From Prochlorococcus sp. AG-412-J13 (GTDB lineage: Bacteria > Cyanobacteriota > Cyanobacteriia > PCC-6307 > Cyanobiaceae): a stretch of DNA of 64,000 nucleotides. The stretch's first letter is position 1. Each line of letters starts with the position of its first letter. The translations under genes and the position numbers were made by a program. Below are positions 1-64,000 of the stretch, piece by piece. The DNA lies in the NCBI GenBank assembly GCA_003214815.1, contig QCLE01000006.1, forward strand, positions 1-64,000, read 5' to 3'. The notes below the pieces were generated by a model that was not told where the DNA came from, did no database searches, and was given only the letters and a program-made list of their open reading frames with translations.

Positions 1-81
1 AGATTTTTTTCAATTTTTTTTATTTCTAATAATCACATTTCTAGTAAAAATATTTTATAAAACAAGTTCTTTGTGATCAAA

Positions 82-1095
82 CTAAAATCTCTTACCAATT
101 TGGAACCTTACATTATTTCTTGGTTCACTTGATGTAAATTCATAATGACTATTTTCAAAGAATAAGGACATCGTTAAATCCTTATCTAAATAAGGACGGA
201 AATTTAATGTGGTTCTTAGATAATTTGAGCCTGTTAAATTGTTCATACTTGCCAAGCTGTAAACATCAGAAATATTTATATCAAATCTTTCATTAATTTT
301 CCATTTCAATAAATTCTCAACATCCCATCCAGGAATTAAATCTCCACAATATTGAGTGTCAGAACAAAACTCACCACCAGTATGAAATATTGCAGCTGGA
401 CCTAATAATGTTTTTAGAGAAAATCTGTCTTTTTTAAACAGGTAATATCCCAGTCCCATTGATGTCTGTGTTCTGTGTTTCCCAGCAAATGCTGATTCGT
501 TGAACCTGTAATGAATGGTGTTATAAATAAAAAGTTTATTATTTAATGTTCTATCTTTTTCAAAATCTATATTTCCACTATTATTTCCAACTGCTTTTGA
601 AAAGCTAGAAGAAGATTCATTATATGCATAGCTTGTGGACAAACTGTATTCATTAAAAATACCTCTATATTGAGTATTGGTTGATAATGAATAGCCAATT
701 GATTCTCTTGATCCGGAAGAAGAACTATTAAATCCACCTCGTATTGAGTTTTGCCATCTTGAAGAAAAAGCAGTTGATGGCTTCTCATCTAATATTGGTT
801 CAACTGGTAATGGTTCAACGAGATCTTCGGTTTCTTTAAATTGACTAATTATCGTTTTATTAGTTTCGTTTTCTATAAGAGAATCTACTGGAATTTCAAT
901 AAAACCTAAATTAGGATTATCGATAACAATATTTAAGCTGTCGCTTCTTTCCTTAATTAAAGTTCCAATTATTTTAGTACCATCTTTGAGTTCGATCTTT
1001 AATTCTTCTGCTCTTAATTTATTAGGTAAAATTAAATTTATAAGAGGTATCAATACAATAACTAAAGTTTTAATGAGGTTATTACTAAAAGTCAT
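82..1095 (-). CDS. DUF481-type outer-membrane protein
   Basis: The 337-residue product has a hydrophobic signal peptide over about residues 8-29. A short N-terminal beta-rich segment follows (DGTKIIGTL...), of the kind that precedes DUF481 barrels. The remaining 220 residues are rich in alternating aromatic and polar strands and asparagine/serine turns, and the chain ends in Phe (RFQIGKRF), typical of outer-membrane barrels. I infer an outer-membrane barrel of unknown substrate. It lies 2 bp downstream of the metallopeptidase gene on the same strand, so the two are probably co-transcribed. It is part of the likely island at the left edge. Family assignment is by fold pattern, not by a search. 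Confidence 0.7.
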   Translation of the reverse strand: MTFSNNLIKTLVIVLIPLINLILPNKLRAEELKIELKDGTKIIGTLIKERSDSLNIVIDNPNLGFIEIPVDSLIENETNKTIISQFKETEDLVEPLPVEPILDEKPSTAFSSRWQNSIRGGFNSSSSGSRESIGYSLSTNTQYRGIFNEYSLSTSYAYNESSSSFSKAVGNNSGNIDFEKDRTLNNKLFIYNTIHYRFNESAFAGKHRTQTSMGLGYYLFKKDRFSLKTLLGPAAIFHTGGEFCSDTQYCGDLIPGWDVENLLKWKINERFDINISDVYSLASMNNLTGSNYLRTTLNFRPYLDKDLTMSLFFENSHYEFTSSEPRNNVRFQIGKRF

Positions 1096-1097
1096 TT

Positions 1098-1892
1098 TTA
1101 ACTTCCTGTATCTTTATTTAAGTCCTTAGGGAAAGGAGTTTTACTTAGATCAATTAAGCGATAGGCAGATTTAGTTTGTTTTAACTCTTTCATATATTGA
1201 TCATTTATTTCTCCATTTGAGAGGGCTTGCATATTTGATGTTGAGCAGGTTGAAGGAAGTACTCCCATGCCTGAAAGTAAGGCATACTTCCTTTGCGACC
1301 CTGATCCATGACTTCTACTCCCAACAGAATAAGCTGCTTCAGATAGATTTAAAATATTAGTTCTTGTGATCCCCAGTTTTTTATTCCCTGCTTTTAAAAA
1401 CATTCCAGCAATACAATCTGCATGTAATTCACGACTAGGTCCTCTTAATCTTATTCCGTAGGTATGTTGCAAAGCATGAGCAAATTCATGCGCAACTACA
1501 AATCCAATTGTTGAAATTCCAAATTCTTTTTTTAGAGCTTTTAATTGTTCTGGTACAAGATAAATAGTATTAGTTAAATCACAATAAGAACTTCCACCTA
1601 TATCCCAGTTACCTATGTCATAAATAGAAGAGCCACAAGATCCTTGAATCCTGCTTCCCTGAAGAACGGGAATTACTTGAGGTGGGGGAAAATCTTTTAA
1701 AAATGTATTATTATTCCAATCGTTCAAGAGAAAACTTGCAACTTCCTTTATCTCAGATTCGACCAGGTTTTTATATTTTTGTTGCCTAAAATTAGAATAA
1801 CTTTGGTAAGAAATAATTGATAAAGAACCAATAATTAAACCTAAGAAGAAAGACTTTAAATGATTAAAAGATTTTATTTTTAAGTAAGCCAT
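1098..1892 (-). CDS. Putative secreted neutral zinc metallopeptidase
   Basis: The 264-residue protein has an N-terminal membrane anchor or signal (about residues 12-30). It carries a gluzincin-like zinc site HEFAHALQH, in which two His and one Glu fit the HExxH rule, followed about 20 residues later by ELHADCIAG, which can supply the third ligand. This matches the putative neutral zinc metallopeptidase family (YpfJ-like). Paired cysteines (CGSS, YCDL, DCIAG, STCST) suggest disulfides and an extracytoplasmic location. Its stop is almost joined to the DUF481 barrel gene, suggesting joint work in the envelope. The substrate is unknown. Confidence 0.75.
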   Translation of the reverse strand: MAYLKIKSFNHLKSFFLGLIIGSLSIISYQSYSNFRQQKYKNLVESEIKEVASFLLNDWNNNTFLKDFPPPQVIPVLQGSRIQGSCGSSIYDIGNWDIGGSSYCDLTNTIYLVPEQLKALKKEFGISTIGFVVAHEFAHALQHTYGIRLRGPSRELHADCIAGMFLKAGNKKLGITRTNILNLSEAAYSVGSRSHGSGSQRKYALLSGMGVLPSTCSTSNMQALSNGEINDQYMKELKQTKSAYRLIDLSKTPFPKDLNKDTGS

Positions 1893-2030
1893 TATTTTCT
1901 CTAAATTAAAGTAGCGATCTAAATTATCTTTTTAAAATATAGTAAGTGTAAAAAAATAAACACTATAAATTGTGAGATTAGACATGAATATTAAGTAGGC
2001 GATTTGAAATATACAACAAATAAAAAAATT

Positions 2031-2363
2031 TTAAAAAGGGATCTCTTCTTGAGGTATTAATGGAGGATAACCAAGCCTTAATTTTCCTTCTTTATCTCTA
2101 TGAACTACACCATGTAAACGTCCAAGATTGTGTTTTGTATCTTTCCAAAATGCAGCGTCACAGTTACAGCAGCCCCAAGTTCTATGCTCTGGAAAGTCTG
2201 GTTGGCAGCCAGTAATATGCCATTTACCACTTTCCCAAACTTCTTGAGTTGGCATCCCAAACATTGAGGGTCTAACTTCTCTTTTTTTGCATCGAGGGCA
2301 AACTATTGGTTTCCTTGAGCAAATGAACCAATCTGGTCTTTCTCTTAATTGAGTGCATTTCAT
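2031..2363 (-). CDS. Small zinc-ribbon-like protein coupled to integrase
   Basis: This 110-residue protein has a CPRC pair near residue 23 and a CCNC pair near residue 66, plus further Cys and His, giving a zinc-ribbon-like layout. I do not recognise a named family. Its ATG overlaps the integrase stop (ATGA, 2360-2363), so the two genes are translationally coupled. That makes this protein a likely part of the mobile module, perhaps a DNA-binding or directionality partner. The role is inference from coupling only. Confidence 0.6.
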   Translation of the reverse strand: MKCTQLRERPDWFICSRKPIVCPRCKKREVRPSMFGMPTQEVWESGKWHITGCQPDFPEHRTWGCCNCDAAFWKDTKHNLGRLHGVVHRDKEGKLRLGYPPLIPQEEIPF

Positions 2364-3523
2364 AATTTCTTAGCGGCAATTTCCCTTGCATCCTTTAGAG
2401 CAAAAGTTGATAAATAAGTATCCTGATGAATTTTCACACTATGACCCATTGATTCAGCAGCGTTAGCAGTTGATAGATCAGATTTTGTAGATTTAATGCC
2501 CCAATAATGTCTAAGGTCATAAAGCTGGAATTTTTCTTCTTTATCGGCAAAATAGTCCCTTAACCACTTAGCCATTGCATAACCTTCAGCAGCAGCTTTT
2601 TCAGCGTCATAATTATCTACTCCTAACATTTCTAAATTTCTTTGCACATTCATAAGATCAAATTCTTCTACATAGCTCTTCGGTAGTGCGTAACAATATT
2701 TAAGTTTCATTTTTGCATCTTCTTTATTGTTATTAGAACATTCAGCAACATAACCTTCTAATGGTTTAAGCGTCCATACTTCACTAACTCGACAACCATA
2801 AGTAAATATTGCAGCAATAGCCCAGCCAAATCTTAGGTGGCTTCTTAATTCTTTAACGGTGTTATACATTAACTCTGGGTCTTTTGCTTCTCTAGTTAAT
2901 GGCTCATATTTAAGTTTTTCAGAAAACTTTTTAACTTCTTTTAAATCTGGAATATCTGCAAAGGTGGCAAGCCTAAGACAATATTTCATCATGTCGAATC
3001 TAGTTTTTTCAGTTTTAAACTTTTTGACAGTAGAAATAATGTAATCAGCGGTAAGTAATTTGTGATGTTCTAATTTGATTGAGTTTGGCTTAGTAAGTTT
3101 ATTTCTTGGGGCTAAATATTGAGCAATAGATTTCCAGTTTCTTTTTTTCTTAGGAGTCCTTTCTACTTCGCCACTCCAGAAATCTTCTTCAAAGGCTTTA
3201 TAAATATCACTAATTTTTAGGCTCTTCTTTTGTGCAGCAAGTTTTTCTTCGTCAGCTAACCATTCATTCCAAATAAATAATCTAGAAATTTTTTGACTAC
3301 TTAATTTAAGAGCAAGTTTTTTGGCCTTAATTAAATTAGTATCCTCTGCGGTCAATCTAATTGAAATCCGCTGTTGTTTTAACTGCGTCCAATCAGGGTC
3401 ATACTTATCTGGAAGCATAGCTCTAAGGTATAAACCGTTCCTTCGGTTCTGAATAGTAACCCCAGCCTTATCTATTTTTAATTCCTTATTAATTGCTTCT
3501 AATTTGTTTTGAAATAGTGTCAT
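2360..3523 (-). CDS. Tyrosine-type site-specific recombinase (integrase)
   Basis: The catalytic half shows the tyrosine-recombinase set. Numbering from an upstream in-frame ATG at 3607, these are Arg273 in GCRVSEVW, Tyr-Asp-Leu-Arg-His at 363-367 (Tyr in place of the usual first His), Gly-His at 388-389 and the nucleophile Tyr398 in TYLSTF. The N-terminal half looks like an arm-binding plus core-binding domain. I prefer the ATG at 3523: the 28 residues before it read like translated non-coding DNA, including a tRNA-3'-end-like string. The gene points away from tRNA-Ser, with its 5' end about 230 bp from the tRNA. It is probably the integrase of a tRNA-associated integrative element, active or relic. 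Confidence 0.85.
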   Translation of the reverse strand: MTLFQNKLEAINKELKIDKAGVTIQNRRNGLYLRAMLPDKYDPDWTQLKQQRISIRLTAEDTNLIKAKKLALKLSSQKISRLFIWNEWLADEEKLAAQKKSLKISDIYKAFEEDFWSGEVERTPKKKRNWKSIAQYLAPRNKLTKPNSIKLEHHKLLTADYIISTVKKFKTEKTRFDMMKYCLRLATFADIPDLKEVKKFSEKLKYEPLTREAKDPELMYNTVKELRSHLRFGWAIAAIFTYGCRVSEVWTLKPLEGYVAECSNNNKEDAKMKLKYCYALPKSYVEEFDLMNVQRNLEMLGVDNYDAEKAAAEGYAMAKWLRDYFADKEEKFQLYDLRHYWGIKSTKSDLSTANAAESMGHSVKIHQDTYLSTFALKDAREIAAKKL

Positions 3524-3534
3524 TTTTGCTTGTT

Positions 3535-3550
3535 CGGAGGGACTAGAGCC
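3535..3550 (-). other. tRNA-like fragment beside the integrase start
   Basis: On the minus strand this reads GGCTCTAGTCCCTCCG. Its first ten bases equal tRNA-Ser positions 3777-3786, and its last seven (CCCTCCG) equal the tRNA 3' terminus at 3834-3840. It lies 12 bp upstream of the preferred integrase start. It could be a degenerate attachment-site remnant or a chance match. The T-stem does not pair, so it is not an intact tRNA end. Confidence 0.3.
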
Positions 3551-3564
3551 AACTATTTTTTTGC

Positions 3565-3585
3565 GTGGCCTACTAATGTGGCCTA
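3565..3585. repeat. Pair of 8-bp direct repeats upstream of integrase
   Basis: GTGGCCTA occurs at 3565-3572 and again at 3578-3585, so the copies start 13 bp apart. Both lie just upstream of the preferred integrase start. They are GC-richer than their surroundings and could be recombinase or accessory-protein binding sites; this is inference. Confidence 0.35.
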
Positions 3586-3753
3586 AATATAGCCAGAAAT
3601 AGACCATTATGCCAATTTGTCCCGTCAGAGGTACTCAACGAAATGCCTATATTTCTAAACCCGTTGAAGCTATTACTATGACATCAATTACTAGACTATG
3701 ACTGCCTTCTTATGCTATAATTATTTGGTTCGGATACAACTGAATAACCCGTT

Positions 3754-3840
3754 GGAGGGGTGGTCGAGTGGTTTAAGGCTCTAGTCTTGAAAACTAGCGT
3801 ATCTGCAAGGGTACCGTGGGTTCGAATCCCACCCCCTCCG
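3754..3840 (+). tRNA. trnS-UGA: tRNA-Ser (UGA)
   Basis: The 87-nt sequence folds as a class II tRNA. The acceptor stem GGAGGGG (3754-3760) pairs with CCCCTCC (3833-3839), with discriminator G at 3840. The anticodon stem CTAGT/ACTAG encloses a loop with TGA. A long variable arm follows (about 3797-3815), then T arm GTGGG-TTCGAAT-CCCAC. CCA is not encoded. The gene appears intact, and an integrase gene lies on its 5' side. Confidence 0.96.
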
Positions 3841-3919
3841 TTCTAATAAAGTAACTGAAGTTCAAAAAATAATAAATGCATTTTTGGTTAGTTATTGTTA
3901 GTATGAATTAATTTAGACT

Positions 3920-4120
3920 ATGAGTAAAGGATTTGCCACAGATAATTTAATATCCAAAAAATTGAAAAAAAAAGTTATTTCAAATGTTCCTCCAGGAAGA
4001 TTAATATCTTGGTCTCCTTGGCCACCGGCTAATTTTCAGACAAGATATCCAGCTTTCCCTTTTGTTCTTACAATATTGATTATAGTAATCGGGCAATGGT
4101 ATTTTTCCCTACTAAGATAA
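3920..4120 (+). CDS. Small single-span membrane protein
   Basis: The 66-residue product has a basic N-terminal half (KKLKKK), a Pro/Trp-rich stretch (SWSPWPPANF) and one transmembrane segment over about residues 46-64. The family is not recognised. It starts with ATG shortly after tRNA-Ser and is followed by another membrane protein gene. The orderly layout (charged cytoplasmic part, then one helix) and normal codon use support a real gene, but no function can be assigned. Confidence 0.55.
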   Translation: MSKGFATDNLISKKLKKKVISNVPPGRLISWSPWPPANFQTRYPAFPFVLTILIIVIGQWYFSLLR

Positions 4121-4175
4121 TTTGAAACTGGTTTTTGTACTTAAACTTTAGATTAATTGAGTTTTAGAATTTATT

Positions 4176-4760
4176 TTGTTTTTTTCAATTTTATTATTTA
4201 CCCATTTTCAAGCGGCAATCATCCCAATATTATTAGGAATTAAATCGACTAATAACTTCAAACATCTAAGCAAGAACGAATTGATACCTTTCGGTTTTAT
4301 TTTTTTAGGACTAGCATCTATTTCTGAAATGATAGATCATACCCAAACATCTTGGATATATGTAGATCATTCTTCTTTTTTTAATTGGTTATTTTATTCT
4401 TTCCTATCTTTAGGCCTAACATGTTTATCAATATCAGTTATAAAAAATAAATTTATTCAAGCAACTAACTTTTGCATTTCTTTATGTTCAATAATCTCAT
4501 ATTTTTTATTTAATAAAACTATTGCTCTTATTTTTCAAGTAATAATAAGTATCTTTCTAATAATGAATTGGCAAAGAATTTTTAAAGATTGGCTCTTTAT
4601 CTTGTACCCAATATTTGGTATTTTTTTTACGACTTTCTTTGGAACAAAGCTCTCAATTAGTGGAGATCAATTTTGGCATGTCCTAATAGGGCCATCTGGG
4701 ACAATTAGCGTTCTTACTTTTTATTTAGTGCTAAAGAGATCCGACAAAAGATTTACTTAA
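4176..4760 (+). CDS. Hypothetical polytopic membrane protein
   Basis: The 194-residue protein has about six hydrophobic segments and no recognised catalytic motif. A buried-looking EMIDH and a late QFWHVL are its only notable polar clusters. The start is TTG; no better ATG lies nearby. It sits 7 bp upstream of a small secreted protein gene, so the two may be co-transcribed. The family is not recognised. The His, Asp and Glu within membrane segments could bind a cofactor, but that is speculation. Confidence 0.6.
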   Translation: MFFSILLFTHFQAAIIPILLGIKSTNNFKHLSKNELIPFGFIFLGLASISEMIDHTQTSWIYVDHSSFFNWLFYSFLSLGLTCLSISVIKNKFIQATNFCISLCSIISYFLFNKTIALIFQVIISIFLIMNWQRIFKDWLFILYPIFGIFFTTFFGTKLSISGDQFWHVLIGPSGTISVLTFYLVLKRSDKRFT

Positions 4761-4767
4761 GATAATT

Positions 4768-5097
4768 ATGAAAATATTTGTATTTACCATTTTCATAATG
4801 TGCTTAGTCACAATAATCTCTCCAGTTGAAATTTTTGCTGATACAGCGCTTGATGTTTATATGAATGATTTTTATTCTAAATCTAATGAAGCAAGCGAGA
4901 TTCTCAAAGAAATCGAAAACAGTTTAAAAGAGGGATCAAGGGAAAAAGTATGCTCTAGGCAAAAAGAGGCGGCAAGAATAGGATTATTAGCTAACAAATC
5001 ATTAATAAAAGCCTTTGAAATAGAAGGGACTAATCCACCAATGCAAGCAATAAAGGCAAGTCAAAAAAGATGGGAATCTATTCTGAATGAGTGCTAA
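4768..5097 (+). CDS. Small secreted helical protein
   Basis: The 109-residue protein has a clear signal peptide (about residues 1-24, ending near IFADTA) and a mature part that looks wholly alpha-helical. Two cysteines (near residues 62 and 109) could form a disulfide. The family is not recognised, although it resembles short exported helical proteins common in picocyanobacteria. It lies 7 bp after the preceding membrane protein gene, suggesting an operon. The periplasm or thylakoid lumen is the likely location. Confidence 0.6.
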   Translation: MKIFVFTIFIMCLVTIISPVEIFADTALDVYMNDFYSKSNEASEILKEIENSLKEGSREKVCSRQKEAARIGLLANKSLIKAFEIEGTNPPMQAIKASQKRWESILNEC

Positions 5098-5125
5098 AGA
5101 AAGAGAGTAAATCTATAAATTTTTT

Positions 5126-5560
5126 TTAAATTTGCATTCTTACAGATTTACTAATTAAGGGAATTTCAGGTTCAACTCCATAAATACATTGAGAAATCGA
5201 ATAAATAAAAATACATAGTGTAAATATAAAAATAATTGAGCCTAATTCAACTATGGGAAATATTTTCAAGAGATATGAAATTATTATCAAAGCAATATCA
5301 ATAAGTAATGCTTGGCATGCGTTATATCTAACGAAATAGGGAACTTTTGGATTTCTTGCTAATCCAGCAAACAAAATTATAAATAATAAAAAACTACCAA
5401 AAGGCAAATATTTTTCAATAATTGCTATTGGGAAAGTTAGTAACAATATTATTTTTAAAAAAGAATATTTATAGAACAAATAATATCCAAAAGGTATTGA
5501 TGCCCTTAATGGCAAAGTATATAAAAATACTGATGAGAGTCTCTGGAATATCTGATTCAA
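5126..5560 (-). CDS. Tic20-like membrane protein
   Basis: The 144-residue protein has four hydrophobic segments and the conserved stretch ARNPKVPYFVRYNACQALL, typical of the Tic20/Ycf60 family. In plastids the homologue is part of the inner-envelope protein translocon; the cyanobacterial role is not settled. The start codon is TTG at 5560, chosen because no ATG precedes the first membrane segment. It is convergent with the small secreted protein gene and divergent from gloA. Confidence 0.8.
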   Translation of the reverse strand: MNQIFQRLSSVFLYTLPLRASIPFGYYLFYKYSFLKIILLLTFPIAIIEKYLPFGSFLLFIILFAGLARNPKVPYFVRYNACQALLIDIALIIISYLLKIFPIVELGSIIFIFTLCIFIYSISQCIYGVEPEIPLISKSVRMQI

Positions 5561-5693
5561 TATATAGTTGAAATTTAGTAATAATATTTTAACCTAATTT
5601 TTCTTAACTTAATTAAAGACTTAGCCTCGAAAATATCAATTTTGGCAGATGGTTGTTAAATATTAGATAATTAATTAAGGTTCATAATTCAAA

Positions 5694-6083
5694 ATGCGTA
5701 TCCTACATACAATGTTGAGAGTTGGAGATTTAGATAAATCCATTGATTTCTACGTCAATAGATTAGGAATGAATTTATTAAGAAAAAAGGATTACCCTCA
5801 TGGAAAATTCACTTTGGCATTTGTTGGCTATGGTTCAGAAAAAGAAAACACAGTAATTGAATTAACTTATAACTGGGATAAAAAGTCTGAAGACTATGAG
5901 CTTGGAGATAAATATGGTCATATAGCTATTGGAGTAAAAGATATTCATCTTATTTGCCAAAGATTAGAAAATAATGGTTGTAAAGTAACCACCAAACCTA
6001 AAACAATGAAAAACAGTACAACTGTCTTGGCTTTTGTTGAGGATCCTGACGGATATAAAATTGAACTTATTGAAAGAGATTAA
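5694..6083 (+). CDS. gloA: Lactoylglutathione lyase (glyoxalase I)
   Basis: At 129 residues this is the normal length for bacterial GloA. It opens with [20 protein letters not shown], the vicinal-oxygen-chelate pattern with the first metal His at residue 5. It continues with VIELTYNW (Glu), HIAIGVKDI (His) and [14 protein letters not shown] (last Glu). These give the four metal ligands of a Ni/Co-type glyoxalase. It converts the methylglyoxal-glutathione hemithioacetal to S-lactoylglutathione. It stands alone, followed by a 297-bp gap. Confidence 0.92.
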
Positions 6084-6273
6084 AAGCGCGGAAATTTTTA
6101 ATTTAATAAACAAATAACTAAAATAAAAAATAACAAAAAAGATTGAATTATCTAATAAAACGTTTGCAAATAACGAAAAAAATATTTATAAAATCATATT
6201 GGATAGATTCTAAAGTTTCAATTGCTAAATAACATTATTTCTAAGATGAGAGATCATAAAAAACTAAACTTGA

Positions 6274-6306
6274 AATACAATACAATACAATACAATACAA
6301 TACAAT
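6274..6306. repeat. AATAC microsatellite (about 6.6 units)
   Basis: Six perfect copies of AATAC plus AAT run from 6274 to 6306, ending about 75 bp before the RHH gene. Simple repeats this long are uncommon in streamlined genomes. The unit length (5 bp) would let slippage change promoter spacing. The rest of the 6084-6380 gap shows no gene. Confidence 0.9.
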
Positions 6307-6350
6307 CTATATTAAATCTATTTAGAATTTATAGACAATCTATTTAGATT
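6304..6350. promoter_or_regulatory. Phased AATCTA half-sites, candidate RHH operator
   Basis: AATCTA occurs at 6304, 6315 and 6337, so spacings are 11 and 22 bp, whole helical turns. At 6337-6350 it forms the perfect inverted repeat AATCTA-TT-TAGATT. At 6315-6328 it forms the same with one mismatch (TAGAAT). It sits 30 bp upstream of a gene encoding a ribbon-helix-helix protein, a class that often autoregulates through such repeats. Binding is inference. Confidence 0.45.
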
Positions 6351-6380
6351 AAATTATTATGGAACTATAGCATAAAGCTT

Positions 6381-6878
6381 ATGCCTAGTAATTGGTCAAA
6401 AATAAGAGATGAATGGCTTGATAGAACTGCCATTGCGAAAGATGATGCTAAATGGGCATTAGAGGCTTTAATTAATTCTGAAGAAGAGTTGTTTGAAATA
6501 GAACAAAAAATCAAGAATAAAGAGGAGGCTATAAGCCAAGTAAAAATTTTGAAGAAAAAGGTTAAAGAAAATATTTCCTCTAAAGAAATTAGTCTCGATG
6601 ATATTGCATTAAATACTTCAAATTCAAACAAAGTACAGATCTCAGTACCATCAAATCTTACTTATCTTTTGAAAGTTTGGGCAGCAGCAGAAGGCAGAGA
6701 TCTATCGAGTGTTGCTTTTCAATGTTTAGAAACTGGAATAAGGGAAATGAAAAGCAAAGGTTCAATACCTTCAGTAGCAGTAAATAGATATGACTTGGCC
6801 TGTCAAAAGAGGATTGCACTAGCAGAAGTAAACAATCTATTGGAGAAATACGAAATAGCTCAGAATGAAATCAAATAA
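6381..6878 (+). CDS. Coiled-coil protein with RHH-like DNA-binding domain
   Basis: Of 165 residues, about 25-70 form a charged coiled coil (EEELFEIEQKIKNKEEA...). Residues about 92-130 read VQISVPSNL, then a helix (LKVWAAAEGRDLSSVAF), then a second helix ending QCLETGIREM. This is the beta-strand plus two-helix layout of ribbon-helix-helix (CopG/Arc-like) domains. It ends 2 bp before the next gene, so the pair is an operon. Its upstream region holds phased inverted repeats. I infer an autoregulating DNA-binding protein; the family was not confirmed by search. Confidence 0.6.
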   Translation: MPSNWSKIRDEWLDRTAIAKDDAKWALEALINSEEELFEIEQKIKNKEEAISQVKILKKKVKENISSKEISLDDIALNTSNSNKVQISVPSNLTYLLKVWAAAEGRDLSSVAFQCLETGIREMKSKGSIPSVAVNRYDLACQKRIALAEVNNLLEKYEIAQNEIK

Positions 6879-6880
6879 TT

Positions 6881-7273
6881 ATGAATAACAAAAAAAACAT
6901 AAAAGGATACAAAACACTAATATCGTCAAGGTTTAATGAATATACTTCTACATATAAACTCAAAGATGGAATAATTTATACTCTTTATTCTGATGAATTT
7001 AATTCACTTAAAGTTGGTTTTGCTGAGAATGAAAAGGTTCTAGAAAAAAAATTATCAAGTGAGGCTGTAATATTATTAGATATAAAAAAAGGCAACAAGC
7101 AAGATCTATTTTTATTAATAACCACTCTAAAAGAACTTGGTATCAAATATTCAGACAATCTTTATTTCAAATACTCAGGTTCTTTAATGAGACATTTATC
7201 TACTTTAGGTTGGCCTGTTGGAAGATCACTTTATAAACAAAGAAAGATAAAAAAAGAACTTGTATGTGCATAA
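6881..7273 (+). CDS. Hypothetical protein, possibly divergent GIY-YIG-like
   Basis: The 130-residue protein contains IIYTLYSDEFNSLKVGFAENEKVLEKKL, with the order Y-x-L ... LKVGFAEN that resembles degenerate GIY-YIG (Mug113/T5orf172-like) domains. The C-terminus is basic (LYKQRKIKKE) and contains HLSTLGWPVGR. The usual catalytic Arg and Glu are not obvious, so nuclease activity is doubtful. It is 2 bp downstream of the RHH-like gene and surely co-expressed with it. The relation to GIY-YIG is tentative. Confidence 0.5.
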   Translation: MNNKKNIKGYKTLISSRFNEYTSTYKLKDGIIYTLYSDEFNSLKVGFAENEKVLEKKLSSEAVILLDIKKGNKQDLFLLITTLKELGIKYSDNLYFKYSGSLMRHLSTLGWPVGRSLYKQRKIKKELVCA

Positions 7274-7281
7274 ATTTAAAT

Positions 7282-7749
7282 TTAATCGCACTCTAAAGTT
7301 TCTCTGGTATCTCTATTTGTGATTGGATTAGTGCCAGAGGCACTTTCACAAAATTTCCTAACAATATCTTTTGGCAAAAAAACATTTGTGAAGTCTGCGC
7401 CTTTTATTTTTACATTATCAAACTGTGTACTATACGCAAAAGAATCCTCCAAGTTAGTATTTGATAAATCTGTTCCATCTAAAACAGCTGAGTCTAAAGT
7501 TACTTCTCTTAAGTTGGAGTTACTTAAATTAGTATCTTTCAATTTTGCTCCATAAAGAGTGGCATTTTGGAGATCACAACCTGATAAATTTGCGTCTTGT
7601 AAATCAGTCAAATAGAAAGTTGCTCCTTTTAAATCGGATCCAGAAAAATCAGCTCCTATCAAGGATTGTTTACCATAATCCAAAGCAGCGAAGCTTCTAG
7701 AAGGGAGGGTTAGAAAAATTATTAAAACAGTTAAAATTATAAATCTCAT
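7282..7749 (-). CDS. Exported pentapeptide-repeat protein
   Basis: The 155-residue protein has a signal peptide (about residues 1-21, cut near SFAAL). Over a dozen A(D/N)LXX-type pentapeptides follow (GADFS, GATFY, DANLS, NATLY, GAKLK, DTNLS ...), predicted to form a right-handed quadrilateral beta-helix. The C-terminal tail has two cysteines (KFCES, LECD) that may form a disulfide. I infer a thylakoid-lumen or periplasmic structural protein; such lumenal pentapeptide proteins are common in cyanobacteria. It is convergent with the GIY-YIG-like gene. Confidence 0.85.
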   Translation of the reverse strand: MRFIILTVLIIFLTLPSRSFAALDYGKQSLIGADFSGSDLKGATFYLTDLQDANLSGCDLQNATLYGAKLKDTNLSNSNLREVTLDSAVLDGTDLSNTNLEDSFAYSTQFDNVKIKGADFTNVFLPKDIVRKFCESASGTNPITNRDTRETLECD

Positions 7750-7852
7750 TTTTTTTTTATTTTAATAAATTCTAACTTCTTAAGCTGAAATCTAAAAATT
7801 AATTATTTACTGAATGCTATATTTATTGAAATAACAAATCAAGAACTAGGTT

Positions 7853-9493
7853 TTGGATATAAGTCCTTATGATGCAATTGTTGTTGGTTCTGGAGCTACA
7901 GGAGGAATAGCAGCACTGACATTGGCAGAACAGGGGATAAAAGTTTTAGTAATCGAAGCTGGGCCTCAAGTTAAAAGGCATGAAGCTAGTAATAATGAGC
8001 CAAAAAGTACATTTAAAAGATTATCAGGAGTTTTAACAAAAAAACATGTCAATCAATGCCAACATCCTGGTTATTGGAAAAATAATCCTGATTTATATTC
8101 AAATGAAATGAAGCATCCTTATGACTTCCCCCAAAAAAAGCCCTTCCTTTGGACTCAAGGTAAACAATATGGGGGGAGATCATTAACGTGGGGAGGCATA
8201 ACATTAAGACTTTCCTCAGAAGATTTTCATCCAGCTAAAAAAGACGGCTTCGGACCAAACTGGCCTATTTCATACGATGAACTATCCCCTCACTATGATT
8301 TCATTGAAAGTTTCTGCGGAATCTATGGACGAAAAGATGATATTAAGGCCGTCCCAAACGGTACATATATTAGTGAAATCCCTCTTACAGAAAACGAAAA
8401 TATTTTTGGTAGCAAAGTTAAATCAAAATTAAACTATCCATTTATCCAATCAAGAGGATTTGACTGTAATTCATCAGTTAAAGATAAAAAATGGCCCAAG
8501 TCTTCCAGTTTAGGAAGCACTTTAAAAAAAGCTGTAGATACTGGGAATGTACAAATAATCTCAAATCACCTAGTAGAGTCTTTTGAAATTAACAAGATAA
8601 CAGAGCTTGCATCAAAACTAACGATCGTAAACCTAGAAAATGGATGCAAAAAAGAATTAAATTGTGATTTAATCCTTCTTTGCGCATCAACAATTTCAAC
8701 TCTCAGAATACTACTGAACTCAGAATATAAATCACATTCCTCAGGTTTTAAAGATAGTTCTGGGAAATTAGGTAAATACCTCATGGACCATATATCTATC
8801 TGTAGATTCTTTTCAGTCCCAAAAACAAAAAACTCAGGAAAACTATTAGATAATCCTCCCAATCTTTCTGGAGCAGGCAGCTTCTTTATTCCATTTGGTT
8901 CAAATTTACCAAAAATTGATGACATAAGTTTTAATAGAGGTTATGGAATCTGGGGAGCAATTGATAGGTTAGGGATACCTAAATTTTTACAAAAAGACAC
9001 AAACACATCTATCGGCTTTCTTATCGCCCATGGTGAAGTCCTTCCTAGAGAGAAAAATTCAGTTTCTCTTTCAAAGAAAACAGATGAATGGGGTATCCCA
9101 ATTCCCTACATTGAATTCGAATGGAGTGAAAATGAGTTGAATATGGCAAAACATATGGAAAAGACAATACGAAAATCGATAGAGGCTGCAAATGGAGAAA
9201 TAAAAAATTTTGATGAACTAATTAATATCCCATTAGGTAGTTTACTTACAAAAAAATTGATCGCACTTTCAGATAGTCCCCCTCCCCCAGGATATTACAT
9301 ACATGAAGTAGGAGGCGCACCCATGGGAACTAATGAAGAAAATAGCGTAGTTGATAAATTTAATAGAATATGGAGATGCAAGAATGTACTTGTCCTAGAT
9401 GGAGCGTGCTGGCCAACTTCATCTTGGCAAAGCCCTACACTTACAATGATGGCCTTGTGTAGGAGAGCGTGCCTAAATATTAAAAAGATTTAG
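7853..9493 (+). CDS. GMC-family FAD oxidoreductase
   Basis: The 546-residue protein opens with the FAD dinucleotide-binding motif DAIVVGSGATGGIAAL (residues 7-22). It contains GGRSLTWGG, the GMC region that packs on the flavin. It ends with HEVGGAPMG and LDGACWPTSSWQSPTLTMMALCRRA, the C-terminal FAD and active-site block with the catalytic His region. This matches the glucose-methanol-choline family, close to sugar/choline dehydrogenase-like proteins. The substrate is unknown. The start is TTG with AGG about 5 bp upstream. The 3' end overlaps the convergent DUF2811 gene by 14 bp. Confidence 0.85.
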   Translation: MDISPYDAIVVGSGATGGIAALTLAEQGIKVLVIEAGPQVKRHEASNNEPKSTFKRLSGVLTKKHVNQCQHPGYWKNNPDLYSNEMKHPYDFPQKKPFLWTQGKQYGGRSLTWGGITLRLSSEDFHPAKKDGFGPNWPISYDELSPHYDFIESFCGIYGRKDDIKAVPNGTYISEIPLTENENIFGSKVKSKLNYPFIQSRGFDCNSSVKDKKWPKSSSLGSTLKKAVDTGNVQIISNHLVESFEINKITELASKLTIVNLENGCKKELNCDLILLCASTISTLRILLNSEYKSHSSGFKDSSGKLGKYLMDHISICRFFSVPKTKNSGKLLDNPPNLSGAGSFFIPFGSNLPKIDDISFNRGYGIWGAIDRLGIPKFLQKDTNTSIGFLIAHGEVLPREKNSVSLSKKTDEWGIPIPYIEFEWSENELNMAKHMEKTIRKSIEAANGEIKNFDELINIPLGSLLTKKLIALSDSPPPPGYYIHEVGGAPMGTNEENSVVDKFNRIWRCKNVLVLDGACWPTSSWQSPTLTMMALCRRACLNIKKI

Positions 9494-9737
9494 ATGGAGT
9501 AAATAGTTGATTTAAATAAATCTCTGAAACAGAATTATCAGTACATCCATTTTGAACCAGAAAAGTAGCTAATGCTGAATTTATAAGCTTATATTGATCC
9601 CAAGTTGGGTTACTTAATACAAAATCTTTCATCGTGTTATAGAGAGTTTCTGAAAGCTCTGTTTCCAAAGAGATTTTATTTGAAGAGCATTCCTTGTTAT
9701 TCACTTCGGATAAATTTGTTTGGCTGATTTGGTCCAT
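9480..9737 (-). CDS. DUF2811 family protein
   Basis: The 85-residue protein contains SLETELSETLYNTMKDFV, then NPTWDQYKLINSALATFLVQNG, the hallmark of the cyanobacterial DUF2811 family as I recall it. It looks all-helical and soluble. The function is unknown. Its 3' end overlaps the GMC gene's 3' end by 14 bp in convergent orientation, so each transcript is antisense to the other's tail. Confidence 0.75.
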   Translation of the reverse strand: MDQISQTNLSEVNNKECSSNKISLETELSETLYNTMKDFVLSNPTWDQYKLINSALATFLVQNGCTDNSVSEIYLNQLFTPSKSF

Positions 9738-10086
9738 AAAGTTTTTTCTACACCACTATAGATTATGTTTTTTTTTCTAAATGTCAAAAAAAAATTGACC
9801 GGTAACTTTTTAAATTATCATATGAGACTCATGTTATAAATTAAATTTTTAAAAATATACTTTTTAAATAAGGAAATTGATAAGGGCAAAAAAAAAAGTC
9901 AACAATAATGTTGAAGTCCTTGTTTTTGTGAAAAATACTGGCATTTCTTATCCAATGTGGATTTGGACGTGGAAAACTACATATAAATTGTGGAAAATCC
10001 AGCTCAAAATAATTTCAAGATTTTATATTAAGAATACTTATATATACTGAGTCTATTAAGACTTAGTCGAGAAAGAGACGGATGAT
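9738..10086. other. 349-bp intergenic region with possible small ORF
   Basis: The left part (9738-9876) is low-complexity AT DNA and includes the upstream region of the DUF2811 gene. A weak inverted repeat TCAAC-AATAAT-GTTGA lies near 9898-9913. From 9877 to 10050 there is an open frame listed separately. No tRNA and no strong terminator is visible. Confidence 0.5.
9877..10050 (+). CDS. Possible 57-residue small protein
   Basis: A TTG-started frame runs to TGA at 10048-10050. It encodes a Lys-rich N-terminus (RAKKKV), a middle segment NVEVLVFVKNTGISYP and a Trp-rich stretch (MWIWTWK) with a basic, aromatic C-terminus. The local base composition is less AT-rich than the flanks. An internal ATG would give only 31 residues. 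The start codon is weak and no family is recognised, so it may be non-coding or an sRNA locus. Confidence 0.2.
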   Translation: MIRAKKKVNNNVEVLVFVKNTGISYPMWIWTWKTTYKLWKIQLKIISRFYIKNTYIY

Positions 10087-11232
10087 TCAGTTATTTTCAA
10101 TGGATTTTCTTAAGATTTGATCTTCATTAGGCAAGCGAAGTGCGACTGGTCCTAAGGGGTGCTTTGAATTTGGATAAATACTATGGTGATGATGATGTTC
10201 ATATTGATGACCCTCCACATGTTCATTTTCTGGGGAATGACCTTCTACTAAATTTGATTTTTCATGCTTATGAGTTTGGATTTGATTTTGTATTTCACAA
10301 GCACCATTACATTCAGGATCACATAAATCACAGCTGATACCCAAACCCTCTACATGGTCATGATGACTTTCCTGTAACATTCCAACTTCTTTTTCAAAGC
10401 CAAATAAATTTGATCTGTATTTACAAGTGGAGCAATTCATAAAATTCTTACCCTCGTTATTAAGGATCTCTTCAATCCTCTCTACAAAAGTATCGACCAC
10501 ATAAGACTGTGATGAAAGATATTTTGCATGTATAAATGAAATATGTGGATTATTAATCGCAACTAAATCACTTTGCCTTTTTATTCTTGTGACAAGCACA
10601 CCTGTGAAAAGGAAATAAGGGAAAATAATTATATTTTTATAACCAAGTCTCACAACATTTCTCAAGCCAGGTTCGACAAGAGGGAAAGTTACTCCAGAAA
10701 AAACCGTTTCCCCCCACCCCAAACCAATACCCTCTACGATCATTCTAGTAATTTTTGAAACATTGGAATTCGCATCTGGGTCTGAAGAGCCTCTACCAAC
10801 AACAACTAATAATGATTCTTCCGCTTTGAGAGTATTATTTTGTTTAAAAACATCTTTTACTCTTTCACAAGCTGCACTGATCATTAAATTATTAATACCT
10901 AATTCTCTTCCATAAATTATTTCAATACCTGTTTTAATTGAATAATTCATAAGCAAGCTAGGTATATCATTTTTTACATGGCCAGCAGCAAAAAGCATTG
11001 CGGGTATTGCAATTACTTTTTTTATAGAATGATCTCTTAACTTATCTAAAGCATCAACAAGTGAAGGTTTTGCAAATTCCAAAAAACCATATTCAACTAA
11101 TATTTTTGGATACCTTTTTTGGATTAGTTTAGTTAATTCTTGAAATTCAGTAATGGCTAGTTTATTTCTACTCCCGTGCCCACAGATAAGAACCGCGACT
11201 TGATTATTTAACTTCGAATTTAAGCTATCCAA
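10087..11232 (-). CDS. cbiX: Sirohydrochlorin cobaltochelatase, long CbiX form
   Basis: Two CbiX-type halves are visible: LICGHGSRNKLA near the N-terminus and VVVGRGSSDPDANSN in the middle. A C-terminal extension carries CSTC, further Cys pairs (CDLCDPEC, CEIQ) and a His-rich tail (HHDH, EHHHHH). Long cyanobacterial CbiX proteins are known for an Fe-S cluster and His-rich metal store. The reaction inserts cobalt into sirohydrochlorin in (pseudo)cobalamin synthesis. The frame extends to a TTG at 11313, but that would overlap the divergent gene by 34 bp. I prefer the TTG at 11232, 15 residues before the HGSR block. Confidence 0.85.
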   Translation of the reverse strand: MDSLNSKLNNQVAVLICGHGSRNKLAITEFQELTKLIQKRYPKILVEYGFLEFAKPSLVDALDKLRDHSIKKVIAIPAMLFAAGHVKNDIPSLLMNYSIKTGIEIIYGRELGINNLMISAACERVKDVFKQNNTLKAEESLLVVVGRGSSDPDANSNVSKITRMIVEGIGLGWGETVFSGVTFPLVEPGLRNVVRLGYKNIIIFPYFLFTGVLVTRIKRQSDLVAINNPHISFIHAKYLSSQSYVVDTFVERIEEILNNEGKNFMNCSTCKYRSNLFGFEKEVGMLQESHHDHVEGLGISCDLCDPECNGACEIQNQIQTHKHEKSNLVEGHSPENEHVEGHQYEHHHHHSIYPNSKHPLGPVALRLPNEDQILRKSIENN

Positions 11233-11279
11233 AATTAAGTTATTACTTATACCATAATAGTAAAGAACAATATTCAGTA

Positions 11280-12560
11280 GTGAAAAAAAATAAAAACTTG
11301 CTTGAAATTCCAAATATTAACTCAAAAGATGCTGAATTTAAGGAATTAATTTATGACGTTAATGATTCCTTATTTAATAAAGATAATTATTCTAAGAAAA
11401 AGTTCGAGCACCTATGTGTTTGTAGTGGAGGAACAACCTCTAGCTGTGCTAAAAATGGTTTCACAACTCTTGATCTAAGAAAAAATTACAGCAAAATTCA
11501 TCTTGATAAAGAAAGCAATTTAGTAACGATTGGAGGTGGCGTAAAAATGGGGGATCTAATAAATCATTTACAAAAACATAATCGGAGTTTTCCTATCGGA
11601 CTTTCTAAACTGCCTGGAGCAGGATATATACTTACTGGTGGAGTAAGTCCGCTTAGTAGAGCCTACGGATTAGCAATTGATAATATTGAATCAATCAAAG
11701 GTTTCTTGGGTAATGGCACATTTATCTTTTTAAAGAAAAATCAAATAAGTCCAGAGAAACAATTGATTTGGGAAGCAATTAAAGGCGCAGCACCCTTCTT
11801 CTCAATCGTTACTGAAATAGAACTTAAAACTATCCAATCAAATCCTATTAAGGTTGTTGAAGGGTTTGTAAATCTTGATCAACTTTCAGAAATAATTAAA
11901 CTATCAGAGGAATTTCCGGAAAACATCAGTCTTCAATGGATATATGCCAAAAAAATTTACATATATATTTTTGCCGAACTCAAAAATTCCTTAGAGGATA
12001 AAAAAACAGAAGAATGCTTAATACTTTTAGAACAATTTCCTCATCTAGAAAAAAACTTTTATGAGAACTTTAACGAAATAAATTTCTTCCAACAGGAATT
12101 AGATTTATATGAGTTGAATACAAATAACCATTCCGAAGTGATCAGTCTTCTTGGAGAAGATTTAGAAAATGATATTCCAATTTTTATGAAATGTTTGAAC
12201 AAAATAATGGATAATAAACCTAATAATTCTTGTTATATTGCTTCTCAACAACTGGGTTGTAAAACCAAAAAGTTACTTCATGGCTCAAGCTTTTTTGTTC
12301 ATAGAAATAGTACATGGAAACCATGGATATATGCATCATGGAAAAAAAATGATCTTCAAGAAAAAAAAGTCGTGATGGACTGGATGTATGACTCATGGAG
12401 TAAACTAAGAAGGTTTTATCCAAATGTTCACTTGGCCCAATTGCATAATCATTTAAATTCTCATAGGGAAGAACTTACATTAGCTTTCGGTAATAGAATT
12501 GAGGAATTAAAAACTTTAAAGAATATTTTTGATCCACAAAGTATTTTGCCTCCTTTATAA
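11280..12560 (+). CDS. FAD-linked oxidoreductase (PCMH-type FAD domain)
   Basis: The 426-residue protein has an N-terminal FAD-binding domain: CVCSGGTTSSCAKNGFTTLDL, then VTIGGGVKMGDLINHL, and GLSKLPGAGYILTGGVSPLSRAYGLAIDNI, the pyrophosphate-binding block of berberine-bridge/oxygen-oxidoreductase enzymes. The C-terminal substrate domain ends with RIEELKTLKNIFDPQSIL, typical of this family. The substrate is unknown. It starts at GTG, divergent from cbiX by 47 bp if cbiX starts at 11232. It precedes the SulP gene by 30 bp, so these two may be co-transcribed. Confidence 0.8.
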   Translation: MKKNKNLLEIPNINSKDAEFKELIYDVNDSLFNKDNYSKKKFEHLCVCSGGTTSSCAKNGFTTLDLRKNYSKIHLDKESNLVTIGGGVKMGDLINHLQKHNRSFPIGLSKLPGAGYILTGGVSPLSRAYGLAIDNIESIKGFLGNGTFIFLKKNQISPEKQLIWEAIKGAAPFFSIVTEIELKTIQSNPIKVVEGFVNLDQLSEIIKLSEEFPENISLQWIYAKKIYIYIFAELKNSLEDKKTEECLILLEQFPHLEKNFYENFNEINFFQQELDLYELNTNNHSEVISLLGEDLENDIPIFMKCLNKIMDNKPNNSCYIASQQLGCKTKKLLHGSSFFVHRNSTWKPWIYASWKKNDLQEKKVVMDWMYDSWSKLRRFYPNVHLAQLHNHLNSHREELTLAFGNRIEELKTLKNIFDPQSILPPL

Positions 12561-12590
12561 GGTAACTTCATAACTATAAAGAAAATTACA

Positions 12591-14156
12591 ATGTCAAATT
12601 TCTCAAAATATTTATCTAAAAATTGGTTAGATGATCCAAAGTCAAATATTCTCTCTGGTTTAGTTGTCGCTTTTGCGATGATTCCAGAAGCAATTGCTTT
12701 TTCAGGTATAGCTGGTGTAGATCCTAAAGTTGGCCTTTTTGGTGCATTTTGCTTATCTATAACAATTGCGATTGTTGGAGGAAGGAGGGGTATGATCACT
12801 TCGGCCACAGGTTCAACAGCTCTTTTGATGACTGGACTTGTTGCTTATGGAGAATCACAAGCTCCTGGATTAGGAGTCCCATATCTTATTGCAGCTGGAA
12901 TATTAACTGGAATTTTCCAAATTCTTTGGGGATATTTAAGACTTGCCTACCAAATGCGGTTCGTGCCAACAGGAGTATTAAGTGGGTTTGTAAATGCACT
13001 GGCACTCTTAATATTTCAAGCACAACTACCTCAGTTAGGAATAGGTATTAAAGAATCAAAAGGATTAGTTGAACAAACTTTAAGTCAATATCCAGTTAAC
13101 TCTCAGATTCCAGTAGTTTGGATCCTTGTAAGCCTTGGATTAGTAATTATCTATGGGCTTCCAAAAATCACAAAAGTAGTACCATCTCAACTTATCGCAA
13201 TAGTAGTAATTACTCTTATAAGCATATTCTTTAATCTAGATGTCCCAACAGTTAGCGATTTGGGTAAATTACCTGATGGATTACCAAGTATTTCTCTGCC
13301 TTTTGGATCAATAGAAAATGGGAAAGTACCTTTTAGTCTTGAGACATTAGGGATAATTTTACCAACCTCACTTGCAATATCTCTAGTGGGTTTAATGGAA
13401 ACCTTTTTAACTCAAGACATTTTAGACGATGTAACTGATACAAGTTCTAATAAAAATAAAGAAGCAAGAGGACAGGGAATGGCAAATATTGTGGCATCTT
13501 TATTTGGTGGAATGGCAGGATGTGCCTTAGTTGGGCAATCTGTAATGAATACTGAAAATGGTGGCAAATCTAGATTATCAACCCTCTCTTCAGGTATATC
13601 TCTCCTAATTATGATCATCCTCTTGAAGTCTTGGATTGGAGCAATACCAATGGCCGCTTTAGTAGCAATCATGATAACAATAGCAATAAGTACGGCAGAT
13701 ATAAATGGTTTAAAAAATATTAGAAAGATACCTAAAAGCGATACTGCAGTCATGCTTATGACTTTTGCAGTTACTATGCTTACAAAACCTCATAATCTTG
13801 CACTTGGAGTTATTGCAGGAGTTGCATTAGCTGCAATTCTTTTCAGCAGAAAAGTCGCAAAAGTTATAACCGTCTCAAGAGCGAAAGAAAATAATTTAAC
13901 TACCTACAAAGTAAAGGGACAATTATTTTTTGTAAGTAAAATTTATTTTTTACAAGGATTTGATGTTCATGAACATCCAGAAAATATTGTAATTGATATG
14001 TCTTCAGCTCATATTTGGGATCAAAGTGGCGTTGTTGCTCTTGAGCAAATTATTAGAAAATTCCAGAATGGTGGTTCTAAAGTTGAAATTGTAGGATTAA
14101 ATAATGAAAGTCTTAACTTATTTGAGAGACTAGGTGGTATAGAAAGTGCTCATTAA
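12591..14156 (+). CDS. SulP-family anion transporter with STAS domain
   Basis: The 521-residue protein has some 10-12 hydrophobic segments beginning NILSGLVVAFAMIPEAIAFSGIAGVDPKVGLF, the SulP N-terminal signature. After about residue 430 comes a soluble STAS domain (ENIVIDMSSAHIWDQSGVVALEQII). SulP proteins carry sulfate or bicarbonate; in marine cyanobacteria BicA-like members take up bicarbonate with sodium. The sequence alone does not tell me which anion. It is convergent with metA 5 bp away. Confidence 0.88.
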   Translation: MSNFSKYLSKNWLDDPKSNILSGLVVAFAMIPEAIAFSGIAGVDPKVGLFGAFCLSITIAIVGGRRGMITSATGSTALLMTGLVAYGESQAPGLGVPYLIAAGILTGIFQILWGYLRLAYQMRFVPTGVLSGFVNALALLIFQAQLPQLGIGIKESKGLVEQTLSQYPVNSQIPVVWILVSLGLVIIYGLPKITKVVPSQLIAIVVITLISIFFNLDVPTVSDLGKLPDGLPSISLPFGSIENGKVPFSLETLGIILPTSLAISLVGLMETFLTQDILDDVTDTSSNKNKEARGQGMANIVASLFGGMAGCALVGQSVMNTENGGKSRLSTLSSGISLLIMIILLKSWIGAIPMAALVAIMITIAISTADINGLKNIRKIPKSDTAVMLMTFAVTMLTKPHNLALGVIAGVALAAILFSRKVAKVITVSRAKENNLTTYKVKGQLFFVSKIYFLQGFDVHEHPENIVIDMSSAHIWDQSGVVALEQIIRKFQNGGSKVEIVGLNNESLNLFERLGGIESAH

Positions 14157-14161
14157 AAAAG

Positions 14162-15052
14162 TTAATTAAGACTAACTTGTTGATAACAAAACCAAAGCCA
14201 TTGCTGAAAAAGCAAATTCCTATGAGATCTCCAAGCGGTTTTTGAACTATTTAGATCAAAATTTTCAGGAGGAGGAACATCTCCCTTTTCTTTGTCTCTT
14301 TCAACTTCACTAATAATTCTATGCACTGTATATTCAGGATGACCTAAATGCATAATTTGTTTTTGATCATTAGATTCAAATATTGTATATCCGACGTTTT
14401 CTCCATAAGCCAACAAGTTCAATTTCCCTTCTTTTTGGGCCTTCTCCATCTCCAAATCTGGTAATCCTGCAAATCTACTTTGAGGACAAAAAAATTCATC
14501 ATCTTGTGTACCCATCAAAGGATGTCCAGGAACAAGACTTTTTAAAGGGAATACCCCAAATAATTTCCTATCAAAAACTTTCTTATCAACCCCTGCCAAA
14601 TAAGCCAGCGCGAAGCCAGCCCAACATAATCCAAGAGTACTAGCACAAGAATTCCTGGCTTCATTTACAATTTTCACAAATTCATCCCAATACTTAACAT
14701 CCTCAAAGGCTAAGTGCTCAATAGGTGCTCCAGTGATAATAATTCCATCTAACGGTTCTGGATTATTTGCCTCTTCCCAAGTTACATACAAATTATTTAG
14801 ATGATTAAGATCCCATGTTTTATAAGTGTGAGTTTTGAGCTTTATCCAAACTGGCTCTATTTGAAGAGGAGATAAACCAAGTGGATGTAGCAAGTTAAAT
14901 TCATATTGCTTACCAAGAGGCATGATATTCAAAATACCAATCCTAAGAGGACGTATATCCTGTCTTTTTGCTAATTCTGGTTCGATCCAGGATATATGAT
15001 TTTTCTCAACATCACTTATCTTGTGATAGTTGCCAGGAATTATTAAAGCCAA
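14162..15052 (-). CDS. metA: Homoserine O-acetyltransferase, MetA type
   Basis: The 296-residue protein belongs to the MetA (HTS) family: catalytic Cys143 in GLCWAGFALA, the GHPEYTVHR region and the C-terminal AWRSHRNLLFQQWL. The acyl-specificity position, Gly in the E. coli APLGLV segment, is Glu112 here (GAPIEHL). In this family Glu at that site goes with acetyl-CoA rather than succinyl-CoA. It makes O-acetylhomoserine for the upstream metY product. It lies 13 bp after metY on the same strand, so they form an operon. Confidence 0.9.
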   Translation of the reverse strand: MALIIPGNYHKISDVEKNHISWIEPELAKRQDIRPLRIGILNIMPLGKQYEFNLLHPLGLSPLQIEPVWIKLKTHTYKTWDLNHLNNLYVTWEEANNPEPLDGIIITGAPIEHLAFEDVKYWDEFVKIVNEARNSCASTLGLCWAGFALAYLAGVDKKVFDRKLFGVFPLKSLVPGHPLMGTQDDEFFCPQSRFAGLPDLEMEKAQKEGKLNLLAYGENVGYTIFESNDQKQIMHLGHPEYTVHRIISEVERDKEKGDVPPPENFDLNSSKTAWRSHRNLLFQQWLWFCYQQVSLN

Positions 15053-15065
15053 TAAATCTCCTTGC

Positions 15066-16409
<1,344 letters not shown>

Positions 16410-16465
16410 CTATTATCTATTTAACTTAAAAAAGCCAAAAAAAAAAACAAAAAAAAGATAAATAT

Positions 16466-17125
16466 TTATAAATCCTTTTTTAATGAAGGGTAATTATCAT
16501 TCATATATGAACTTAAATCATCTTTTATAGCAGATCTGAGTTTCTCAATATTTACAGAATCAATTATTGGAAAAGTTTTATTAGCCTCAGGATCTTTTTC
16601 AGTAATAGATTTCCAATTCTTACCAACATCTTTTTCAGAGTTTTTTAGAACCTCATCAAAATTGAAAGCCTTATCGTTATTTATAGCTTCAAATTCGCTA
16701 AAAGCCTTATTTATGAGCTCCTTTCTATTTTCGAATAGATTCTTGGCTTTTAAAGTATCTGGAAGACCCATAACTGGTTGTAATTCCTTGAGAAGTTTTA
16801 ATTCCTCTTCAATTAAAAGTGTCCAAACACCATCTTTATTTTTTGGAAGATTAGAATTACAAAAAATATTAATTTCATCTAGGTAAAAATTTAACCATAA
16901 ATAATATGATTTTTCTTCAATAGTTTTTTTAATGGATATCTTTTTATTTTGGATCTTTGGGAGTAACTTTTCTGCTTTCTTTAAAAACTGTCTGTCTTCT
17001 CTTTCTAAATTTATTAATCCCCATCTTTGACTGTAGTCCCATAAATCTTCGTATCTTGTTAAGTCTTCTTGATTCCAACCAAGAGCTTTCAGTTCATGAG
17101 AACGATGTGATAATTCCTTTTTCAA
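16466..17125 (-). CDS. Conserved-looking hypothetical protein
   Basis: The 219-residue soluble protein is rich in charged helices and Trp (LGWNQEDLTRYEDLWDYSQRWG). No signal peptide, membrane segment or catalytic motif is apparent. The family is not recognised. It precedes metY on the same strand with a 71-bp A/T-tract gap that makes a separate promoter for metY likely. The N-terminal 35 residues are the most structured and aromatic part and would be the best seed for a search. Confidence 0.6.
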   Translation of the reverse strand: MKKELSHRSHELKALGWNQEDLTRYEDLWDYSQRWGLINLEREDRQFLKKAEKLLPKIQNKKISIKKTIEEKSYYLWLNFYLDEINIFCNSNLPKNKDGVWTLLIEEELKLLKELQPVMGLPDTLKAKNLFENRKELINKAFSEFEAINNDKAFNFDEVLKNSEKDVGKNWKSITEKDPEANKTFPIIDSVNIEKLRSAIKDDLSSYMNDNYPSLKKDL

Positions 17126-17217
17126 AAAAACCTTTTAAAACCATAATAATTCTAACCCCGCAATCAAGATTAGTAAATAAATGAAGAACTTAGCTTTTTA
17201 TTAAATTAAACAAATAA

Positions 17218-18726
17218 TCAATTATTAAAATAATTTTTAATAATTTTCAATACATTGATATAACTTGGATTTTTTTTCGAAATTTGATTACTATATTCAT
17301 TTTTTTTAAGATCGTTTTGCTCTTTGGCAATAAACAATTTCTTGTAAAGATTTTCAATATTATTAAAAAGATAATCTCCCTTTAATTTTTCATTTAGTTC
17401 TAAAGATGATTCAGATTTCACAGATTCTTGGCAAAAATTAGTGATTTCTTCTGAACTAATTAAAACCTTATAAATTTCTTTTTTTTCTTCTGAATTTGCA
17501 TTAAAACATAAATAAATCAGATTTATCATTGAACAATTATTATTTTTGATTTTGAATTCTTTATAAATGTCTGGCCAAAATTTTAGAGATTTTAGACCTT
17601 CTAAACCTCCTTGACTGAGAGAGTATTTATTACACCAATTAACAAATTCTGAGACATCTATCGGACATCTGTTGAGTTGCAAAAGCATATCTGATAAAAC
17701 TTGTCCTGCTTGAAAATTACGTGTTGGTTTTCCTTCCGTTGGTAGAGTCATGCTCCCTAAGACATCAGCCTTAACAGCATTTAATTGAGAAAAAGTATAA
17801 TCTCCTTTTTCACAAAATTTATTGTTAATTATTTCCTTTGCACTAATTATTTCTTCACCATAACCAAGTTCTTTTAAAGAAAGATATTTATTCTCTAATT
17901 TATTTTTTTTTCTAACTTGTAATGATACTGATGCGGCCTGATCTAAACATTGAGTTAACAAAATCGTATTAATGGTAGGTAGCATTCCTGGCTTATTGGA
18001 ATGAAAGTTATTTACAAAACCTGCAAATATAGATGAGATATTTTTTATTGATTTTATATATTGACATTCAATATTATGAACTCCTGGAGAAACTTGGATT
18101 TTCGGCGACAATTGATTCAAAATGCGAGCTCCTATTAAAGCAGTGAGGGCATCAGGATGGCAGAAATTTGCAGTAAAACTATCATTAGGGTTTCGTAAAG
18201 CTCCATGACGATGAAATCCTGTAAAAAAAGCTAAATTTGGATATTTATTACAGAGAATAAAAGGGTTTTTATTTTTATTATCAATGCAAAAAGAACCGAC
18301 GAGACAGCCAAGAACCACATTTTCTCTTTTTAAAGTTTTTCTTAGTTCTAAAGCATGTTTAACATCATCTTGTATGTGATTACTGTTAGAAGCAAGAATA
18401 ACTATCTTACATTCCAAGAGAAGATCTTTTAGATCAAAAGACTTTCTTTTTCCCTCTGAAGAATAATGTCCCATTCTCTTAATCTTTTCAATAATCTCAT
18501 TATCCATTTCAGAAAGAACATCTTTTGAGAAAGCACCTAACAAATCTCTATCTTCCCTAGGAGCTAAGAGAATATTATTTGATTTTCCATGCATAGCACA
18601 ATTGTATGCTAATGATGCAGGATATAAACCGACACTGTAGAATCCAACTTTGCTCTTCTCTATATCTTCAATCAATGAATAAAAATATTTTTCATCATTC
18701 ATTTTTTCTATGAAATTATTCTTCAT
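17218..18726 (-). CDS. Putative Rossmann-fold dehydrogenase-like protein
   Basis: The 502-residue protein begins with a Rossmann-like segment (KVGFYSVGLYPASLAYNCAMHG, about residues 26-47), then APREDRDL. VILASNSNHIQDDVKHAL is similar in position to the second NAD-binding strand-helix of glycerol-3-phosphate-type dehydrogenases. A helical C-terminal domain follows. The glycine motif is non-standard (SVGLYP) and I cannot name a family or substrate. It is divergent from the glucosylglycerol-phosphate phosphatase gene across 165 bp, a shared control region that may link the two. Any link to compatible-solute metabolism is inference. Confidence 0.5.
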   Translation of the reverse strand: MKNNFIEKMNDEKYFYSLIEDIEKSKVGFYSVGLYPASLAYNCAMHGKSNNILLAPREDRDLLGAFSKDVLSEMDNEIIEKIKRMGHYSSEGKRKSFDLKDLLLECKIVILASNSNHIQDDVKHALELRKTLKRENVVLGCLVGSFCIDNKNKNPFILCNKYPNLAFFTGFHRHGALRNPNDSFTANFCHPDALTALIGARILNQLSPKIQVSPGVHNIECQYIKSIKNISSIFAGFVNNFHSNKPGMLPTINTILLTQCLDQAASVSLQVRKKNKLENKYLSLKELGYGEEIISAKEIINNKFCEKGDYTFSQLNAVKADVLGSMTLPTEGKPTRNFQAGQVLSDMLLQLNRCPIDVSEFVNWCNKYSLSQGGLEGLKSLKFWPDIYKEFKIKNNNCSMINLIYLCFNANSEEKKEIYKVLISSEEITNFCQESVKSESSLELNEKLKGDYLFNNIENLYKKLFIAKEQNDLKKNEYSNQISKKNPSYINVLKIIKNYFNN

Positions 18727-18891
18727 TTTTGGAAATTCTTTATAAATTTTTTAATTTCTTACCAATACCAACATTTTTCTACATTAAAGCAATTTATGCC
18801 CATAGCAAATTATTTATTATAAATATTGAATTTTATAAATTATAATTTTTATCAATATAGAAATTAAATAAAAAGAGAAATAATTTTAAAT

Positions 18892-20109
18892 ATGGAATAT
18901 ATGGCAAGTAATTTAAAGGTACAAAAACAATTAATTCATTCTAAAAATATCTTATTTATTCAAGACATCGATGGAGTTTGTATCCCTTTAGTTAAAGATC
19001 CAATGACTAGAAAATTAGAATCAAAATATATCTATGCAGTAAAAGAATTTGCCGAAGAATTCTTTGTATTAACTTGCGGGGAACATGAAGGTCCAAGAGG
19101 GGTTAACAGAATAATAGAAAGGAGTTTAGGGTGCACTACTGAGCCTAAAAAAAAAGAACTATATTTAAGAGGTTTAGCTGCTTGTGGAGTAGAGTATCAA
19201 GATAATGATGGTGAAATAAGTTTTGAAGGAGTTTCAGAAAAAGAACTGGATTTTCTATCTAAAGTACCAAGTTTAATCAGACCAAAATTTAATTTAATAG
19301 TTAAGAATATTTTCCCTGAACTTGACCAAGAAAATATCAATTTTCATGCGGCAAAATCGATATGTCAAACACGCTTCTCGCCAACTATTAATTTCAATAG
19401 TCTTTTTGAATTAGTAAAAAAAGATTCTGATAAAAGAAAACATATCCAAATTAGTTTTGAAAAAATGATGAATGAAATTATATACAAGGCTGAAAATGAA
19501 GGCCTTAAAAACTCATTTTTTCTACACATTTCGCCAAATTTAGGTAATGAAAATGATAGAGAAATAATAAAACTTTCTACTAAAACTGATATTGGATCAA
19601 CAGACATACAATTACTTATTAAAGGAGCAGTTAAAGATTCTGGAGTTTTATTTCTTTTAAATAAATTTATTGAGATTAAAACTGGCAAAGCTCCCTTTGG
19701 AAGTAATTTTAATTTTAGAAATTCGCCAAAATCTGTCAGAGAAAAAATAGATTTATGCAAAAGATCTATTCACAAAAGTGATATGCCTTTAATTATAGGA
19801 GTTGGGGATACAGTAACATCAAAAAAAAATAATGGTCAGAAAAGTTATTTAAGAGGAGGCAGTGACAGGTCTTTTCTAGAATTTATACAATTGTTAGGTA
19901 ATGAATTTGGTATTAATAATAAAATAATTTTTGTTGATAGTAGTTCTGGTGAAGTTGAAAGACCTTCTATAAAAAAAACTGGCTTAATTGGAATCAGTGA
20001 TATTTATGACAAATTAAAGTTTGATATAGTTTTTAAAAATGGTCCCAAAGAATATATAAGTTGGTTTATTGAACTTGCTAAAAAGAGATCAAATTTTAAA
20101 AAAAAATAA
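18892..20109 (+). CDS. stpA: Glucosylglycerol-3-phosphate phosphatase
   Basis: The 405-residue protein has a HAD-type nucleophile region ILFIQDIDGVCIPLVKDPMTR (Asp residues near 24 and 26). The later acidic region VGDTVTSKKNNGQ and the segment GGSDRSFLEFIQ match my recollection of cyanobacterial StpA/GgpP. It would dephosphorylate glucosylglycerol-phosphate to the osmolyte glucosylglycerol. No ggpS synthase is seen in this window. It starts with ATG, with two nearby in-frame Met (residues 1 and 4). It is followed at 44 bp by a radical SAM gene. Confidence 0.78.
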   Translation: MEYMASNLKVQKQLIHSKNILFIQDIDGVCIPLVKDPMTRKLESKYIYAVKEFAEEFFVLTCGEHEGPRGVNRIIERSLGCTTEPKKKELYLRGLAACGVEYQDNDGEISFEGVSEKELDFLSKVPSLIRPKFNLIVKNIFPELDQENINFHAAKSICQTRFSPTINFNSLFELVKKDSDKRKHIQISFEKMMNEIIYKAENEGLKNSFFLHISPNLGNENDREIIKLSTKTDIGSTDIQLLIKGAVKDSGVLFLLNKFIEIKTGKAPFGSNFNFRNSPKSVREKIDLCKRSIHKSDMPLIIGVGDTVTSKKNNGQKSYLRGGSDRSFLEFIQLLGNEFGINNKIIFVDSSSGEVERPSIKKTGLIGISDIYDKLKFDIVFKNGPKEYISWFIELAKKRSNFKKK

Positions 20110-20153
20110 TTGACTTTTTAATTTTCGAATTACAATGTATAAATGATAGATTT

Positions 20154-21086
20154 ATGAAAGAAAAATTCCCCTCAATATATAAAGAACCTATAGAAACATT
20201 GCAAATTAATATAGGTTATAAATGCAACCAGGCCTGTAAGCATTGTCATGTAAATTCAAGTCCATTAAGGACTGAAAAGATGTCAAATGAAATAATATCT
20301 CTTATTCCAAAAATAATTGAAAAATACAAAATCAAGACTTTAGATATTACAGGTGGCGCACCTGAACTTCACCCAGAGTTTAAAAACCTAATAACCAGTT
20401 TGAACACAAAACAAGTTGATATTATTGATAGGTGCAATTTGACAATTTTCTTTGAAGAAGGATATGAAGATCTTCCTCAATTTCTTGCAAAGAATAAAGT
20501 GATAGTTACTGCTTCGCTTCCATGTTACGAAAAAAATAATGTTGAAATTCAAAGAGGTCTTGGGGTTTATGAAAAAAGTATTAATGCTATAAAAATTCTT
20601 AATGATTTAGGCTATGGAAAGAAAGAAAATGGATTGCAATTAAACCTTGTTTACAATCCTGTAAGCCCAATTCTTCCTCCTTCTCAAGAAATATTGGAAA
20701 AGGATTATAAAAAAATACTATTCGAAAAATATAATATTGTTTTTAATAACTTATATACAATAACTAATATGCCAATAAATAGATATAAGGAATCTCTTAG
20801 AAGAGAAGGGAAACTAAATACTTATTACAAATTACTAAAAGAAAATTTTAATGAAAATAATTTAGAAAATCTTATGTGCAAAAAAACTATTAGTGTAAAT
20901 TGGCTTGGAGAAATTTATGATTGTGACTTTAACCAACAGATAAATTTCCGAGAGAAAAAAGGACCAAAGACACTTTTTGATCTATTGGAAGAATCATTTA
21001 CTTTTGACTACAGTGTAGCCGTAAAAGAACATTGTTTTGCTTGCACTGCAGGTGAAGGATCGAGTTGCGGAGGGGCTTTAAGTTAA
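20154..21086 (+). CDS. arsS: Radical SAM protein, ArsS (arsenosugar) type
   Basis: The 310-residue protein has the radical SAM CxxxCxxC motif at Cys24, Cys28 and Cys31 (GYKCNQACKHCHVNSSP) and the GGAPELHP loop. A C-terminal cysteine-rich end (CDFNQQ, HCFACTAGEGSSCGG) is likely to bind auxiliary Fe-S clusters. This arrangement fits the ArsS family, which builds arsenosugar precursors from dimethylarsenic species. No arsM methyltransferase is adjacent, so the assignment rests on the sequence alone. It is convergent with fur. Confidence 0.8.
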   Translation: MKEKFPSIYKEPIETLQINIGYKCNQACKHCHVNSSPLRTEKMSNEIISLIPKIIEKYKIKTLDITGGAPELHPEFKNLITSLNTKQVDIIDRCNLTIFFEEGYEDLPQFLAKNKVIVTASLPCYEKNNVEIQRGLGVYEKSINAIKILNDLGYGKKENGLQLNLVYNPVSPILPPSQEILEKDYKKILFEKYNIVFNNLYTITNMPINRYKESLRREGKLNTYYKLLKENFNENNLENLMCKKTISVNWLGEIYDCDFNQQINFREKKGPKTLFDLLEESFTFDYSVAVKEHCFACTAGEGSSCGGALS

Positions 21087-21092
21087 AATCTG

Positions 21093-21548
21093 CTAAATAC
21101 AATTAGGGCATATAGCTCTTACGTTTAAAGAGGATTCAATTAGTTTAAACCCATTAATTTTTGCTGCAACTTTGCCTGCTTCTAAAACTTCGTCATTTTC
21201 GAATTCTTCTGTTCTTCCACACCTAATACAAATTAAATGATGATGATCAGGAGTGTCGTTACTAAGCAACTCATATCTGTGTCCGCCCTCACTGAGTTCT
21301 AATTCATGAAGCAAACCCATTTGTACTAAAAGTCTTAAAGTTCTATAAATTGTTGCAAGTGAAACTTTGGAACTTGATTTAACTAACTTTTCATGAACCT
21401 CTTCAGCACTAAGATGCTTTCCAGAACCAATATTTTCAAATAAATTAAGAACCTTAAGCCTCTGAGGAGTTAACCTCTTACCATCTTTATGTAAGCCATC
21501 ACCAAGAGGAGATTTAATGACATTGTATTGAGACGAAAATGACAACAA
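21093..21548 (-). CDS. fur: Fur-family metalloregulator
   Basis: At 151 residues it has the normal Fur length. It has a winged-helix N-terminal domain (TPQRLKVLNLF ... SLATIYRTLRLLVQMGL) and the metal-binding part DHHHLICIRCGRTEEF, with a second CPNC at the C-terminus forming a structural Zn site. In cyanobacteria Fur represses iron-acquisition genes. I cannot tell Fur from Zur or PerR by eye with certainty, but the HHHLICIRCG context favours Fur. A short inverted repeat lies upstream and may be autoregulatory. Confidence 0.85.
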   Translation of the reverse strand: MLSFSSQYNVIKSPLGDGLHKDGKRLTPQRLKVLNLFENIGSGKHLSAEEVHEKLVKSSSKVSLATIYRTLRLLVQMGLLHELELSEGGHRYELLSNDTPDHHHLICIRCGRTEEFENDEVLEAGKVAAKINGFKLIESSLNVRAICPNCI

Positions 21549-21574
21549 TTAACCTATGGCTATTCTCAATAATA

Positions 21575-21589
21575 ACTCTAGATGAGAGT
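21575..21589. promoter_or_regulatory. Inverted repeat between fur and isochorismatase gene
   Basis: ACTCT-AGATG-AGAGT is a 5-bp inverted repeat with a 5-bp spacer, centred 34 bp upstream of the fur start and in the shared divergent region (21549-21656). It does not match the classical GATAATGAT Fur box. It could be an operator for either gene; evidence is positional only. Confidence 0.2.
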
Positions 21590-21656
21590 AAAACAACTTT
21601 TTAATTTAAAATGTTTACTAAAGTTCTTCAAAATATTATGTTCAATATATCTTTAA

Positions 21657-22232
21657 ATGCAAATGATGAAGAATCATGAAAAATCTTCTAATAAACTTTC
21701 ACCAAAAGTGAATGCTTTACTAATCATAGATGTTCAAGAAAAAATTATAAGAGCAGTATTTAATAAGGATTCAATAACCAAAAACATCAAAAAGCTAATA
21801 GATGCCTACCAAATTTTAGAAGAAAACATTTTTATATCTGAACAGAACCCATTCAAATTGGGCGCAACGATCCCTGAATTATTACCCAAAACTGGATTTA
21901 AAAAAATTGAAAAGATGGAATTTAGTTTAGCTAACATACAAGAATTTTTGAAAGAACTTAAAAATAAGAAAATTACGAATTTGATAGTTTGTGGTATCGA
22001 AACGCATATTTGTATTCAACAAACAGTATTAGATTGTTTACAACAAGGATTTGAAGTTATTCTGGTATCAGATGCTATGAGCAGTCGCAAAAAGGTAGAT
22101 CATGAAATAGCATTGCAGAGAATGATTCAGACTGGGGCAATCTTAACAACTACTGAATCAATAATTTTTGAATTATGCAAAACTGCTGATAGAAAAGAAT
22201 TTAAAGAAATTAGAAATATAATTATTAGTTAA
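21657..22232 (+). CDS. Isochorismatase-family cysteine hydrolase
   Basis: The 191-residue protein shows the catalytic triad of the family: Asp25 in LLIIDVQEK, Lys86 in IEKMEFS and Cys119 in CGIETHICIQQT. The fold is a small alpha/beta hydrolase that acts on isochorismate, nicotinamide or related amides. The substrate is not evident. Three Met codons are clustered at the start (residues 1, 3 and 4). It is divergent from fur, so an iron-responsive or siderophore-like role is possible but unsupported. Confidence 0.8.
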   Translation: MQMMKNHEKSSNKLSPKVNALLIIDVQEKIIRAVFNKDSITKNIKKLIDAYQILEENIFISEQNPFKLGATIPELLPKTGFKKIEKMEFSLANIQEFLKELKNKKITNLIVCGIETHICIQQTVLDCLQQGFEVILVSDAMSSRKKVDHEIALQRMIQTGAILTTTESIIFELCKTADRKEFKEIRNIIIS

Positions 22233-22303
22233 AGAAAAATCAAGACTGGTTTGTTTTCTAGAGATAATTTAAAATTTTATTAAAGATAAATTTTAGGGTT
22301 TAT

Positions 22304-23341
22304 TTGAATATGAAATTACTTACTGAAAACTTCTTTCTGGCAATATCTATTTTTCTTATTGGAATTTTATTGTCGATAATAATTTCTAAACTTTCAAAAA
22401 TATTCTTTAAAAAGATCTCCAAACGTACAAAAACAAATTTTGATGATTTTATTTTTGAGGTGATCTCTGGAATTATAAAACCTATAGGTTTCCTCCTCTC
22501 ATTTTATTTTTCAATTGACTATTTTTTTGCTGATGAAATAACTTTTATCTCTGTCTTATTGAATATTCTGAAATTATTTATATTGATAATTATTATAAAA
22601 GCTCTCAACAAAGTTTTAATAAGATCTTTAACAGAATCGACATCGAAAATTAATGATTCCTCAATCAGTTCAATGATATCTTCACTTACTCCTTTAATAA
22701 AAGCATTAACATGGACGATTGGTTCAATATTTTTCTTGCAAAATATAGGTGTTCAAATGACTGCTATTTGGGCCTTACTAAGTGCAGGGGGAATTGGAGC
22801 AGGATTAGCTTTGAAAGATCCTGTTCAAGAGTTTTTTGAATACATAACAATTTTACTTGATAAACCTTTTCAAAAAGGTGAGTTTATAAAATCTGATGGA
22901 GTCCTGGGAATGGTAGAGAGGGTGGGAGTAAGATCCTCAAGGATAAGAAGTATTAATGGAGAAGTAATAGTAATGAGCAACAGCGCTCTTACAAATGGAA
23001 TAATTTCAAATTACGCACAAATGGAAAAAAGGAGGTTGGTGCATAAATTAGGAGTTGTTTATGAAACCTCTCCGAAACTTATGAAATTGATTCCAAAAAT
23101 AATTAAAAAGTTAGTTGAAGAAACAAATGATGCATCGTTTGATAGATGTCATTTCACAGATTTTGGCGATTTCAGTCTTAATTTTGAACTTGTTTATTAC
23201 ATACCAACTAATAATTATCTTGCTGCAATGGAAGCTCAACAATCTATTAATTTAAAAATAATTGAGGAATTCGCAGTAAATAATATAGAGTTTGCATTCC
23301 CAACACAAACCTTAAATATTGAAAGTAACAAAACCAAATGA
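22304..23341 (+). CDS. mscS: MscS-family mechanosensitive channel
   Basis: The 345-residue protein has three to four N-terminal hydrophobic segments. The pore-lining region is LSAGGIGAGLALKDPVQEFFEYI, with the Gly/Ala-rich TM3 of MscS. The cytoplasmic beta domain is GEFIKSDGVLGMVERVGVRSSRIRSINGEVIVMSNS. It releases solutes on hypo-osmotic shock from the inner membrane. The start is TTG at 22304 with AGGG 5 bp upstream; the ATG two codons later (22310) is also possible. The 3' end overlaps the convergent SDR gene by 30 bp. Confidence 0.88.
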   Translation: MNMKLLTENFFLAISIFLIGILLSIIISKLSKIFFKKISKRTKTNFDDFIFEVISGIIKPIGFLLSFYFSIDYFFADEITFISVLLNILKLFILIIIIKALNKVLIRSLTESTSKINDSSISSMISSLTPLIKALTWTIGSIFFLQNIGVQMTAIWALLSAGGIGAGLALKDPVQEFFEYITILLDKPFQKGEFIKSDGVLGMVERVGVRSSRIRSINGEVIVMSNSALTNGIISNYAQMEKRRLVHKLGVVYETSPKLMKLIPKIIKKLVEETNDASFDRCHFTDFGDFSLNFELVYYIPTNNYLAAMEAQQSINLKIIEEFAVNNIEFAFPTQTLNIESNKTK

Positions 23342-24313
23342 TCCGCAAATCTCTTCACTTAAAATCCAAAGTTTTGAAGCTAACTCAGAATTATTTGCCT
23401 CATCACTAACCTTACTTTCAACTAATTTATGTTTTTTAAAAGATATAAGTTTATTACTTAAATGAATGTAACCAATATTATTGAAATTTGAATCAAACAC
23501 AATCTCAGAAAGTATCTTTCCAGCATTTTCTACACTTTCAGAAATTCCTAAAATATTCTTTGCAACTTTAGAAAATATCAAATATCCAAAGAGATTGAAA
23601 ACCTTACTGTATCTAAAAAAACCCGAATCATCATCAGGTATTACAAGACCAGGAGCCCATGTGATTACAGAAATCTTACTAGAAGATATTTTTAATTTTT
23701 TTTCAAGTTCTTTTGCAAACAAAATATTACATAACTTACTATTTTTATAAGATTCATCAGCATTAAAATTTAAAAATCGTCCAGTAACCTTTTTTCTAAA
23801 ATCAACTAAATTATTAAGTCCCGCTTTCTTTCCTATATTTCCACCTGAGCTTTTGGGGTCGTGAACATCTGATGATGTAATAATAATTCGGGATTCTTCT
23901 TTATCCCTAATAAAATCTTTTAATATATTTACCAAATAAAAATGTGCAAGATGATTAACTGCAAAAGTTAGTTCTATGCCTTGTTTTGATACTTTAGGAT
24001 AAAATGAACCTGTATATTGCAAACCTGCATTTAAGATAAATATATCTAGAAAAGTATTTTTACTAATAAAATAATCTTTAATTTTTTTTATATTATCTAA
24101 ATCAGAAAGATCACAATTTTCAATAATATTTAAAAATTTACTAAGGTAATTTTTCTCAAAATAATTCTCAATTGTTTTGAGAAATTCATTCTTTCTAAAT
24201 TCGTTTTTTATTACAACATATAAATTATTTTTCGTCTTTAGTAAATTAATAATGGCAAAAAACCCTATGCCTGAATTACCTCCAGTAATTAAAATATTTT
24301 TATTTTTAATCAT
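23312..24313 (-). CDS. SDR oxidoreductase, protochlorophyllide reductase-like
   Basis: The 333-residue SDR has NILITGGNSGIGFFAI (NAD(P) motif), ILNAGLQ, a Ser in ITSSDVHDP and the catalytic pair in ESYKNSKLCNILFAKEL. The YKNSKLCN wording and the VHDP/GL loop resemble light-dependent protochlorophyllide reductase. POR itself should retain Cys residues and a longer conserved core that I do not see fully, so I call it POR-like. The substrate is unknown. It is convergent with mscS, sharing 30 bp. Confidence 0.7.
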   Translation of the reverse strand: MIKNKNILITGGNSGIGFFAIINLLKTKNNLYVVIKNEFRKNEFLKTIENYFEKNYLSKFLNIIENCDLSDLDNIKKIKDYFISKNTFLDIFILNAGLQYTGSFYPKVSKQGIELTFAVNHLAHFYLVNILKDFIRDKEESRIIITSSDVHDPKSSGGNIGKKAGLNNLVDFRKKVTGRFLNFNADESYKNSKLCNILFAKELEKKLKISSSKISVITWAPGLVIPDDDSGFFRYSKVFNLFGYLIFSKVAKNILGISESVENAGKILSEIVFDSNFNNIGYIHLSNKLISFKKHKLVESKVSDEANNSELASKLWILSEEICGSFGFVTFNI

Positions 24314-24538
24314 TTAAATTCCTATATATTTTTTTATAATAAAAAAATATAAAAGGTTTTCTTTATTTTGTAATCTTATAAATTATTGTTAAAACACTGA
24401 AAAGTTAGTCACTAGTAATTGAGTAATTTGATTATTATGTATCTACTCTTATTACAAGTATTGGATGAAATATAAAAACGCAATCGCAGAAATAATACTT
24501 TGTTCCAAAAATTTCTTTAATCATAAGATTTATATTTA

Positions 24539-25822
24539 ATGTCAAAAGAAAGCATGCCAGATGTTCTTGTTTTGGGTGCAGGGCCTGCAGGCATGGCAAT
24601 TGCATCAGCTTTAGGAAAGGAAAAATTAGATGTTGAAGTTCTTTCTCCAAATGGACCAGATGAACCTTGGCCAAACACTTATGGTATTTGGGGGGAAGAA
24701 GTTGATCAACTTGGGCTTCAGGATTTACTTGAATATAGATGGAAGAATACTGTAAGTTTTTTTGGGCATGGCGCTTTAGAAGAACAGGACGACGAGAACA
24801 AAGCCACAGAGCATTCTCTAGATTATGGACTATTTGATAAGAAGAAACTCCACAATTTTTGGTTTAATGAATGCAATAAGTCTTTTATTAAATGGCATCA
24901 GGGCTTTGCAAACAAAATACATTATGAAAAATATAAAAGTACAGTAACTACAAAAGATGGCAAGAATTACTCTGCGAGATTAGTAGTAGATGCAACAGGA
25001 TATGATCCTGTTTTTCTTAAATTAAAATCATGTGGTCCTTTAGCTGTACAAACTTGTTATGGAATAGTGGGTAATTTTAGTAAACCCCCGCTGAAAAAAG
25101 GGCAGTTTGTATTAATGGACTATAGAAATGACCATCTTAATGAAGAGCAAAGAAAAGAACCGCCCACTTTTCTTTATGCAATGGATATGGGAAATGGGAA
25201 ATATTTTCTTGAGGAAACATCTCTTGGTTTAGTAAATCCTCTAACAATGGAAAATTTAAAAGAGAGACTGGAGAAGAGGTTATCTTATCGCAATATATCT
25301 ATAACAAGCATGCAACACGAAGAACTTGGTTTGTTTCTTCCAATGAATATGCCAATACCAGATTTTAAACAACAAATACTAGGATATGGTGGTGCAGCTT
25401 CAATGGTACATCCTGCATCTGGATACTTAATTGGTAATATTTTAAGAAGAGCGCCACTTGTCGCGAAGGCAGTATCAGAAGCAATTAAAAACAAAAATAT
25501 CAGTTCCTATCAAATTGCTAGAAAAGGTTGGGAAACTTTATGGTCAAAAGAATTAATTAGAAAGAAATCACTTTACCAATTTGGATTAGAAAAACTCATG
25601 AGGTTTGACGAAAAATTACTGAGAGAATTTTTTGGCAGTTTTTTCCAATTACCTAAAAATCAATGGTATGGTTTTCTAACTGATACTCTATCTTTAAGAG
25701 AGATTGTATATGCGATGTGCATAATGTTTATAAAGGCTCCATGGAGCGTAAAGAAAGGTCTGATGATTATGCATGGTAGAGAATTTAAAATGTTAATTAG
25801 GATAATATTTCCAAATATATAG
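24539..25822 (+). CDS. crtL: Lycopene cyclase (CrtL type, probably epsilon/bifunctional)
   Basis: The 427-residue FAD protein starts with DVLVLGAGPAGMAIASALG. It has the cyclase motif PNTYGIWGEEVDQLGL, followed by YGIVGNFSKPP, MDYRN and the late GYGGAASMVHPASGYLIGNILRRAP. These belong to plant/cyanobacterial CrtL cyclases. Prochlorococcus carries a beta cyclase and an epsilon-type bifunctional cyclase. As I recall, the latter lies near pcb, so this copy is likely the epsilon type that feeds alpha-carotene. The sequence alone does not prove that. It is followed 7 bp later by an SDR gene. Confidence 0.85.
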   Translation: MSKESMPDVLVLGAGPAGMAIASALGKEKLDVEVLSPNGPDEPWPNTYGIWGEEVDQLGLQDLLEYRWKNTVSFFGHGALEEQDDENKATEHSLDYGLFDKKKLHNFWFNECNKSFIKWHQGFANKIHYEKYKSTVTTKDGKNYSARLVVDATGYDPVFLKLKSCGPLAVQTCYGIVGNFSKPPLKKGQFVLMDYRNDHLNEEQRKEPPTFLYAMDMGNGKYFLEETSLGLVNPLTMENLKERLEKRLSYRNISITSMQHEELGLFLPMNMPIPDFKQQILGYGGAASMVHPASGYLIGNILRRAPLVAKAVSEAIKNKNISSYQIARKGWETLWSKELIRKKSLYQFGLEKLMRFDEKLLREFFGSFFQLPKNQWYGFLTDTLSLREIVYAMCIMFIKAPWSVKKGLMIMHGREFKMLIRIIFPNI

Positions 25823-25829
25823 TTTAAAA

Positions 25830-26537
25830 ATGAGAACAATACTAATAAGTGGAGCCAATAGAGGTATTGGACTAAACATTGCACATAAAGAATTAAAAGA
25901 AGGCAATAGAATTAGTGTTGGCATAAGAAATTTAGAATCATTAAAAGGAGGCGCTATTGATCCAAATAAATGGCCAAAAGGTAAAATTTTAATCAACCAA
26001 TATGATGCATTAAAAAAAATCACAGCCGAAAATTGGATAAAAAATACTGTAGATGAATTTGGAGGATTTGATTCAGTAATAAATTGTTCTGGAGTATTAT
26101 CGAAAGTTCCTTTTCTATTCAAAGATGGTGATGAAGAAGATATTTTAAATACATTAAATATCAACTTTTTGGCTATTTGGAATTTATGTAGGCTTTCATG
26201 GAATCATTTATACGCCTCAGGGAGAGGCAGAATTATTGTTTTAGTTTCAATGAGTGGGAAAAGATCTAAAGGGGATTTAGCCGCGTATTCTTCTTCAAAG
26301 TTTGCTTTGATGGGATTATGCCAAACAATGAAAAATAAAGGTTGGGATAAAAACATAAGGATTTCTGCAATTTGCCCAAGTTGGGTTAATACAGAAATGG
26401 CCCAGAATATCTCTTCTTTAAACAAATCAAGCATGACACAACCTGAAGATATTGCTGAGATATGCTCAACTATTCTGAAATTACCTACTCAATCAGTGCC
26501 TTTTGAAATTGCTTTAAATTGTAATTATGAAATTTAA
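25830..26537 (+). CDS. Short-chain dehydrogenase/reductase
   Basis: The 235-residue classical SDR has ILISGANRGIGLNIA (coenzyme motif), VINCSGVLS in place of NNAG, catalytic Ser in LVSMSGK, Tyr-x-x-x-Lys in AAYSSSKFALMGLCQ and CPSWVNTEMA. The substrate is unknown. It starts 7 bp after the lycopene cyclase stop, implying co-transcription and possibly a pigment or lipid role. The 3' end shares four bases with the convergent membrane-protein gene. Confidence 0.85.
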   Translation: MRTILISGANRGIGLNIAHKELKEGNRISVGIRNLESLKGGAIDPNKWPKGKILINQYDALKKITAENWIKNTVDEFGGFDSVINCSGVLSKVPFLFKDGDEEDILNTLNINFLAIWNLCRLSWNHLYASGRGRIIVLVSMSGKRSKGDLAAYSSSKFALMGLCQTMKNKGWDKNIRISAICPSWVNTEMAQNISSLNKSSMTQPEDIAEICSTILKLPTQSVPFEIALNCNYEI

Positions 26538-27076
26538 CCTAATTTGAAAATTAAATAAGCCATTGAGAGCATAGCGATTGCTATAAATAGACCTTTGATT
26601 CGATTAGTTAACAATGAGAAAAGTGATAAATCTTCAGAAAAATATCCACCAAAACTACCTGTAAAAAATAATATAACCATTGGTAGAGATGCCATTCCGA
26701 AAGAATAAGATATAGCTTTTACAAATCCAAAATTTAAATAGTTAAAAATCAAGGAACTTAATGAAAACAACAAAAAAGAAGCAAATAGAGTAATGGATAC
26801 TTCAGCATCTAAAGTGTGAGGTAAGCTTCCCTTTAATTCAAATTGCTTTTTGCATTCTCTTATTTGTCTTTTAGAAAGCTTTAAATATCCAGTTTCAGGA
26901 ATTCGTTGCGACTTATATTTTCTTAGTAATCTTGCCTCAAGAGTTTCTGGCTCCTTTGTCATAATTGATGTTAATAATTCATCTGGTTTTAATTGCTTAA
27001 TTTTCTTTTCAAGATTTTCCGTATTCCCAATTCTATAAAGGTCTCCTACTCTAATAAGGTAAACATATCCCGACAT
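26534..27076 (-). CDS. GIY-YIG-like domain fused to a membrane domain
   Basis: Residues 1-85 (of 180) read GYVYLIRVGDLYRIGNTENLEKKIKQL ... ETLEARLLRKYKSQRIPETGYLKLSKRQI. This is a Mug113/T5orf172-like GIY-YIG domain, with the paired Tyr motifs, a Glu (LEARLL) and a late GYLKLS. Residues about 92-180 form three transmembrane segments with no soluble insertion. The fusion is unusual, because GIY-YIG domains are generally nuclease parts. The usual catalytic Arg is replaced or absent, so it may be a binding domain tethered to the membrane. Confidence 0.7.
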   Translation of the reverse strand: MSGYVYLIRVGDLYRIGNTENLEKKIKQLKPDELLTSIMTKEPETLEARLLRKYKSQRIPETGYLKLSKRQIRECKKQFELKGSLPHTLDAEVSITLFASFLLFSLSSLIFNYLNFGFVKAISYSFGMASLPMVILFFTGSFGGYFSEDLSLFSLLTNRIKGLFIAIAMLSMAYLIFKLG

Positions 27077-27150
27077 TTGCGTTGTAAAATTAATACTATT
27101 CCTAATTAGATAATACTAAAAGAATCAAGGAAATTAAAATTTTTTACAAA

Positions 27151-27810
27151 ATGACAAACGATATTCTATATTCATTTCGAAGATGTCCATATGCAATTCG
27201 TGTTAGATGGGCTCTATTAATTTGTGAAATAAAAGTAGAGATAAGAGAAATTGATTTAAAAAAAAAACCTCAAGATTTTCTAAATAAATCAAAAACAAAA
27301 ACGGTTCCAATACTTATTAAAAAAAATAGTGAAGTTGTTGAAGAAAGTCTTGAAATCATCCTATGGGCACTCTCAGAATCAAAAAAGGAAAACATTAAAT
27401 TAATTTATTTTCCTGATAACAAAAAGGAAGATATTTTAGAAATAATTAATGAAAACGATAAAGAATTCAAATATCATTTAGATCGATTTAAATATGCCAC
27501 AAGATATCAGAATAGTAATGAAGAATTTCATTTCACAAATGCGATTAAATTTATCAAAAAATGGAACGAACTACTGCTAGAAAACAAATACTTTTTTGGA
27601 AATAGACCCACAATCGCTGATTGGTCTATTTGGCCTTTTGTAAGACAATTTAGAATAGCTTGTGAAAGTCAAAAAAGAACAAATTATTTTGAGCCCTCAA
27701 TAAAAAACTGGTTAGATTCTTTTGAGAAAAATAAAAAATTTAAATCCTTAATGTATAAATACGAATTATGGGAACCATCTTCAAGAAAGAATTATTTTCC
27801 ATCTAATTAA
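27151..27810 (+). CDS. Glutathione S-transferase-like protein
   Basis: The 219-residue protein has an N-terminal thioredoxin fold with RRCPYAIRVRWAL (Cys-Pro-Tyr-Ala at residues 10-13), the cis-Pro segment KTVPILI and a Glu-Ser pair (VVEESLEI) that contacts glutathione. A helical C-terminal domain has WNELLLENKYFFGNRPTIADWSIWPFVRQFR. This fits the omega/beta-like bacterial GST group. The substrate is unknown. Its last four bases overlap the stop of the convergent gene. Confidence 0.85.
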   Translation: MTNDILYSFRRCPYAIRVRWALLICEIKVEIREIDLKKKPQDFLNKSKTKTVPILIKKNSEVVEESLEIILWALSESKKENIKLIYFPDNKKEDILEIINENDKEFKYHLDRFKYATRYQNSNEEFHFTNAIKFIKKWNELLLENKYFFGNRPTIADWSIWPFVRQFRIACESQKRTNYFEPSIKNWLDSFEKNKKFKSLMYKYELWEPSSRKNYFPSN

Positions 27811-28064
27811 CTTTCTAACAACTTCCTTTTCTCAATTATTCTTGCTAACTCCAAAAAATATCCTGCAGTCCTAAATTTTCCTATATTTTTTTCCTTAAAA
27901 TCAAGATCGCTTCTAATTTCTGCAGTCTCCGCCATAAGCAAATCTAAGTCATTTGGTCCAAGACTATACAATTCTCCAAGTTCGATTTCCCTTCCGAGTA
28001 AATGACTCCTAAACCACTTCCCTTTATTTTCTTGAGGTGAAATATCGTAGGGAGTAAATGACAT
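27807..28064 (-). CDS. Small conserved-looking hypothetical protein
   Basis: The 85-residue soluble protein is charged, with FTPYDISPQENKGKWFRSHLLGREIELGELYSLGPNDLDLLMAETAEIR. I do not recognise a named domain, although the sequence looks well structured and is likely conserved in picocyanobacteria. No membrane or signal segment is present. It is 36 bp upstream of gltS's 3' end on the same strand. The stop overlaps the GST stop. Confidence 0.6.
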   Translation of the reverse strand: MSFTPYDISPQENKGKWFRSHLLGREIELGELYSLGPNDLDLLMAETAEIRSDLDFKEKNIGKFRTAGYFLELARIIEKRKLLES

Positions 28065-28100
28065 TAAAATTAAATTAAACCTAAAACCATTCTAGGGTTA

Positions 28101-29489
28101 TTATTGAAACTTTTTCATCTCTACTTTATTAAAAATCAATGCAATAAAAAGAATTGCGAACGTAATTAGTGCACAAATTTCTGTCCAATAATCTAACCCA
28201 ATTTTAGAAATCATTAATGGTGCAAGAACTGTGAATAGTCCCCCAGAAAGAATTAACTGAGCGAATAGCTGTTTTGATGTAAAAATTGGTAAAGTCTTTG
28301 AAATATTTTTAGGATCTGCAAGCCTTAAAAGAAGTAACCCAGAAGCTACTACACCTGTAGAATTACCAAACTCTATCAAACTTTTTTCAAACCAATAATC
28401 ATCAAAAATAAAGTATGCAAAAAAAGCAATGCAGATTAAATTCCAAAATAAACCGAAAATAGTAAACACTAAAATAAGTATCAAATTATCAAAAACAACT
28501 GCAATATCTAAACTCGCCATAGCCGTAAAAATCAATAAATCTGTGGATAAAATACCAATCTCCCTTTGCAGAATATTGGAAATAAATTCTGTATTTTTGG
28601 TTTTCTCTAAAATATATCTAATAAGGAGCGAACCTATAAGGATAAAAGGAAATACTGGTAGTGAAAAAATAATTTCCTTAGAAAAATCACCAAAAGAACT
28701 TGAAATAGACCTCAAAAATTTAAGTAGCAAAACACCAAAAGAAATTGCCAAACCAGAGAATCCAAGATTTATTATAAAAATTCTTAAATCTGCGAAAATT
28801 CCTATTCTATTTTTTTCCTTTAGATTATCTTTTTGTTCAAGAATTTCCTCAGTATCTGAAATACCTAAAGTTCTCCCAAGAAAAATAAATATGCTACCCA
28901 ATATTGAAGATGATAAAAGACCCATTGTTGCCATAGCCAGACCAAGATCTAAACCATTTGGAAAACCTAGTCTATTAAAACTCTCACCAATAATAGATGC
29001 AGCTCCATGGCCTCCTTGAAAACCTACCTCGATCAAACACCCCATTAGAGGATTAGTATCCATAGATGGGGGCAAAAAATATTTAACAACTAGACCGCCA
29101 ACAAAAAATTGTCCAAAACCTAGAGAAAGAGCTAATAGAAATTGATTAAAAATTGGTTTAACTAAACCATTTATATTTGGGATAGGTCTTCCCATCATTA
29201 AAGTTGCGAAGACCAATGATAAAAGAGGGGTAGGAAAATTACTCCAAACATTGATTGTTTCTTTTGGCAAAAAGTGTATCGCTCCAAATGGACCTATAGA
29301 TATACCTAAAATCCCTGATATAACTGCTATTGGTAATCCAAATCTCTCAAGTTGAACAGCTAGTTTCAATTTCCTCCCAAAAATCAACAAAAAAAATATA
29401 ATTAAAAATCCAAAACAACTAATCAATAGAGAATTTGAAAAAATATCCTTATTCTGCAGAGAAAAAATATTCAAAGACTTCAAAAACAT
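28101..29489 (-). CDS. gltS: Sodium/glutamate symporter-like transporter (GltS)
   Basis: The 462-residue protein has about 12 hydrophobic segments and GltS-type motifs. These include GCLIEVGFQGGHGAASIIGESFNRLGFPNG in the first half and FGNSTGVVASGLLLLRLADP in the second, which form the two inverted-repeat cores. GltS carries glutamate with sodium across the inner membrane; whether this one does is inferred. It lies downstream of pcb on the same strand but behind a strong terminator, so it needs its own promoter. Confidence 0.8.
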   Translation of the reverse strand: MFLKSLNIFSLQNKDIFSNSLLISCFGFLIIFFLLIFGRKLKLAVQLERFGLPIAVISGILGISIGPFGAIHFLPKETINVWSNFPTPLLSLVFATLMMGRPIPNINGLVKPIFNQFLLALSLGFGQFFVGGLVVKYFLPPSMDTNPLMGCLIEVGFQGGHGAASIIGESFNRLGFPNGLDLGLAMATMGLLSSSILGSIFIFLGRTLGISDTEEILEQKDNLKEKNRIGIFADLRIFIINLGFSGLAISFGVLLLKFLRSISSSFGDFSKEIIFSLPVFPFILIGSLLIRYILEKTKNTEFISNILQREIGILSTDLLIFTAMASLDIAVVFDNLILILVFTIFGLFWNLICIAFFAYFIFDDYWFEKSLIEFGNSTGVVASGLLLLRLADPKNISKTLPIFTSKQLFAQLILSGGLFTVLAPLMISKIGLDYWTEICALITFAILFIALIFNKVEMKKFQ

Positions 29490-29526
29490 ATAATTTTAAA
29501 TCTAAATTAATAACCAAATTTTTTCA

Positions 29527-29560
29527 AATAAAAAAGGCTCCTTTAATAGGAGCCTTTTAA
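29527..29560 (-). terminator. Rho-independent terminator of pcb
   Basis: An 11-bp perfect stem (AAAAGGCTCCT at 29532-29542 with AGGAGCCTTTT at 29548-29558) encloses a 5-nt loop. On the minus strand it ends in a T tract. It lies 22 bp past the pcb stop, the right place to end pcb transcripts. It is the clearest terminator in the window. Confidence 0.93.
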
Positions 29561-29582
29561 TATTTGTAATGTAGTTTAAGAT

Positions 29583-30641
29583 TTAATCTTTAAGAGTAAC
29601 TGTTGCACTATCAACATTACCAATAGCATTTGTAACTCTCTTGAAATCAAAGCCTAAGGCTCTAAGAGCGTGCCATAAATGACCTTGAATGAAGAAGAAT
29701 CCAAAATAGTAATGAACATTAGCTAACCATGCCCTTGAGGTATATTCACCATCAGGAAGATCAACCGTATCCACCCAATAAGGAGAAATACTAAATTTGA
29801 GTTCAAGTGGTTCCCCAAAGAAATCAGTAGGATAAACTGTTGTATTTGATGCACTCCAGAAGGCGGCAATAATAGCCATCCAACCAATACCTGCTAGTGA
29901 CCATGAAAGCACAGCTTCAGCAGATAGAAGTCCTTTACCTTTAAATTTGGTATATTCACCAACTTGCTTAGTAGCAATATGGAAAGCACCACCAGTAATC
30001 TCAACGAAAGCAAGGAATGCATGACCACCCATTACCTCTTCGAGACTATCTATAGTCAAAAAGTCTGCCTGATGATTCCAAATTTTTGAAAGATTCAATT
30101 CATACTCAACAGTTCTTACTGCACCAATAACTGGATCATAAATACCATGAGTTCTAGCCCATTCAACAAACATAATAACTGCAACACCTAAAAATATTAG
30201 ATGATGACCAAGAATGAAAGTTAATTTGTCTGGGTTATCCCATTCAATTGTGAATTTTCTAGCTTTTGCAATGTCAGAATCTTCTAAATTTCCAGGAAGT
30301 AGTAAAGAATGTAAAAGTCCCCCGGCTGCTAAAACCATTGATGAAACAAGGTGCACAATAGCAATTGCAACAACAGGTTTAGTGTCTCCCATCGCAACAC
30401 CATTAGCATCAAACCCTATTCCAAGAGTTGCTAAATGAGGAAGAGCGATTAGAGGTTGGTGACCCATTGGGACGCTTGGGTCAAATCGTGAAAGTTCAAA
30501 AAGGGTGAATGCACCCGCCCAGAAAACAATTAATCCAGCATGAGCTACATGAGCAGCAATGAATTTTCCTGAGCGATTTGCTACACCTGAATTACCAGCC
30601 CACCATCCATAGGTAGTATCTGGATTTCCATAGGTTTGCAT
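29583..30641 (-). CDS. pcbA: Divinyl-chlorophyll a/b-binding antenna protein Pcb
   Basis: The 352-residue protein of the CP43/IsiA family opens [19 protein letters not shown] and continues [34 protein letters not shown]. Six transmembrane helices carry chlorophyll-binding His residues, and there is a short lumenal loop between helices five and six, as in Pcb rather than CP43. It forms the membrane-bound light-harvesting antenna around the photosystems and replaces phycobilisomes. It has a 331-bp upstream region and its own terminator, fitting high monocistronic expression. Confidence 0.95.
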
Positions 30642-30972
30642 TTAGGAATTGATTAGCTTAAACGTTTTGAGAATACTTTATATTTCACCAAACAGTTGAA
30701 TTCATAACAAAATTGTAAAGGTTAGTAATCCTAGCTATTACTAAACAAAAAATCTTCATAAGGCAATCCAAGAGCAAAGAAGGTAGTTTTAATAAAGAAA
30801 AATTATTCTCAGAGATAGTAAGTTTTATAAAGTAAACCAATATTTTTCAATTCAAATAAGTTTAATAAATTTCATTTTGCTGACATTAAAGCATGTTTTG
30901 TTTCATTAAACTATCCCGTTTATTGCATCATTCTCAAACAATTATTAAATATGGGATAAGACATCTAATATT
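30642..30972. other. 331-bp region upstream of pcb
   Basis: This gap separates pcb (minus strand) from a small ORF (plus strand). It should hold the pcb promoter and leader. A TATAAA-like box lies on the minus strand near 30680. No tRNA, hairpin terminator or longer reading frame is seen. Confidence 0.5.
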
Positions 30973-31149
30973 ATGACTACTTCTCAAGAGTCTTCTAGAA
31001 AATTTTCACTAGAAATGAAATCAGAAGTTCATTACAAAAAAGCTGCAAAATCATACAGAAAATCAAAACAATATACAAATATGATTAACTTATATCCAAC
31101 TCTGCAAAACACTCTAATTGATTGTAAGGATGAGAATCTAATCCAATAG
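30973..31149 (+). CDS. Small basic protein, 58 residues
   Basis: An ATG-started frame of 58 codons ends with TAG at 31147-31149. The product is Ser/Lys-rich at the N-terminus (MTTSQESSRKFSLEMKSEVHYKKAAKSYRKSKQY) and contains a YPTLQNTLIDC stretch. It lacks membrane segments and no family is recognised. The predicted helix with Lys/Tyr periodicity and the isolated position support a real small gene. It is too short for confident coding statistics. Confidence 0.4.
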   Translation: MTTSQESSRKFSLEMKSEVHYKKAAKSYRKSKQYTNMINLYPTLQNTLIDCKDENLIQ

Positions 31150-31194
31150 AGATTTTATATATTTTCCCGAATCAATCAAAAAAATTTATTATTT

Positions 31195-31428
31195 TTAGGC
31201 TGCAATATTATAATTTTCTTCAAAGTAAAATTTATTAATTATTTTTCTGCACATTTTTGTATTATAAAGCGCTTTGGGTTTCCAAGGTTTTTTCTGACCG
31301 AGTGGAGAGCTTTTCCAATGAATCCCAGGCTTGAGTATTCCATTTTCACGTAAAAAAGAAAGTTTAATTTCAGTAATTCCTAATTGTTGCGCGGTTAACT
31401 CGGATGAGCTCCATATATCCCCTAACAT
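31195..31428 (-). CDS. Small winged-HTH / excisionase-like protein
   Basis: The 77-residue protein contains ELTAQQLGITEIKLSFLRENGILKPGIHWK. It has the helix-turn-helix and wing pattern of small MerR/excisionase-like proteins (LGI... LR..G.LKPG.HW), followed by a basic WKPKALYNTKM. I infer a DNA-binding role. No integrase is next to it, so calling it an excisionase would be wrong; the fold is all that is supported. It lies beside pcb and the small ORF at 30973. Confidence 0.55.
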   Translation of the reverse strand: MLGDIWSSSELTAQQLGITEIKLSFLRENGILKPGIHWKSSPLGQKKPWKPKALYNTKMCRKIINKFYFEENYNIAA

Positions 31429-31564
31429 TGAATTAAGTAAATATTATTAATCCTTGATAACGTTTATTTTATTTTTTTGAAAGGGGTAAAACTTTTAAAT
31501 AACTATAAATTAACAAAAAACCTAGTATTTATAAAGAGAAGAGATTTGAAAGATTTACTTTAAA

Positions 31565-31864
31565 TTAAGAAATATTAAATAGAGAATCTTCATTAATAAA
31601 TATCTCATCAATTTTTTCTTCTTTATTTATGGATTTATAGTTAATGTATTCTTCAGTAATCGATTGAAGCTTTGGAAGATTGATCCAACCCTTATGCCAA
31701 TTTCCACTATTTATTAATTCTTCGTAAGTAGTTTTTATATTAATTTCAGAATCAAGTACAGAAACCATTAAAAAATTAATATTTCCTTTTTCTTTAGTCT
31801 CATTTACTAAAACAAAATGTCTCAATCCATTTATGGTTTTATTAGAAGTCCAGAAATTTTCCAT
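31565..31864 (-). CDS. Hypothetical protein, 99 residues
   Basis: This small soluble protein has a mixed beta pattern in the first half (GLRHFVLVNETKEKGNINFLMVSVLD) and helices later, with HKGWINLPKLQSITEEYI. No recognised family, signal or membrane segment is present. It follows the gene at 31867 by 2 bp, and that gene overlaps hisS, so the three are probably one operon read leftward. Confidence 0.55.
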   Translation of the reverse strand: MENFWTSNKTINGLRHFVLVNETKEKGNINFLMVSVLDSEINIKTTYEELINSGNWHKGWINLPKLQSITEEYINYKSINKEEKIDEIFINEDSLFNIS

Positions 31865-31866
31865 AA

Positions 31867-32160
31867 TTATTTTCTCTTAATGTTCTTCTCAGAATTTTCT
31901 CTAGATATTTTTTTATATTCATTTCTAATTTCGTCTAATAAAAGTTTTCTTCTATCCATATAGTTAACAGAATCTTGTTTTGATAAGTTATATCTTTCCT
32001 TTTTAGTTAAATTCATCCAATTATTAAAATTCTTCTTATTGAAAGTTGTTGATTTTTTAGCCTTCAAAACTTTTTGTTTTCTATTTAATTTAAGAAAAAT
32101 CCTTAAATTAAAAAAAATAAATATAAAAGGAAGAATTATCACTAACTTTAAAAGCATCAC
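31867..32160 (-). CDS. Small membrane-anchored basic protein
   Basis: The 97-residue protein has one N-terminal membrane segment (about residues 3-22) followed by a strongly basic, helical tail (KLNRKQKVLKAKKST, LTKKERYNLSKQDSVNYMDRRKLLLDEIR). The family is not recognised. Its start overlaps the hisS stop by 4 bp, indicating translational coupling. The basic cytoplasmic tail could bind nucleic acid or ribosomes, but that is speculation. Confidence 0.55.
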   Translation of the reverse strand: MMLLKLVIILPFIFIFFNLRIFLKLNRKQKVLKAKKSTTFNKKNFNNWMNLTKKERYNLSKQDSVNYMDRRKLLLDEIRNEYKKISRENSEKNIKRK

Positions 32161-33437
32161 TTTGCAAGTAAGTTATTATTTATCCACTTTTCTAATTCAA
32201 TATCATTCTCAAAAGATATAACCTCTTCTTTATTCTCATTACCAGATTGATCAAAGAGCCTTATAATAAATTCCCTTTTTGCCGCCTCATCATCACCAAT
32301 AACAATAATACTTTTAGATTTTAGTTTATTAGCCTTTTTAAATTGTTTAGAGAATGAAGATCCACTTAAATCCAACTCAACTAACAAATCATAATTTCTT
32401 AATTTTCTTGATAAATCCATAGCTAATGGTTCAGCAATTAAGCCTTGATTAATAATATAAATATCGGTATTTCTTGGAACTTCAAGCTGTTTTCCCGCTA
32501 GTAAGATTAGTCTTTCTAAACCAATAGCGAACCCAATTGCCGGGGTATTTGCCCCTCCCATTTGTTTTATTAAATCGTCGTATCTTCCTCCTCCGCAAAC
32601 AGTAGCTTGGGAGCCGAGAGCACCACTAGTAATTTCAAAGGCTGTATGGGTGTAATAATCTAAACCTCTTACTAGATTAAAATTTTCCACATAAGGTATT
32701 CTTAAAACCTCTAATTGTTTTTTTAAATCTGAATATCTTTTATGACTTTTTTCAGACAAAAAATTTAATAATCTTGGGGCATTTTCAAGAGCTTTTTTGG
32801 TTTGAATATTCTTAGAGTCCAAAATCCTCAAGGGATTTTTAGTAATCCTATTCTGAGAATCTAAATCTAGAGAATTTTTATTTATTTCTAGCCATTTTAA
32901 AAAGGATTTTTGAAAATTTGATCTATCATCAAGATCACCCAACGTGTTTATTTCAAGATTAAGTTCTTTTATTCCTAATTTACCTAATACGTCCCAAGCT
33001 AAAGCAATAATTTCAACATCACTTCTAACTGAATCGTATCCTATAAACTCAACACCTAACTGATGAAACTGTCTTTGCCTGCCTGCTTGAGGTCTTTCAT
33101 ATCGAAACATAGGGCCCATGTACCAAAGTTTTTGAAGAGGATTAGACGACATTCCATTTTGTATTAACGCTCGTGCCACGGAGGCAGTTCCTTCAGGCCT
33201 AAGAGTGCAGGATCTCTCCCCTCTATCAAGAAATGTATACATTTCCTTACTGACAACATCTGTTCCTTCGCCAATTCCTCTTATAAATAATTCGGTCATT
33301 TCCAATATTGGTGTTCTTATTTCTTTGATACATGCTCTTGCAAGCTGCTCTAATACAATTTTCTCAACGTTCTGCCACTTTATTAATTGATCAGGCAATA
33401 GGTCTACCGTTCCTCTTAGATTTTTTAAGTTATTCAA
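32157..33437 (-). CDS. hisS: Histidyl-tRNA synthetase
   Basis: The 426-residue class II synthetase has motif 1 around ACIKEIRTPILE, motif 2 in GPMFRYERPQAGRQRQFHQLGVEFIG, the histidine-specific RGLDYYTHTAFEI and motif 3 with GFAIGLERL. A C-terminal anticodon-binding domain follows (DIYIINQG ... VELDLSGSSFSKQFKKANK). It charges tRNA-His. The length is normal. It probably heads an operon with two small downstream genes. Confidence 0.96.
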   Translation of the reverse strand: MNNLKNLRGTVDLLPDQLIKWQNVEKIVLEQLARACIKEIRTPILEMTELFIRGIGEGTDVVSKEMYTFLDRGERSCTLRPEGTASVARALIQNGMSSNPLQKLWYMGPMFRYERPQAGRQRQFHQLGVEFIGYDSVRSDVEIIALAWDVLGKLGIKELNLEINTLGDLDDRSNFQKSFLKWLEINKNSLDLDSQNRITKNPLRILDSKNIQTKKALENAPRLLNFLSEKSHKRYSDLKKQLEVLRIPYVENFNLVRGLDYYTHTAFEITSGALGSQATVCGGGRYDDLIKQMGGANTPAIGFAIGLERLILLAGKQLEVPRNTDIYIINQGLIAEPLAMDLSRKLRNYDLLVELDLSGSSFSKQFKKANKLKSKSIIVIGDDEAAKREFIIRLFDQSGNENKEEVISFENDIELEKWINNNLLAK

Positions 33438-33535
33438 AGTTCTAAAAAATAATTCAAAATTTTTAATTTAAATAGAAACTAATCTTTGATTGGTTGTTCT
33501 GTGAGATAATTTTAATTTAAAATTTAGAAAAACTA

Positions 33536-33958
33536 TTGGAAATTAATAAAAATAAAGAGAATCAGCATTGCGGGACAAAACCAAAAAAAATTGCTTTTGG
33601 AATAGCACCTCTTGGTATAGTTTCAATAGGAATAGTGCCAATGGGAGTTATAAGTATTGGAGTAGTCCCAATGGGTGTAATTTCTTTTGGCGCAGTAGCG
33701 ATGGGAATAGTCAATTTATCAGTAGTTGGGATGGGAATTATCTCTGCTGGGGTTACTACTATGGGAATATGGGAGTATTCACCTAATTCTCAAAACAATC
33801 ATCATAATCATTCCAAACAAATTTCAAATTCAAACAAGGAAAATATTATGTCAGATCTATTTAACACTAAAGAAGAAGCTGAAAAGGCTGCCTCAAAATA
33901 CGGATGTATTGGAGCCCATAAAATGGGTAATAAATGGATGCCCTGTAAGATGCATTAA
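33536..33958 (+). CDS. Period-5 glycine-repeat protein with DUF3721 domain
   Basis: In this 140-residue protein, Gly occurs at exactly every fifth residue from 22 to 77 (22, 27, 32 ... 77; Ser at 62). Units such as GIVPM, GVISI and GVVPM make a hydrophobic repeat that could form a beta-solenoid or membrane-inserted structure. A His/Asn-rich linker (about 82-100) leads to a DUF3721 domain at 105-140 (KYGCIGAHKMG, KWMPCKMH), with two Cys and two His that may bind metal. The start is TTG at 33536. An internal ATG at 33848 with its own SD could make the DUF3721 part alone. Confidence 0.7.
   Translation: MEINKNKENQHCGTKPKKIAFGIAPLGIVSIGIVPMGVISIGVVPMGVISFGAVAMGIVNLSVVGMGIISAGVTTMGIWEYSPNSQNNHHNHSKQISNSNKENIMSDLFNTKEEAEKAASKYGCIGAHKMGNKWMPCKMH
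33836..33850 (+). promoter_or_regulatory. Internal ribosome-binding site and ATG for DUF3721
   Basis: AAGGA at 33836-33840 precedes an in-frame ATG at 33848-33850 by 7 nt. Few genes in this window have as good an SD. Translation here would yield a 36-residue free DUF3721 polypeptide from the same frame. Confidence 0.45.
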
Positions 33959-33988
33959 ATATTTTCCTAGTCAAAGATTTAATAAATA

Positions 33989-34768
33989 TTAATTCAAAAT
34001 CTCTACTCTAAAATCAAGATTTTTTGCCTCTTCAGTAGTTAATTTTCTTGACCAAGCTCCTTGCACAGGACTATTCCATCTGAACCCAGCATTTTTAGCT
34101 AAAGACCTATCTTCATAACTAACCAATGCCTTGTATAAGAACCTCGGCTCAATAGCTTTAAGTAAAATTGCCTCTAAATTTTCACATTTTTTGAAAACCT
34201 CTGAAATATAAAAGCAATCAGATAAAGCTCTGTGCAAACTCCAAACTGGTATTGAAAAAGATAAAGCCAGATCTGTTACTGAAGGCCTAGTTTTTAATGA
34301 TTTTTGAAAAGACCAGTTAATATCCTCTAAACTACATATCCATTTTTTATTAAGCTGAGGCAATCTTCCTTTCCCAAACCATTTCTTATCAAACTCTACA
34401 TTATGGGCAACAATGAAATCCGAACAATCAACAAGTTTTAGAAAGAAATTCAATCCATCTTCCCATGGTTGAGATATATTAGTTACTTCTGCAGAAATCC
34501 CATTTACATGTTCAGCTTCATTTTTATTAACTGGTAATAAAAATGAAACTTGTGAAAGTACACACTTAAAAGATACATCAAATAGGATACAACCTATTTC
34601 TATTACTTCATCTTTATTTCCGTCTAAACCTGTTGTTTCAGTGTCAAGAATTAAAATTTTTTCAATTTTTTTTCTTTGATTAGTAACACTCTCTTCAGAG
34701 GGATCACTAGTAATTTGATCACGAAGAAAATCCAATTGATTTAATTCTTTTTTATTAAACAGTTCCAA
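33989..34768 (-). CDS. DEDDh 3'-5' exonuclease (DnaQ-like)
   Basis: The 259-residue protein has Exo I ILILDTETTGLDG (Asp, Glu), Exo II with VAHNVEFDKKW (Asp) and Exo III HRALSDCFY (His, Asp), completing the DEDDh set. The C-terminal part (YEDRSLAKNAGFRWNSP) resembles a short domain seen with exonucleases of this kind. It could proofread for DNA polymerase III or process RNA; a separate epsilon subunit cannot be excluded. It is convergent with the glycine-repeat gene. Confidence 0.85.
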   Translation of the reverse strand: MELFNKKELNQLDFLRDQITSDPSEESVTNQRKKIEKILILDTETTGLDGNKDEVIEIGCILFDVSFKCVLSQVSFLLPVNKNEAEHVNGISAEVTNISQPWEDGLNFFLKLVDCSDFIVAHNVEFDKKWFGKGRLPQLNKKWICSLEDINWSFQKSLKTRPSVTDLALSFSIPVWSLHRALSDCFYISEVFKKCENLEAILLKAIEPRFLYKALVSYEDRSLAKNAGFRWNSPVQGAWSRKLTTEEAKNLDFRVEILN

Positions 34769-34887
34769 ATAGCTAAAAATACTTTAATTATATCTTGCCG
34801 CATTTAATAAATATTTTTTTTAAATTAATATAAATTAAGAATATTGATCAGAAAATAATTCTTGAAACATTCTTAGATTTATAAAAG

Positions 34888-35610
34888 ATGACTTTTACAA
34901 AATATCAATTTAACAATTTTTGTTATTGGCCTTCAAATCCTAAAAAAATTTTGGAATTTATTGGTGGAAGTTATCTAGCTTCTAAGCCAGATTTAACTTA
35001 TAGAAGATTCATAGAAAGTTTAATTAATAAAAATTATGCAGTACATGCATATAAATACACTCCACAATTTGATCACCAACAACTTGCCATCAAAGCATGG
35101 AAGGATTTTAAGAATTGCCGAATATCTTTATCTAAGAGAATAGGGGCATCAATTCCTACAATAAGAATTGGTCATAGCCTAGGCAGTAAACTTCATTTAA
35201 TTTCTCCTGATGGTGGAAGAAATTGCGAAAAATTCATATCTATTAGTTTTAACAACTTTAGTGCTAACAAATCAATTCCATTATTGAAACAAATTTCTCA
35301 AAAATTAGAATTTAATAGTGAATTCAGCCCAAGTCCTGAAAAAACTTTGCAATTAATTAAAAAAACATATAATCAAAAAAATAACTTCCTCATAAAATTC
35401 AAGTCAGACGAATTAGATCAAACAGATAACTTATTTTCTTGTCTAAAAGCAAGAAAAGAAGATAATTCTAAGGGGATAATGCTAAAAGGCACACATACTA
35501 TAATTGCAAGTGCAGGACTAAGAGAAAATTTTTTAGGAGACTGGGCCGATGATGAATTCAAAAGAAATACTATAAAAAAAATTTCCAATTTAATTGATGA
35601 ATCTGATTAG
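34888..35610 (+). CDS. DUF1350 alpha/beta-hydrolase-like protein
   Basis: The 240-residue protein contains [22 protein letters not shown] and the nucleophile-elbow-like [13 protein letters not shown] (Gly-His-Ser-Leu-Gly), as in the cyanobacterial/plant DUF1350 family. This is an alpha/beta-hydrolase fold of unknown substrate. A catalytic His is plausible in KGTHTIIAS. The stop shares bases TTAG with the convergent acs stop. Confidence 0.78.
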
Positions 35611-37589
35611 GACAATTCTTTCAACTTTTCCAAAACCGAACTATCTTCAAGAGTGCTTATATCTCCACTGATTTTTTCTCCAGCAGCCAAAGATCTCAAA
35701 ATTCTCCTCATAATTTTTCCACTACGTGTTTTAGGAAGGGAGTCAGAAATTATTATTTTATCAGGCTTTGCGATAATTCCAATTTCATTAACAACATGTT
35801 TCTTTAAATTCTCCACTAATTCTGGAGAACTATTCACATCTTTCTCTAGAGATACAAAAGCAAATATAACTTCACCTTTTAAATCATCTTTTCTACCCAC
35901 AACAGCAGACTCTGCAACTGATTTATGACTTACCAAAGCAGATTCTATTTCCATTGTTCCTAAACGATGTCCTGAAACACTAATGACATCATCAACTCTT
36001 CCCATAATCCATATATAACCATCTTCATCAATCCGTGCTCCATCTCCAGCAAAATAAACATTTTTTTCTCCACTAAAGGAAATATATTCCCAATAACTCT
36101 CCAAATATCTCTTTGAATTACCATGAATTGTTCTCATCATTCCTGGCCAAGGCTTCTTAATAATTAAATATCCACCATCATTTTTCATTACCTTTTCTCC
36201 ATTCTTATCAACCACTTCAACTTCGATTCCTGGTAAAGGGTAAGTAGCTGAACCTGGCTTTGTAGCAACGACTCCAGGCAAGGGACTTATCATTACACCA
36301 CCAGTCTCAGTTTGCCACCAAGTATCAACAATAGGGCATTTATTTTTACCAATAACATCTTTGTACCAAATCCATGCTTCAGGATTAATTGGTTCTCCAA
36401 CTGTTCCCAAAAGTCTAAGACTCTCCAGATTATATTTATCAGGGATTTCACGACCAGACTTCATAAATGCTCTTATTGCAGTTGGTGCAGTATAAAAAAT
36501 AGAAACCTTATATTTTTGAACAATTTCCCAAAAAGCCCCTAAATTAGAGGGCCTTGGCACCCCCTCAAACATTAAGGTTGTAGCACCATTAGATAAGGGC
36601 CCATAAACTATGTAACTATGGCCTGTAATCCAACCAACATCAGCAGTACACCAGTAAATGTCGTCATCTTTTAAATCAAAAATCCATTTAAATGTCAAAT
36701 GGGTCCAAAGATTATAACCACCTGTAGTATGAACTACACCTTTGGGCTTCCCAGTAGAGCCTGAAGTATAAAGAATAAAAAGTCTATCTTCGCTATTCAT
36801 TATTTCTGGTTCACACTGATCTTTTTGATCTTTTAATAATTCGTGCCACCATAAATCTCTATCATCAACCATCAAAATATTTTTTTTGGTTCGTTGAACA
36901 ACAACTACTTTTTCAACAACTTTATCTGCCCCACTTTCAATTGCCATATCAACTGCTTGCTTAAGTTCAATCAACTTATCTTTTCTAAAGCCACCATCCG
37001 CAGTAATAACAAATCTTGCGTTTCCATCAATTAGTCTATCTTTCAAAGCTTCTGAAGAAAATCCTCCAAATACAACCGAATGAGGCGCGCCAATTCTTGC
37101 ACAAGCCAACATCGCAAACATCGCTTCAGGAATCATTGGCATATAAATACATACCAAATCTCCTTTTTTTACTCCAATTGCTTTTAATGCATTAGCAGCT
37201 TTACATACCTCTTTTAAAAGTTCTTCATAAGTATATTTTTTGCTATCTCCAGGTTCACCTTCCCATATAAGTGCAGTCTTTCCTCCAAGTCCTCTTTTAA
37301 TGTGTCTATCTAAGCAGTTATATGTAATATTGAGTTTCCCTTCTTTAAACCATTTAAAAAAGGGAGCATTATCGCTATCTAATACAGTTTGAAATGGCTC
37401 AAACCAATCTAATTCAGATTTTGCAAAAGTTTCCCAAAATTGAATAGGATTATTTGATGCTTGTTTTTTTAGACTTATTAATTCTTCTTGAGAACTAATA
37501 TTTGAGTTTTCTGCAAATTCTTTTGATGGAGGGAAAATTCTCTTTTCTTCGAGTATGTTATTGATTGAATTTTTTTTATCTAATGACAT
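35607..37589 (-). CDS. acs: Acetyl-CoA synthetase
   Basis: The 660-residue adenylate-forming enzyme has the A3 motif [18 protein letters not shown], acetate pocket [24 protein letters not shown], the hinge region [16 protein letters not shown] and the C-terminal [14 protein letters not shown]. The Lys in SGK is catalytic and is the usual acetylation target. It activates acetate to acetyl-CoA in the cytoplasm. The length is normal. Confidence 0.96.
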
Positions 37590-37682
37590 TAAATAAATCT
37601 ATGCTTAATAAACTTAGTCGAAAAATTAATGGTTTTCAAAAATTTTAATATTAATTTAGCTGGAATAATTTTTTTAAAAGAT

Positions 37683-38654
37683 CTAATAAATACGGCTTAG
37701 AACAAATTCTGGAAGAGCCATTAAAGCCCTTTTATATTCTGAATCAGGGAGCCAAACTAAAGCTTCTTTAGAAAGCATTGCAAAATCCTCAGCTAGTTTT
37801 CTGGAACTTTCGATAGCTTTAGAGTTCATAATAATACTAAGGGCATTATCTAAATCATCTTTTTCAGCAAGTTCTCTATTAATAAGAACAGACAATTTTT
37901 TATTTTCTTCTAAGGCATATAAAACTGGTGCAGTAAGATAACCACTTGCAAGATCACTTACAGCAGGTTTACCGAGTTGTTTATCATTTCCAGTAAAGTC
38001 GAGTATGTCATCCACAACTTGAAAAGCCAAGCCAATATTTTTGCCAAAATCGTACAAAGATGTTAATTTTTCATCTTTAAGTCCACTCAAAACTCCAGCT
38101 GCTTTAGAGCTATTGGCTATTAACGATGCAGTTTTACAATAGCTTTTATTAATATATTTTGAAAAAGATTGAGCAGAGTCGAATCTATTGAGATTTTGTT
38201 TAATTTCACCTTCTGCTAAATCCATTATTACCCTGCTAAGTAATTTAACTACATTTACATTATCAAGATTTGCAAGGTGCCAACTTGCTTGAGCAAATAA
38301 GAAATCACCTGCCAAAACAGCTACTCTAGTGTTAAATCTGCTATGTACTGTATCAACGCCTCGTCTTGTAGAGGCCTCATCAACAACATCATCATGGACT
38401 AATGATGCTGTATGAATCATCTCAGTTATCTCAGCAAGCCTTTTATGTTTACTTGTTAAAAAATATTCAGGAGATATTGCTTTTGAAATTAATAAGACGA
38501 TACCTGGTCTAAGTCTTTTACCCCCAGCACTAAAGAGATGTTCTGCTGCGGCTTGGAGAATTGGATGACCAGCTCCAATTAAATTTTTCAGTTCAAGAAT
38601 AAGATCATCAAGATCATTTTCAACTGGTTGTAGTAGTTCTGTTACTGTATTCAT
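37683..38654 (-). CDS. sds: Solanesyl (long-chain polyprenyl) diphosphate synthase
   Basis: The protein has the two Asp-rich motifs of trans-prenyltransferases, LVHDDVVDEAST and QVVDDILDFTGND, and the FSAGGKRLRPGIVLL block. Counting from ATG 38654 it is 323 residues; an ATG four codons upstream (38666) is also possible. The small residues before the first Asp motif suggest a long product. It probably supplies the C45 side chain for plastoquinone. It follows murI by 15 bp or so on the same strand. Confidence 0.9.
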   Translation of the reverse strand: MNTVTELLQPVENDLDDLILELKNLIGAGHPILQAAAEHLFSAGGKRLRPGIVLLISKAISPEYFLTSKHKRLAEITEMIHTASLVHDDVVDEASTRRGVDTVHSRFNTRVAVLAGDFLFAQASWHLANLDNVNVVKLLSRVIMDLAEGEIKQNLNRFDSAQSFSKYINKSYCKTASLIANSSKAAGVLSGLKDEKLTSLYDFGKNIGLAFQVVDDILDFTGNDKQLGKPAVSDLASGYLTAPVLYALEENKKLSVLINRELAEKDDLDNALSIIMNSKAIESSRKLAEDFAMLSKEALVWLPDSEYKRALMALPEFVLSRIY

Positions 38655-38681
38655 GATTGACCTCATCTATATATTAAGGAA

Positions 38682-39476
38682 TCAAACATTGCTTCGGAGG
38701 TTAACTAACCTAATTTCTTTATTAATTTCAAACCAAAATTTTACTTTTTTGAAAAATACATCTTTTTCTGAAGTAACAAAGAATTCTACATTTTCATAAG
38801 AAAGACTTTCATAACAGGCAGTTTTTGGAATAGCAAAAGATTCATTAAATTTTTTTATTAATGCTACCGATGGATCAATAATTTTTATATTTGAATCTAA
38901 TTTTTTTCTTAAAAAGTCATAAATCAAAGGATAGTGACTACATCCAAGTATTAATTCTTCAATATTTTTGTTTATTAGTGGTCTTAAGTATAAATCCGAA
39001 AGATAATTCAACTTATCATGATTTAATTTTTCTTTTTCAATTTCTGATACAAATTCTGGACATTCTTGCTGAAATATTTTCGTTTTCTCTTTTTTAGAAT
39101 TTATAGCGTTTTTATAATATGATGATCGAACAGTTGTTCGTGTTGCTAGGACACCAATTATTTGTTTATCAACTACTTCCGATACTGAATTTATAAGGTC
39201 AAAACAAGGGGCCTTTAAGTTATCTTTAAGAATATCGAGTGCGCATGCATTTGTAGTATTACAAGCTACTAAAAGTGCATCCAAATTCTTATCTTCAAAA
39301 AAATTGCAAATCTCTTTTGCAATTAGTCTTATCTCTTTAAAATTTTTACTACCAAAAGGTATTCTTTTTGTATCCGCCAAATAAAAAACTTTTACATCTT
39401 TACGTGTTTTTAGTAAAGAATTAAGGATAGTAAAACCACCTATACCACTGTCAAATATACCTATTTTAAGCTTCAC
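38682..39476 (-). CDS. murI: Glutamate racemase
   Basis: The 264-residue protein has IGIFDSGIGGFTIL, the first catalytic Cys in VACNTTNACALD and the second in ILGCSHYPLIYD. It converts L- to D-glutamate for peptidoglycan. Its start overlaps the amidase stop by 4 bp, so amidase-murI-sds look like one transcript. Confidence 0.95.
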   Translation of the reverse strand: MKLKIGIFDSGIGGFTILNSLLKTRKDVKVFYLADTKRIPFGSKNFKEIRLIAKEICNFFEDKNLDALLVACNTTNACALDILKDNLKAPCFDLINSVSEVVDKQIIGVLATRTTVRSSYYKNAINSKKEKTKIFQQECPEFVSEIEKEKLNHDKLNYLSDLYLRPLINKNIEELILGCSHYPLIYDFLRKKLDSNIKIIDPSVALIKKFNESFAIPKTACYESLSYENVEFFVTSEKDVFFKKVKFWFEINKEIRLVNLRSNV

Positions 39477-40558
39477 CCTATTTTGTACAGATATTCAAGA
39501 ATGCCTTTTGCAATTGCATAAGCTAATCTTTTACGATGCGTTGTTTTTTCTAATCTTCTTGCATCTAATCTCCCCGTTAAAAATCCAATTTCTACAAGAA
39601 CTGCAGGCATCCTAGTATTTTTAATTACGTAAAATCTACCTTGTTTAACGCCTCGATCAGGACTCCCAGGAGAAACTCTTAGAATTTGTTTTTGAATGTT
39701 TTTAGCGAGTAACCTACCTCTCCAACCTCTATAGTAAAAGGTTTCCAATCCATTAATATCCCTTCTTTTACCTCTTGAGGCATTTGCATGAATACTTACA
39801 AAGATATCTGCATCCATATTATTAGCAAAGGAAACTCTTGGATGTAAATCCAAATCAACTTCATTTTTTCTGGTTAACCTTACTTTGACACTTTTCTCAG
39901 ACAGTAATTTTTTAACTATTTTGGAAACCTCCAGTACAACATCTGTTTCCCTAATACCACCTATACCTATTGCTCCTGGATCAGGACCTCCGTGCCCTGG
40001 GTCGATAATAACCGAAAATTTGTTTTGTTTTACGTCTGGTAATTTCAAGAAATGATAATCACTTTTCTTCTTATGAATTAATTTTTGATTTTCTTTGATA
40101 TTTCTTATTCTATTAACAACTACGCCTTCACCAATCTTCTTAAAAGGATCTTTTGGGTTAAATAGTTTAATTCTCCACCTGTTTTGATCTAAGCCAACCA
40201 ATCGCCAAGTCAAAGGGTTCAAAAAAGCTTCTTCCTTAAATTCAACTACCAGTCTTGTTTTACCCTTATTTGGTTTGCCTAATCTAATTTCTTTTACTGG
40301 GCCATTACCTTTAATTGATCTTGGGTTTTTTAATTCTCCTGGAAAATCCACCCAAAATCTATCGCCAGATATTAGGTTAGCCTTCTGAAAGTATGCTTTT
40401 AAATTTGTATTTGATTTAGTTCTTAATTCTAAAGTCCCATCAGTTTTTATCGCCCATGCTGCCAGAGCACTTGAAGATTTAACTGGGAGGATAGAAGAAT
40501 TTAAAAATAAAAAAACGGATAAATAACGAAAAAGTTTTTTATCTAAAAACTTTATCAT
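39473..40558 (-). CDS. N-acetylmuramoyl-L-alanine amidase with AMIN domain
   Basis: The 361-residue protein has a signal segment (about 10-32), an AMIN-like beta domain (about 35-135, WAIKTDGTLELRTKSN ... RLVVEFKEE) and an Amidase_3 domain (about 180-358). Zinc ligands appear in IDPGHGGPDPGA (His), GIRETDVVL (Glu) and SIHANAS (His), with catalytic Glu in VEIGFL. It splits septal peptidoglycan in the periplasm. It starts 1 bp inside the nitrilase stop and overlaps murI by 4 bp, indicating coupling. Confidence 0.93.
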   Translation of the reverse strand: MIKFLDKKLFRYLSVFLFLNSSILPVKSSSALAAWAIKTDGTLELRTKSNTNLKAYFQKANLISGDRFWVDFPGELKNPRSIKGNGPVKEIRLGKPNKGKTRLVVEFKEEAFLNPLTWRLVGLDQNRWRIKLFNPKDPFKKIGEGVVVNRIRNIKENQKLIHKKKSDYHFLKLPDVKQNKFSVIIDPGHGGPDPGAIGIGGIRETDVVLEVSKIVKKLLSEKSVKVRLTRKNEVDLDLHPRVSFANNMDADIFVSIHANASRGKRRDINGLETFYYRGWRGRLLAKNIQKQILRVSPGSPDRGVKQGRFYVIKNTRMPAVLVEIGFLTGRLDARRLEKTTHRKRLAYAIAKGILEYLYKIG

Positions 40559-41385
40559 TAGTTTGAAAACAATTTGTTTTTTCTATGTTTAAGGCTTGGC
40601 ATCTGCTCCCTAATTTTCTTTACCCTCTCTTTATCAGCAGGTGCTATTGCAGCGCCCTGAGTTTTTCCTGCATCAGATAAGACTGTACCCCATGGGTCAA
40701 TTACCATTGCATGGCCATGACTTTGCCTTCTCCCATAATGAATACCAGTTTGAGCTGGAGCAACTACATATGCTGTATTCTCAATTGCTCTTGCTTGTAA
40801 TAGGATTTGCCAATGATCTTTTCCAGTAAATGCTGTAAAAGCTGCGGGAATCATAATTAGTTCTGCACCATTCGAAGACAAATATCTATAAAGTTCGGGA
40901 AATCTAACATCATAACAAATCGATAATCCTATTTTGCATAAACCTGGTACGTCTACAACAGGTGGATACTCTGCCCCAGATAAAATAGTGGATGATTCCT
41001 TATATAAATTTCCATCTGGCAAATCAACATCAAATAAGTGAATCTTGTCGTATTTTGCCAAAATCTGTCCATCTTTCCCAAATAAGGCTGATCTGTTAAA
41101 AGTATGACTTTCATCACCAGCAGGAACAGGATACCCTCCTCCCAAAAGAAATACTTGATATCTTTGTGACATAGTTTTTAGAAAATTTGCACACTTCTCT
41201 GACAATTCAGAAGCTAATCTAAGTTTTTCATCATCTCCTCCTAAAAAAGCAAAATTCTCAGGCAATCCTATTAACTCAGCACCTCTTCTAGCAGCTAATT
41301 CGATCTGTTCTTCTGCTTCAATAAAATTTGCTTCAACATTTGAAGTACTTGTAATTTGCAATGCAGCTACCAAAAAATCAGTCAA
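40558..41385 (-). CDS. Carbon-nitrogen hydrolase (nitrilase family)
   Basis: The 275-residue protein shows the Glu-Lys-Cys triad: Glu in IGLPENFAFL, Lys in AKYDKIHLFDVD and Cys in LSICYDVRFPELYR. The DVDLPDG and RAIENTAYVVAPAQ wording places it in the Nit1/Nit2 (omega-amidase or deaminated-glutathione amidase) branch. It is upstream of the amidase gene with one shared base. The exact amide substrate is inferred, not shown. Confidence 0.88.
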   Translation of the reverse strand: MTDFLVAALQITSTSNVEANFIEAEEQIELAARRGAELIGLPENFAFLGGDDEKLRLASELSEKCANFLKTMSQRYQVFLLGGGYPVPAGDESHTFNRSALFGKDGQILAKYDKIHLFDVDLPDGNLYKESSTILSGAEYPPVVDVPGLCKIGLSICYDVRFPELYRYLSSNGAELIMIPAAFTAFTGKDHWQILLQARAIENTAYVVAPAQTGIHYGRRQSHGHAMVIDPWGTVLSDAGKTQGAAIAPADKERVKKIREQMPSLKHRKNKLFSN

Positions 41386-41415
41386 GACTTTACTCCTAGT
41401 GAACCAATTCGTAAA

Positions 41416-42147
41416 TCATGAGGCACGAATCACACCTCTTTCAACTTGAGCTGGCACAATATCTAAGCAATCCAGTTCAGAGCAACATTTAAAATCATCC
41501 TCATAATCTCCAAGACTTGTCAATCTTTTGCCATGGGTTGCTGTTTTTAAACATTTCAAAATATCATTTTTCCAAAAATCCCAGAGTGCCAAAGCAGCCT
41601 GTAATTCGTCATTCATAATATTAATTGCAAAATCACAGTTCTGTTCCAAGTATGAGGCCAAAGCACCTGCAGCTAAAGAATCCTCAAGTGAATATGAGCC
41701 TTCCCAACCACTACCAAGTATTAAAACATTTTCTCTTTTTAATGAAATGATTTTTTCGGCAACTGCTTTCCTATTTGGGAGTCCCATAGCAAATAAATGG
41801 TTTGCATTTTGAACTTTTTGCAATGATTTAGTTCCATTAGTCGTACTCATAAAAAGTCTCTTACCATTTACAACTTCTTTTGTAACTGATAAAGGAGAAT
41901 TTCCTAAATCAAATCCCTCAATCTTCTTTCCGCCTCTCTCTCCAAGCATTAGTTTCTCATTTGCTTGCCACTTGATTGCAGATTCTTTTAATAAATCTAA
42001 ATCTGCAAAAACTTGTATTGAATCAGCACCATTAGTTAAAGCCCAGGAAATTGTTGTTGTAGCTCTTAAAACATCAATGACCACTGCAATATCGGGGTTT
42101 ATATCTGGAACATCCTTTGCAACGTGATAATAAGTAAGATTAATGAT
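41416..42147 (-). CDS. comB: 2-phosphosulfolactate phosphatase (ComB family), non-ATG start
   Basis: The family core is plain: VIDVLRATTTISWAL, LMLGERGGKKIEGFDLGNSP and STTNGTKSLQK. The first ordinary start codon (GTG at 42084) would remove the first strand. In-frame sequence upstream reads NLTYYHVAKDVPDINPDIAV, normal ComB N-terminal text, and contains no ATG, GTG start or TTG that fits. AAAAGGGA lies 5-8 nt before ATC (42147) and ATT (42144), so translation probably begins at one of these. The enzyme makes sulfolactate; its cyanobacterial role is unclear. Confidence 0.82.
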   Translation of the reverse strand: MINLTYYHVAKDVPDINPDIAVVIDVLRATTTISWALTNGADSIQVFADLDLLKESAIKWQANEKLMLGERGGKKIEGFDLGNSPLSVTKEVVNGKRLFMSTTNGTKSLQKVQNANHLFAMGLPNRKAVAEKIISLKRENVLILGSGWEGSYSLEDSLAAGALASYLEQNCDFAINIMNDELQAALALWDFWKNDILKCLKTATHGKRLTSLGDYEDDFKCCSELDCLDIVPAQVERGVIRAS

Positions 42148-42276
42148 GAAATCCCTTTTCTAAACATATTATAGAAAACAGTTACTTAATTTGATTATTT
42201 TTTTTAAAAAACAAACTTATTGATAATATAGAACTAATTTGTTTTTATAGAAATTTTATCAATTATTAATTTGAAA

Positions 42277-43587
42277 ATGAATAATGTCCGCAAAATAAAA
42301 GGTGGAGTTAATTTAAAAGGAAAAATAAAAGTACCTGGAGATAAATCTATATCTCATAGAGCTTTAATAATTGGAAGTATTGCTAAGGGTGAGACGACTA
42401 TTGAGGGATTTTTACATTCTGAAGATCCACTTTCAACTGCTAATTGTCTTAGAAAATTAGGCGTAAACATACCAGAAATAAAAAAAGATGAGCCTTTTAC
42501 TATTTCAGGATTGGGTCTTGATGGATTAGAAGAGCCTAAAGAAATTCTAAATTGTGGGAATTCGGGAACCACCATGAGATTATTAATGGGGTTATTAGCA
42601 GGTCAAGAAGGTAAAAATTTTATCTTAACAGGAGACAAATCTCTTAATGAGAGGCCAATGGGTAGAGTGGGCAAACCTTTATCTTTGATGGGTGGCAAAA
42701 TTTCTGGGAGAGAAAAAGGGAACAAAGCTCCAATCTCAATTGATGGGAATAAACTTAAAGGATGTGTTATTGGAACCCCTGTAGCGAGTGCTCAAGTAAA
42801 ATCCGCAATATTATTGGCAGGCCTTAAAGCTTCTGGAACCACTTCTGTTATTGAGCCGGCATCTTCAAGAGATCATACAGAAAGAATGTTAAAAGCATTT
42901 GGAGCAGATATAAGTATCAGAGGAGAATTAGGAAGGAATGTAGTTATAAAGTCAGGGGGTAACTTAATTGGTCAGAAAATATTAATCCCCGGAGACATAA
43001 GCTCTGCTTCCTTTTGGATGATTGCTGCATCTATTGTGCCAAATTCGGAAGTTTTAATTCAGAATGTAGGATTAAATCCCACTAGAACAGGGATTCTAAA
43101 AGTAATGGATTCAATGGGGGGCAATTATGAGATTTTAGATAAATCAACTATTGCAGGAGAACCTATTGGATCTATTAAAGTAAAGACTGCAAATAATTTG
43201 AGATCATTCACTATTGAAGGTGATATTCTCCCTAAACTTATAGATGAAATTCCTATCCTTACTGTAGCTGCCTGTTTTTGTAATGGAGTTTCTGAAATTA
43301 AGGATGCCCAAGAATTAAGAGTTAAAGAAACAGATCGATTAAAAGTCATGGCAAGACAGTTGCACAAATTCGGTGCTGAAATAATAGAAAAAGAGGATGG
43401 GCTAATTATTAATGGTCAATCAAAATTTCATTCTGCGGAGGTAGACAGCGAGACTGATCATCGAGTAGCAATGAGTCTTGCTATTGCTTCACTTCTTGCT
43501 AAAGGTACCTCAAAAATCATTAGGTCAGATGCTGCTAGCGTCTCGTATCCCACTTTTTGGGAAGACCTTGCCAAACTAACTAACTAA
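42277..43587 (+). CDS. aroA: EPSP synthase
   Basis: The protein has [50 protein letters not shown] and a late [12 protein letters not shown] and [13 protein letters not shown]. These are the PEP and shikimate-3-phosphate binding blocks of EPSP synthase; the GNSGTT segment decides glyphosate class and looks class II-like. It performs the sixth step of the shikimate path. I use ATG 42277; a TTG two codons earlier is in frame. It is followed 12 bp later by a methyltransferase gene. Confidence 0.94.
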
Positions 43588-43599
43588 CTTAAAAAGTTT

Positions 43600-44505
43600 T
43601 TGTCGGAATTAATTGAAGTTTTAACAAAGGATGGGAGTTACTCTTTGAGAAGTGTATTTTTTCAAGAGAATTTCCATAGTTTAATAGGAGCATTGGAGGA
43701 AACAAAATTAAAGTTTACAGCTACTTCTAATTTGCAAAGATTTGAGGGTAAATCTCTTAATGTTTTGGATATATGTTTTGGTTTAGGATACAATTCCGCC
43801 TCTTTATTAGATGAATTAATTAAACAAAAATCGTATTTAAATTTATATGCTTTGGAGATTGATAAAAAGCCTCTTAAATATTCGCTTAGAAATAAATCTT
43901 TCCTTAAATTATGGGCTCCAAAAGTCAAAACAATTTTTGAATCATTGTATCGAAAAGATTACTTTGAGGATCAATTTTTTAAATGCAGTGTTTTGTGGGG
44001 TGATGCTAGAGAAAAAATCAACATTATTCCTTCATCTATTAAATTCGATCTAATTTATTTAGATGGTTTTTCTCCTCAAAAATGCCCACAAGTATGGACA
44101 ATTGAATTTTTATCTAAAGTTACAGAAAAGCTAAATTCTCAGGGTTATTTAATAACTTATTCTTCTTCAGCGGCAGTAAGGAAAACTTTAAGAAATCTTG
44201 GATTAGAGATTTTTACTATTAAACCAAGTTTTAAAAACAGAACTTTTTGGAGTCAGGGAACTGTCGCAATATCAAAATTTGATAAGAATAAATTGAAACC
44301 TAATTTCAATTTTGAAAAGTTATCTTTAATGGAAGAGGAACATCTTTTAACTAAAGCAAGTATTCCATACAGAGATCAAGATTTAAACTCAAGTAAAGAC
44401 GATATAATCAAGAAAAGATTAGATGAGCAATTATTCTCAAATCTATCCTCTACGAATAAATGGAGAGTAAAATGGGGAATGACGAAGTTATCCTTTAAGA
44501 GTTAG
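43600..44505 (+). CDS. MnmC-like SAM methyltransferase
   Basis: The 301-residue protein starts at TTG and contains NVLDICFGLGYNSASLLDEL (SAM motif), YALEIDKKPL, IYLDGFSPQKCPQVWTIEFL (LDGFSPxxxPxxW is the MnmC methyltransferase-domain signature) and ITYSSSAAVRKTL. It corresponds to the methyltransferase half of MnmC without the FAD oxidase half, so it would methylate an aminomethyl-uridine at tRNA wobble position 34. It is 12 bp after aroA. Confidence 0.82.
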   Translation: MSELIEVLTKDGSYSLRSVFFQENFHSLIGALEETKLKFTATSNLQRFEGKSLNVLDICFGLGYNSASLLDELIKQKSYLNLYALEIDKKPLKYSLRNKSFLKLWAPKVKTIFESLYRKDYFEDQFFKCSVLWGDAREKINIIPSSIKFDLIYLDGFSPQKCPQVWTIEFLSKVTEKLNSQGYLITYSSSAAVRKTLRNLGLEIFTIKPSFKNRTFWSQGTVAISKFDKNKLKPNFNFEKLSLMEEEHLLTKASIPYRDQDLNSSKDDIIKKRLDEQLFSNLSSTNKWRVKWGMTKLSFKS

Positions 44506-44530
44506 ATTTAAATAAGTATTTCAAATAAAC

Positions 44531-45880
44531 ATGTTAAGTGTTGCGATATTAGCGGCAGGCAAGGGCACTAGGATGGAAAGCTCATTGCCAAAAGTTTTAC
44601 ATAAAATTTCTGGCAAAAGTCTATTACAAAGAGTAATTGATTCATGTGTTGAATTAAAACCTGATCAAATCTTCGTAATTACTGGATACAAATCAAAAGA
44701 AGTACAAAAGTCAATCCCAAAAAATAAAAAAATCCATGTTGTTATTCAAGAACCTCAATCAGGAACAGGTCATGCTATCCAGGAACTTTGTAGAGAAGTA
44801 AAAAAACATGAAGGAAACCTTTTGATACTTAACGGCGATGTGCCACTAATTAAGCCTAGTACTCTAAAACAACTTTTATATTTACACGATTCAAAAAATG
44901 CTGATGTTTCTTTAATTACTACAAAGAAAACAAATCCTCATGGATATGGCAGAGTTTTTTTGAAGGGGGATTTTATAGAGAGAATTATTGAAGAAAAAGA
45001 TTGCAATGATCTAGAAAGAGAAAATCAATTAATAAATGCAGGTGTTTATTGTTTTAACTGGGGTAACTTGTCAGAAATAATTAATACCTTGCAAAGCAAT
45101 AATAATCAAAAAGAAATTTACTTAACAGATACGGTATCTTTGCTAAAAAATTCCTTAAGCCTCGAGGTAGAGGATAATGGAGAACTTCAAGGAATTAATA
45201 ACAGAATTCAACTATCAGAATGCGAGGAAAATATTCAGAATTCAATTAAAGAAAAGCATATGCTAAATGGTGTAACTTTTATAAATAAAGCAAGTTGTTC
45301 AATTAGTGAAGAAGCCGAAATTGGTAAGGATGTAACTATAGATGCTAATACACATATAAGAGGAAGTTCCAAAATAAATAGTCATTGCATTATCGGACCA
45401 AATACTTTTATTGAGAATTCTAAGGTGGGATTACATTGTGAAATTTCAAATTCTACTGTTTATGCTTCTCAGATAATGGATTACATAAAAATTGGCCCTT
45501 ATAGTCATATAAGACCTAATTCCAAAATATCTTCATTTAGCAAAATCGGTAATTTTGTTGAAATCAAAAATAGTCAATTAGAGGAAGAATCTAAAGTAAA
45601 CCATTTAAGTTATGTTGGTGATTCTATTATTGGAAGATCTACAAATATTGGAGCAGGTACTATTACTGCAAATTTTGATGGTGAGAAAAAACATCAAACA
45701 AAAATTGGTAAAAATTCCAATATTGGTGCAAATACAGTTTTTGTAGCGCCAATAAATCTCGGGGAATCAGTAACAACAGGAGCTGGTTCAGTGATCACCA
45801 AAGACTCCAAAGATAATTCATTAGCAATATCAAGAACTAAGCAAGTAAATATAGAAAATTGGAAAAGAAAGAAATCTTGA
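44531..45880 (+). CDS. glmU: Bifunctional UDP-GlcNAc pyrophosphorylase / GlcN-1-P acetyltransferase
   Basis: The 449-residue protein has an N-terminal nucleotidyltransferase with [31 protein letters not shown] and LNGDVPL. A C-terminal left-handed beta-helix of hexapeptide repeats ends in [16 protein letters not shown] and GAGSVITKD. It makes UDP-GlcNAc for peptidoglycan and lipopolysaccharide. It is convergent with murF one base away, with a 20-bp palindrome at the junction. Confidence 0.95.
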
Positions 45881-45897
45881 ATTAATTAATTAATTCA
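45878..45897. terminator. 20-bp AT palindrome at glmU/murF junction
   Basis: TGAATTAATTAATTAATTCA is a perfect palindrome covering both stop codons of the convergent genes. A T-run lies to the right and an A-rich run to the left. It could act as a weak bidirectional terminator. An all-A/T stem is weak, so this is tentative. Confidence 0.3.
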
Positions 45898-47255
45898 ATA
45901 ATTTTTTCAAGCTGCCAATATCTGCTCCCTTTTATAAGAATAGAATCACCTTTTTTTGTAGATTTGTTTATCTCTTTAGGTACATCTTTAATATTATTTA
46001 AAACTAAAAATTTTTTCTTATCTTTTAGATAATTGGTGTAAATTTTTTCATTTTTTTTATCACAAATAAATAAACATTTTTCTATGTCTGAATTATTTAC
46101 TAAGTTGAATATTTCTTTATGATATTTTTCAGATTCTTCTCCCAATTCTTGCATACTGCCAAATATAAAAAATTTATTTCTCGGTTTTTCAAGCAGGTTT
46201 TTAATACATGCTTTCACTGACTCTGGAGAAGCATTATACGATTCATCATATATTGTTGTTTTTACTGATTTAAGAACTTTATTCCTTCCACCTAAACTTT
46301 CAAAATCAAATTTATTAAAACTGGCAAAATCAATACCTAGCTCTTTAGCAACTGCAAAAGCAAATAAGAAATTCGAAGCATTGTGAAATCCCTCAAATGA
46401 AATTTGAAAGGTATTTTCTTCAATTAAAATTGTTTTATTCGAAGGATTATAAAATCCTCGCAAATTATCATCTTTCTTAAAACTCTCTTTTTGATTTTGT
46501 ATATTTAATAGTTTTACTTTTATCACTCTACCTTTCCAAAATTCTTTTAAAGTTTTCTCTAGGAATCGATCATTTGCTGGAATTATTACAACTCCTTCGG
46601 GATTTAAGAACTTACTAATTTCACACTTCGCATAAGTAATATTTTTTTTAGAGCCTAATAATCCAATATGAGCTGTGCCAATATTGGTAATAACTGCAAT
46701 ATTGGGTTCACTATATTTAGATAAATTCTCGATCTGTCCAAGACCTCTCATCCCCATTTCAAGAACTAAAACTTTATCTTTTATATCTGTAGCAAGAATA
46801 GTAAGACCAACTCCAATCTCATTATTGAAATTTGCATGAGATAATTTAATTCTTCCCATTTTATTTAAAACTCCACCAATCATTTCTTTTGTTGTTGTTT
46901 TACCCACTGAACCAGTTATTGCAACAATAGGGATATTTAATTTTTTTCTTTTTTGCAATGCTAATTTTTGAAATGCCTCTAATGTGTCATTTACAACCCA
47001 ATAAGGAAAATTACTAGGAAGTAATTTCTGCATCCCTTTCTTAATTACTACTGATTTAACCCCTTTATTTAAAACCTCTGGAAGAAAATTATGTCCGTCA
47101 AATTTTTTACCCTTTATAGCTATAAAAAGATCATTTTTTAATAAAGTTCTACTATCAATACTTATATTTTTAAAATTTAAAAAATCTCTATTCCCCTCGC
47201 TCAGATTTTTAATATCACCCAAAACATTGTTTAATTCTGATAAAGAGAATTCCAT
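45882..47255 (-). CDS. murF: UDP-MurNAc-tripeptide D-Ala-D-Ala ligase
   Basis: The 457-residue Mur ligase has an N-terminal substrate domain (FKNISIDSRTLLKNDLFIAIKGKKFDGHNF), ATP motif AITGSVGKTTTKEM, VLEMGMRGLGQI and ITNIGTAHIGLLGS. The C-terminal domain has TTIYDESYNASPESVKACI. It adds D-Ala-D-Ala in the last cytoplasmic step of peptidoglycan precursor synthesis. It follows glgA by 12 bp on the same strand. Confidence 0.94.
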   Translation of the reverse strand: MEFSLSELNNVLGDIKNLSEGNRDFLNFKNISIDSRTLLKNDLFIAIKGKKFDGHNFLPEVLNKGVKSVVIKKGMQKLLPSNFPYWVVNDTLEAFQKLALQKRKKLNIPIVAITGSVGKTTTKEMIGGVLNKMGRIKLSHANFNNEIGVGLTILATDIKDKVLVLEMGMRGLGQIENLSKYSEPNIAVITNIGTAHIGLLGSKKNITYAKCEISKFLNPEGVVIIPANDRFLEKTLKEFWKGRVIKVKLLNIQNQKESFKKDDNLRGFYNPSNKTILIEENTFQISFEGFHNASNFLFAFAVAKELGIDFASFNKFDFESLGGRNKVLKSVKTTIYDESYNASPESVKACIKNLLEKPRNKFFIFGSMQELGEESEKYHKEIFNLVNNSDIEKCLFICDKKNEKIYTNYLKDKKKFLVLNNIKDVPKEINKSTKKGDSILIKGSRYWQLEKIIELIN

Positions 47256-47267
47256 TAAAAAATTAAT

Positions 47268-48719
47268 TCATACTTTTTTTAAAGATGGATCAGCGGATTG
47301 TCCGTAAGAGAACTTTTCAACTTCAGCAAAATCTGGAGATGGTTCTTTTATTCCACAAACATCTTTATACATAATTTCATATTCGAGTGCGGATCTTTGC
47401 CAACTAAACTCTTGGCTCATTGCTCTTTTTTGCAATAATTCCCAACTATCTTTATGCCTAAAGGCCTCCCAAGACCTTACTAAAGATGTATAGAAATCTA
47501 TAGGCTCAAAGCGATCGAAGCAAAAACCCGTGCCACTATTATTTTCTGGATCATGAGGTAAAACTGTGTCAACTAAACCTCCTACTCGCCTTACTATTGG
47601 AATAGAACCATACCTCATAGCAAGGAGTTGACTAATACCACAAGGTTCGAATCTACTTGGCATTAAGAATGCATCAGAGCCACCATATATAAGTCTTGAT
47701 AAAGAATCATCATAGGTAAGAAATACTGAAAACCTTCCTGGGTAATCTAATGCAAGTTGCCATAATCCTGACTCCAAATATCTATCTCCAGTCCCTAAAA
47801 CAACTATTTGCGAATCTGTATATGCTAAAAGTCTTCTTGAAACTTGTAGAAGTAAGTCAACCCCTTTCTGATCAACTAACCTACTAACCATACCTAAAAG
47901 ATATTTTTTAGGATTAACTTCGAGACCCATTTCTTTCTGCAGTATTTTCTTATTTTCTAGCCTATTTTCTAAATTCTTAACACTAAATTTTGCAGGTAAA
48001 ACTGGATCTTTGGCAGGATTCCATTCATCAAGATCTATGCCATTAAGAATTCCCCTTAATTTACCTGAAATGTAATTAAGTAAACCTTCAAGGCTTTCCC
48101 CGTATTCATGGGTTTTAATTTCATCTGCATAAGTCGGAGATACGGCATTTACTCTATCTGCGTACAACATTGCCGCAGCCATTGTGTGGTCTCCATGCAT
48201 ATACCAAGGACACCAAGTCATTTTTTCTAGTTTCCATCTCCAAGGGCCTTGGTATTTTAAATTATGAATTGTGAAGACAGTGCTAATTTCGGGGTCCTGA
48301 TGCATCCACACAGGAATCATTCCAGTGTGCCAATCATGACAATGGAGAACTTGAGGTTTCCAACAATTCCAGGCAAATTCTGAAGTAGCACTAGCAAAAA
48401 ATGTAAAGCGCCAGTCCTCATTTTCGCCTCCGTATATTTGGTCAGAATCAAATGTTGGATGACCCACTAGGTAAATCACATAATTATGAATGGGATGTTT
48501 TGCTTCATATACAGCGAAATCAGTGCCCATTGTATTTGATGTAAAGACTGGTTCATTCGAAACCTCTAAAAGACTCCACAATTTACCATATCCTGGAATT
48601 ATTACCCTTACATCGTGACCAAGTTTTATCAAAGATGGAGGCAACGAACCAACTACATCTCCCATACCTCCAACTTTGATCATTGGAGCACATTCAGCAG
48701 CGGCAAGAAGAATTCTCAT
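47268..48719 (-). CDS. glgA: Glycogen synthase
   Basis: The 483-residue GT5 enzyme has the N-terminal ADP-glucose site [29 protein letters not shown], the middle [15 protein letters not shown] and the C-terminal [34 protein letters not shown]. It extends alpha-1,4-glucan from ADP-glucose. The KVGGMGDV loop is the typical KxGG variant. The gene lies between murF and menB on the same strand. Confidence 0.95.
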
Positions 48720-48754
48720 TGATAATTATTTAAAAAGTTCTTTTGAAAAATAAA

Positions 48755-49612
48755 CTAGGGTGTCCAATTATAGTCAGAAAAGTCTGGTGGACGCTTTTCA
48801 AGAAAGGCATCTCTACCTTCTTGAGCTTCTTTAGTCGAATAAAATAATTGAGTTGCATATCCAGATAATTCTTGAATACCCGCAATCCCATCATTCTCCG
48901 CATTGAATGAAGCTTTAAGAATACGAATAGCAGTTGGACTATTTCGTAAAATCTCTCTTGCCCAGATTACACCCTCAGCTTCTAATTCTTCAATCTTTGT
49001 AATTGCATTTATCAAGCCCATCCTAAGAGCGTCCTTGGAATTATATTTTCTACATAAAAACCAAATTTCTTTTGCTTTTCTTTGACCAACAAGTCTTGCC
49101 AAATAACTAGAGCCAAATCCTGCATCAAAACTACCAACTCTTGGACCTGTTTGACCAAATATTGCATTTTCAGAGGCGATACTAAGATCACAAATTAAAT
49201 GAAGTACCTGGCCTCCTCCAATTGCAAAACCAGGAACTAAGGCAATAACCACTTTAGGCAAACTTCTTATTAATCTTTGAAGTTCAAGTACATTTAATCT
49301 CTGCTTCCCTTTATCATTCTTATATCCATTTTCACCTCTTACACTCTGATCACCTCCAGAACAAAAAGAAAAAATACCTTTCTTGTCAGGTCCAGCACCT
49401 GTAAAGAGAACTACTCCTATAGTTTCATCATTTCTTACGATATTAAATGCGTTAATAAGTTCATCTACAGTTTGTGGCCTAAATGCATTTCTTTTTTCAG
49501 GCCGATTAATTGCAATTCTCGCAATTCCCTCATCTGATTTATGAAACAAAATATCCTCATAAGATTTGCATTCTGACCAATTTAATGTTGTTTTACCAGG
49601 TAATACTTTCAT
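48755..49612 (-). CDS. menB: 1,4-dihydroxy-2-naphthoyl-CoA synthase
   Basis: The 285-residue crotonase-fold protein has [27 protein letters not shown], oxyanion-hole [40 protein letters not shown] and a C-terminal [17 protein letters not shown]. These are characteristic of MenB. It closes the naphthoate ring in phylloquinone (vitamin K1) synthesis, needed for photosystem I. menD lies 35 bp upstream on the same strand. Confidence 0.95.
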
Positions 49613-49647
49613 GAAACCTAATTATTCAAAGATAGAAAATAATAAAT

Positions 49648-51411
49648 TTAGCTGCCAATTATTTTTTCTAGCAGGGCATTTTTTTCACAAATTTCATTTT
49701 CTGGATCAATATCAACTTTAATTATTACAGATTTCTGGATAGAAATGCTCCAATCGAATGCCTCTCGTAATTTTTTAAAATTTGCCACACTTTTAAAGTT
49801 TACTTGATAGCCCTCTGCGAGTTTTTGCCAGTTTATTTCTTTAGGCATAAGAAATAGTTTTTTTAATTCATCTTCTTTTAAATTTTTTTTATAAATACGA
49901 TTAAATATATTTCCGCCATTATTATTTATTAGAAGTATTGTTAAATTCATGTCGATTGTATTTTCAATAAGCCAACCGTTTATATCATGAACAAAAGCCA
50001 AATCTCCAGTCACTAGAAGTAGAGGATTGTTAATTCTAGAAATTCCTAATGCAAGGGATAAAGTACCATCTATGCCGGAAGCTCCTCTAAAGCTGAAACA
50101 ATTTCTTGTTAAAGTACAATTCTCAGAAAATGTAAGCCAATCTCTAATCGGGCTACTCGCGGAGAGCATTATTGGATTTTCAGCTGGCCAAAGTTTTGGA
50201 ACAAGATTTGCAAGTTTATACTCAGTAATTTGAGTATCATAAGTAATTTTCTCTTTTAAAATTTCTTTAATTTGCTCACCTTCCTGTATTAGATCTAGGG
50301 CTAACGGAGTAAGAGACTTTTTGTTTTTTTCGTTAATTGTTAATTGTTCTAACAATAGATTAGTAAAATTTGATAGCCCAAAATCATATTCAAATGATTT
50401 TTTTATAGGGTCCAATTTTCTATAGGTTTTTTCTTTTATAAGAATTTGTATCCCTTCGAAGGTCATTAAAAACTTCTCCAAATCAATTGAGGATGTCATA
50501 GGACCAAGCCTCAAAAGTTGATGACAATTTATTAAATTCTTATTTTTCCTTAAGACTAATTCCCAATTCACAACTAAACCTCTCAAATTATAATATACGC
50601 CTGAAACAGGATCAGCAAATACTGGCCAACCAGTAATTTCTTGTAATTGTTCTAGAGATTTATTGAAAGATGATAAGTCATTTATGGAACCTTGATATGG
50701 ACCTACCAAAATAATGCCAGATTCATCTAAATTTAAACTTTTTGAAATTTCTAAGAATTTGTTTTTATCAGATTTTATTTCAACTTCCTGAAAGACATAT
50801 TTTTTCTTTAAATAAATTCTCTCAAAAACCTTTAAAACATTTTTTTTATTTACAAATGAAATACCTAAAGGCTTATCAATAGGAACATTAAAATGAATAG
50901 GACCAGGGAAGGTGGATATTTGTTTCTCAGTAATTTGCACTAAATTTAAGATTTCATTTTCTTGTGTTTCATGTAGTCCATTTAGATTTGTACTTAAAAC
51001 TCTTCTGCAGACTGAACTCAAAAAATCTTCTTGATTTACTGTTTGATTTGCCCCACAATCTTTTAATCTTAATGGTCTATCGGCAGTAAGAAATATAATA
51101 CCTTTACAAGATCGGTCTGCCTCAACTGCTGCTGGCAATAAGTTACTTACGGCAGTTCCAGAGGTGGTAATAACTAAAGAAAGATTCCCTGATGCAGCAG
51201 AAATTCCAAGAGAGTGGAATCCTGCAGATCTCTCATCTATTGAATTATAAATATTTAACAGCCCTAATTTATTTAATTCTCCAGCAGCTATTGCTAAAGG
51301 TGCTGATCTACTACCAGGACATAGTATTAAATTTTGAACTCCTATTTTTATTAGAAGATTTAAAAGTTGTAAACTTCTAAGAAAATTTTTGCATTCAATA
51401 GATGATGTCAT
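49648..51411 (-). CDS. menD: SEPHCHC synthase (ThDP-dependent MenD)
   Basis: The 587-residue ThDP enzyme has an N-terminal domain with [28 protein letters not shown] (catalytic Glu) and [20 protein letters not shown]. The C-terminal ThDP domain has [13 protein letters not shown] ... [14 protein letters not shown], the GDx..NN signature. It adds a 2-oxoglutarate-derived unit to isochorismate in the phylloquinone route. It precedes menB. The length is near the family norm. Confidence 0.94.
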
Positions 51412-51461
51412 AATTTATATAAATGCTTTGGGATTTTACTTATAACTGAATTAAATAAAAC

Positions 51462-52040
51462 ATGTCTAAAACTCAAGAAAGAAGAAATTCAATACTAAAG
51501 GATTTAAAAAATCTTTTAATCTGGATATCTATCGCTTTAATTATACGATGGCAGGTTATAGAGCCAAGATGGATCCCATCCGGTTCAATGCTTCCAACTC
51601 TTCAAATACAAGATAAAATTCTTGTTGAGAAAGTATCACCTAAAATCATATCCAAATCAAATCTTTCAAAATTAAAAAATAAAATAGTTGTTTTTAACGT
51701 TCCTGAACAATTAATTAATGCAGGTTATGAAGCAGATACTGCACTAATAAAAAGAGTAATTGGAATACCTGGAGACAAGGTAGAAGTAAGAGAAGGTAAC
51801 CTTTACTTAAATGATATCGCTCAAAAAAATTATGTTTTTGACAAAAATATTAATTATTCTATAGGGCCTTTAATTGTCCCAGAAGAGTCATTATGGGTTA
51901 TGGGAGATAATAGAAATAACAGTATGGATTCACATATTTGGGGATTTTTACCCTATGAAAAGGTTATTGGTGAAGCTATTTTTAGATATTGGCCTTTTAA
52001 TAAAATTGGACCTATTCGGTTCCCTGCCTTAATAATTTAG
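51462..52040 (+). CDS. lepB: Type I signal peptidase
   Basis: The 192-residue protein has one N-terminal membrane segment (about 16-30), catalytic Ser42 in IPSGSMLPTL and Lys97 in ALIKRVIGIPGD, then VPEESLWVMGDNRNNSMDSHIWGFLP, the conserved boxes D/E. It removes signal peptides outside the inner or thylakoid membrane. It is divergent from menD and followed at 50 bp by the DUF760 gene. Confidence 0.93.
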   Translation: MSKTQERRNSILKDLKNLLIWISIALIIRWQVIEPRWIPSGSMLPTLQIQDKILVEKVSPKIISKSNLSKLKNKIVVFNVPEQLINAGYEADTALIKRVIGIPGDKVEVREGNLYLNDIAQKNYVFDKNINYSIGPLIVPEESLWVMGDNRNNSMDSHIWGFLPYEKVIGEAIFRYWPFNKIGPIRFPALII

Positions 52041-52090
52041 ATTAATGGGTACATGATGTTGTAGGGTTTTTATATCCTGAAGCTGTAGAA

Positions 52091-52426
52091 ATGTTTAATC
52101 CAGAATTTCTTGCTACTGAAAATAACGATCCAAACGATGAAAATGATTTAATCCAATATTTACAAAAACAATCTCCAGAAGTTTTGCAAAGAGTAGCAAA
52201 ATCAGCTAGTGAAGATATTCAAGAAATTATTAGACATAATGTTCAAGGTCTTCTTGGAATGCTTCCTTCAGATCAATTTGATGTAAAAATAACATCTTCA
52301 AAAGACAACATTGCTAATTTATTATCTTCTGCAATGATGACAGGATATTTCTTAAGACAAATGGAGCAAAGAAAAGAGCTGGAACACACTCTTAAAAATG
52401 ATGAAAACATGTCTATTGAAGAATAA
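52091..52426 (+). CDS. DUF760 family protein
   Basis: The 111-residue helical protein contains LIQYLQKQSPEVLQRVAKSAS, then EIIRHNVQGLLGMLPSDQFDVKITSSKDNIANLLSSAMMTGYFLRQMEQRKEL. This matches the DUF760 family found in cyanobacteria and plastids. No enzymatic motif is visible, and the role is not established from this sequence. It is convergent with the DUF4336 gene. Confidence 0.8.
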   Translation: MFNPEFLATENNDPNDENDLIQYLQKQSPEVLQRVAKSASEDIQEIIRHNVQGLLGMLPSDQFDVKITSSKDNIANLLSSAMMTGYFLRQMEQRKELEHTLKNDENMSIEE

Positions 52427-52432
52427 TAGTTT

Positions 52433-53605
52433 TTAAAGATTTACTTCTTCAGGAATTATTCCTAGTTCAAACAATTTTTCATATAAACCCATCAAAAATT
52501 TATTATCCTTCGGTAGTTTATCCCACTTTTGGGAATTAATTTCATTAATTAATTGTTGACAATCTTCTGTTGTAAATTTTATAGGTGCCGTAAAATGGGC
52601 TGGAATTAAATATTCCATCTCTTCAAAAGACTTGATATTTTCTAACCATTTAAGTAACACTTCTTTTGAACGAGGAAAAATTAATTTTTGTAAAACAGGT
52701 GCAATTTGAATCTTAGGAGTATCTTTACCCATTATTTCAACAAGAGAGGATTCCCAATCTTCCTCCCATAAAAAGGGATAAATACCGAAATGAGATCTCC
52801 AATTTCTAAGATCTTTTTTGAATGAATACTTAAATATATCTTTTAAAGGTGGAATATTTAATTTACCTGGTTTCAAAAAAGATGAAAATAAGACTAACCT
52901 TTTCCATCCTTTTTTTCTTTGTTCAATTGAGTCAATCAAAGGTTCATCTCCTCTCTCTCTAGAATGAAAAAGAAGTGGAGTTGGATCAAAATTAAATATC
53001 TCAGGTGGGGTGGAGTCTATTCCAACTATTGCGTCTGTTACATGAAGAGTTTTTGTAGAATAATGGAAACAGCTTATCTCCTGATATCTTCCAAGTCCTA
53101 AATTCAGTGGACCTAATGAAGACCATTTAAAGGAGTTTGTATATGGAGTACCTTCCTCAAAAAGTATTCTGGATCTTTTTGATGGAATTCCTAAAAAATC
53201 TAGTGGTAGATTTACGGGGAAACTCCACTGTCCAGGACAAATCCAAATTTCTGCATCTTTAAAAATTCTTGAAAGAGCTGGCAGTCCGATTTTATGTTCA
53301 AGTCCAGAGGCACTCGGTAGAATTATTGTTTTAACTTTGCCGTGAATCGCAATTAATTTTTCTAACTCATTTATTAATTCTTTTGTTGGAGGCAGTGGAT
53401 TTATTAGCATCAATCCATTATCAACCTTTATTACGGTCATTCTTATTGGAACCGCAACATAATAAAGTCCCTGTATTTGTTCCAAGGACCATATTTGATC
53501 AGGAATTAATTCTCTTAAAATTGTTTTCTTTTTACCATAAGGATATAAGGGAAATAATGGCCACCAATACCACTTTTTGTGTAAAGTTTCTTCCGCCACT
53601 ATCAT
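52433..53605 (-). CDS. DUF4336 family protein (metallo-beta-lactamase-like)
   Basis: The 390-residue protein has VPIRMTVIKVDNGLMLINPLPPTKELINELEKL and ILPSASGLEHKIGLPAL, the beta-lactamase-fold-like pattern of DUF4336. The zinc-ligand HxHxDH box is not intact (SGLEHK), so hydrolase activity is uncertain. The N-terminus is aromatic and basic (KKWYWWPLFPLYPYGKKKT). It overlaps the downstream end of the manganese permease gene by 4 bp, so it may be the tail of that operon. Confidence 0.7.
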   Translation of the reverse strand: MIVAEETLHKKWYWWPLFPLYPYGKKKTILRELIPDQIWSLEQIQGLYYVAVPIRMTVIKVDNGLMLINPLPPTKELINELEKLIAIHGKVKTIILPSASGLEHKIGLPALSRIFKDAEIWICPGQWSFPVNLPLDFLGIPSKRSRILFEEGTPYTNSFKWSSLGPLNLGLGRYQEISCFHYSTKTLHVTDAIVGIDSTPPEIFNFDPTPLLFHSRERGDEPLIDSIEQRKKGWKRLVLFSSFLKPGKLNIPPLKDIFKYSFKKDLRNWRSHFGIYPFLWEEDWESSLVEIMGKDTPKIQIAPVLQKLIFPRSKEVLLKWLENIKSFEEMEYLIPAHFTAPIKFTTEDCQQLINEINSQKWDKLPKDNKFLMGLYEKLFELGIIPEEVNL

Positions 53606-54474
53606 TTATACCCAGCAAATAATTTTTTAAACTTGAATATTCCATATCTAGGAGCGAATAAGAAAGCAAATAAAAATATAAAAGTTTGGGCTAAGACTAT
53701 AGAACCTCCGGTTTCAAGATCAAACCAAAAACTACAATAGATACCTATTACACTTGAGATAATGGCACTTAATACTGAAATAATGGTCATATTATCAAAT
53801 TGATCAGTAAGTAAGTATGCAGTGGCCCCTGGAGTTATCAACATTGCAACTACCAATATTATTCCAACCGTTTGCAAACCAACAACGGCAGCTAAAGATA
53901 AGCATGTAAGAAGCAAATAATGTAGGAAATGGACATTAATTCCCACAGTTTTTGCATGTCTAGGATCAAAACAGTAAAGCATTAAATCTTTCCTAAAAAC
54001 TGATAAAAGTATTACTACCAACAAAGAAATCAAGACCGTTTGTTTCACATCAGATAGTGATATACCTAATGGACTTCCAAAAAGAATAGAGTGGAGATCA
54101 ATATTACTTTTGATCTTAGAAACTAAAACTATTCCAAGAGCAAAAAAGCCTGTAAAGACTAACCCAATAACAGTATCTTCCTTAACTCTCGATTTTTGTT
54201 TTACAAATCCTATAAGCGCTACAGAACCTACTCCAAATATAAATGCACCTAATGAGAATGGGAGTCCCAAAGCATAAGCCACAACAACTCCAGGCATTAC
54301 TGAATGTGATACCGCATCACCCATTAAAGCCCAACCTTTGAGAGTTAAATAACTAGATAAAAAACCACAAACAGCAGCAACTAAAGAGCTCATAAATAGA
54401 GCTTTTCTCATAAAATCATGAGTTAAAGGCTCTGTTACGAATGTATTTATACTAGAGAATAAACAGAACTCCAT
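53602..54474 (-). CDS. mntB: Manganese ABC transporter permease
   Basis: The 290-residue ABC-3 permease has about eight membrane segments. It carries WALMGDAVSHSVMPGVVVAYALG and FDPRHAKTVGINVHFLHYLLL, the zinc/manganese permease family marks. LVVAMLITPGATAYLLTDQ is the coupling region. The partner ATPase is 12 bp upstream. Manganese specificity is inferred from the binding protein of the same operon. Confidence 0.88.
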   Translation of the reverse strand: MEFCLFSSINTFVTEPLTHDFMRKALFMSSLVAAVCGFLSSYLTLKGWALMGDAVSHSVMPGVVVAYALGLPFSLGAFIFGVGSVALIGFVKQKSRVKEDTVIGLVFTGFFALGIVLVSKIKSNIDLHSILFGSPLGISLSDVKQTVLISLLVVILLSVFRKDLMLYCFDPRHAKTVGINVHFLHYLLLTCLSLAAVVGLQTVGIILVVAMLITPGATAYLLTDQFDNMTIISVLSAIISSVIGIYCSFWFDLETGGSIVLAQTFIFLFAFLFAPRYGIFKFKKLFAGYK

Positions 54475-54486
54475 AAATAAATTTCT

Positions 54487-55251
54487 TTATGACTCAGGCC
54501 CAAACAAAACGTCAGGAGAGATTCCACCAAAAGTACTTGTTATATTTTCAGTTGTAAATACTTCAGAGGTCTCCCCGTAGGCAACAACTGTTTTGTTTAT
54601 TAAAAGTACCAAATCACAAAATTCGCGAACATGAATCATATCATGAGTAGATAATAAAATTGTTTTACCCTCATTTTTAAACTGAATAAATAATTCCGAA
54701 ATTAGTTTCTCAGTTCTTATATCAACTCCCGTAAAGGGTTCATCAAGCAATAATATTGAGGCTCTTTGTGCAATTGCTCTGGCTAAAAAAGTTCTTTTCC
54801 TTTGACCTCCAGACAAATTCCCAATTGGTGTAGATAAATAATTGGTCAGGTCAACCCTCTCAATAGCATCTTTAACAGCCTGAACATCAGATTCTCTTGG
54901 ACACCTGAGAATATTCATCGACCCATATCTTCCCATCATTACAACATCCCAAACATTTACAGGGAATTGACTATCAATACCTTCACTTTGAGGAACATAA
55001 GCGATTGTCTGATCTTTCTGAGCAGACCTTAAAGACTCCCCGTTTATTCTTATTTTCCCCTTAGAAATATTAACAAAGCCAGTCAATGCATTAAAAAAGG
55101 TTGTTTTCCCTGCACCATTCATACCTACCAATCCACAAATTTGACCAGGTTTTAATCTTAAATTGGCATCATATAATGCAACTTTGCCGTTGTAGTCTAC
55201 GCATATATTTTCTGCATCAATCCTATAGTTTTGATAATTAGGTTTTTCCAT
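54487..55251 (-). CDS. mntA: Manganese ABC transporter ATP-binding protein
   Basis: The 254-residue ATPase has Walker A GMNGAGKTT, the signature LSGGQRKRTFLARA, Walker B ILLLDEPFTG and the switch His in LLSTHDMIHV. It energises metal import through the neighbouring permease. It follows the binding-protein gene by 3 bp, so the operon runs mntC, mntA, mntB. Confidence 0.9.
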   Translation of the reverse strand: MEKPNYQNYRIDAENICVDYNGKVALYDANLRLKPGQICGLVGMNGAGKTTFFNALTGFVNISKGKIRINGESLRSAQKDQTIAYVPQSEGIDSQFPVNVWDVVMMGRYGSMNILRCPRESDVQAVKDAIERVDLTNYLSTPIGNLSGGQRKRTFLARAIAQRASILLLDEPFTGVDIRTEKLISELFIQFKNEGKTILLSTHDMIHVREFCDLVLLINKTVVAYGETSEVFTTENITSTFGGISPDVLFGPES

Positions 55252-55254
55252 ATT

Positions 55255-56163
55255 TTATTCAAGACCTTTTTTAATAATTTCCAAATTATGTTTCAGCATT
55301 TCTAAGTAAGAATTAGCCGGGCCATTATCACCTGATAACGAATCAACATAAAGATTTCCTCCAAATTTAGTTCCAGTTTCATTTACAACTACCATTTGGG
55401 ATTCATTACTTACAGTACTTTCACAAAATACAGCTGGGACATTTTTTTTCTTAACTAAGGATATTGTTCTTGCCATCCTTTTGGGGGTAATTTGACTCTC
55501 TGCATTAACGGGCCATAAGTAAACTTCATTTAATCCATAATCATTAGCGAGATAAGAAAATGCTCCTTCACAACTTACTAGATACCTTTTATCTTTTTCT
55601 AAGTTTTTAATAAAAAGTGAAAAATCTTGATCAATTTTAGAGAGTTTATTTTTATAAGTTTCTCCATTTTTTGAGAATAATTCTCTTTTGGAGGGCCTCA
55701 ATTCTGATAAAGATTCCACGATAATATCTACATAACGAATTCCTCTTTTTGGGGAAATCCAGGCATGAGGATTTGGTTTCCCTTTGTAAGAATCTTCACT
55801 TATAAATATGGGTTCCAGATTATCTGCAATAGTTATTCTTTGAACTTTCAAATTAGAAACAAATTTTTCTGACCATATTTCAAATCCAAATCCATTATCC
55901 ACAAAAACAAATGCTTCAGATGCATTTATTAGATCGCTTGGAGTTGGTTTATAACCATGAACTTCTATTCCTGGTTTAGTTATTGACCTAACCACGAAGT
56001 CATCATTTTTAGCAATATTTTGTATTATATCTGCCAAAACGGTAAAGCTTGTTAAAACCAATTCTTTTTTAGGTTCATTTTCAGTTGAGATTCTCTTACA
56101 TGCAGTAGTTGAAAAAAGACATATCAAATAAAAAAGAATTAAAAGTAAAAACTTTTTATGCAT
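55255..56163 (-). CDS. mntC: Manganese-binding lipoprotein
   Basis: The 302-residue cluster A-I binding protein has a lipid signal with Cys22. The metal ligands fit His69 (EVHGYKPT), His133 (NPHAWISP), Glu199 (SCEGAFSYL) and Asp274 (YVDSLSG). Cys198 beside the Glu and Cys247 match the positions of the disulfide in cyanobacterial MntC, which supports manganese rather than zinc. No His-rich loop of the ZnuA type is present. It is the first gene of the mnt operon. Confidence 0.9.
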   Translation of the reverse strand: MHKKFLLLILFYLICLFSTTACKRISTENEPKKELVLTSFTVLADIIQNIAKNDDFVVRSITKPGIEVHGYKPTPSDLINASEAFVFVDNGFGFEIWSEKFVSNLKVQRITIADNLEPIFISEDSYKGKPNPHAWISPKRGIRYVDIIVESLSELRPSKRELFSKNGETYKNKLSKIDQDFSLFIKNLEKDKRYLVSCEGAFSYLANDYGLNEVYLWPVNAESQITPKRMARTISLVKKKNVPAVFCESTVSNESQMVVVNETGTKFGGNLYVDSLSGDNGPANSYLEMLKHNLEIIKKGLE

Positions 56164-56182
56164 TTTTTAATACTTCCAGAGA

Positions 56183-57517
56183 TTATGAACTATATCTAAG
56201 TCGAATTAAAGGATTTTTTAAATCAGATATCAAAGATTGCCAATTTATTTTCTCTTTTTCGAAAGCTTTTTCAACAATTTTTTCAGAATTTTCTTTAATA
56301 AATTCCAAGTCCGGCTCAGATACCCCTTTTGTTATAGCCATAAAATCTGCCAGAGAACTAGATACGACTCTTGTTAAATATGCTGCACTTATTGCTTGAT
56401 AAGTTCCTGAAAACAACCAATTTGGGCCATGCAATTTTGTTAATCCAATTAAAGTTTGGCCACTCCATTCAATTACTCCCTGAGCTATTGCAGTCTTTAT
56501 TATTTGTTTTGATACTTTATCCAAAATTTCTGGAGACCAATTACAGCCCCATATTGATTTTATCTCTTTAATCATTAGAGAATTTAAAACTGTCATAGAC
56601 AACACATCTATTGAAGGAAGTGGTGACAAGAAAACAGTAGTCGCAACAAGAATTTGATTCTTCCTCTGTAAAACTTTCAATTGTGTTCTTCTTATACCCT
56701 CAATCTCAGACTGCCATTTAGTATGCAATTGCTTCAAAAGCCTTTTCTTGGTATTCTCAATATTTTTACTTGAACTTAGAAAAAACTTCCTTAAAGAAAA
56801 AGGTATATGAGTTAATTGATTTTTAATTGTATCAACTCTAATTATTCTATTTATAAATTCGCCTGAAATTTGATCCTTCAATTCATCTATTTCATTTTGA
56901 GATTTAAATCCATTTGAAGACTGGGCTACTAACCAAATAGGCATATCCTTAGGAAGCTTTTCTAACCATAAAAAATCATTAGCAGATAAAGGGAAACTTA
57001 GAAAAAATAAAATAGCATCAGTACTTAATACGTTATCAGGAACAATCTCCGAAGAATTATATTTTGGCATTTTTTCAATAAAATAAAAATCAAACTTATC
57101 TTCTTTGAAGAAATCTCTAAATAAAGATTGAGTTGAGTCGTAATCTTTCTTCCCAATAAAACAAATTTTCTCTTTTGCAAATCTATTAATTATCGAGTCA
57201 AGAGATAGTTGTCTTTGAAGATTTTGTTTTTCTAAATTATTTTTATCCTCAATTTCCTCATAGAATTTTAAATCTTCATTACAAAGATTTACCCAGCCAT
57301 CTAAGTCCCTTGGCTCATTAAATTTTGGTTGGTCATTCTTAAGGAAAAAATATCCTCCAAAACATAAAATAAAAAATCCTACTGAACCACCCGTTAAATG
57401 TATTAAATCACTTGCAAACCATTCTCCAAAGCCTAGTAAAAGTATGATTATAAGGATATTTTTCTTAGGAAACCTTATTAGATCCTTTAAAAGGCTGTCT
57501 TTACTAATATCAAACAC
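56183..57517 (-). CDS. DUF697 membrane protein with degenerate GTPase domain
   Basis: The 444-residue protein has two N-terminal membrane segments (about 20-55). A central domain is shaped like a GTPase (KICFIGKKDYDSTQSLF, AILFFLSFPLSAND, PIWLVAQSS) but lacks the P-loop GxxxxGK[ST] and the NKxD. The C-terminal DUF697 domain has FLSPLPSIDVLSMTVLNSLMIKEI and AQGVIEWSGQTLIGLTK. Nucleotide binding is therefore doubtful. It lies upstream of mntC by 19 bp and could be co-transcribed, but no link is known. Confidence 0.7.
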   Translation of the reverse strand: MFDISKDSLLKDLIRFPKKNILIIILLLGFGEWFASDLIHLTGGSVGFFILCFGGYFFLKNDQPKFNEPRDLDGWVNLCNEDLKFYEEIEDKNNLEKQNLQRQLSLDSIINRFAKEKICFIGKKDYDSTQSLFRDFFKEDKFDFYFIEKMPKYNSSEIVPDNVLSTDAILFFLSFPLSANDFLWLEKLPKDMPIWLVAQSSNGFKSQNEIDELKDQISGEFINRIIRVDTIKNQLTHIPFSLRKFFLSSSKNIENTKKRLLKQLHTKWQSEIEGIRRTQLKVLQRKNQILVATTVFLSPLPSIDVLSMTVLNSLMIKEIKSIWGCNWSPEILDKVSKQIIKTAIAQGVIEWSGQTLIGLTKLHGPNWLFSGTYQAISAAYLTRVVSSSLADFMAITKGVSEPDLEFIKENSEKIVEKAFEKEKINWQSLISDLKNPLIRLRYSS

Positions 57518-57682
57518 GATGCTTTTTTACTCTTATTTTATTTTAATGCAAGTTGTGAATGAGAAAAGCAAAATTACATAACTCGTTAATTAATAGATAA
57601 AAATTTACGGCTTTCAGAAAGACTTATTGCATAACTAGATGCTAAGTTAATAAACTATTTAAATATATTAATAAACATCAAG

Positions 57683-58105
57683 ATGTCTAATTCAAATTTT
57701 GGCAATAATCCTGGACAAGAAAATTACAGAGGACGTTCCAATAATGAAAGATCTAATTTCAGAGATAGATCTGGAGGTAGAAGAGATGGAGGCGGATTCA
57801 GAATAAGATTAAGTGATAACGAAATGAAAGCCGTTAAATCAATACAAGAAGCCTTTCAACTAAGATCTACTGTTGCAGTTTTGGGTTTCTCTGTTAGAAC
57901 ACTTAGCGAAATGATAAAAGATGAAAAACTAATTAAATCAATCACAGAATATGCAAAAAATAACAAAAACTCTTCTCCGAATAGACAATCACAAAAACCT
58001 TATGAAGAAAAGACAAAAACAACTCCTAACCCATTTGCAAGACCTGTTAAAAGTTCATCAAATGAAGAAATCCAATCTAGCGAATTAGAAAAGGATGACA
58101 AATAA
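57683..58105 (+). CDS. Arg/Gly/Asn-rich protein with compact helical core
   Basis: The 140-residue protein has an RGG-like disordered N-terminus (about 1-45: YRGRSNNERSNFRDRSGGRRDGGG). A short structured core follows (about 46-92: IRLSDNEMKAVKSIQEAFQLRSTVAVLGFSVRTLSEMIKD), then a Ser/Pro/Lys-rich tail. RGG tracts commonly bind RNA, so RNA or DNA binding is likely. The core looks like a RHH or small helical fold. Its stop lies 11 bp inside trpS, so the two are coupled. Confidence 0.65.
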   Translation: MSNSNFGNNPGQENYRGRSNNERSNFRDRSGGRRDGGGFRIRLSDNEMKAVKSIQEAFQLRSTVAVLGFSVRTLSEMIKDEKLIKSITEYAKNNKNSSPNRQSQKPYEEKTKTTPNPFARPVKSSSNEEIQSSELEKDDK

Positions 58106-59111
58106 AAAAAGGATTCTTTCGGGAGTTCAACCAACTGGTGATTTACATATAGGAAATTGGCTTGGAGCAATCAATAATTGGGTTACTCTTCAAGAGGAAT
58201 ATGAAACATTTCTATGTGTAGTTGATTTGCACGCAATAACCGCCTCATATAATCCCAAAGAATTATCTAAAAATACTATCTCTACTGCAGCTTTGTACGT
58301 TGCTTGTGGGATAGATCCCAAAATATGCTCAATTTTCGTTCAAAGTCATATTTCTGCGCATTCAGAACTTTGTTGGATATTAAATTGCATGACCCCAATA
58401 AATTGGATGGAAAGAATGATTCAATTCAAAGAAAAGTCCATACAACAGGGGAATAATGTATCTATTGGATTATTTGATTATCCCATCCTGATGGCTGCAG
58501 ACATCCTTCTATACGACGCTGACTTCGTACCAGTAGGAGAGGATCAAAAACAACATCTTGAACTCGCAAGAGATATTGCTCAACAAAGAATTAATGCCAA
58601 ATTTAGTAGGGATAAAAATATTTTGAAAATCCCTCAACCAATAATTATGAAGAATGGATCAAAAATAATGAGTTTAATTGATGGTTCAAAAAAGATGAGT
58701 AAAAGTGATCCCAACGAAGGCAGTAGGATCAATTTGTTAGATACTCCTGAAATAATCACAAAGAAAATAAAAAGAGCAAAAAGTGATAGTTATATTGGAA
58801 TAGAATTTAATAACCCTGAGAGAGCAGAATCTAAAAATCTTCTTATGATTTATTCAATATTATCTGGCAAAGAAATTTCTCAATGTGAAAATGAATTCTC
58901 CGAGACAGGATGGGGGGCATTTAAAAAATTAATTACGGAACAACTTATAGAATCTTTAGAACCTATTCAGGAAAAATATAAACTCTTAATTAATGATCCC
59001 TATCAGTTAAATAAAATCCTTGATGAAGGTAAGGAAAAAGCTGAAAATTTAGCAAATAAAACTCTAAAAAGAGTTAAATCTAAACTTGGATTCTTTGAAA
59101 TGGAGAAATAA
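58095..59111 (+). CDS. trpS: Tryptophanyl-tRNA synthetase
   Basis: The 338-residue class I synthetase has the HIGH-like PTGDLHIGNWLGA, YDADFVPVGEDQKQHLELARDIA and KMSKS in GSKKMSKSDPNEGSRINL. The length is normal. It charges tRNA-Trp. The start overlaps the RGG protein gene by 11 bp, and thrS follows 3 bp later, so it lies in an operon. Confidence 0.96.
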   Translation: MTNKKRILSGVQPTGDLHIGNWLGAINNWVTLQEEYETFLCVVDLHAITASYNPKELSKNTISTAALYVACGIDPKICSIFVQSHISAHSELCWILNCMTPINWMERMIQFKEKSIQQGNNVSIGLFDYPILMAADILLYDADFVPVGEDQKQHLELARDIAQQRINAKFSRDKNILKIPQPIIMKNGSKIMSLIDGSKKMSKSDPNEGSRINLLDTPEIITKKIKRAKSDSYIGIEFNNPERAESKNLLMIYSILSGKEISQCENEFSETGWGAFKKLITEQLIESLEPIQEKYKLLINDPYQLNKILDEGKEKAENLANKTLKRVKSKLGFFEMEK

Positions 59112-59114
59112 ATT

Positions 59115-61031
59115 ATGCCAGTAATTACATTACCTGATGGTTCAAAAAAGGTTTTCGAAAATTCTGTAACGACTCTAGAAATTGCTCAGAGTATTGGTGA
59201 AGGATTAGCCAAGGCAACTATTGCTGGGAAAGTAAACGATGTTTTACTTGATGCAACTCTTCCAATAAAAAATGATGCCAAAGTTGTAATAATTACTTCT
59301 AAAGACAAAGAGGGTATTGAGATAATTAGACATTCTTTTGCTCATCTTATTGGTCATGCAGTTAAACAAATTTACCCAAATATTAAAATGGCCATAGGTC
59401 CTGTAATTGAAGATGGATTTTACTACGATATATTTTCAGAATATAGATTTACTCCGGATGACTTAAACAAAATTGAAGAGCGAATTAATAAATTAATAAA
59501 AACAAATTATGACGTTGAAATTTTACAAGTTCCCAAGGAAGAAGCAATTAAAACTTTTAAAGAAAGAGATGAGACTTTTAAATTAAGAATAATTGAAGAA
59601 ATTCATGAAGAGGGTCTCATTAATTTATATAAGCATGAAGAATATATAGATATGTGTAGAGGGCCTCACGTACCTAACACAAGACATTTGAGACACTTTA
59701 AGTTACTTAAATTATCAGGTTCATACTGGAGAGGTAATAGTGAAAATGAATCATTACAGAGAATATATGGAACTGCATGGGCTAAAGAAAAAGAACTCAA
59801 TGACTATTTAACAAGAATTGAAGAGGCGGAAAAAAGGGATCATAGAAAACTTGGAAGAAAACATTCCCTTTTTTATATATCAGAAGAATCTCCTGGAATG
59901 ATTTTTTGGCAGCCTAATGGATGGACAATCTACCAAGTACTTATGAAATATATAAGAAAAATACTTAAGAAAAATAACTATCAAGAGATAAGAACTCCTC
60001 AAGCAGTCGACAGATCTCTTTGGGAAAAATCAGGCCATTGGGAAAAGTTTAGAGATGATATGTTCACAACCTCCTCAGAAAATAGAACTTATGCAATAAA
60101 ACCTATGAACTGTCCATGCCATGTTCAAGTGTTTAATCAAGGTTTAAAAAGTTACAAAGATTTGCCTATTCGTCTTGCTGAATTTGGTTCTTGTCACAGA
60201 AATGAACCCTCGGGAGCATTACACGGCCTAATGCGAGTTAGAAATTTCACTCAAGATGATGCACACATCTTCTGCACAGAAAAGCAAATTCAAGAAGAGG
60301 TATCTACCTTTATTGAGCTCGTTTTTGAGGTTTATAAAACTTTTGGTTTTGATGAAATTATTATCAAATTATCTACTCGTCCTGAAAAAAGGGTAGGCAG
60401 CGATGACATTTGGGATAAATCCGAAGAGGCTCTTACCAAAGCATTAAACGATAAAAATTTAAAATGGGAACTACAACCTGGAGAAGGGGCTTTTTATGGA
60501 CCCAAAATAGAATTCTCGTTAAAAGATTGTCTTAATAGAGTCTGGCAATGCGGAACCATTCAAGTTGACTTCTCAATGCCTATTAGATTGGATGCAACTT
60601 ATGTAGATATTGATAATGAAAAAAGAAATCCAGTTATGCTACACAGAGCAATTTTAGGATCCTTTGAAAGATTTATCGGAATCTTAATTGAACAATATGA
60701 GGCAAAATTCCCAATTTGGCTTGCTCCTTATCAAATAATCTTATTAAGTATTACTGATAGAAATATAGAAAAATGTCAAGAATTTAATCAATTTTTGAAT
60801 ATCAAAGGCTACCGATCAAAAGTTGATATTAGGAATGAAAAAATAGGATATAAGATAAGGGAAGCTACAATAGGGAGAATCCCATTGATTGCAGTAATTG
60901 GAGATAAAGAAGAGGAAATTAATTCAGTCGCTTTAAGAGCTTTGGATGGAACAAATTTAGGAATTTTCGACCTGCCTAATCTATACAAATTAATGGATGA
61001 ATTGATAGAAAAAAAAGGGAGAACGGAATAA
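59115..61031 (+). CDS. thrS: Threonyl-tRNA synthetase
   Basis: The 638-residue class II synthetase has an N-terminal TGS domain ([19 protein letters not shown]). The editing/SAD domain has [16 protein letters not shown] and the Cys of [11 protein letters not shown]. The catalytic core has [42 protein letters not shown] and [21 protein letters not shown]. The C-terminal anticodon domain closes it. It is near thrB, the threonine pathway kinase. Confidence 0.97.
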
Positions 61032-61041
61032 TTTCAAATAT

Positions 61042-62076
61042 ATGAATTTTCTGGCATGTGATTTAGGAGGTACAAAGGTTCTATTGGGAATATTCAAAAA
61101 AGATTTTAAGGATGATTCGCCTAAGTTAATATTTAAAAAGAAATATTTATCTTCAGAATGGGATTCTTTTGAACTAATTCTAGAAGATTTCCTAAAAAAT
61201 GAATGCAAAAATATTACTCATCCTTATTCTGCATGTTTCGCTGTAGCTGGTCCTATATCCAACGACAACGCAAAAATTGTTAACTTATCATGGAATATCT
61301 CTGGAAATGCATTAAAAAACAAATTCAATCTCAAAAGCTGCGAGCTAATAAATGATTTTGCAGTACAAATTTATGGAATACCATTCTTAAAAAAAAATCA
61401 ATATTCTACTATCCAAAAAGGATCCCATTCAGAAGGTGCGAATAATGATTTGCATGCCATTGTTGGAGCGGGGACTGGTTTGGGAATTGCAAAAGGAATA
61501 ATATCAGGGGAAAAGGTAAAAGTTTTAGCTAGTGAAGGTGGTCATGTGGAGTACTCGCCAAAGTCAAAATTAGAATGGGAATTAAAAATTTGGCTTAAGA
61601 ATTACCTAAAAGTTGAGAGGATATCTTGTGAAAGAATTATTAGTGGCACTGGTTTATCGAGAATTGCCGAATGGAGACTAAGCAAACCTGATGTACAAAA
61701 CCATCCTCTAAAAAAATATTTAAAAGAAATTAAAACTTTTGATGCTGCGAGAAAAGAACTACCTGAAAAAATTTGTAATCTTTCTAAAGAAGGGGATCCT
61801 CTAATGATTGAAGTTGAGAGAATTTGGTTAGGCGCTTATGCCTCTTTATTGGGAGATATTGCTCTTCAAGAATTGTGCTTTGGCGGGTTATGGATTTCTG
61901 GAGGAACAGCATCAAAACATTTCAAAAACTTTAAATCAGAATTATTTATGAAACAATTTTTCGACAAGGGAAGATTAAAAGATATTCTTAAAATAATACC
62001 TATTAAAGCAATTTTAGATGAAGAGTTTGGACTTTTTAGTGCAGCCTGCAGAGCAAAAATGCTTTTAAAAACTTAA
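61042..62076 (+). CDS. glk: Glucokinase
   Basis: The 344-residue ASKHA kinase has FLACDLGGTKVLLGIF (phosphate 1), VAGPISNDNAKIVNLSW, LINDFAVQIYG (catalytic Asp), VGAGTGLGIAKGI and ASEGGHVEYSPKS. It phosphorylates glucose with ATP. It belongs to the Glk rather than the ROK family, as it lacks the Cys-rich ROK motif. It sits in the run trpS-thrS-glk-thrB. Confidence 0.92.
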   Translation: MNFLACDLGGTKVLLGIFKKDFKDDSPKLIFKKKYLSSEWDSFELILEDFLKNECKNITHPYSACFAVAGPISNDNAKIVNLSWNISGNALKNKFNLKSCELINDFAVQIYGIPFLKKNQYSTIQKGSHSEGANNDLHAIVGAGTGLGIAKGIISGEKVKVLASEGGHVEYSPKSKLEWELKIWLKNYLKVERISCERIISGTGLSRIAEWRLSKPDVQNHPLKKYLKEIKTFDAARKELPEKICNLSKEGDPLMIEVERIWLGAYASLLGDIALQELCFGGLWISGGTASKHFKNFKSELFMKQFFDKGRLKDILKIIPIKAILDEEFGLFSAACRAKMLLKT

Positions 62077-62083
62077 TAAAAAA

Positions 62084-63031
62084 ATGTCTATTCCTGAAGT
62101 AGGTAAAAAAATAAGGGTAACAGTTCCTTCCACAACTGCCAATTTAGGGCCTGGATTCGATTGCCTTGGAGCAGCATTAGATTTGTATAATGAGTTTATT
62201 TTTACAAGAATTGAAGGTGGTGGAGATAGATTTGATTTAATAATGGAAAGTACAGATGGTAACCATTTAAGAGGAGGACCTGAAAACTTAGTTTTTAGAG
62301 CAGCTCAGAAAGTATGGGAGAGCGCAAATATGGATTCTTTTGCACTTGAAGCGAGAGTTAAGTTGGCAGTGCCGCCTGCACGCGGACTTGGAAGTAGTGC
62401 TACAGCGATAGTTGCTGGACTAATCGGAGCAAATGCAATAATGAACTCTCCATTGTCCAAAGAAAAACTCCTTGAACTTGCTATTGATATAGAGGGTCAT
62501 CCTGATAATGTAGTTCCCTCTCTCCTGGGAGGTCTTTGTTTGACAGCCAGGTCGTCTTCTCAAAGATGGAGAATCATTAAATGTGATTGGCACGATTCAA
62601 TTAAAACTGTTGTAGCAATACCTGCAATTCGTCTGAGCACAAGTGAAGCAAGAAAGGTTATGCCCAAGAATGTACCCATATCTGATGCAGTGACAAATAT
62701 GGGGGCACTTACTTTGTTACTAAATGGCTTAAAAGCAGGAAATGAGGAACTTATAAAAGAGGGAATGTTTGATAAGCTACATGAACCCTACAGATGGAAA
62801 CTTATTAAAGGTGGACTAGAAGTAAAAGATGCTGCACTAAATGCAGGTGCTCTAGGATGCGCAATTAGCGGGGCTGGACCAAGTATTTTAGCTTTATGTA
62901 AAAAAGAAAATGGTAAAAACGTCAGTCAAGCCATGGTGAAAGCATGGGAGAATTCAGGTGTAGCTAGCAGAGCACCATACTTGAACGTTCAAACAACAGG
63001 TAGCCGATTCAGCCCTATCCATCGTAAGTAG
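62084..63031 (+). CDS. thrB: Homoserine kinase
   Basis: The 315-residue GHMP kinase has VPSTTANLGPGFDCLGAALDLYNEF, ATP loop VPPARGLGSSATAIVAGLIGAN, GHPDNVVPSLLGGLC and the C-terminal GCAISGAGPSILALC. It phosphorylates homoserine for threonine synthase. The homoserine it uses is also the substrate of MetA. ndhD follows after a 79-bp gap. Confidence 0.96.
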   Translation: MSIPEVGKKIRVTVPSTTANLGPGFDCLGAALDLYNEFIFTRIEGGGDRFDLIMESTDGNHLRGGPENLVFRAAQKVWESANMDSFALEARVKLAVPPARGLGSSATAIVAGLIGANAIMNSPLSKEKLLELAIDIEGHPDNVVPSLLGGLCLTARSSSQRWRIIKCDWHDSIKTVVAIPAIRLSTSEARKVMPKNVPISDAVTNMGALTLLLNGLKAGNEELIKEGMFDKLHEPYRWKLIKGGLEVKDAALNAGALGCAISGAGPSILALCKKENGKNVSQAMVKAWENSGVASRAPYLNVQTTGSRFSPIHRK

Positions 63032-63110
63032 TTTTACTTAGGCATTTTTAATGTTATAGTCTCAAGCTAGTACAACTTCAACTAGAATAAAAAAATTATT
63101 CATTACATAA

Positions 63111-64000
63111 ATGAATTTAGAATCTTTTCCTTGGCTATCATCTATTATTTTACTGCCTTTAATTGGGGCATTAATAATGCCTTTCTTGAGTTCGAAAGAA
63201 GGAGAAGATAATACACTCCCTAGAAACACATCATTAAGTTTTTTATTTATAGATTTTTTACTAATAATCGCCGTCCTTTTTCAAAAATTTAATACTTCAG
63301 ATAGTTCTTTGCAACTGGTAGAAAGATTTTCCTGGTTACCCTCAATAGGCTTAGAGTGGTCTCTTGGCGTAGATGGGTTATCTGCTCCTTTAGTAGCGTT
63401 GAGTGGATTAATTACATTTTTATCAGCTGCCGCAAGTTGGAAAATTAAGAAAAAATCTAATCTATATTTTGCTCTTTTATTAGTCCAAGCATCTGCACAG
63501 GCATTAGTTTTCCTTTCTCAAGATTTCCTATTATTTTTCTTGGCATGGGAACTTGAATTAGTTCCGGTATATCTTCTTATTGCGATTTGGGGAGGGAAAA
63601 AGAAATTATATGCGGCTACCAAATTTATTCTTTATACGGCTTTAGCTTCTTTATTAATACTCATAAGTGGTTTAGCACTTGCCTTGAATGGTGATACCTT
63701 TACTTTAAATATTACCGATTTAACCAATAAACATGTAACTGGCAGCCTAGCCTTATTATCCTATTTAGGATTTTTAATTGGTTTTGGAGTAAAACTTCCT
63801 ATCTTTCCATTACATACTTGGTTACCCGATGCCCATGGAGAGGCTAATGCACCAGTCTCAATGTTACTCGCTGGAATACTTTTAAAAATGGGAGGCTACG
63901 CCCTCTTAAGATTCAATGTTCAAATACTACCTGAAGTACATCTTCAAATTGCACCTGCATTAATTATTCTTGGAATCATTAATATAATTTACGGAGCATT
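63111..64000 (+). CDS. ndhD: NAD(P)H dehydrogenase subunit 4 (NdhD), 3' end cut off
   Basis: From ATG 63111 the frame stays open to the window end (296 codons seen). It encodes multiple membrane segments with the proton-pump core: [18 protein letters not shown], then [21 protein letters not shown] and [39 protein letters not shown]. These are the conserved Glu and Lys/His regions of antiporter-like complex I subunits. It belongs to the thylakoid NDH-1 complex for cyclic electron flow and respiration. The 3' part lies outside the window. Confidence 0.95.

Follow-up and report, generated by a model that had tools for sequence, protein, structure and literature searches.

The window, by which we mean the whole 64,000-nucleotide stretch of Prochlorococcus sp. 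AG-412-J13 DNA analyzed here, opens with what we read, at a probability of roughly 0.9, as the tRNA-proximal end of an integrative element: a genomic island specific for tRNA-Ser(UGA), in which the 5' half of the tRNA gene has been rebuilt. Comparison of sequences across the genus supplies the evidence, in the form of a constant pairing of locus and recombinase, occupied and empty sites, direct tRNA fragments, precise junctions in relatives, a replaced promoter and a change of cargo. The assembly (58 contigs, carried under the number G000, 97.4% complete) places window position 1 at the first base of contig C6, which is why the far boundary was invisible in an earlier note on this DNA. The features on which the argument draws are as follows.

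82..1095, minus strand: cargo gene for a DUF481 (PF04338) outer-membrane barrel-like protein (Pfam)
1098..1892, minus strand: cargo gene for a putative neutral zinc metallopeptidase, Zn_peptidase (PF04228; Pfam)
2031..2363, minus strand: small CxxC (zinc-ribbon-like) protein, 110-aa ORF, in ATGA overlap with the recombinase stop
2360..3607, minus strand: tyrosine recombinase (YR, integrase), 415-aa ORF, likely true start 3523
3692..3721, plus strand: putative element-borne sigma-70-like tRNA promoter, TAGACT - 18 - TATAAT, with TG before the second hexamer
3753..3841, plus strand: intact, regenerated tRNA-Ser(UGA), the attachment target and sole tRNA in the window
3781..3797, plus strand: predicted recombinase core site, the anticodon stem-loop with arms CTAGT / ACTAG, from the ends of clean displaced copies
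3786..3792, plus strand: predicted 7-bp strand-exchange (overlap) region CTTGAAA, the anticodon loop, common to all clean copies
3920..6878, no strand: conserved chromosomal flank 3' of the tRNA, outside the element, with 66-, 194-, 109-, 144-, 129- and 165-aa genes

Positions within the tRNA follow ARAGORN, such that position n corresponds to 3752+n, and the acceptor stem starts at 3754. An element on the 3' side of the window tRNA was considered and rejected, the 3' flank being the conserved one. Much of what the earlier note had read from the letters stands: the complete tRNA is called as tRNA-Ser(TGA) at 3753-3841 (+); the metallopeptidase and DUF481 genes left of the recombinase match PF04228 and PF04338; and the tyrosine recombinase is upheld by PF00589 matches in its family and by conserved R, K, R, H and Y residues. 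Its coupled zinc-ribbon gene holds in part, in that the ATGA coupling is read directly and the label of zinc ribbon is by CxxC motif only, because the 110-aa protein has no Pfam match and its best PHROG match reaches only E 0.08.

The window YR by itself has no Pfam or PHROG match. Among the 28 aligned family members (alignment A1, window included), 22 match PF00589 (Phage_integrase) and 12 the PHROG integrase phrog_1, and a profile of the family finds the XerC-like 4a8e at E 0.0012. Residues R245, K267, R338 and Y370 are invariant in the family alignment and H361 is nearly so (numbered from the likely start); these we take to be the catalytic residues, and the YR is predicted to be catalytic. 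Close relatives among named records are the YRs of the Prochlorococcus marinus single cells AAA795-F05 (G013:C131) and AAA795-M23 (G025:C37), 95% and 94% identical, respectively. Both have a stop within the stretch corresponding to the first 28 codons of the window ORF, which makes these codons doubtful, and the gene therefore probably starts at 3523. The neighboring ORF at 2031-2363 carries a CxxC...CxxC pattern, and its product is possibly an accessory or directionality factor of the YR. By tblastn, the CxxC protein is matched in 11 YR-bearing loci, window included, and in G021, which has no YR; in 8 loci the match sits upstream of the tRNA at no more than 2 kb, in G125 the distance is about 16.5 kb, and in G014, G259 and G021 the match lies 3' of the tRNA.

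To place the recombinase in its genomic neighborhoods, we searched 266 genomes of the genus and took the best 30 matches as loci, one per genome, window included. In 29 of these best-scoring 30 loci a tRNA-Ser(TGA) lies beside the YR, at YR identities to the window as low as 26%, and in those 29 the YR match starts 146-711 bp upstream of the tRNA and points away from it. The exception is G128, where the YR adjoins only a displaced 3' half of tRNA-Ser(TGA). In G185, one contig carries two inverted copies, and the arrangement fits when each copy is read separately. A YR match at E < 1e-29 occurs in 10 of the 87 genomes that are at least 90% complete. Weaker matches across the genus are mostly to a conserved 389-aa recombinase (~25% identity), which was rejected as a family member; it forms a separate branch in the tree and has no tRNA within about 3 kb at three loci inspected.

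We further compared 95 loci, of which 94 have a full tRNA-Ser copy (one each, G185 having two). On the 3' side, the 66-aa gene is found in 69 of the 95 and its neighboring genes in 25-62, many stretches ending earlier. The far 5' flank is marked by a 64-aa gene (56 loci), an 88-aa gene (53) and a gene of 777-798 aa, putatively for ribonucleotide reductase (53), again with many stretches ending earlier. Where both flanks lie on one stretch (56 loci), the distance from the tRNA to the 64-aa gene ranges from 880 to 24,298 bp. Fifteen of these loci are empty sites (<=920 bp), with the two genes 880-914 bp apart; the family YR is present in 12, with spans of 4.2-24.3 kb, and 29 of the 41 non-empty loci are without a YR of the window family (tblastn with the window YR). 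Genomes that are otherwise collinear thus differ by presence and absence at this locus. The cross-strain comparison proposed in the earlier note hence finds a strongly variable locus, whose fixed flanks are 880 bp to 24.3 kb apart, and the constant gene order that would have spoken against an island does not apply because of this range in size.

Displaced halves of the tRNA mark where insertions occurred. The fetched stretches contain 37 copies of the 5' half and 20 of the 3' half. In loci with a full tRNA, 5'-half copies lie upstream of it in direct orientation in 33 of 33 cases and 3'-half copies downstream, likewise direct, in 19 of 19, in a search that covered 1.52 Mb of upstream and 0.26 Mb of downstream sequence. 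We retained as clean those 5' copies with no mismatch at positions 2-34 (19 of 37) and those 3' copies with at most one mismatch at positions 41-88 (16 of 20); copies left out have internal substitutions or are degenerate, and nine further weak matches belong to neither class. Clean 5' copies end at tRNA position 40 (5), 41 (3), 42 (1), 43 (2), 44 (6) or 45 (2), and clean 3' copies, which stem from inserts on the opposite side of the tRNA, start at position 30 (2), 32 (2), 33 (3) or 34 (9). Among the mismatched copies left out, the 5' copy of G009 matches to position 36 only and a second copy in G177 to position 33. Positions 34-40 (CTTGAAA) are the only bases present in every clean 5' and 3' copy, and from the two sets of ends strand exchange therefore maps to the anticodon loop; the exact cleavage points would fall within this loop. 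That an anticodon loop with its stem looks like the 7-bp overlap and core typical of tyrosine recombinases is known from PMC8371274.

The junctions agree with the empty sites. In 10 of 16 measurable loci the outermost 5' copy lies 884-914 bp from the 64-aa gene; in the other six the distance is 1.49-2.34 kb. The distal end in G025 (contig C54) aligns with the empty site of G042 at 98.8% identity over 1,548 bp, beginning at tRNA position 44, and contig C37 of the same genome is the other element end, with the YR 94% identical to that of the window; the two contigs probably face each other. As a separate observation, a 5' copy recurs at a constant spacing of 161-168 bp in nine genomes.

Sequence upstream of the tRNA changes with occupancy. 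The promoter motif at 3692..3721 is weak alone, because 2 such sites were found against 1.4 expected in the scanned stretch. The 110 bp upstream of the window tRNA share 96-97% identity with their counterparts in G013 and G025 and 75-77% with those of six empty sites. Conversely, the distal upstream sequence of G025 resembles the empty sites, with 98-100% identity for five of them and 88% for the other, and has 82% identity with its own proximal counterpart. On these alignments, the tRNA promoter appears to be supplied by the element. Bacterial tRNA genes remade by recombination keep their original promoter with very few exceptions, and targeting of the 5' half is rare, according to the sections of PMC8371274 cited here.

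We propose recombination by the YR between an element-borne site and the anticodon stem-loop of the tRNA gene, with the arms of the stem as its binding sites, in inverted orientation, and strand exchange within the 7-bp loop. Insertion would displace the native promoter and the 5' half of the tRNA to the far end, while the promoter and 5' half borne by the element would complete the tRNA; this would explain why the YR lies just upstream of an intact tRNA gene. Excision would be the reverse of insertion. The earlier note had singled out the position of the integrase on the less usual 5' side. That position is confirmed, and the oddity would be the mark of an element that targets the 5' half of the tRNA.

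Cargo beyond the recombinase is exchangeable, judging from the window and its relatives G013 and G025. The window aligns with G013 and G025 at 95% identity over 1,399 bp, from the tRNA to position 2362 in the stop codon of the YR, and beyond that stop no further blastn match between the window and G013/G025 was found on the island side. Among the 29 other YR loci compared, a Zn_peptidase homologue occurs only in G096 (47% identity), and the DUF481 protein has no match. On contig C16, which probably carries the far flank of the window genome, the interval from 144 to ~17,950 contains genes for Mrp/ApbC-like, HEAT-repeat and 4Fe-4S proteins, a PRK08275-type flavoprotein and a LysR-type protein, as well as a taurine/sulfonate-type ABC transporter, an allophanate-hydrolase-like amidase and an M20 peptidase; the scan covered 12 of 18 island ORFs, by Pfam or NCBIfam only. 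The flavoprotein is found in 7 of 266 genomes, its own included (E 1e-100). Stretches of the cassette 94-96% identical to C16 run to contig ends in G127, G118 and G223 (16.2, 6.2 and 17.7 kb), and in all three the inner end of the cassette lies 1.5-4 kb from tRNA-Thr(GGT)/tRNA-Tyr(GTA); in G127, these tRNAs adjoin an ORF of 449 aa that matches a PHROG integrase (E 1.2e-5). A cassette of transport and oxidoreductase genes is thus common to two different tRNA islands. G116 has two blocks of the cassette at the far flank of its tRNA-Ser island, in an orientation opposite to the flank, and orientation in such single cases is soft because single-cell assemblies can be chimeric.

The assignment of C16 to the far flank is made by synteny, and C6 and C16 are probably the two sides of one island; if so, the island comprises 3.75 kb on C6 and about 20 kb on C16. 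Homology to empty sites begins at C16 ~20,028-20,060. In 10 of the 13 sites compared, this junction corresponds to a point 184-210 bp upstream of the tRNA, and in the three with a nearby 5' copy to one at 373-953 bp. No 5'-half tRNA copy was found in C16:1-26,000, nor a second one anywhere in the assembly with a 34-base pattern from the 5' part of the tRNA (<=3 mismatches); a distal 5'-half copy was likewise not found in G013, whose YR is 95% identical. The earlier note had seen no second tRNA end in the window, which agrees with the single occurrence of this pattern, and had proposed a search for a partial tRNA-Ser copy at the far side; this copy is absent from the genome's own assembly and present in relatives, among them G025 with its 94% identical YR. 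Of the two findings that it took to count against an element, constant gene order was not observed, and of the second, a place among ordinary phage integrases together with no tRNA repeat on the left, one half was seen: the repeat was not found in this genome. Just before the junction, C16 19.35-19.98 kb is ~70% like blocks at the same site in G104, G086, G112, G007 and others, and the fragment may therefore have been lost to an additional insertion or deletion. The distal 5' fragment is either in the gap between contigs or gone. If it is gone, the element can no longer excise precisely, and the tRNA relies on the promoter that the element brought; the window copy may thus be locked, unable to excise for want of the distal 5' half.

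The missing fragment bears on the strongest alternative, namely that the locus is a fixed, immobile hypervariable region in which the YR is a relic and cargo is swapped by homologous recombination between the flanks. We consider this unlikely, though it accommodates the lack of a distal tRNA fragment in both the window genome and G013, the many non-empty loci (29 of 41) that are devoid of a window-family YR, and the occurrence of the C16 cassette at several places, including its reversed placement relative to the flank in G116. Against it stand an intact YR frame with catalytic residues conserved across the family, exact junctions in relatives, and the finding that, on the island side, the window shares with G013/G025 no block other than the promoter-plus-YR module.

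Far less probable is a decayed prophage whose ordinary phage integrase was left beside the tRNA. In its favor, a 42-kb island of Synechococcus RS9917 bounded by tRNA-Ser (anticodon not stated), with an integrase, a terminase and phage-like genes, is described as a relic prophage in the portion of PMC2784084 considered here, and a phage-like IMG/VR contig, L194, pairs a distant YR with tRNA-Ser(TGA). L194 sits on a very long branch, however, and the window YR has no match in 50,697 phage records (tblastn, E 0.01). No phage structural gene was found in the 4 window proteins (Pfam, PHROGs) or in 12 of the 18 C16 ORFs, and the recognized cargo consists of transport and metabolic genes. An ordinary prophage was rejected on the lack of a phage-record match and since neither structural genes nor a phage-type integrase were encountered in the scanned proteins. 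A scan of viral contigs brought up no relative when run with just the window YR and two, L193 and L194, when run with the family alignment; the YRs of these two also have no phage-record match. L193 (IMG/VR) has the same far flank, with the recombinase on the 3' side of tRNA-Ser(TGA). A tree of 31 recombinases puts the window YR together with G013, G025, G225 and G177 (97/93), and G043 in another clade with G149, G075, G229, G116 and G127 (100/98); the placement of the long rows L193, L194 and G128 is unsure. The earlier note had left room for a position among ordinary phage integrases; the YR instead falls in a deep clade of its own in this tree, without a match in the phage records at E 0.01. 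Related elements in G043 and L193 carry primase/helicase-type genes, with VapE-type genes and weak terminase-small-subunit matches. That a recombinase merely happens to adjoin a tRNA is vanishingly improbable, and is ruled out by the recurrence of the same tRNA, side and orientation in all but one of the best-scoring 30 YR loci, down to 26% identity.

The tRNA-associated integrative element envisaged in the earlier note is therefore supported by the pairing, the variation in size and the tRNA fragments in relatives, and several known systems resemble it. Tycheposons, said to have been described by Hackl et al. in Cell in 2023, are reportedly tRNA-specific islands of Prochlorococcus with a tyrosine recombinase beside the tRNA and cargo. 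A partial tRNA copy marks their far end. The window element is like them in its tyrosine recombinase beside a tRNA gene, its cargo genes and its setting in tRNA-specific Prochlorococcus islands, and has a satellite-like relative, G043 (VapE-type, Prim-Pol, weak terminase-small-subunit), at the same tRNA; unlike them, the window genome has no detectable distal tRNA fragment. In the 4 window proteins and 12 of 18 C16 ORFs scanned, no hallmark gene of a mobile lifecycle was recognized beyond the YR. The element works like a tycheposon, and is set beside tycheposons by description rather than by recombinase sequences. The size of tycheposons is 4-200 kb as cited in the consulted part of PMC10872708.

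Targeting of a 5' half has precedent in these hosts, since T7-like cyanophages target tRNA-Leu in its first half; excerpts of PMC8776855 report this, and that integration was shown experimentally for P-SSP7 and S-TIP37. Those phages differ from the window element in their tRNA-Leu target and lytic habit, and in that the window YR has no phage-record match. Picocyanobacterial integrases associated with tRNA-Phe/tRNA-Cys (cluster158946) are described by the authors of PMC10187409 as distinct from tycheposon integrases; like the window YR they belong to islands whose content varies and typically lie upstream of the tRNA, and unlike it they use other tRNAs and are often near a small serine recombinase, a comparison made by description. 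A minority of documented islands carry a 5' fragment, and the element is of a known kind: for Islander, extracts of PMC4383910 give 3,919 islands, of which 3,760 have a 3' fragment and 159 a 5' fragment. The 159 share the displaced and replaced 5' half, in other hosts and with other recombinases (PMC4383910, in part). A full tRNA with a direct upstream 5' fragment, in the Islander sense, accompanies 33 of the 33 5' copies in the family and was not found in the window genome. For the archaeal pTN3-like integrases, the tRNA is expressed from the integrase promoter and anticodon-loop sites are known, as stated in passages of PMC8371274; here too the 5' half is displaced and replaced, and hosts and recombinases differ. 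Our literature search met no description of the Prochlorococcus tRNA-Ser site, a weak negative given that the main tycheposon paper lay outside its scope.

Boundaries at this locus are resolved to the base, its exchange region is mapped, empty sites are at hand and mobility can be tested simply. Much of the adaptive variation of Prochlorococcus lies in genomic islands. As a tentative extension, which we regard as possible rather than probable, tRNA-Ser(UGA) may be a two-sided cassette port, in which related YRs with a common crossover in the anticodon loop insert elements that rebuild either the 5' half, with a replacement promoter, or the 3' half, decay of the displaced half (as may have happened in the window genome) acts as a one-way ratchet and cassettes move between islands. 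If this were true, cargo cassettes would pass between islands with different tRNAs and recombinases, and decay of the displaced half would leave the host dependent on the promoter of the element and the island permanent. Should such decay lock the element, it would provide a simple route from mobile DNA to a fixed island.

In the island of Prochlorococcus genome G013, putative phosphate/arsenate-related cargo (PhoB/PhoR-, PstS-, ChrA- and ArsR-like genes, by reading) lies 3.5-12.4 kb from the tRNA-Ser(UGA) gene and sits behind a tyrosine recombinase 95% identical to that of the window. At the same site, the interval on the 5' side of the tRNA carries about 14-17 kb or more of type IV pilus/secretion-like genes in three other genomes (G012, G148 and G228), a function assigned by reading only, and no recombinase of the window family is found in the interval of these three. 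On a further contig (G185:C15:1-18416, locus L073), the tRNA, its flank and the recombinase are all present as two inverted copies; this contig is possibly a single-cell amplification chimera.

A 5'-half copy lies 161-168 bp upstream of the intact tRNA, at near-constant spacing, in 9 genomes without the family recombinase (G001, G003, G005, G028, G029, G040, G090, G137 and G163), and two partial copies are placed 167 bp apart in G043, G113 and G116. The constant 161-168 bp spacing raises the question of whether it represents a miniature element or an excision footprint. On the 3' side of the tRNA, 3'-half copies terminate inserts of 0.6-2.4 kb (G002, G006, G029, G030, G032, G040, G061, G075, G086, G112, G150, G163, G169, G216 and G229), several of which code for short proteins that share an almost identical signal peptide (like MKRFLIPLLAALALPTAVNA); no recombinase was recognized by reading among the listed ORFs of these 3'-side inserts.

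Other tyrosine recombinases are encoded in the genus and on phage-like sequence. A 389-aa relative (about 25% identity) is common across the genus, and no tRNA occurs within about 3 kb of it at the three loci examined. The positions of these proteins are as follows.

G001:C1:531022, G013:C131:154617 and G043:C1:496806 (loci L195-L197): the 389-aa recombinase.
L066:6626-7258, in G043: an additional short tyrosine recombinase (211 aa; Phage_integrase, E 4.6e-20), encoded within the satellite-like element.
L194:2657-3869, on an IMG/VR contig that is phage-like by reading: a distantly related recombinase, with a tRNA-Ser(TGA) gene directly adjoining its 3' end.

The second IMG/VR contig, L193, which also bears VapE-like genes, has the chromosomal flank and tRNA-Ser(TGA) as they occur at the window site, with the recombinase on the 3' side, a mirror-image arrangement of recombinase and tRNA.
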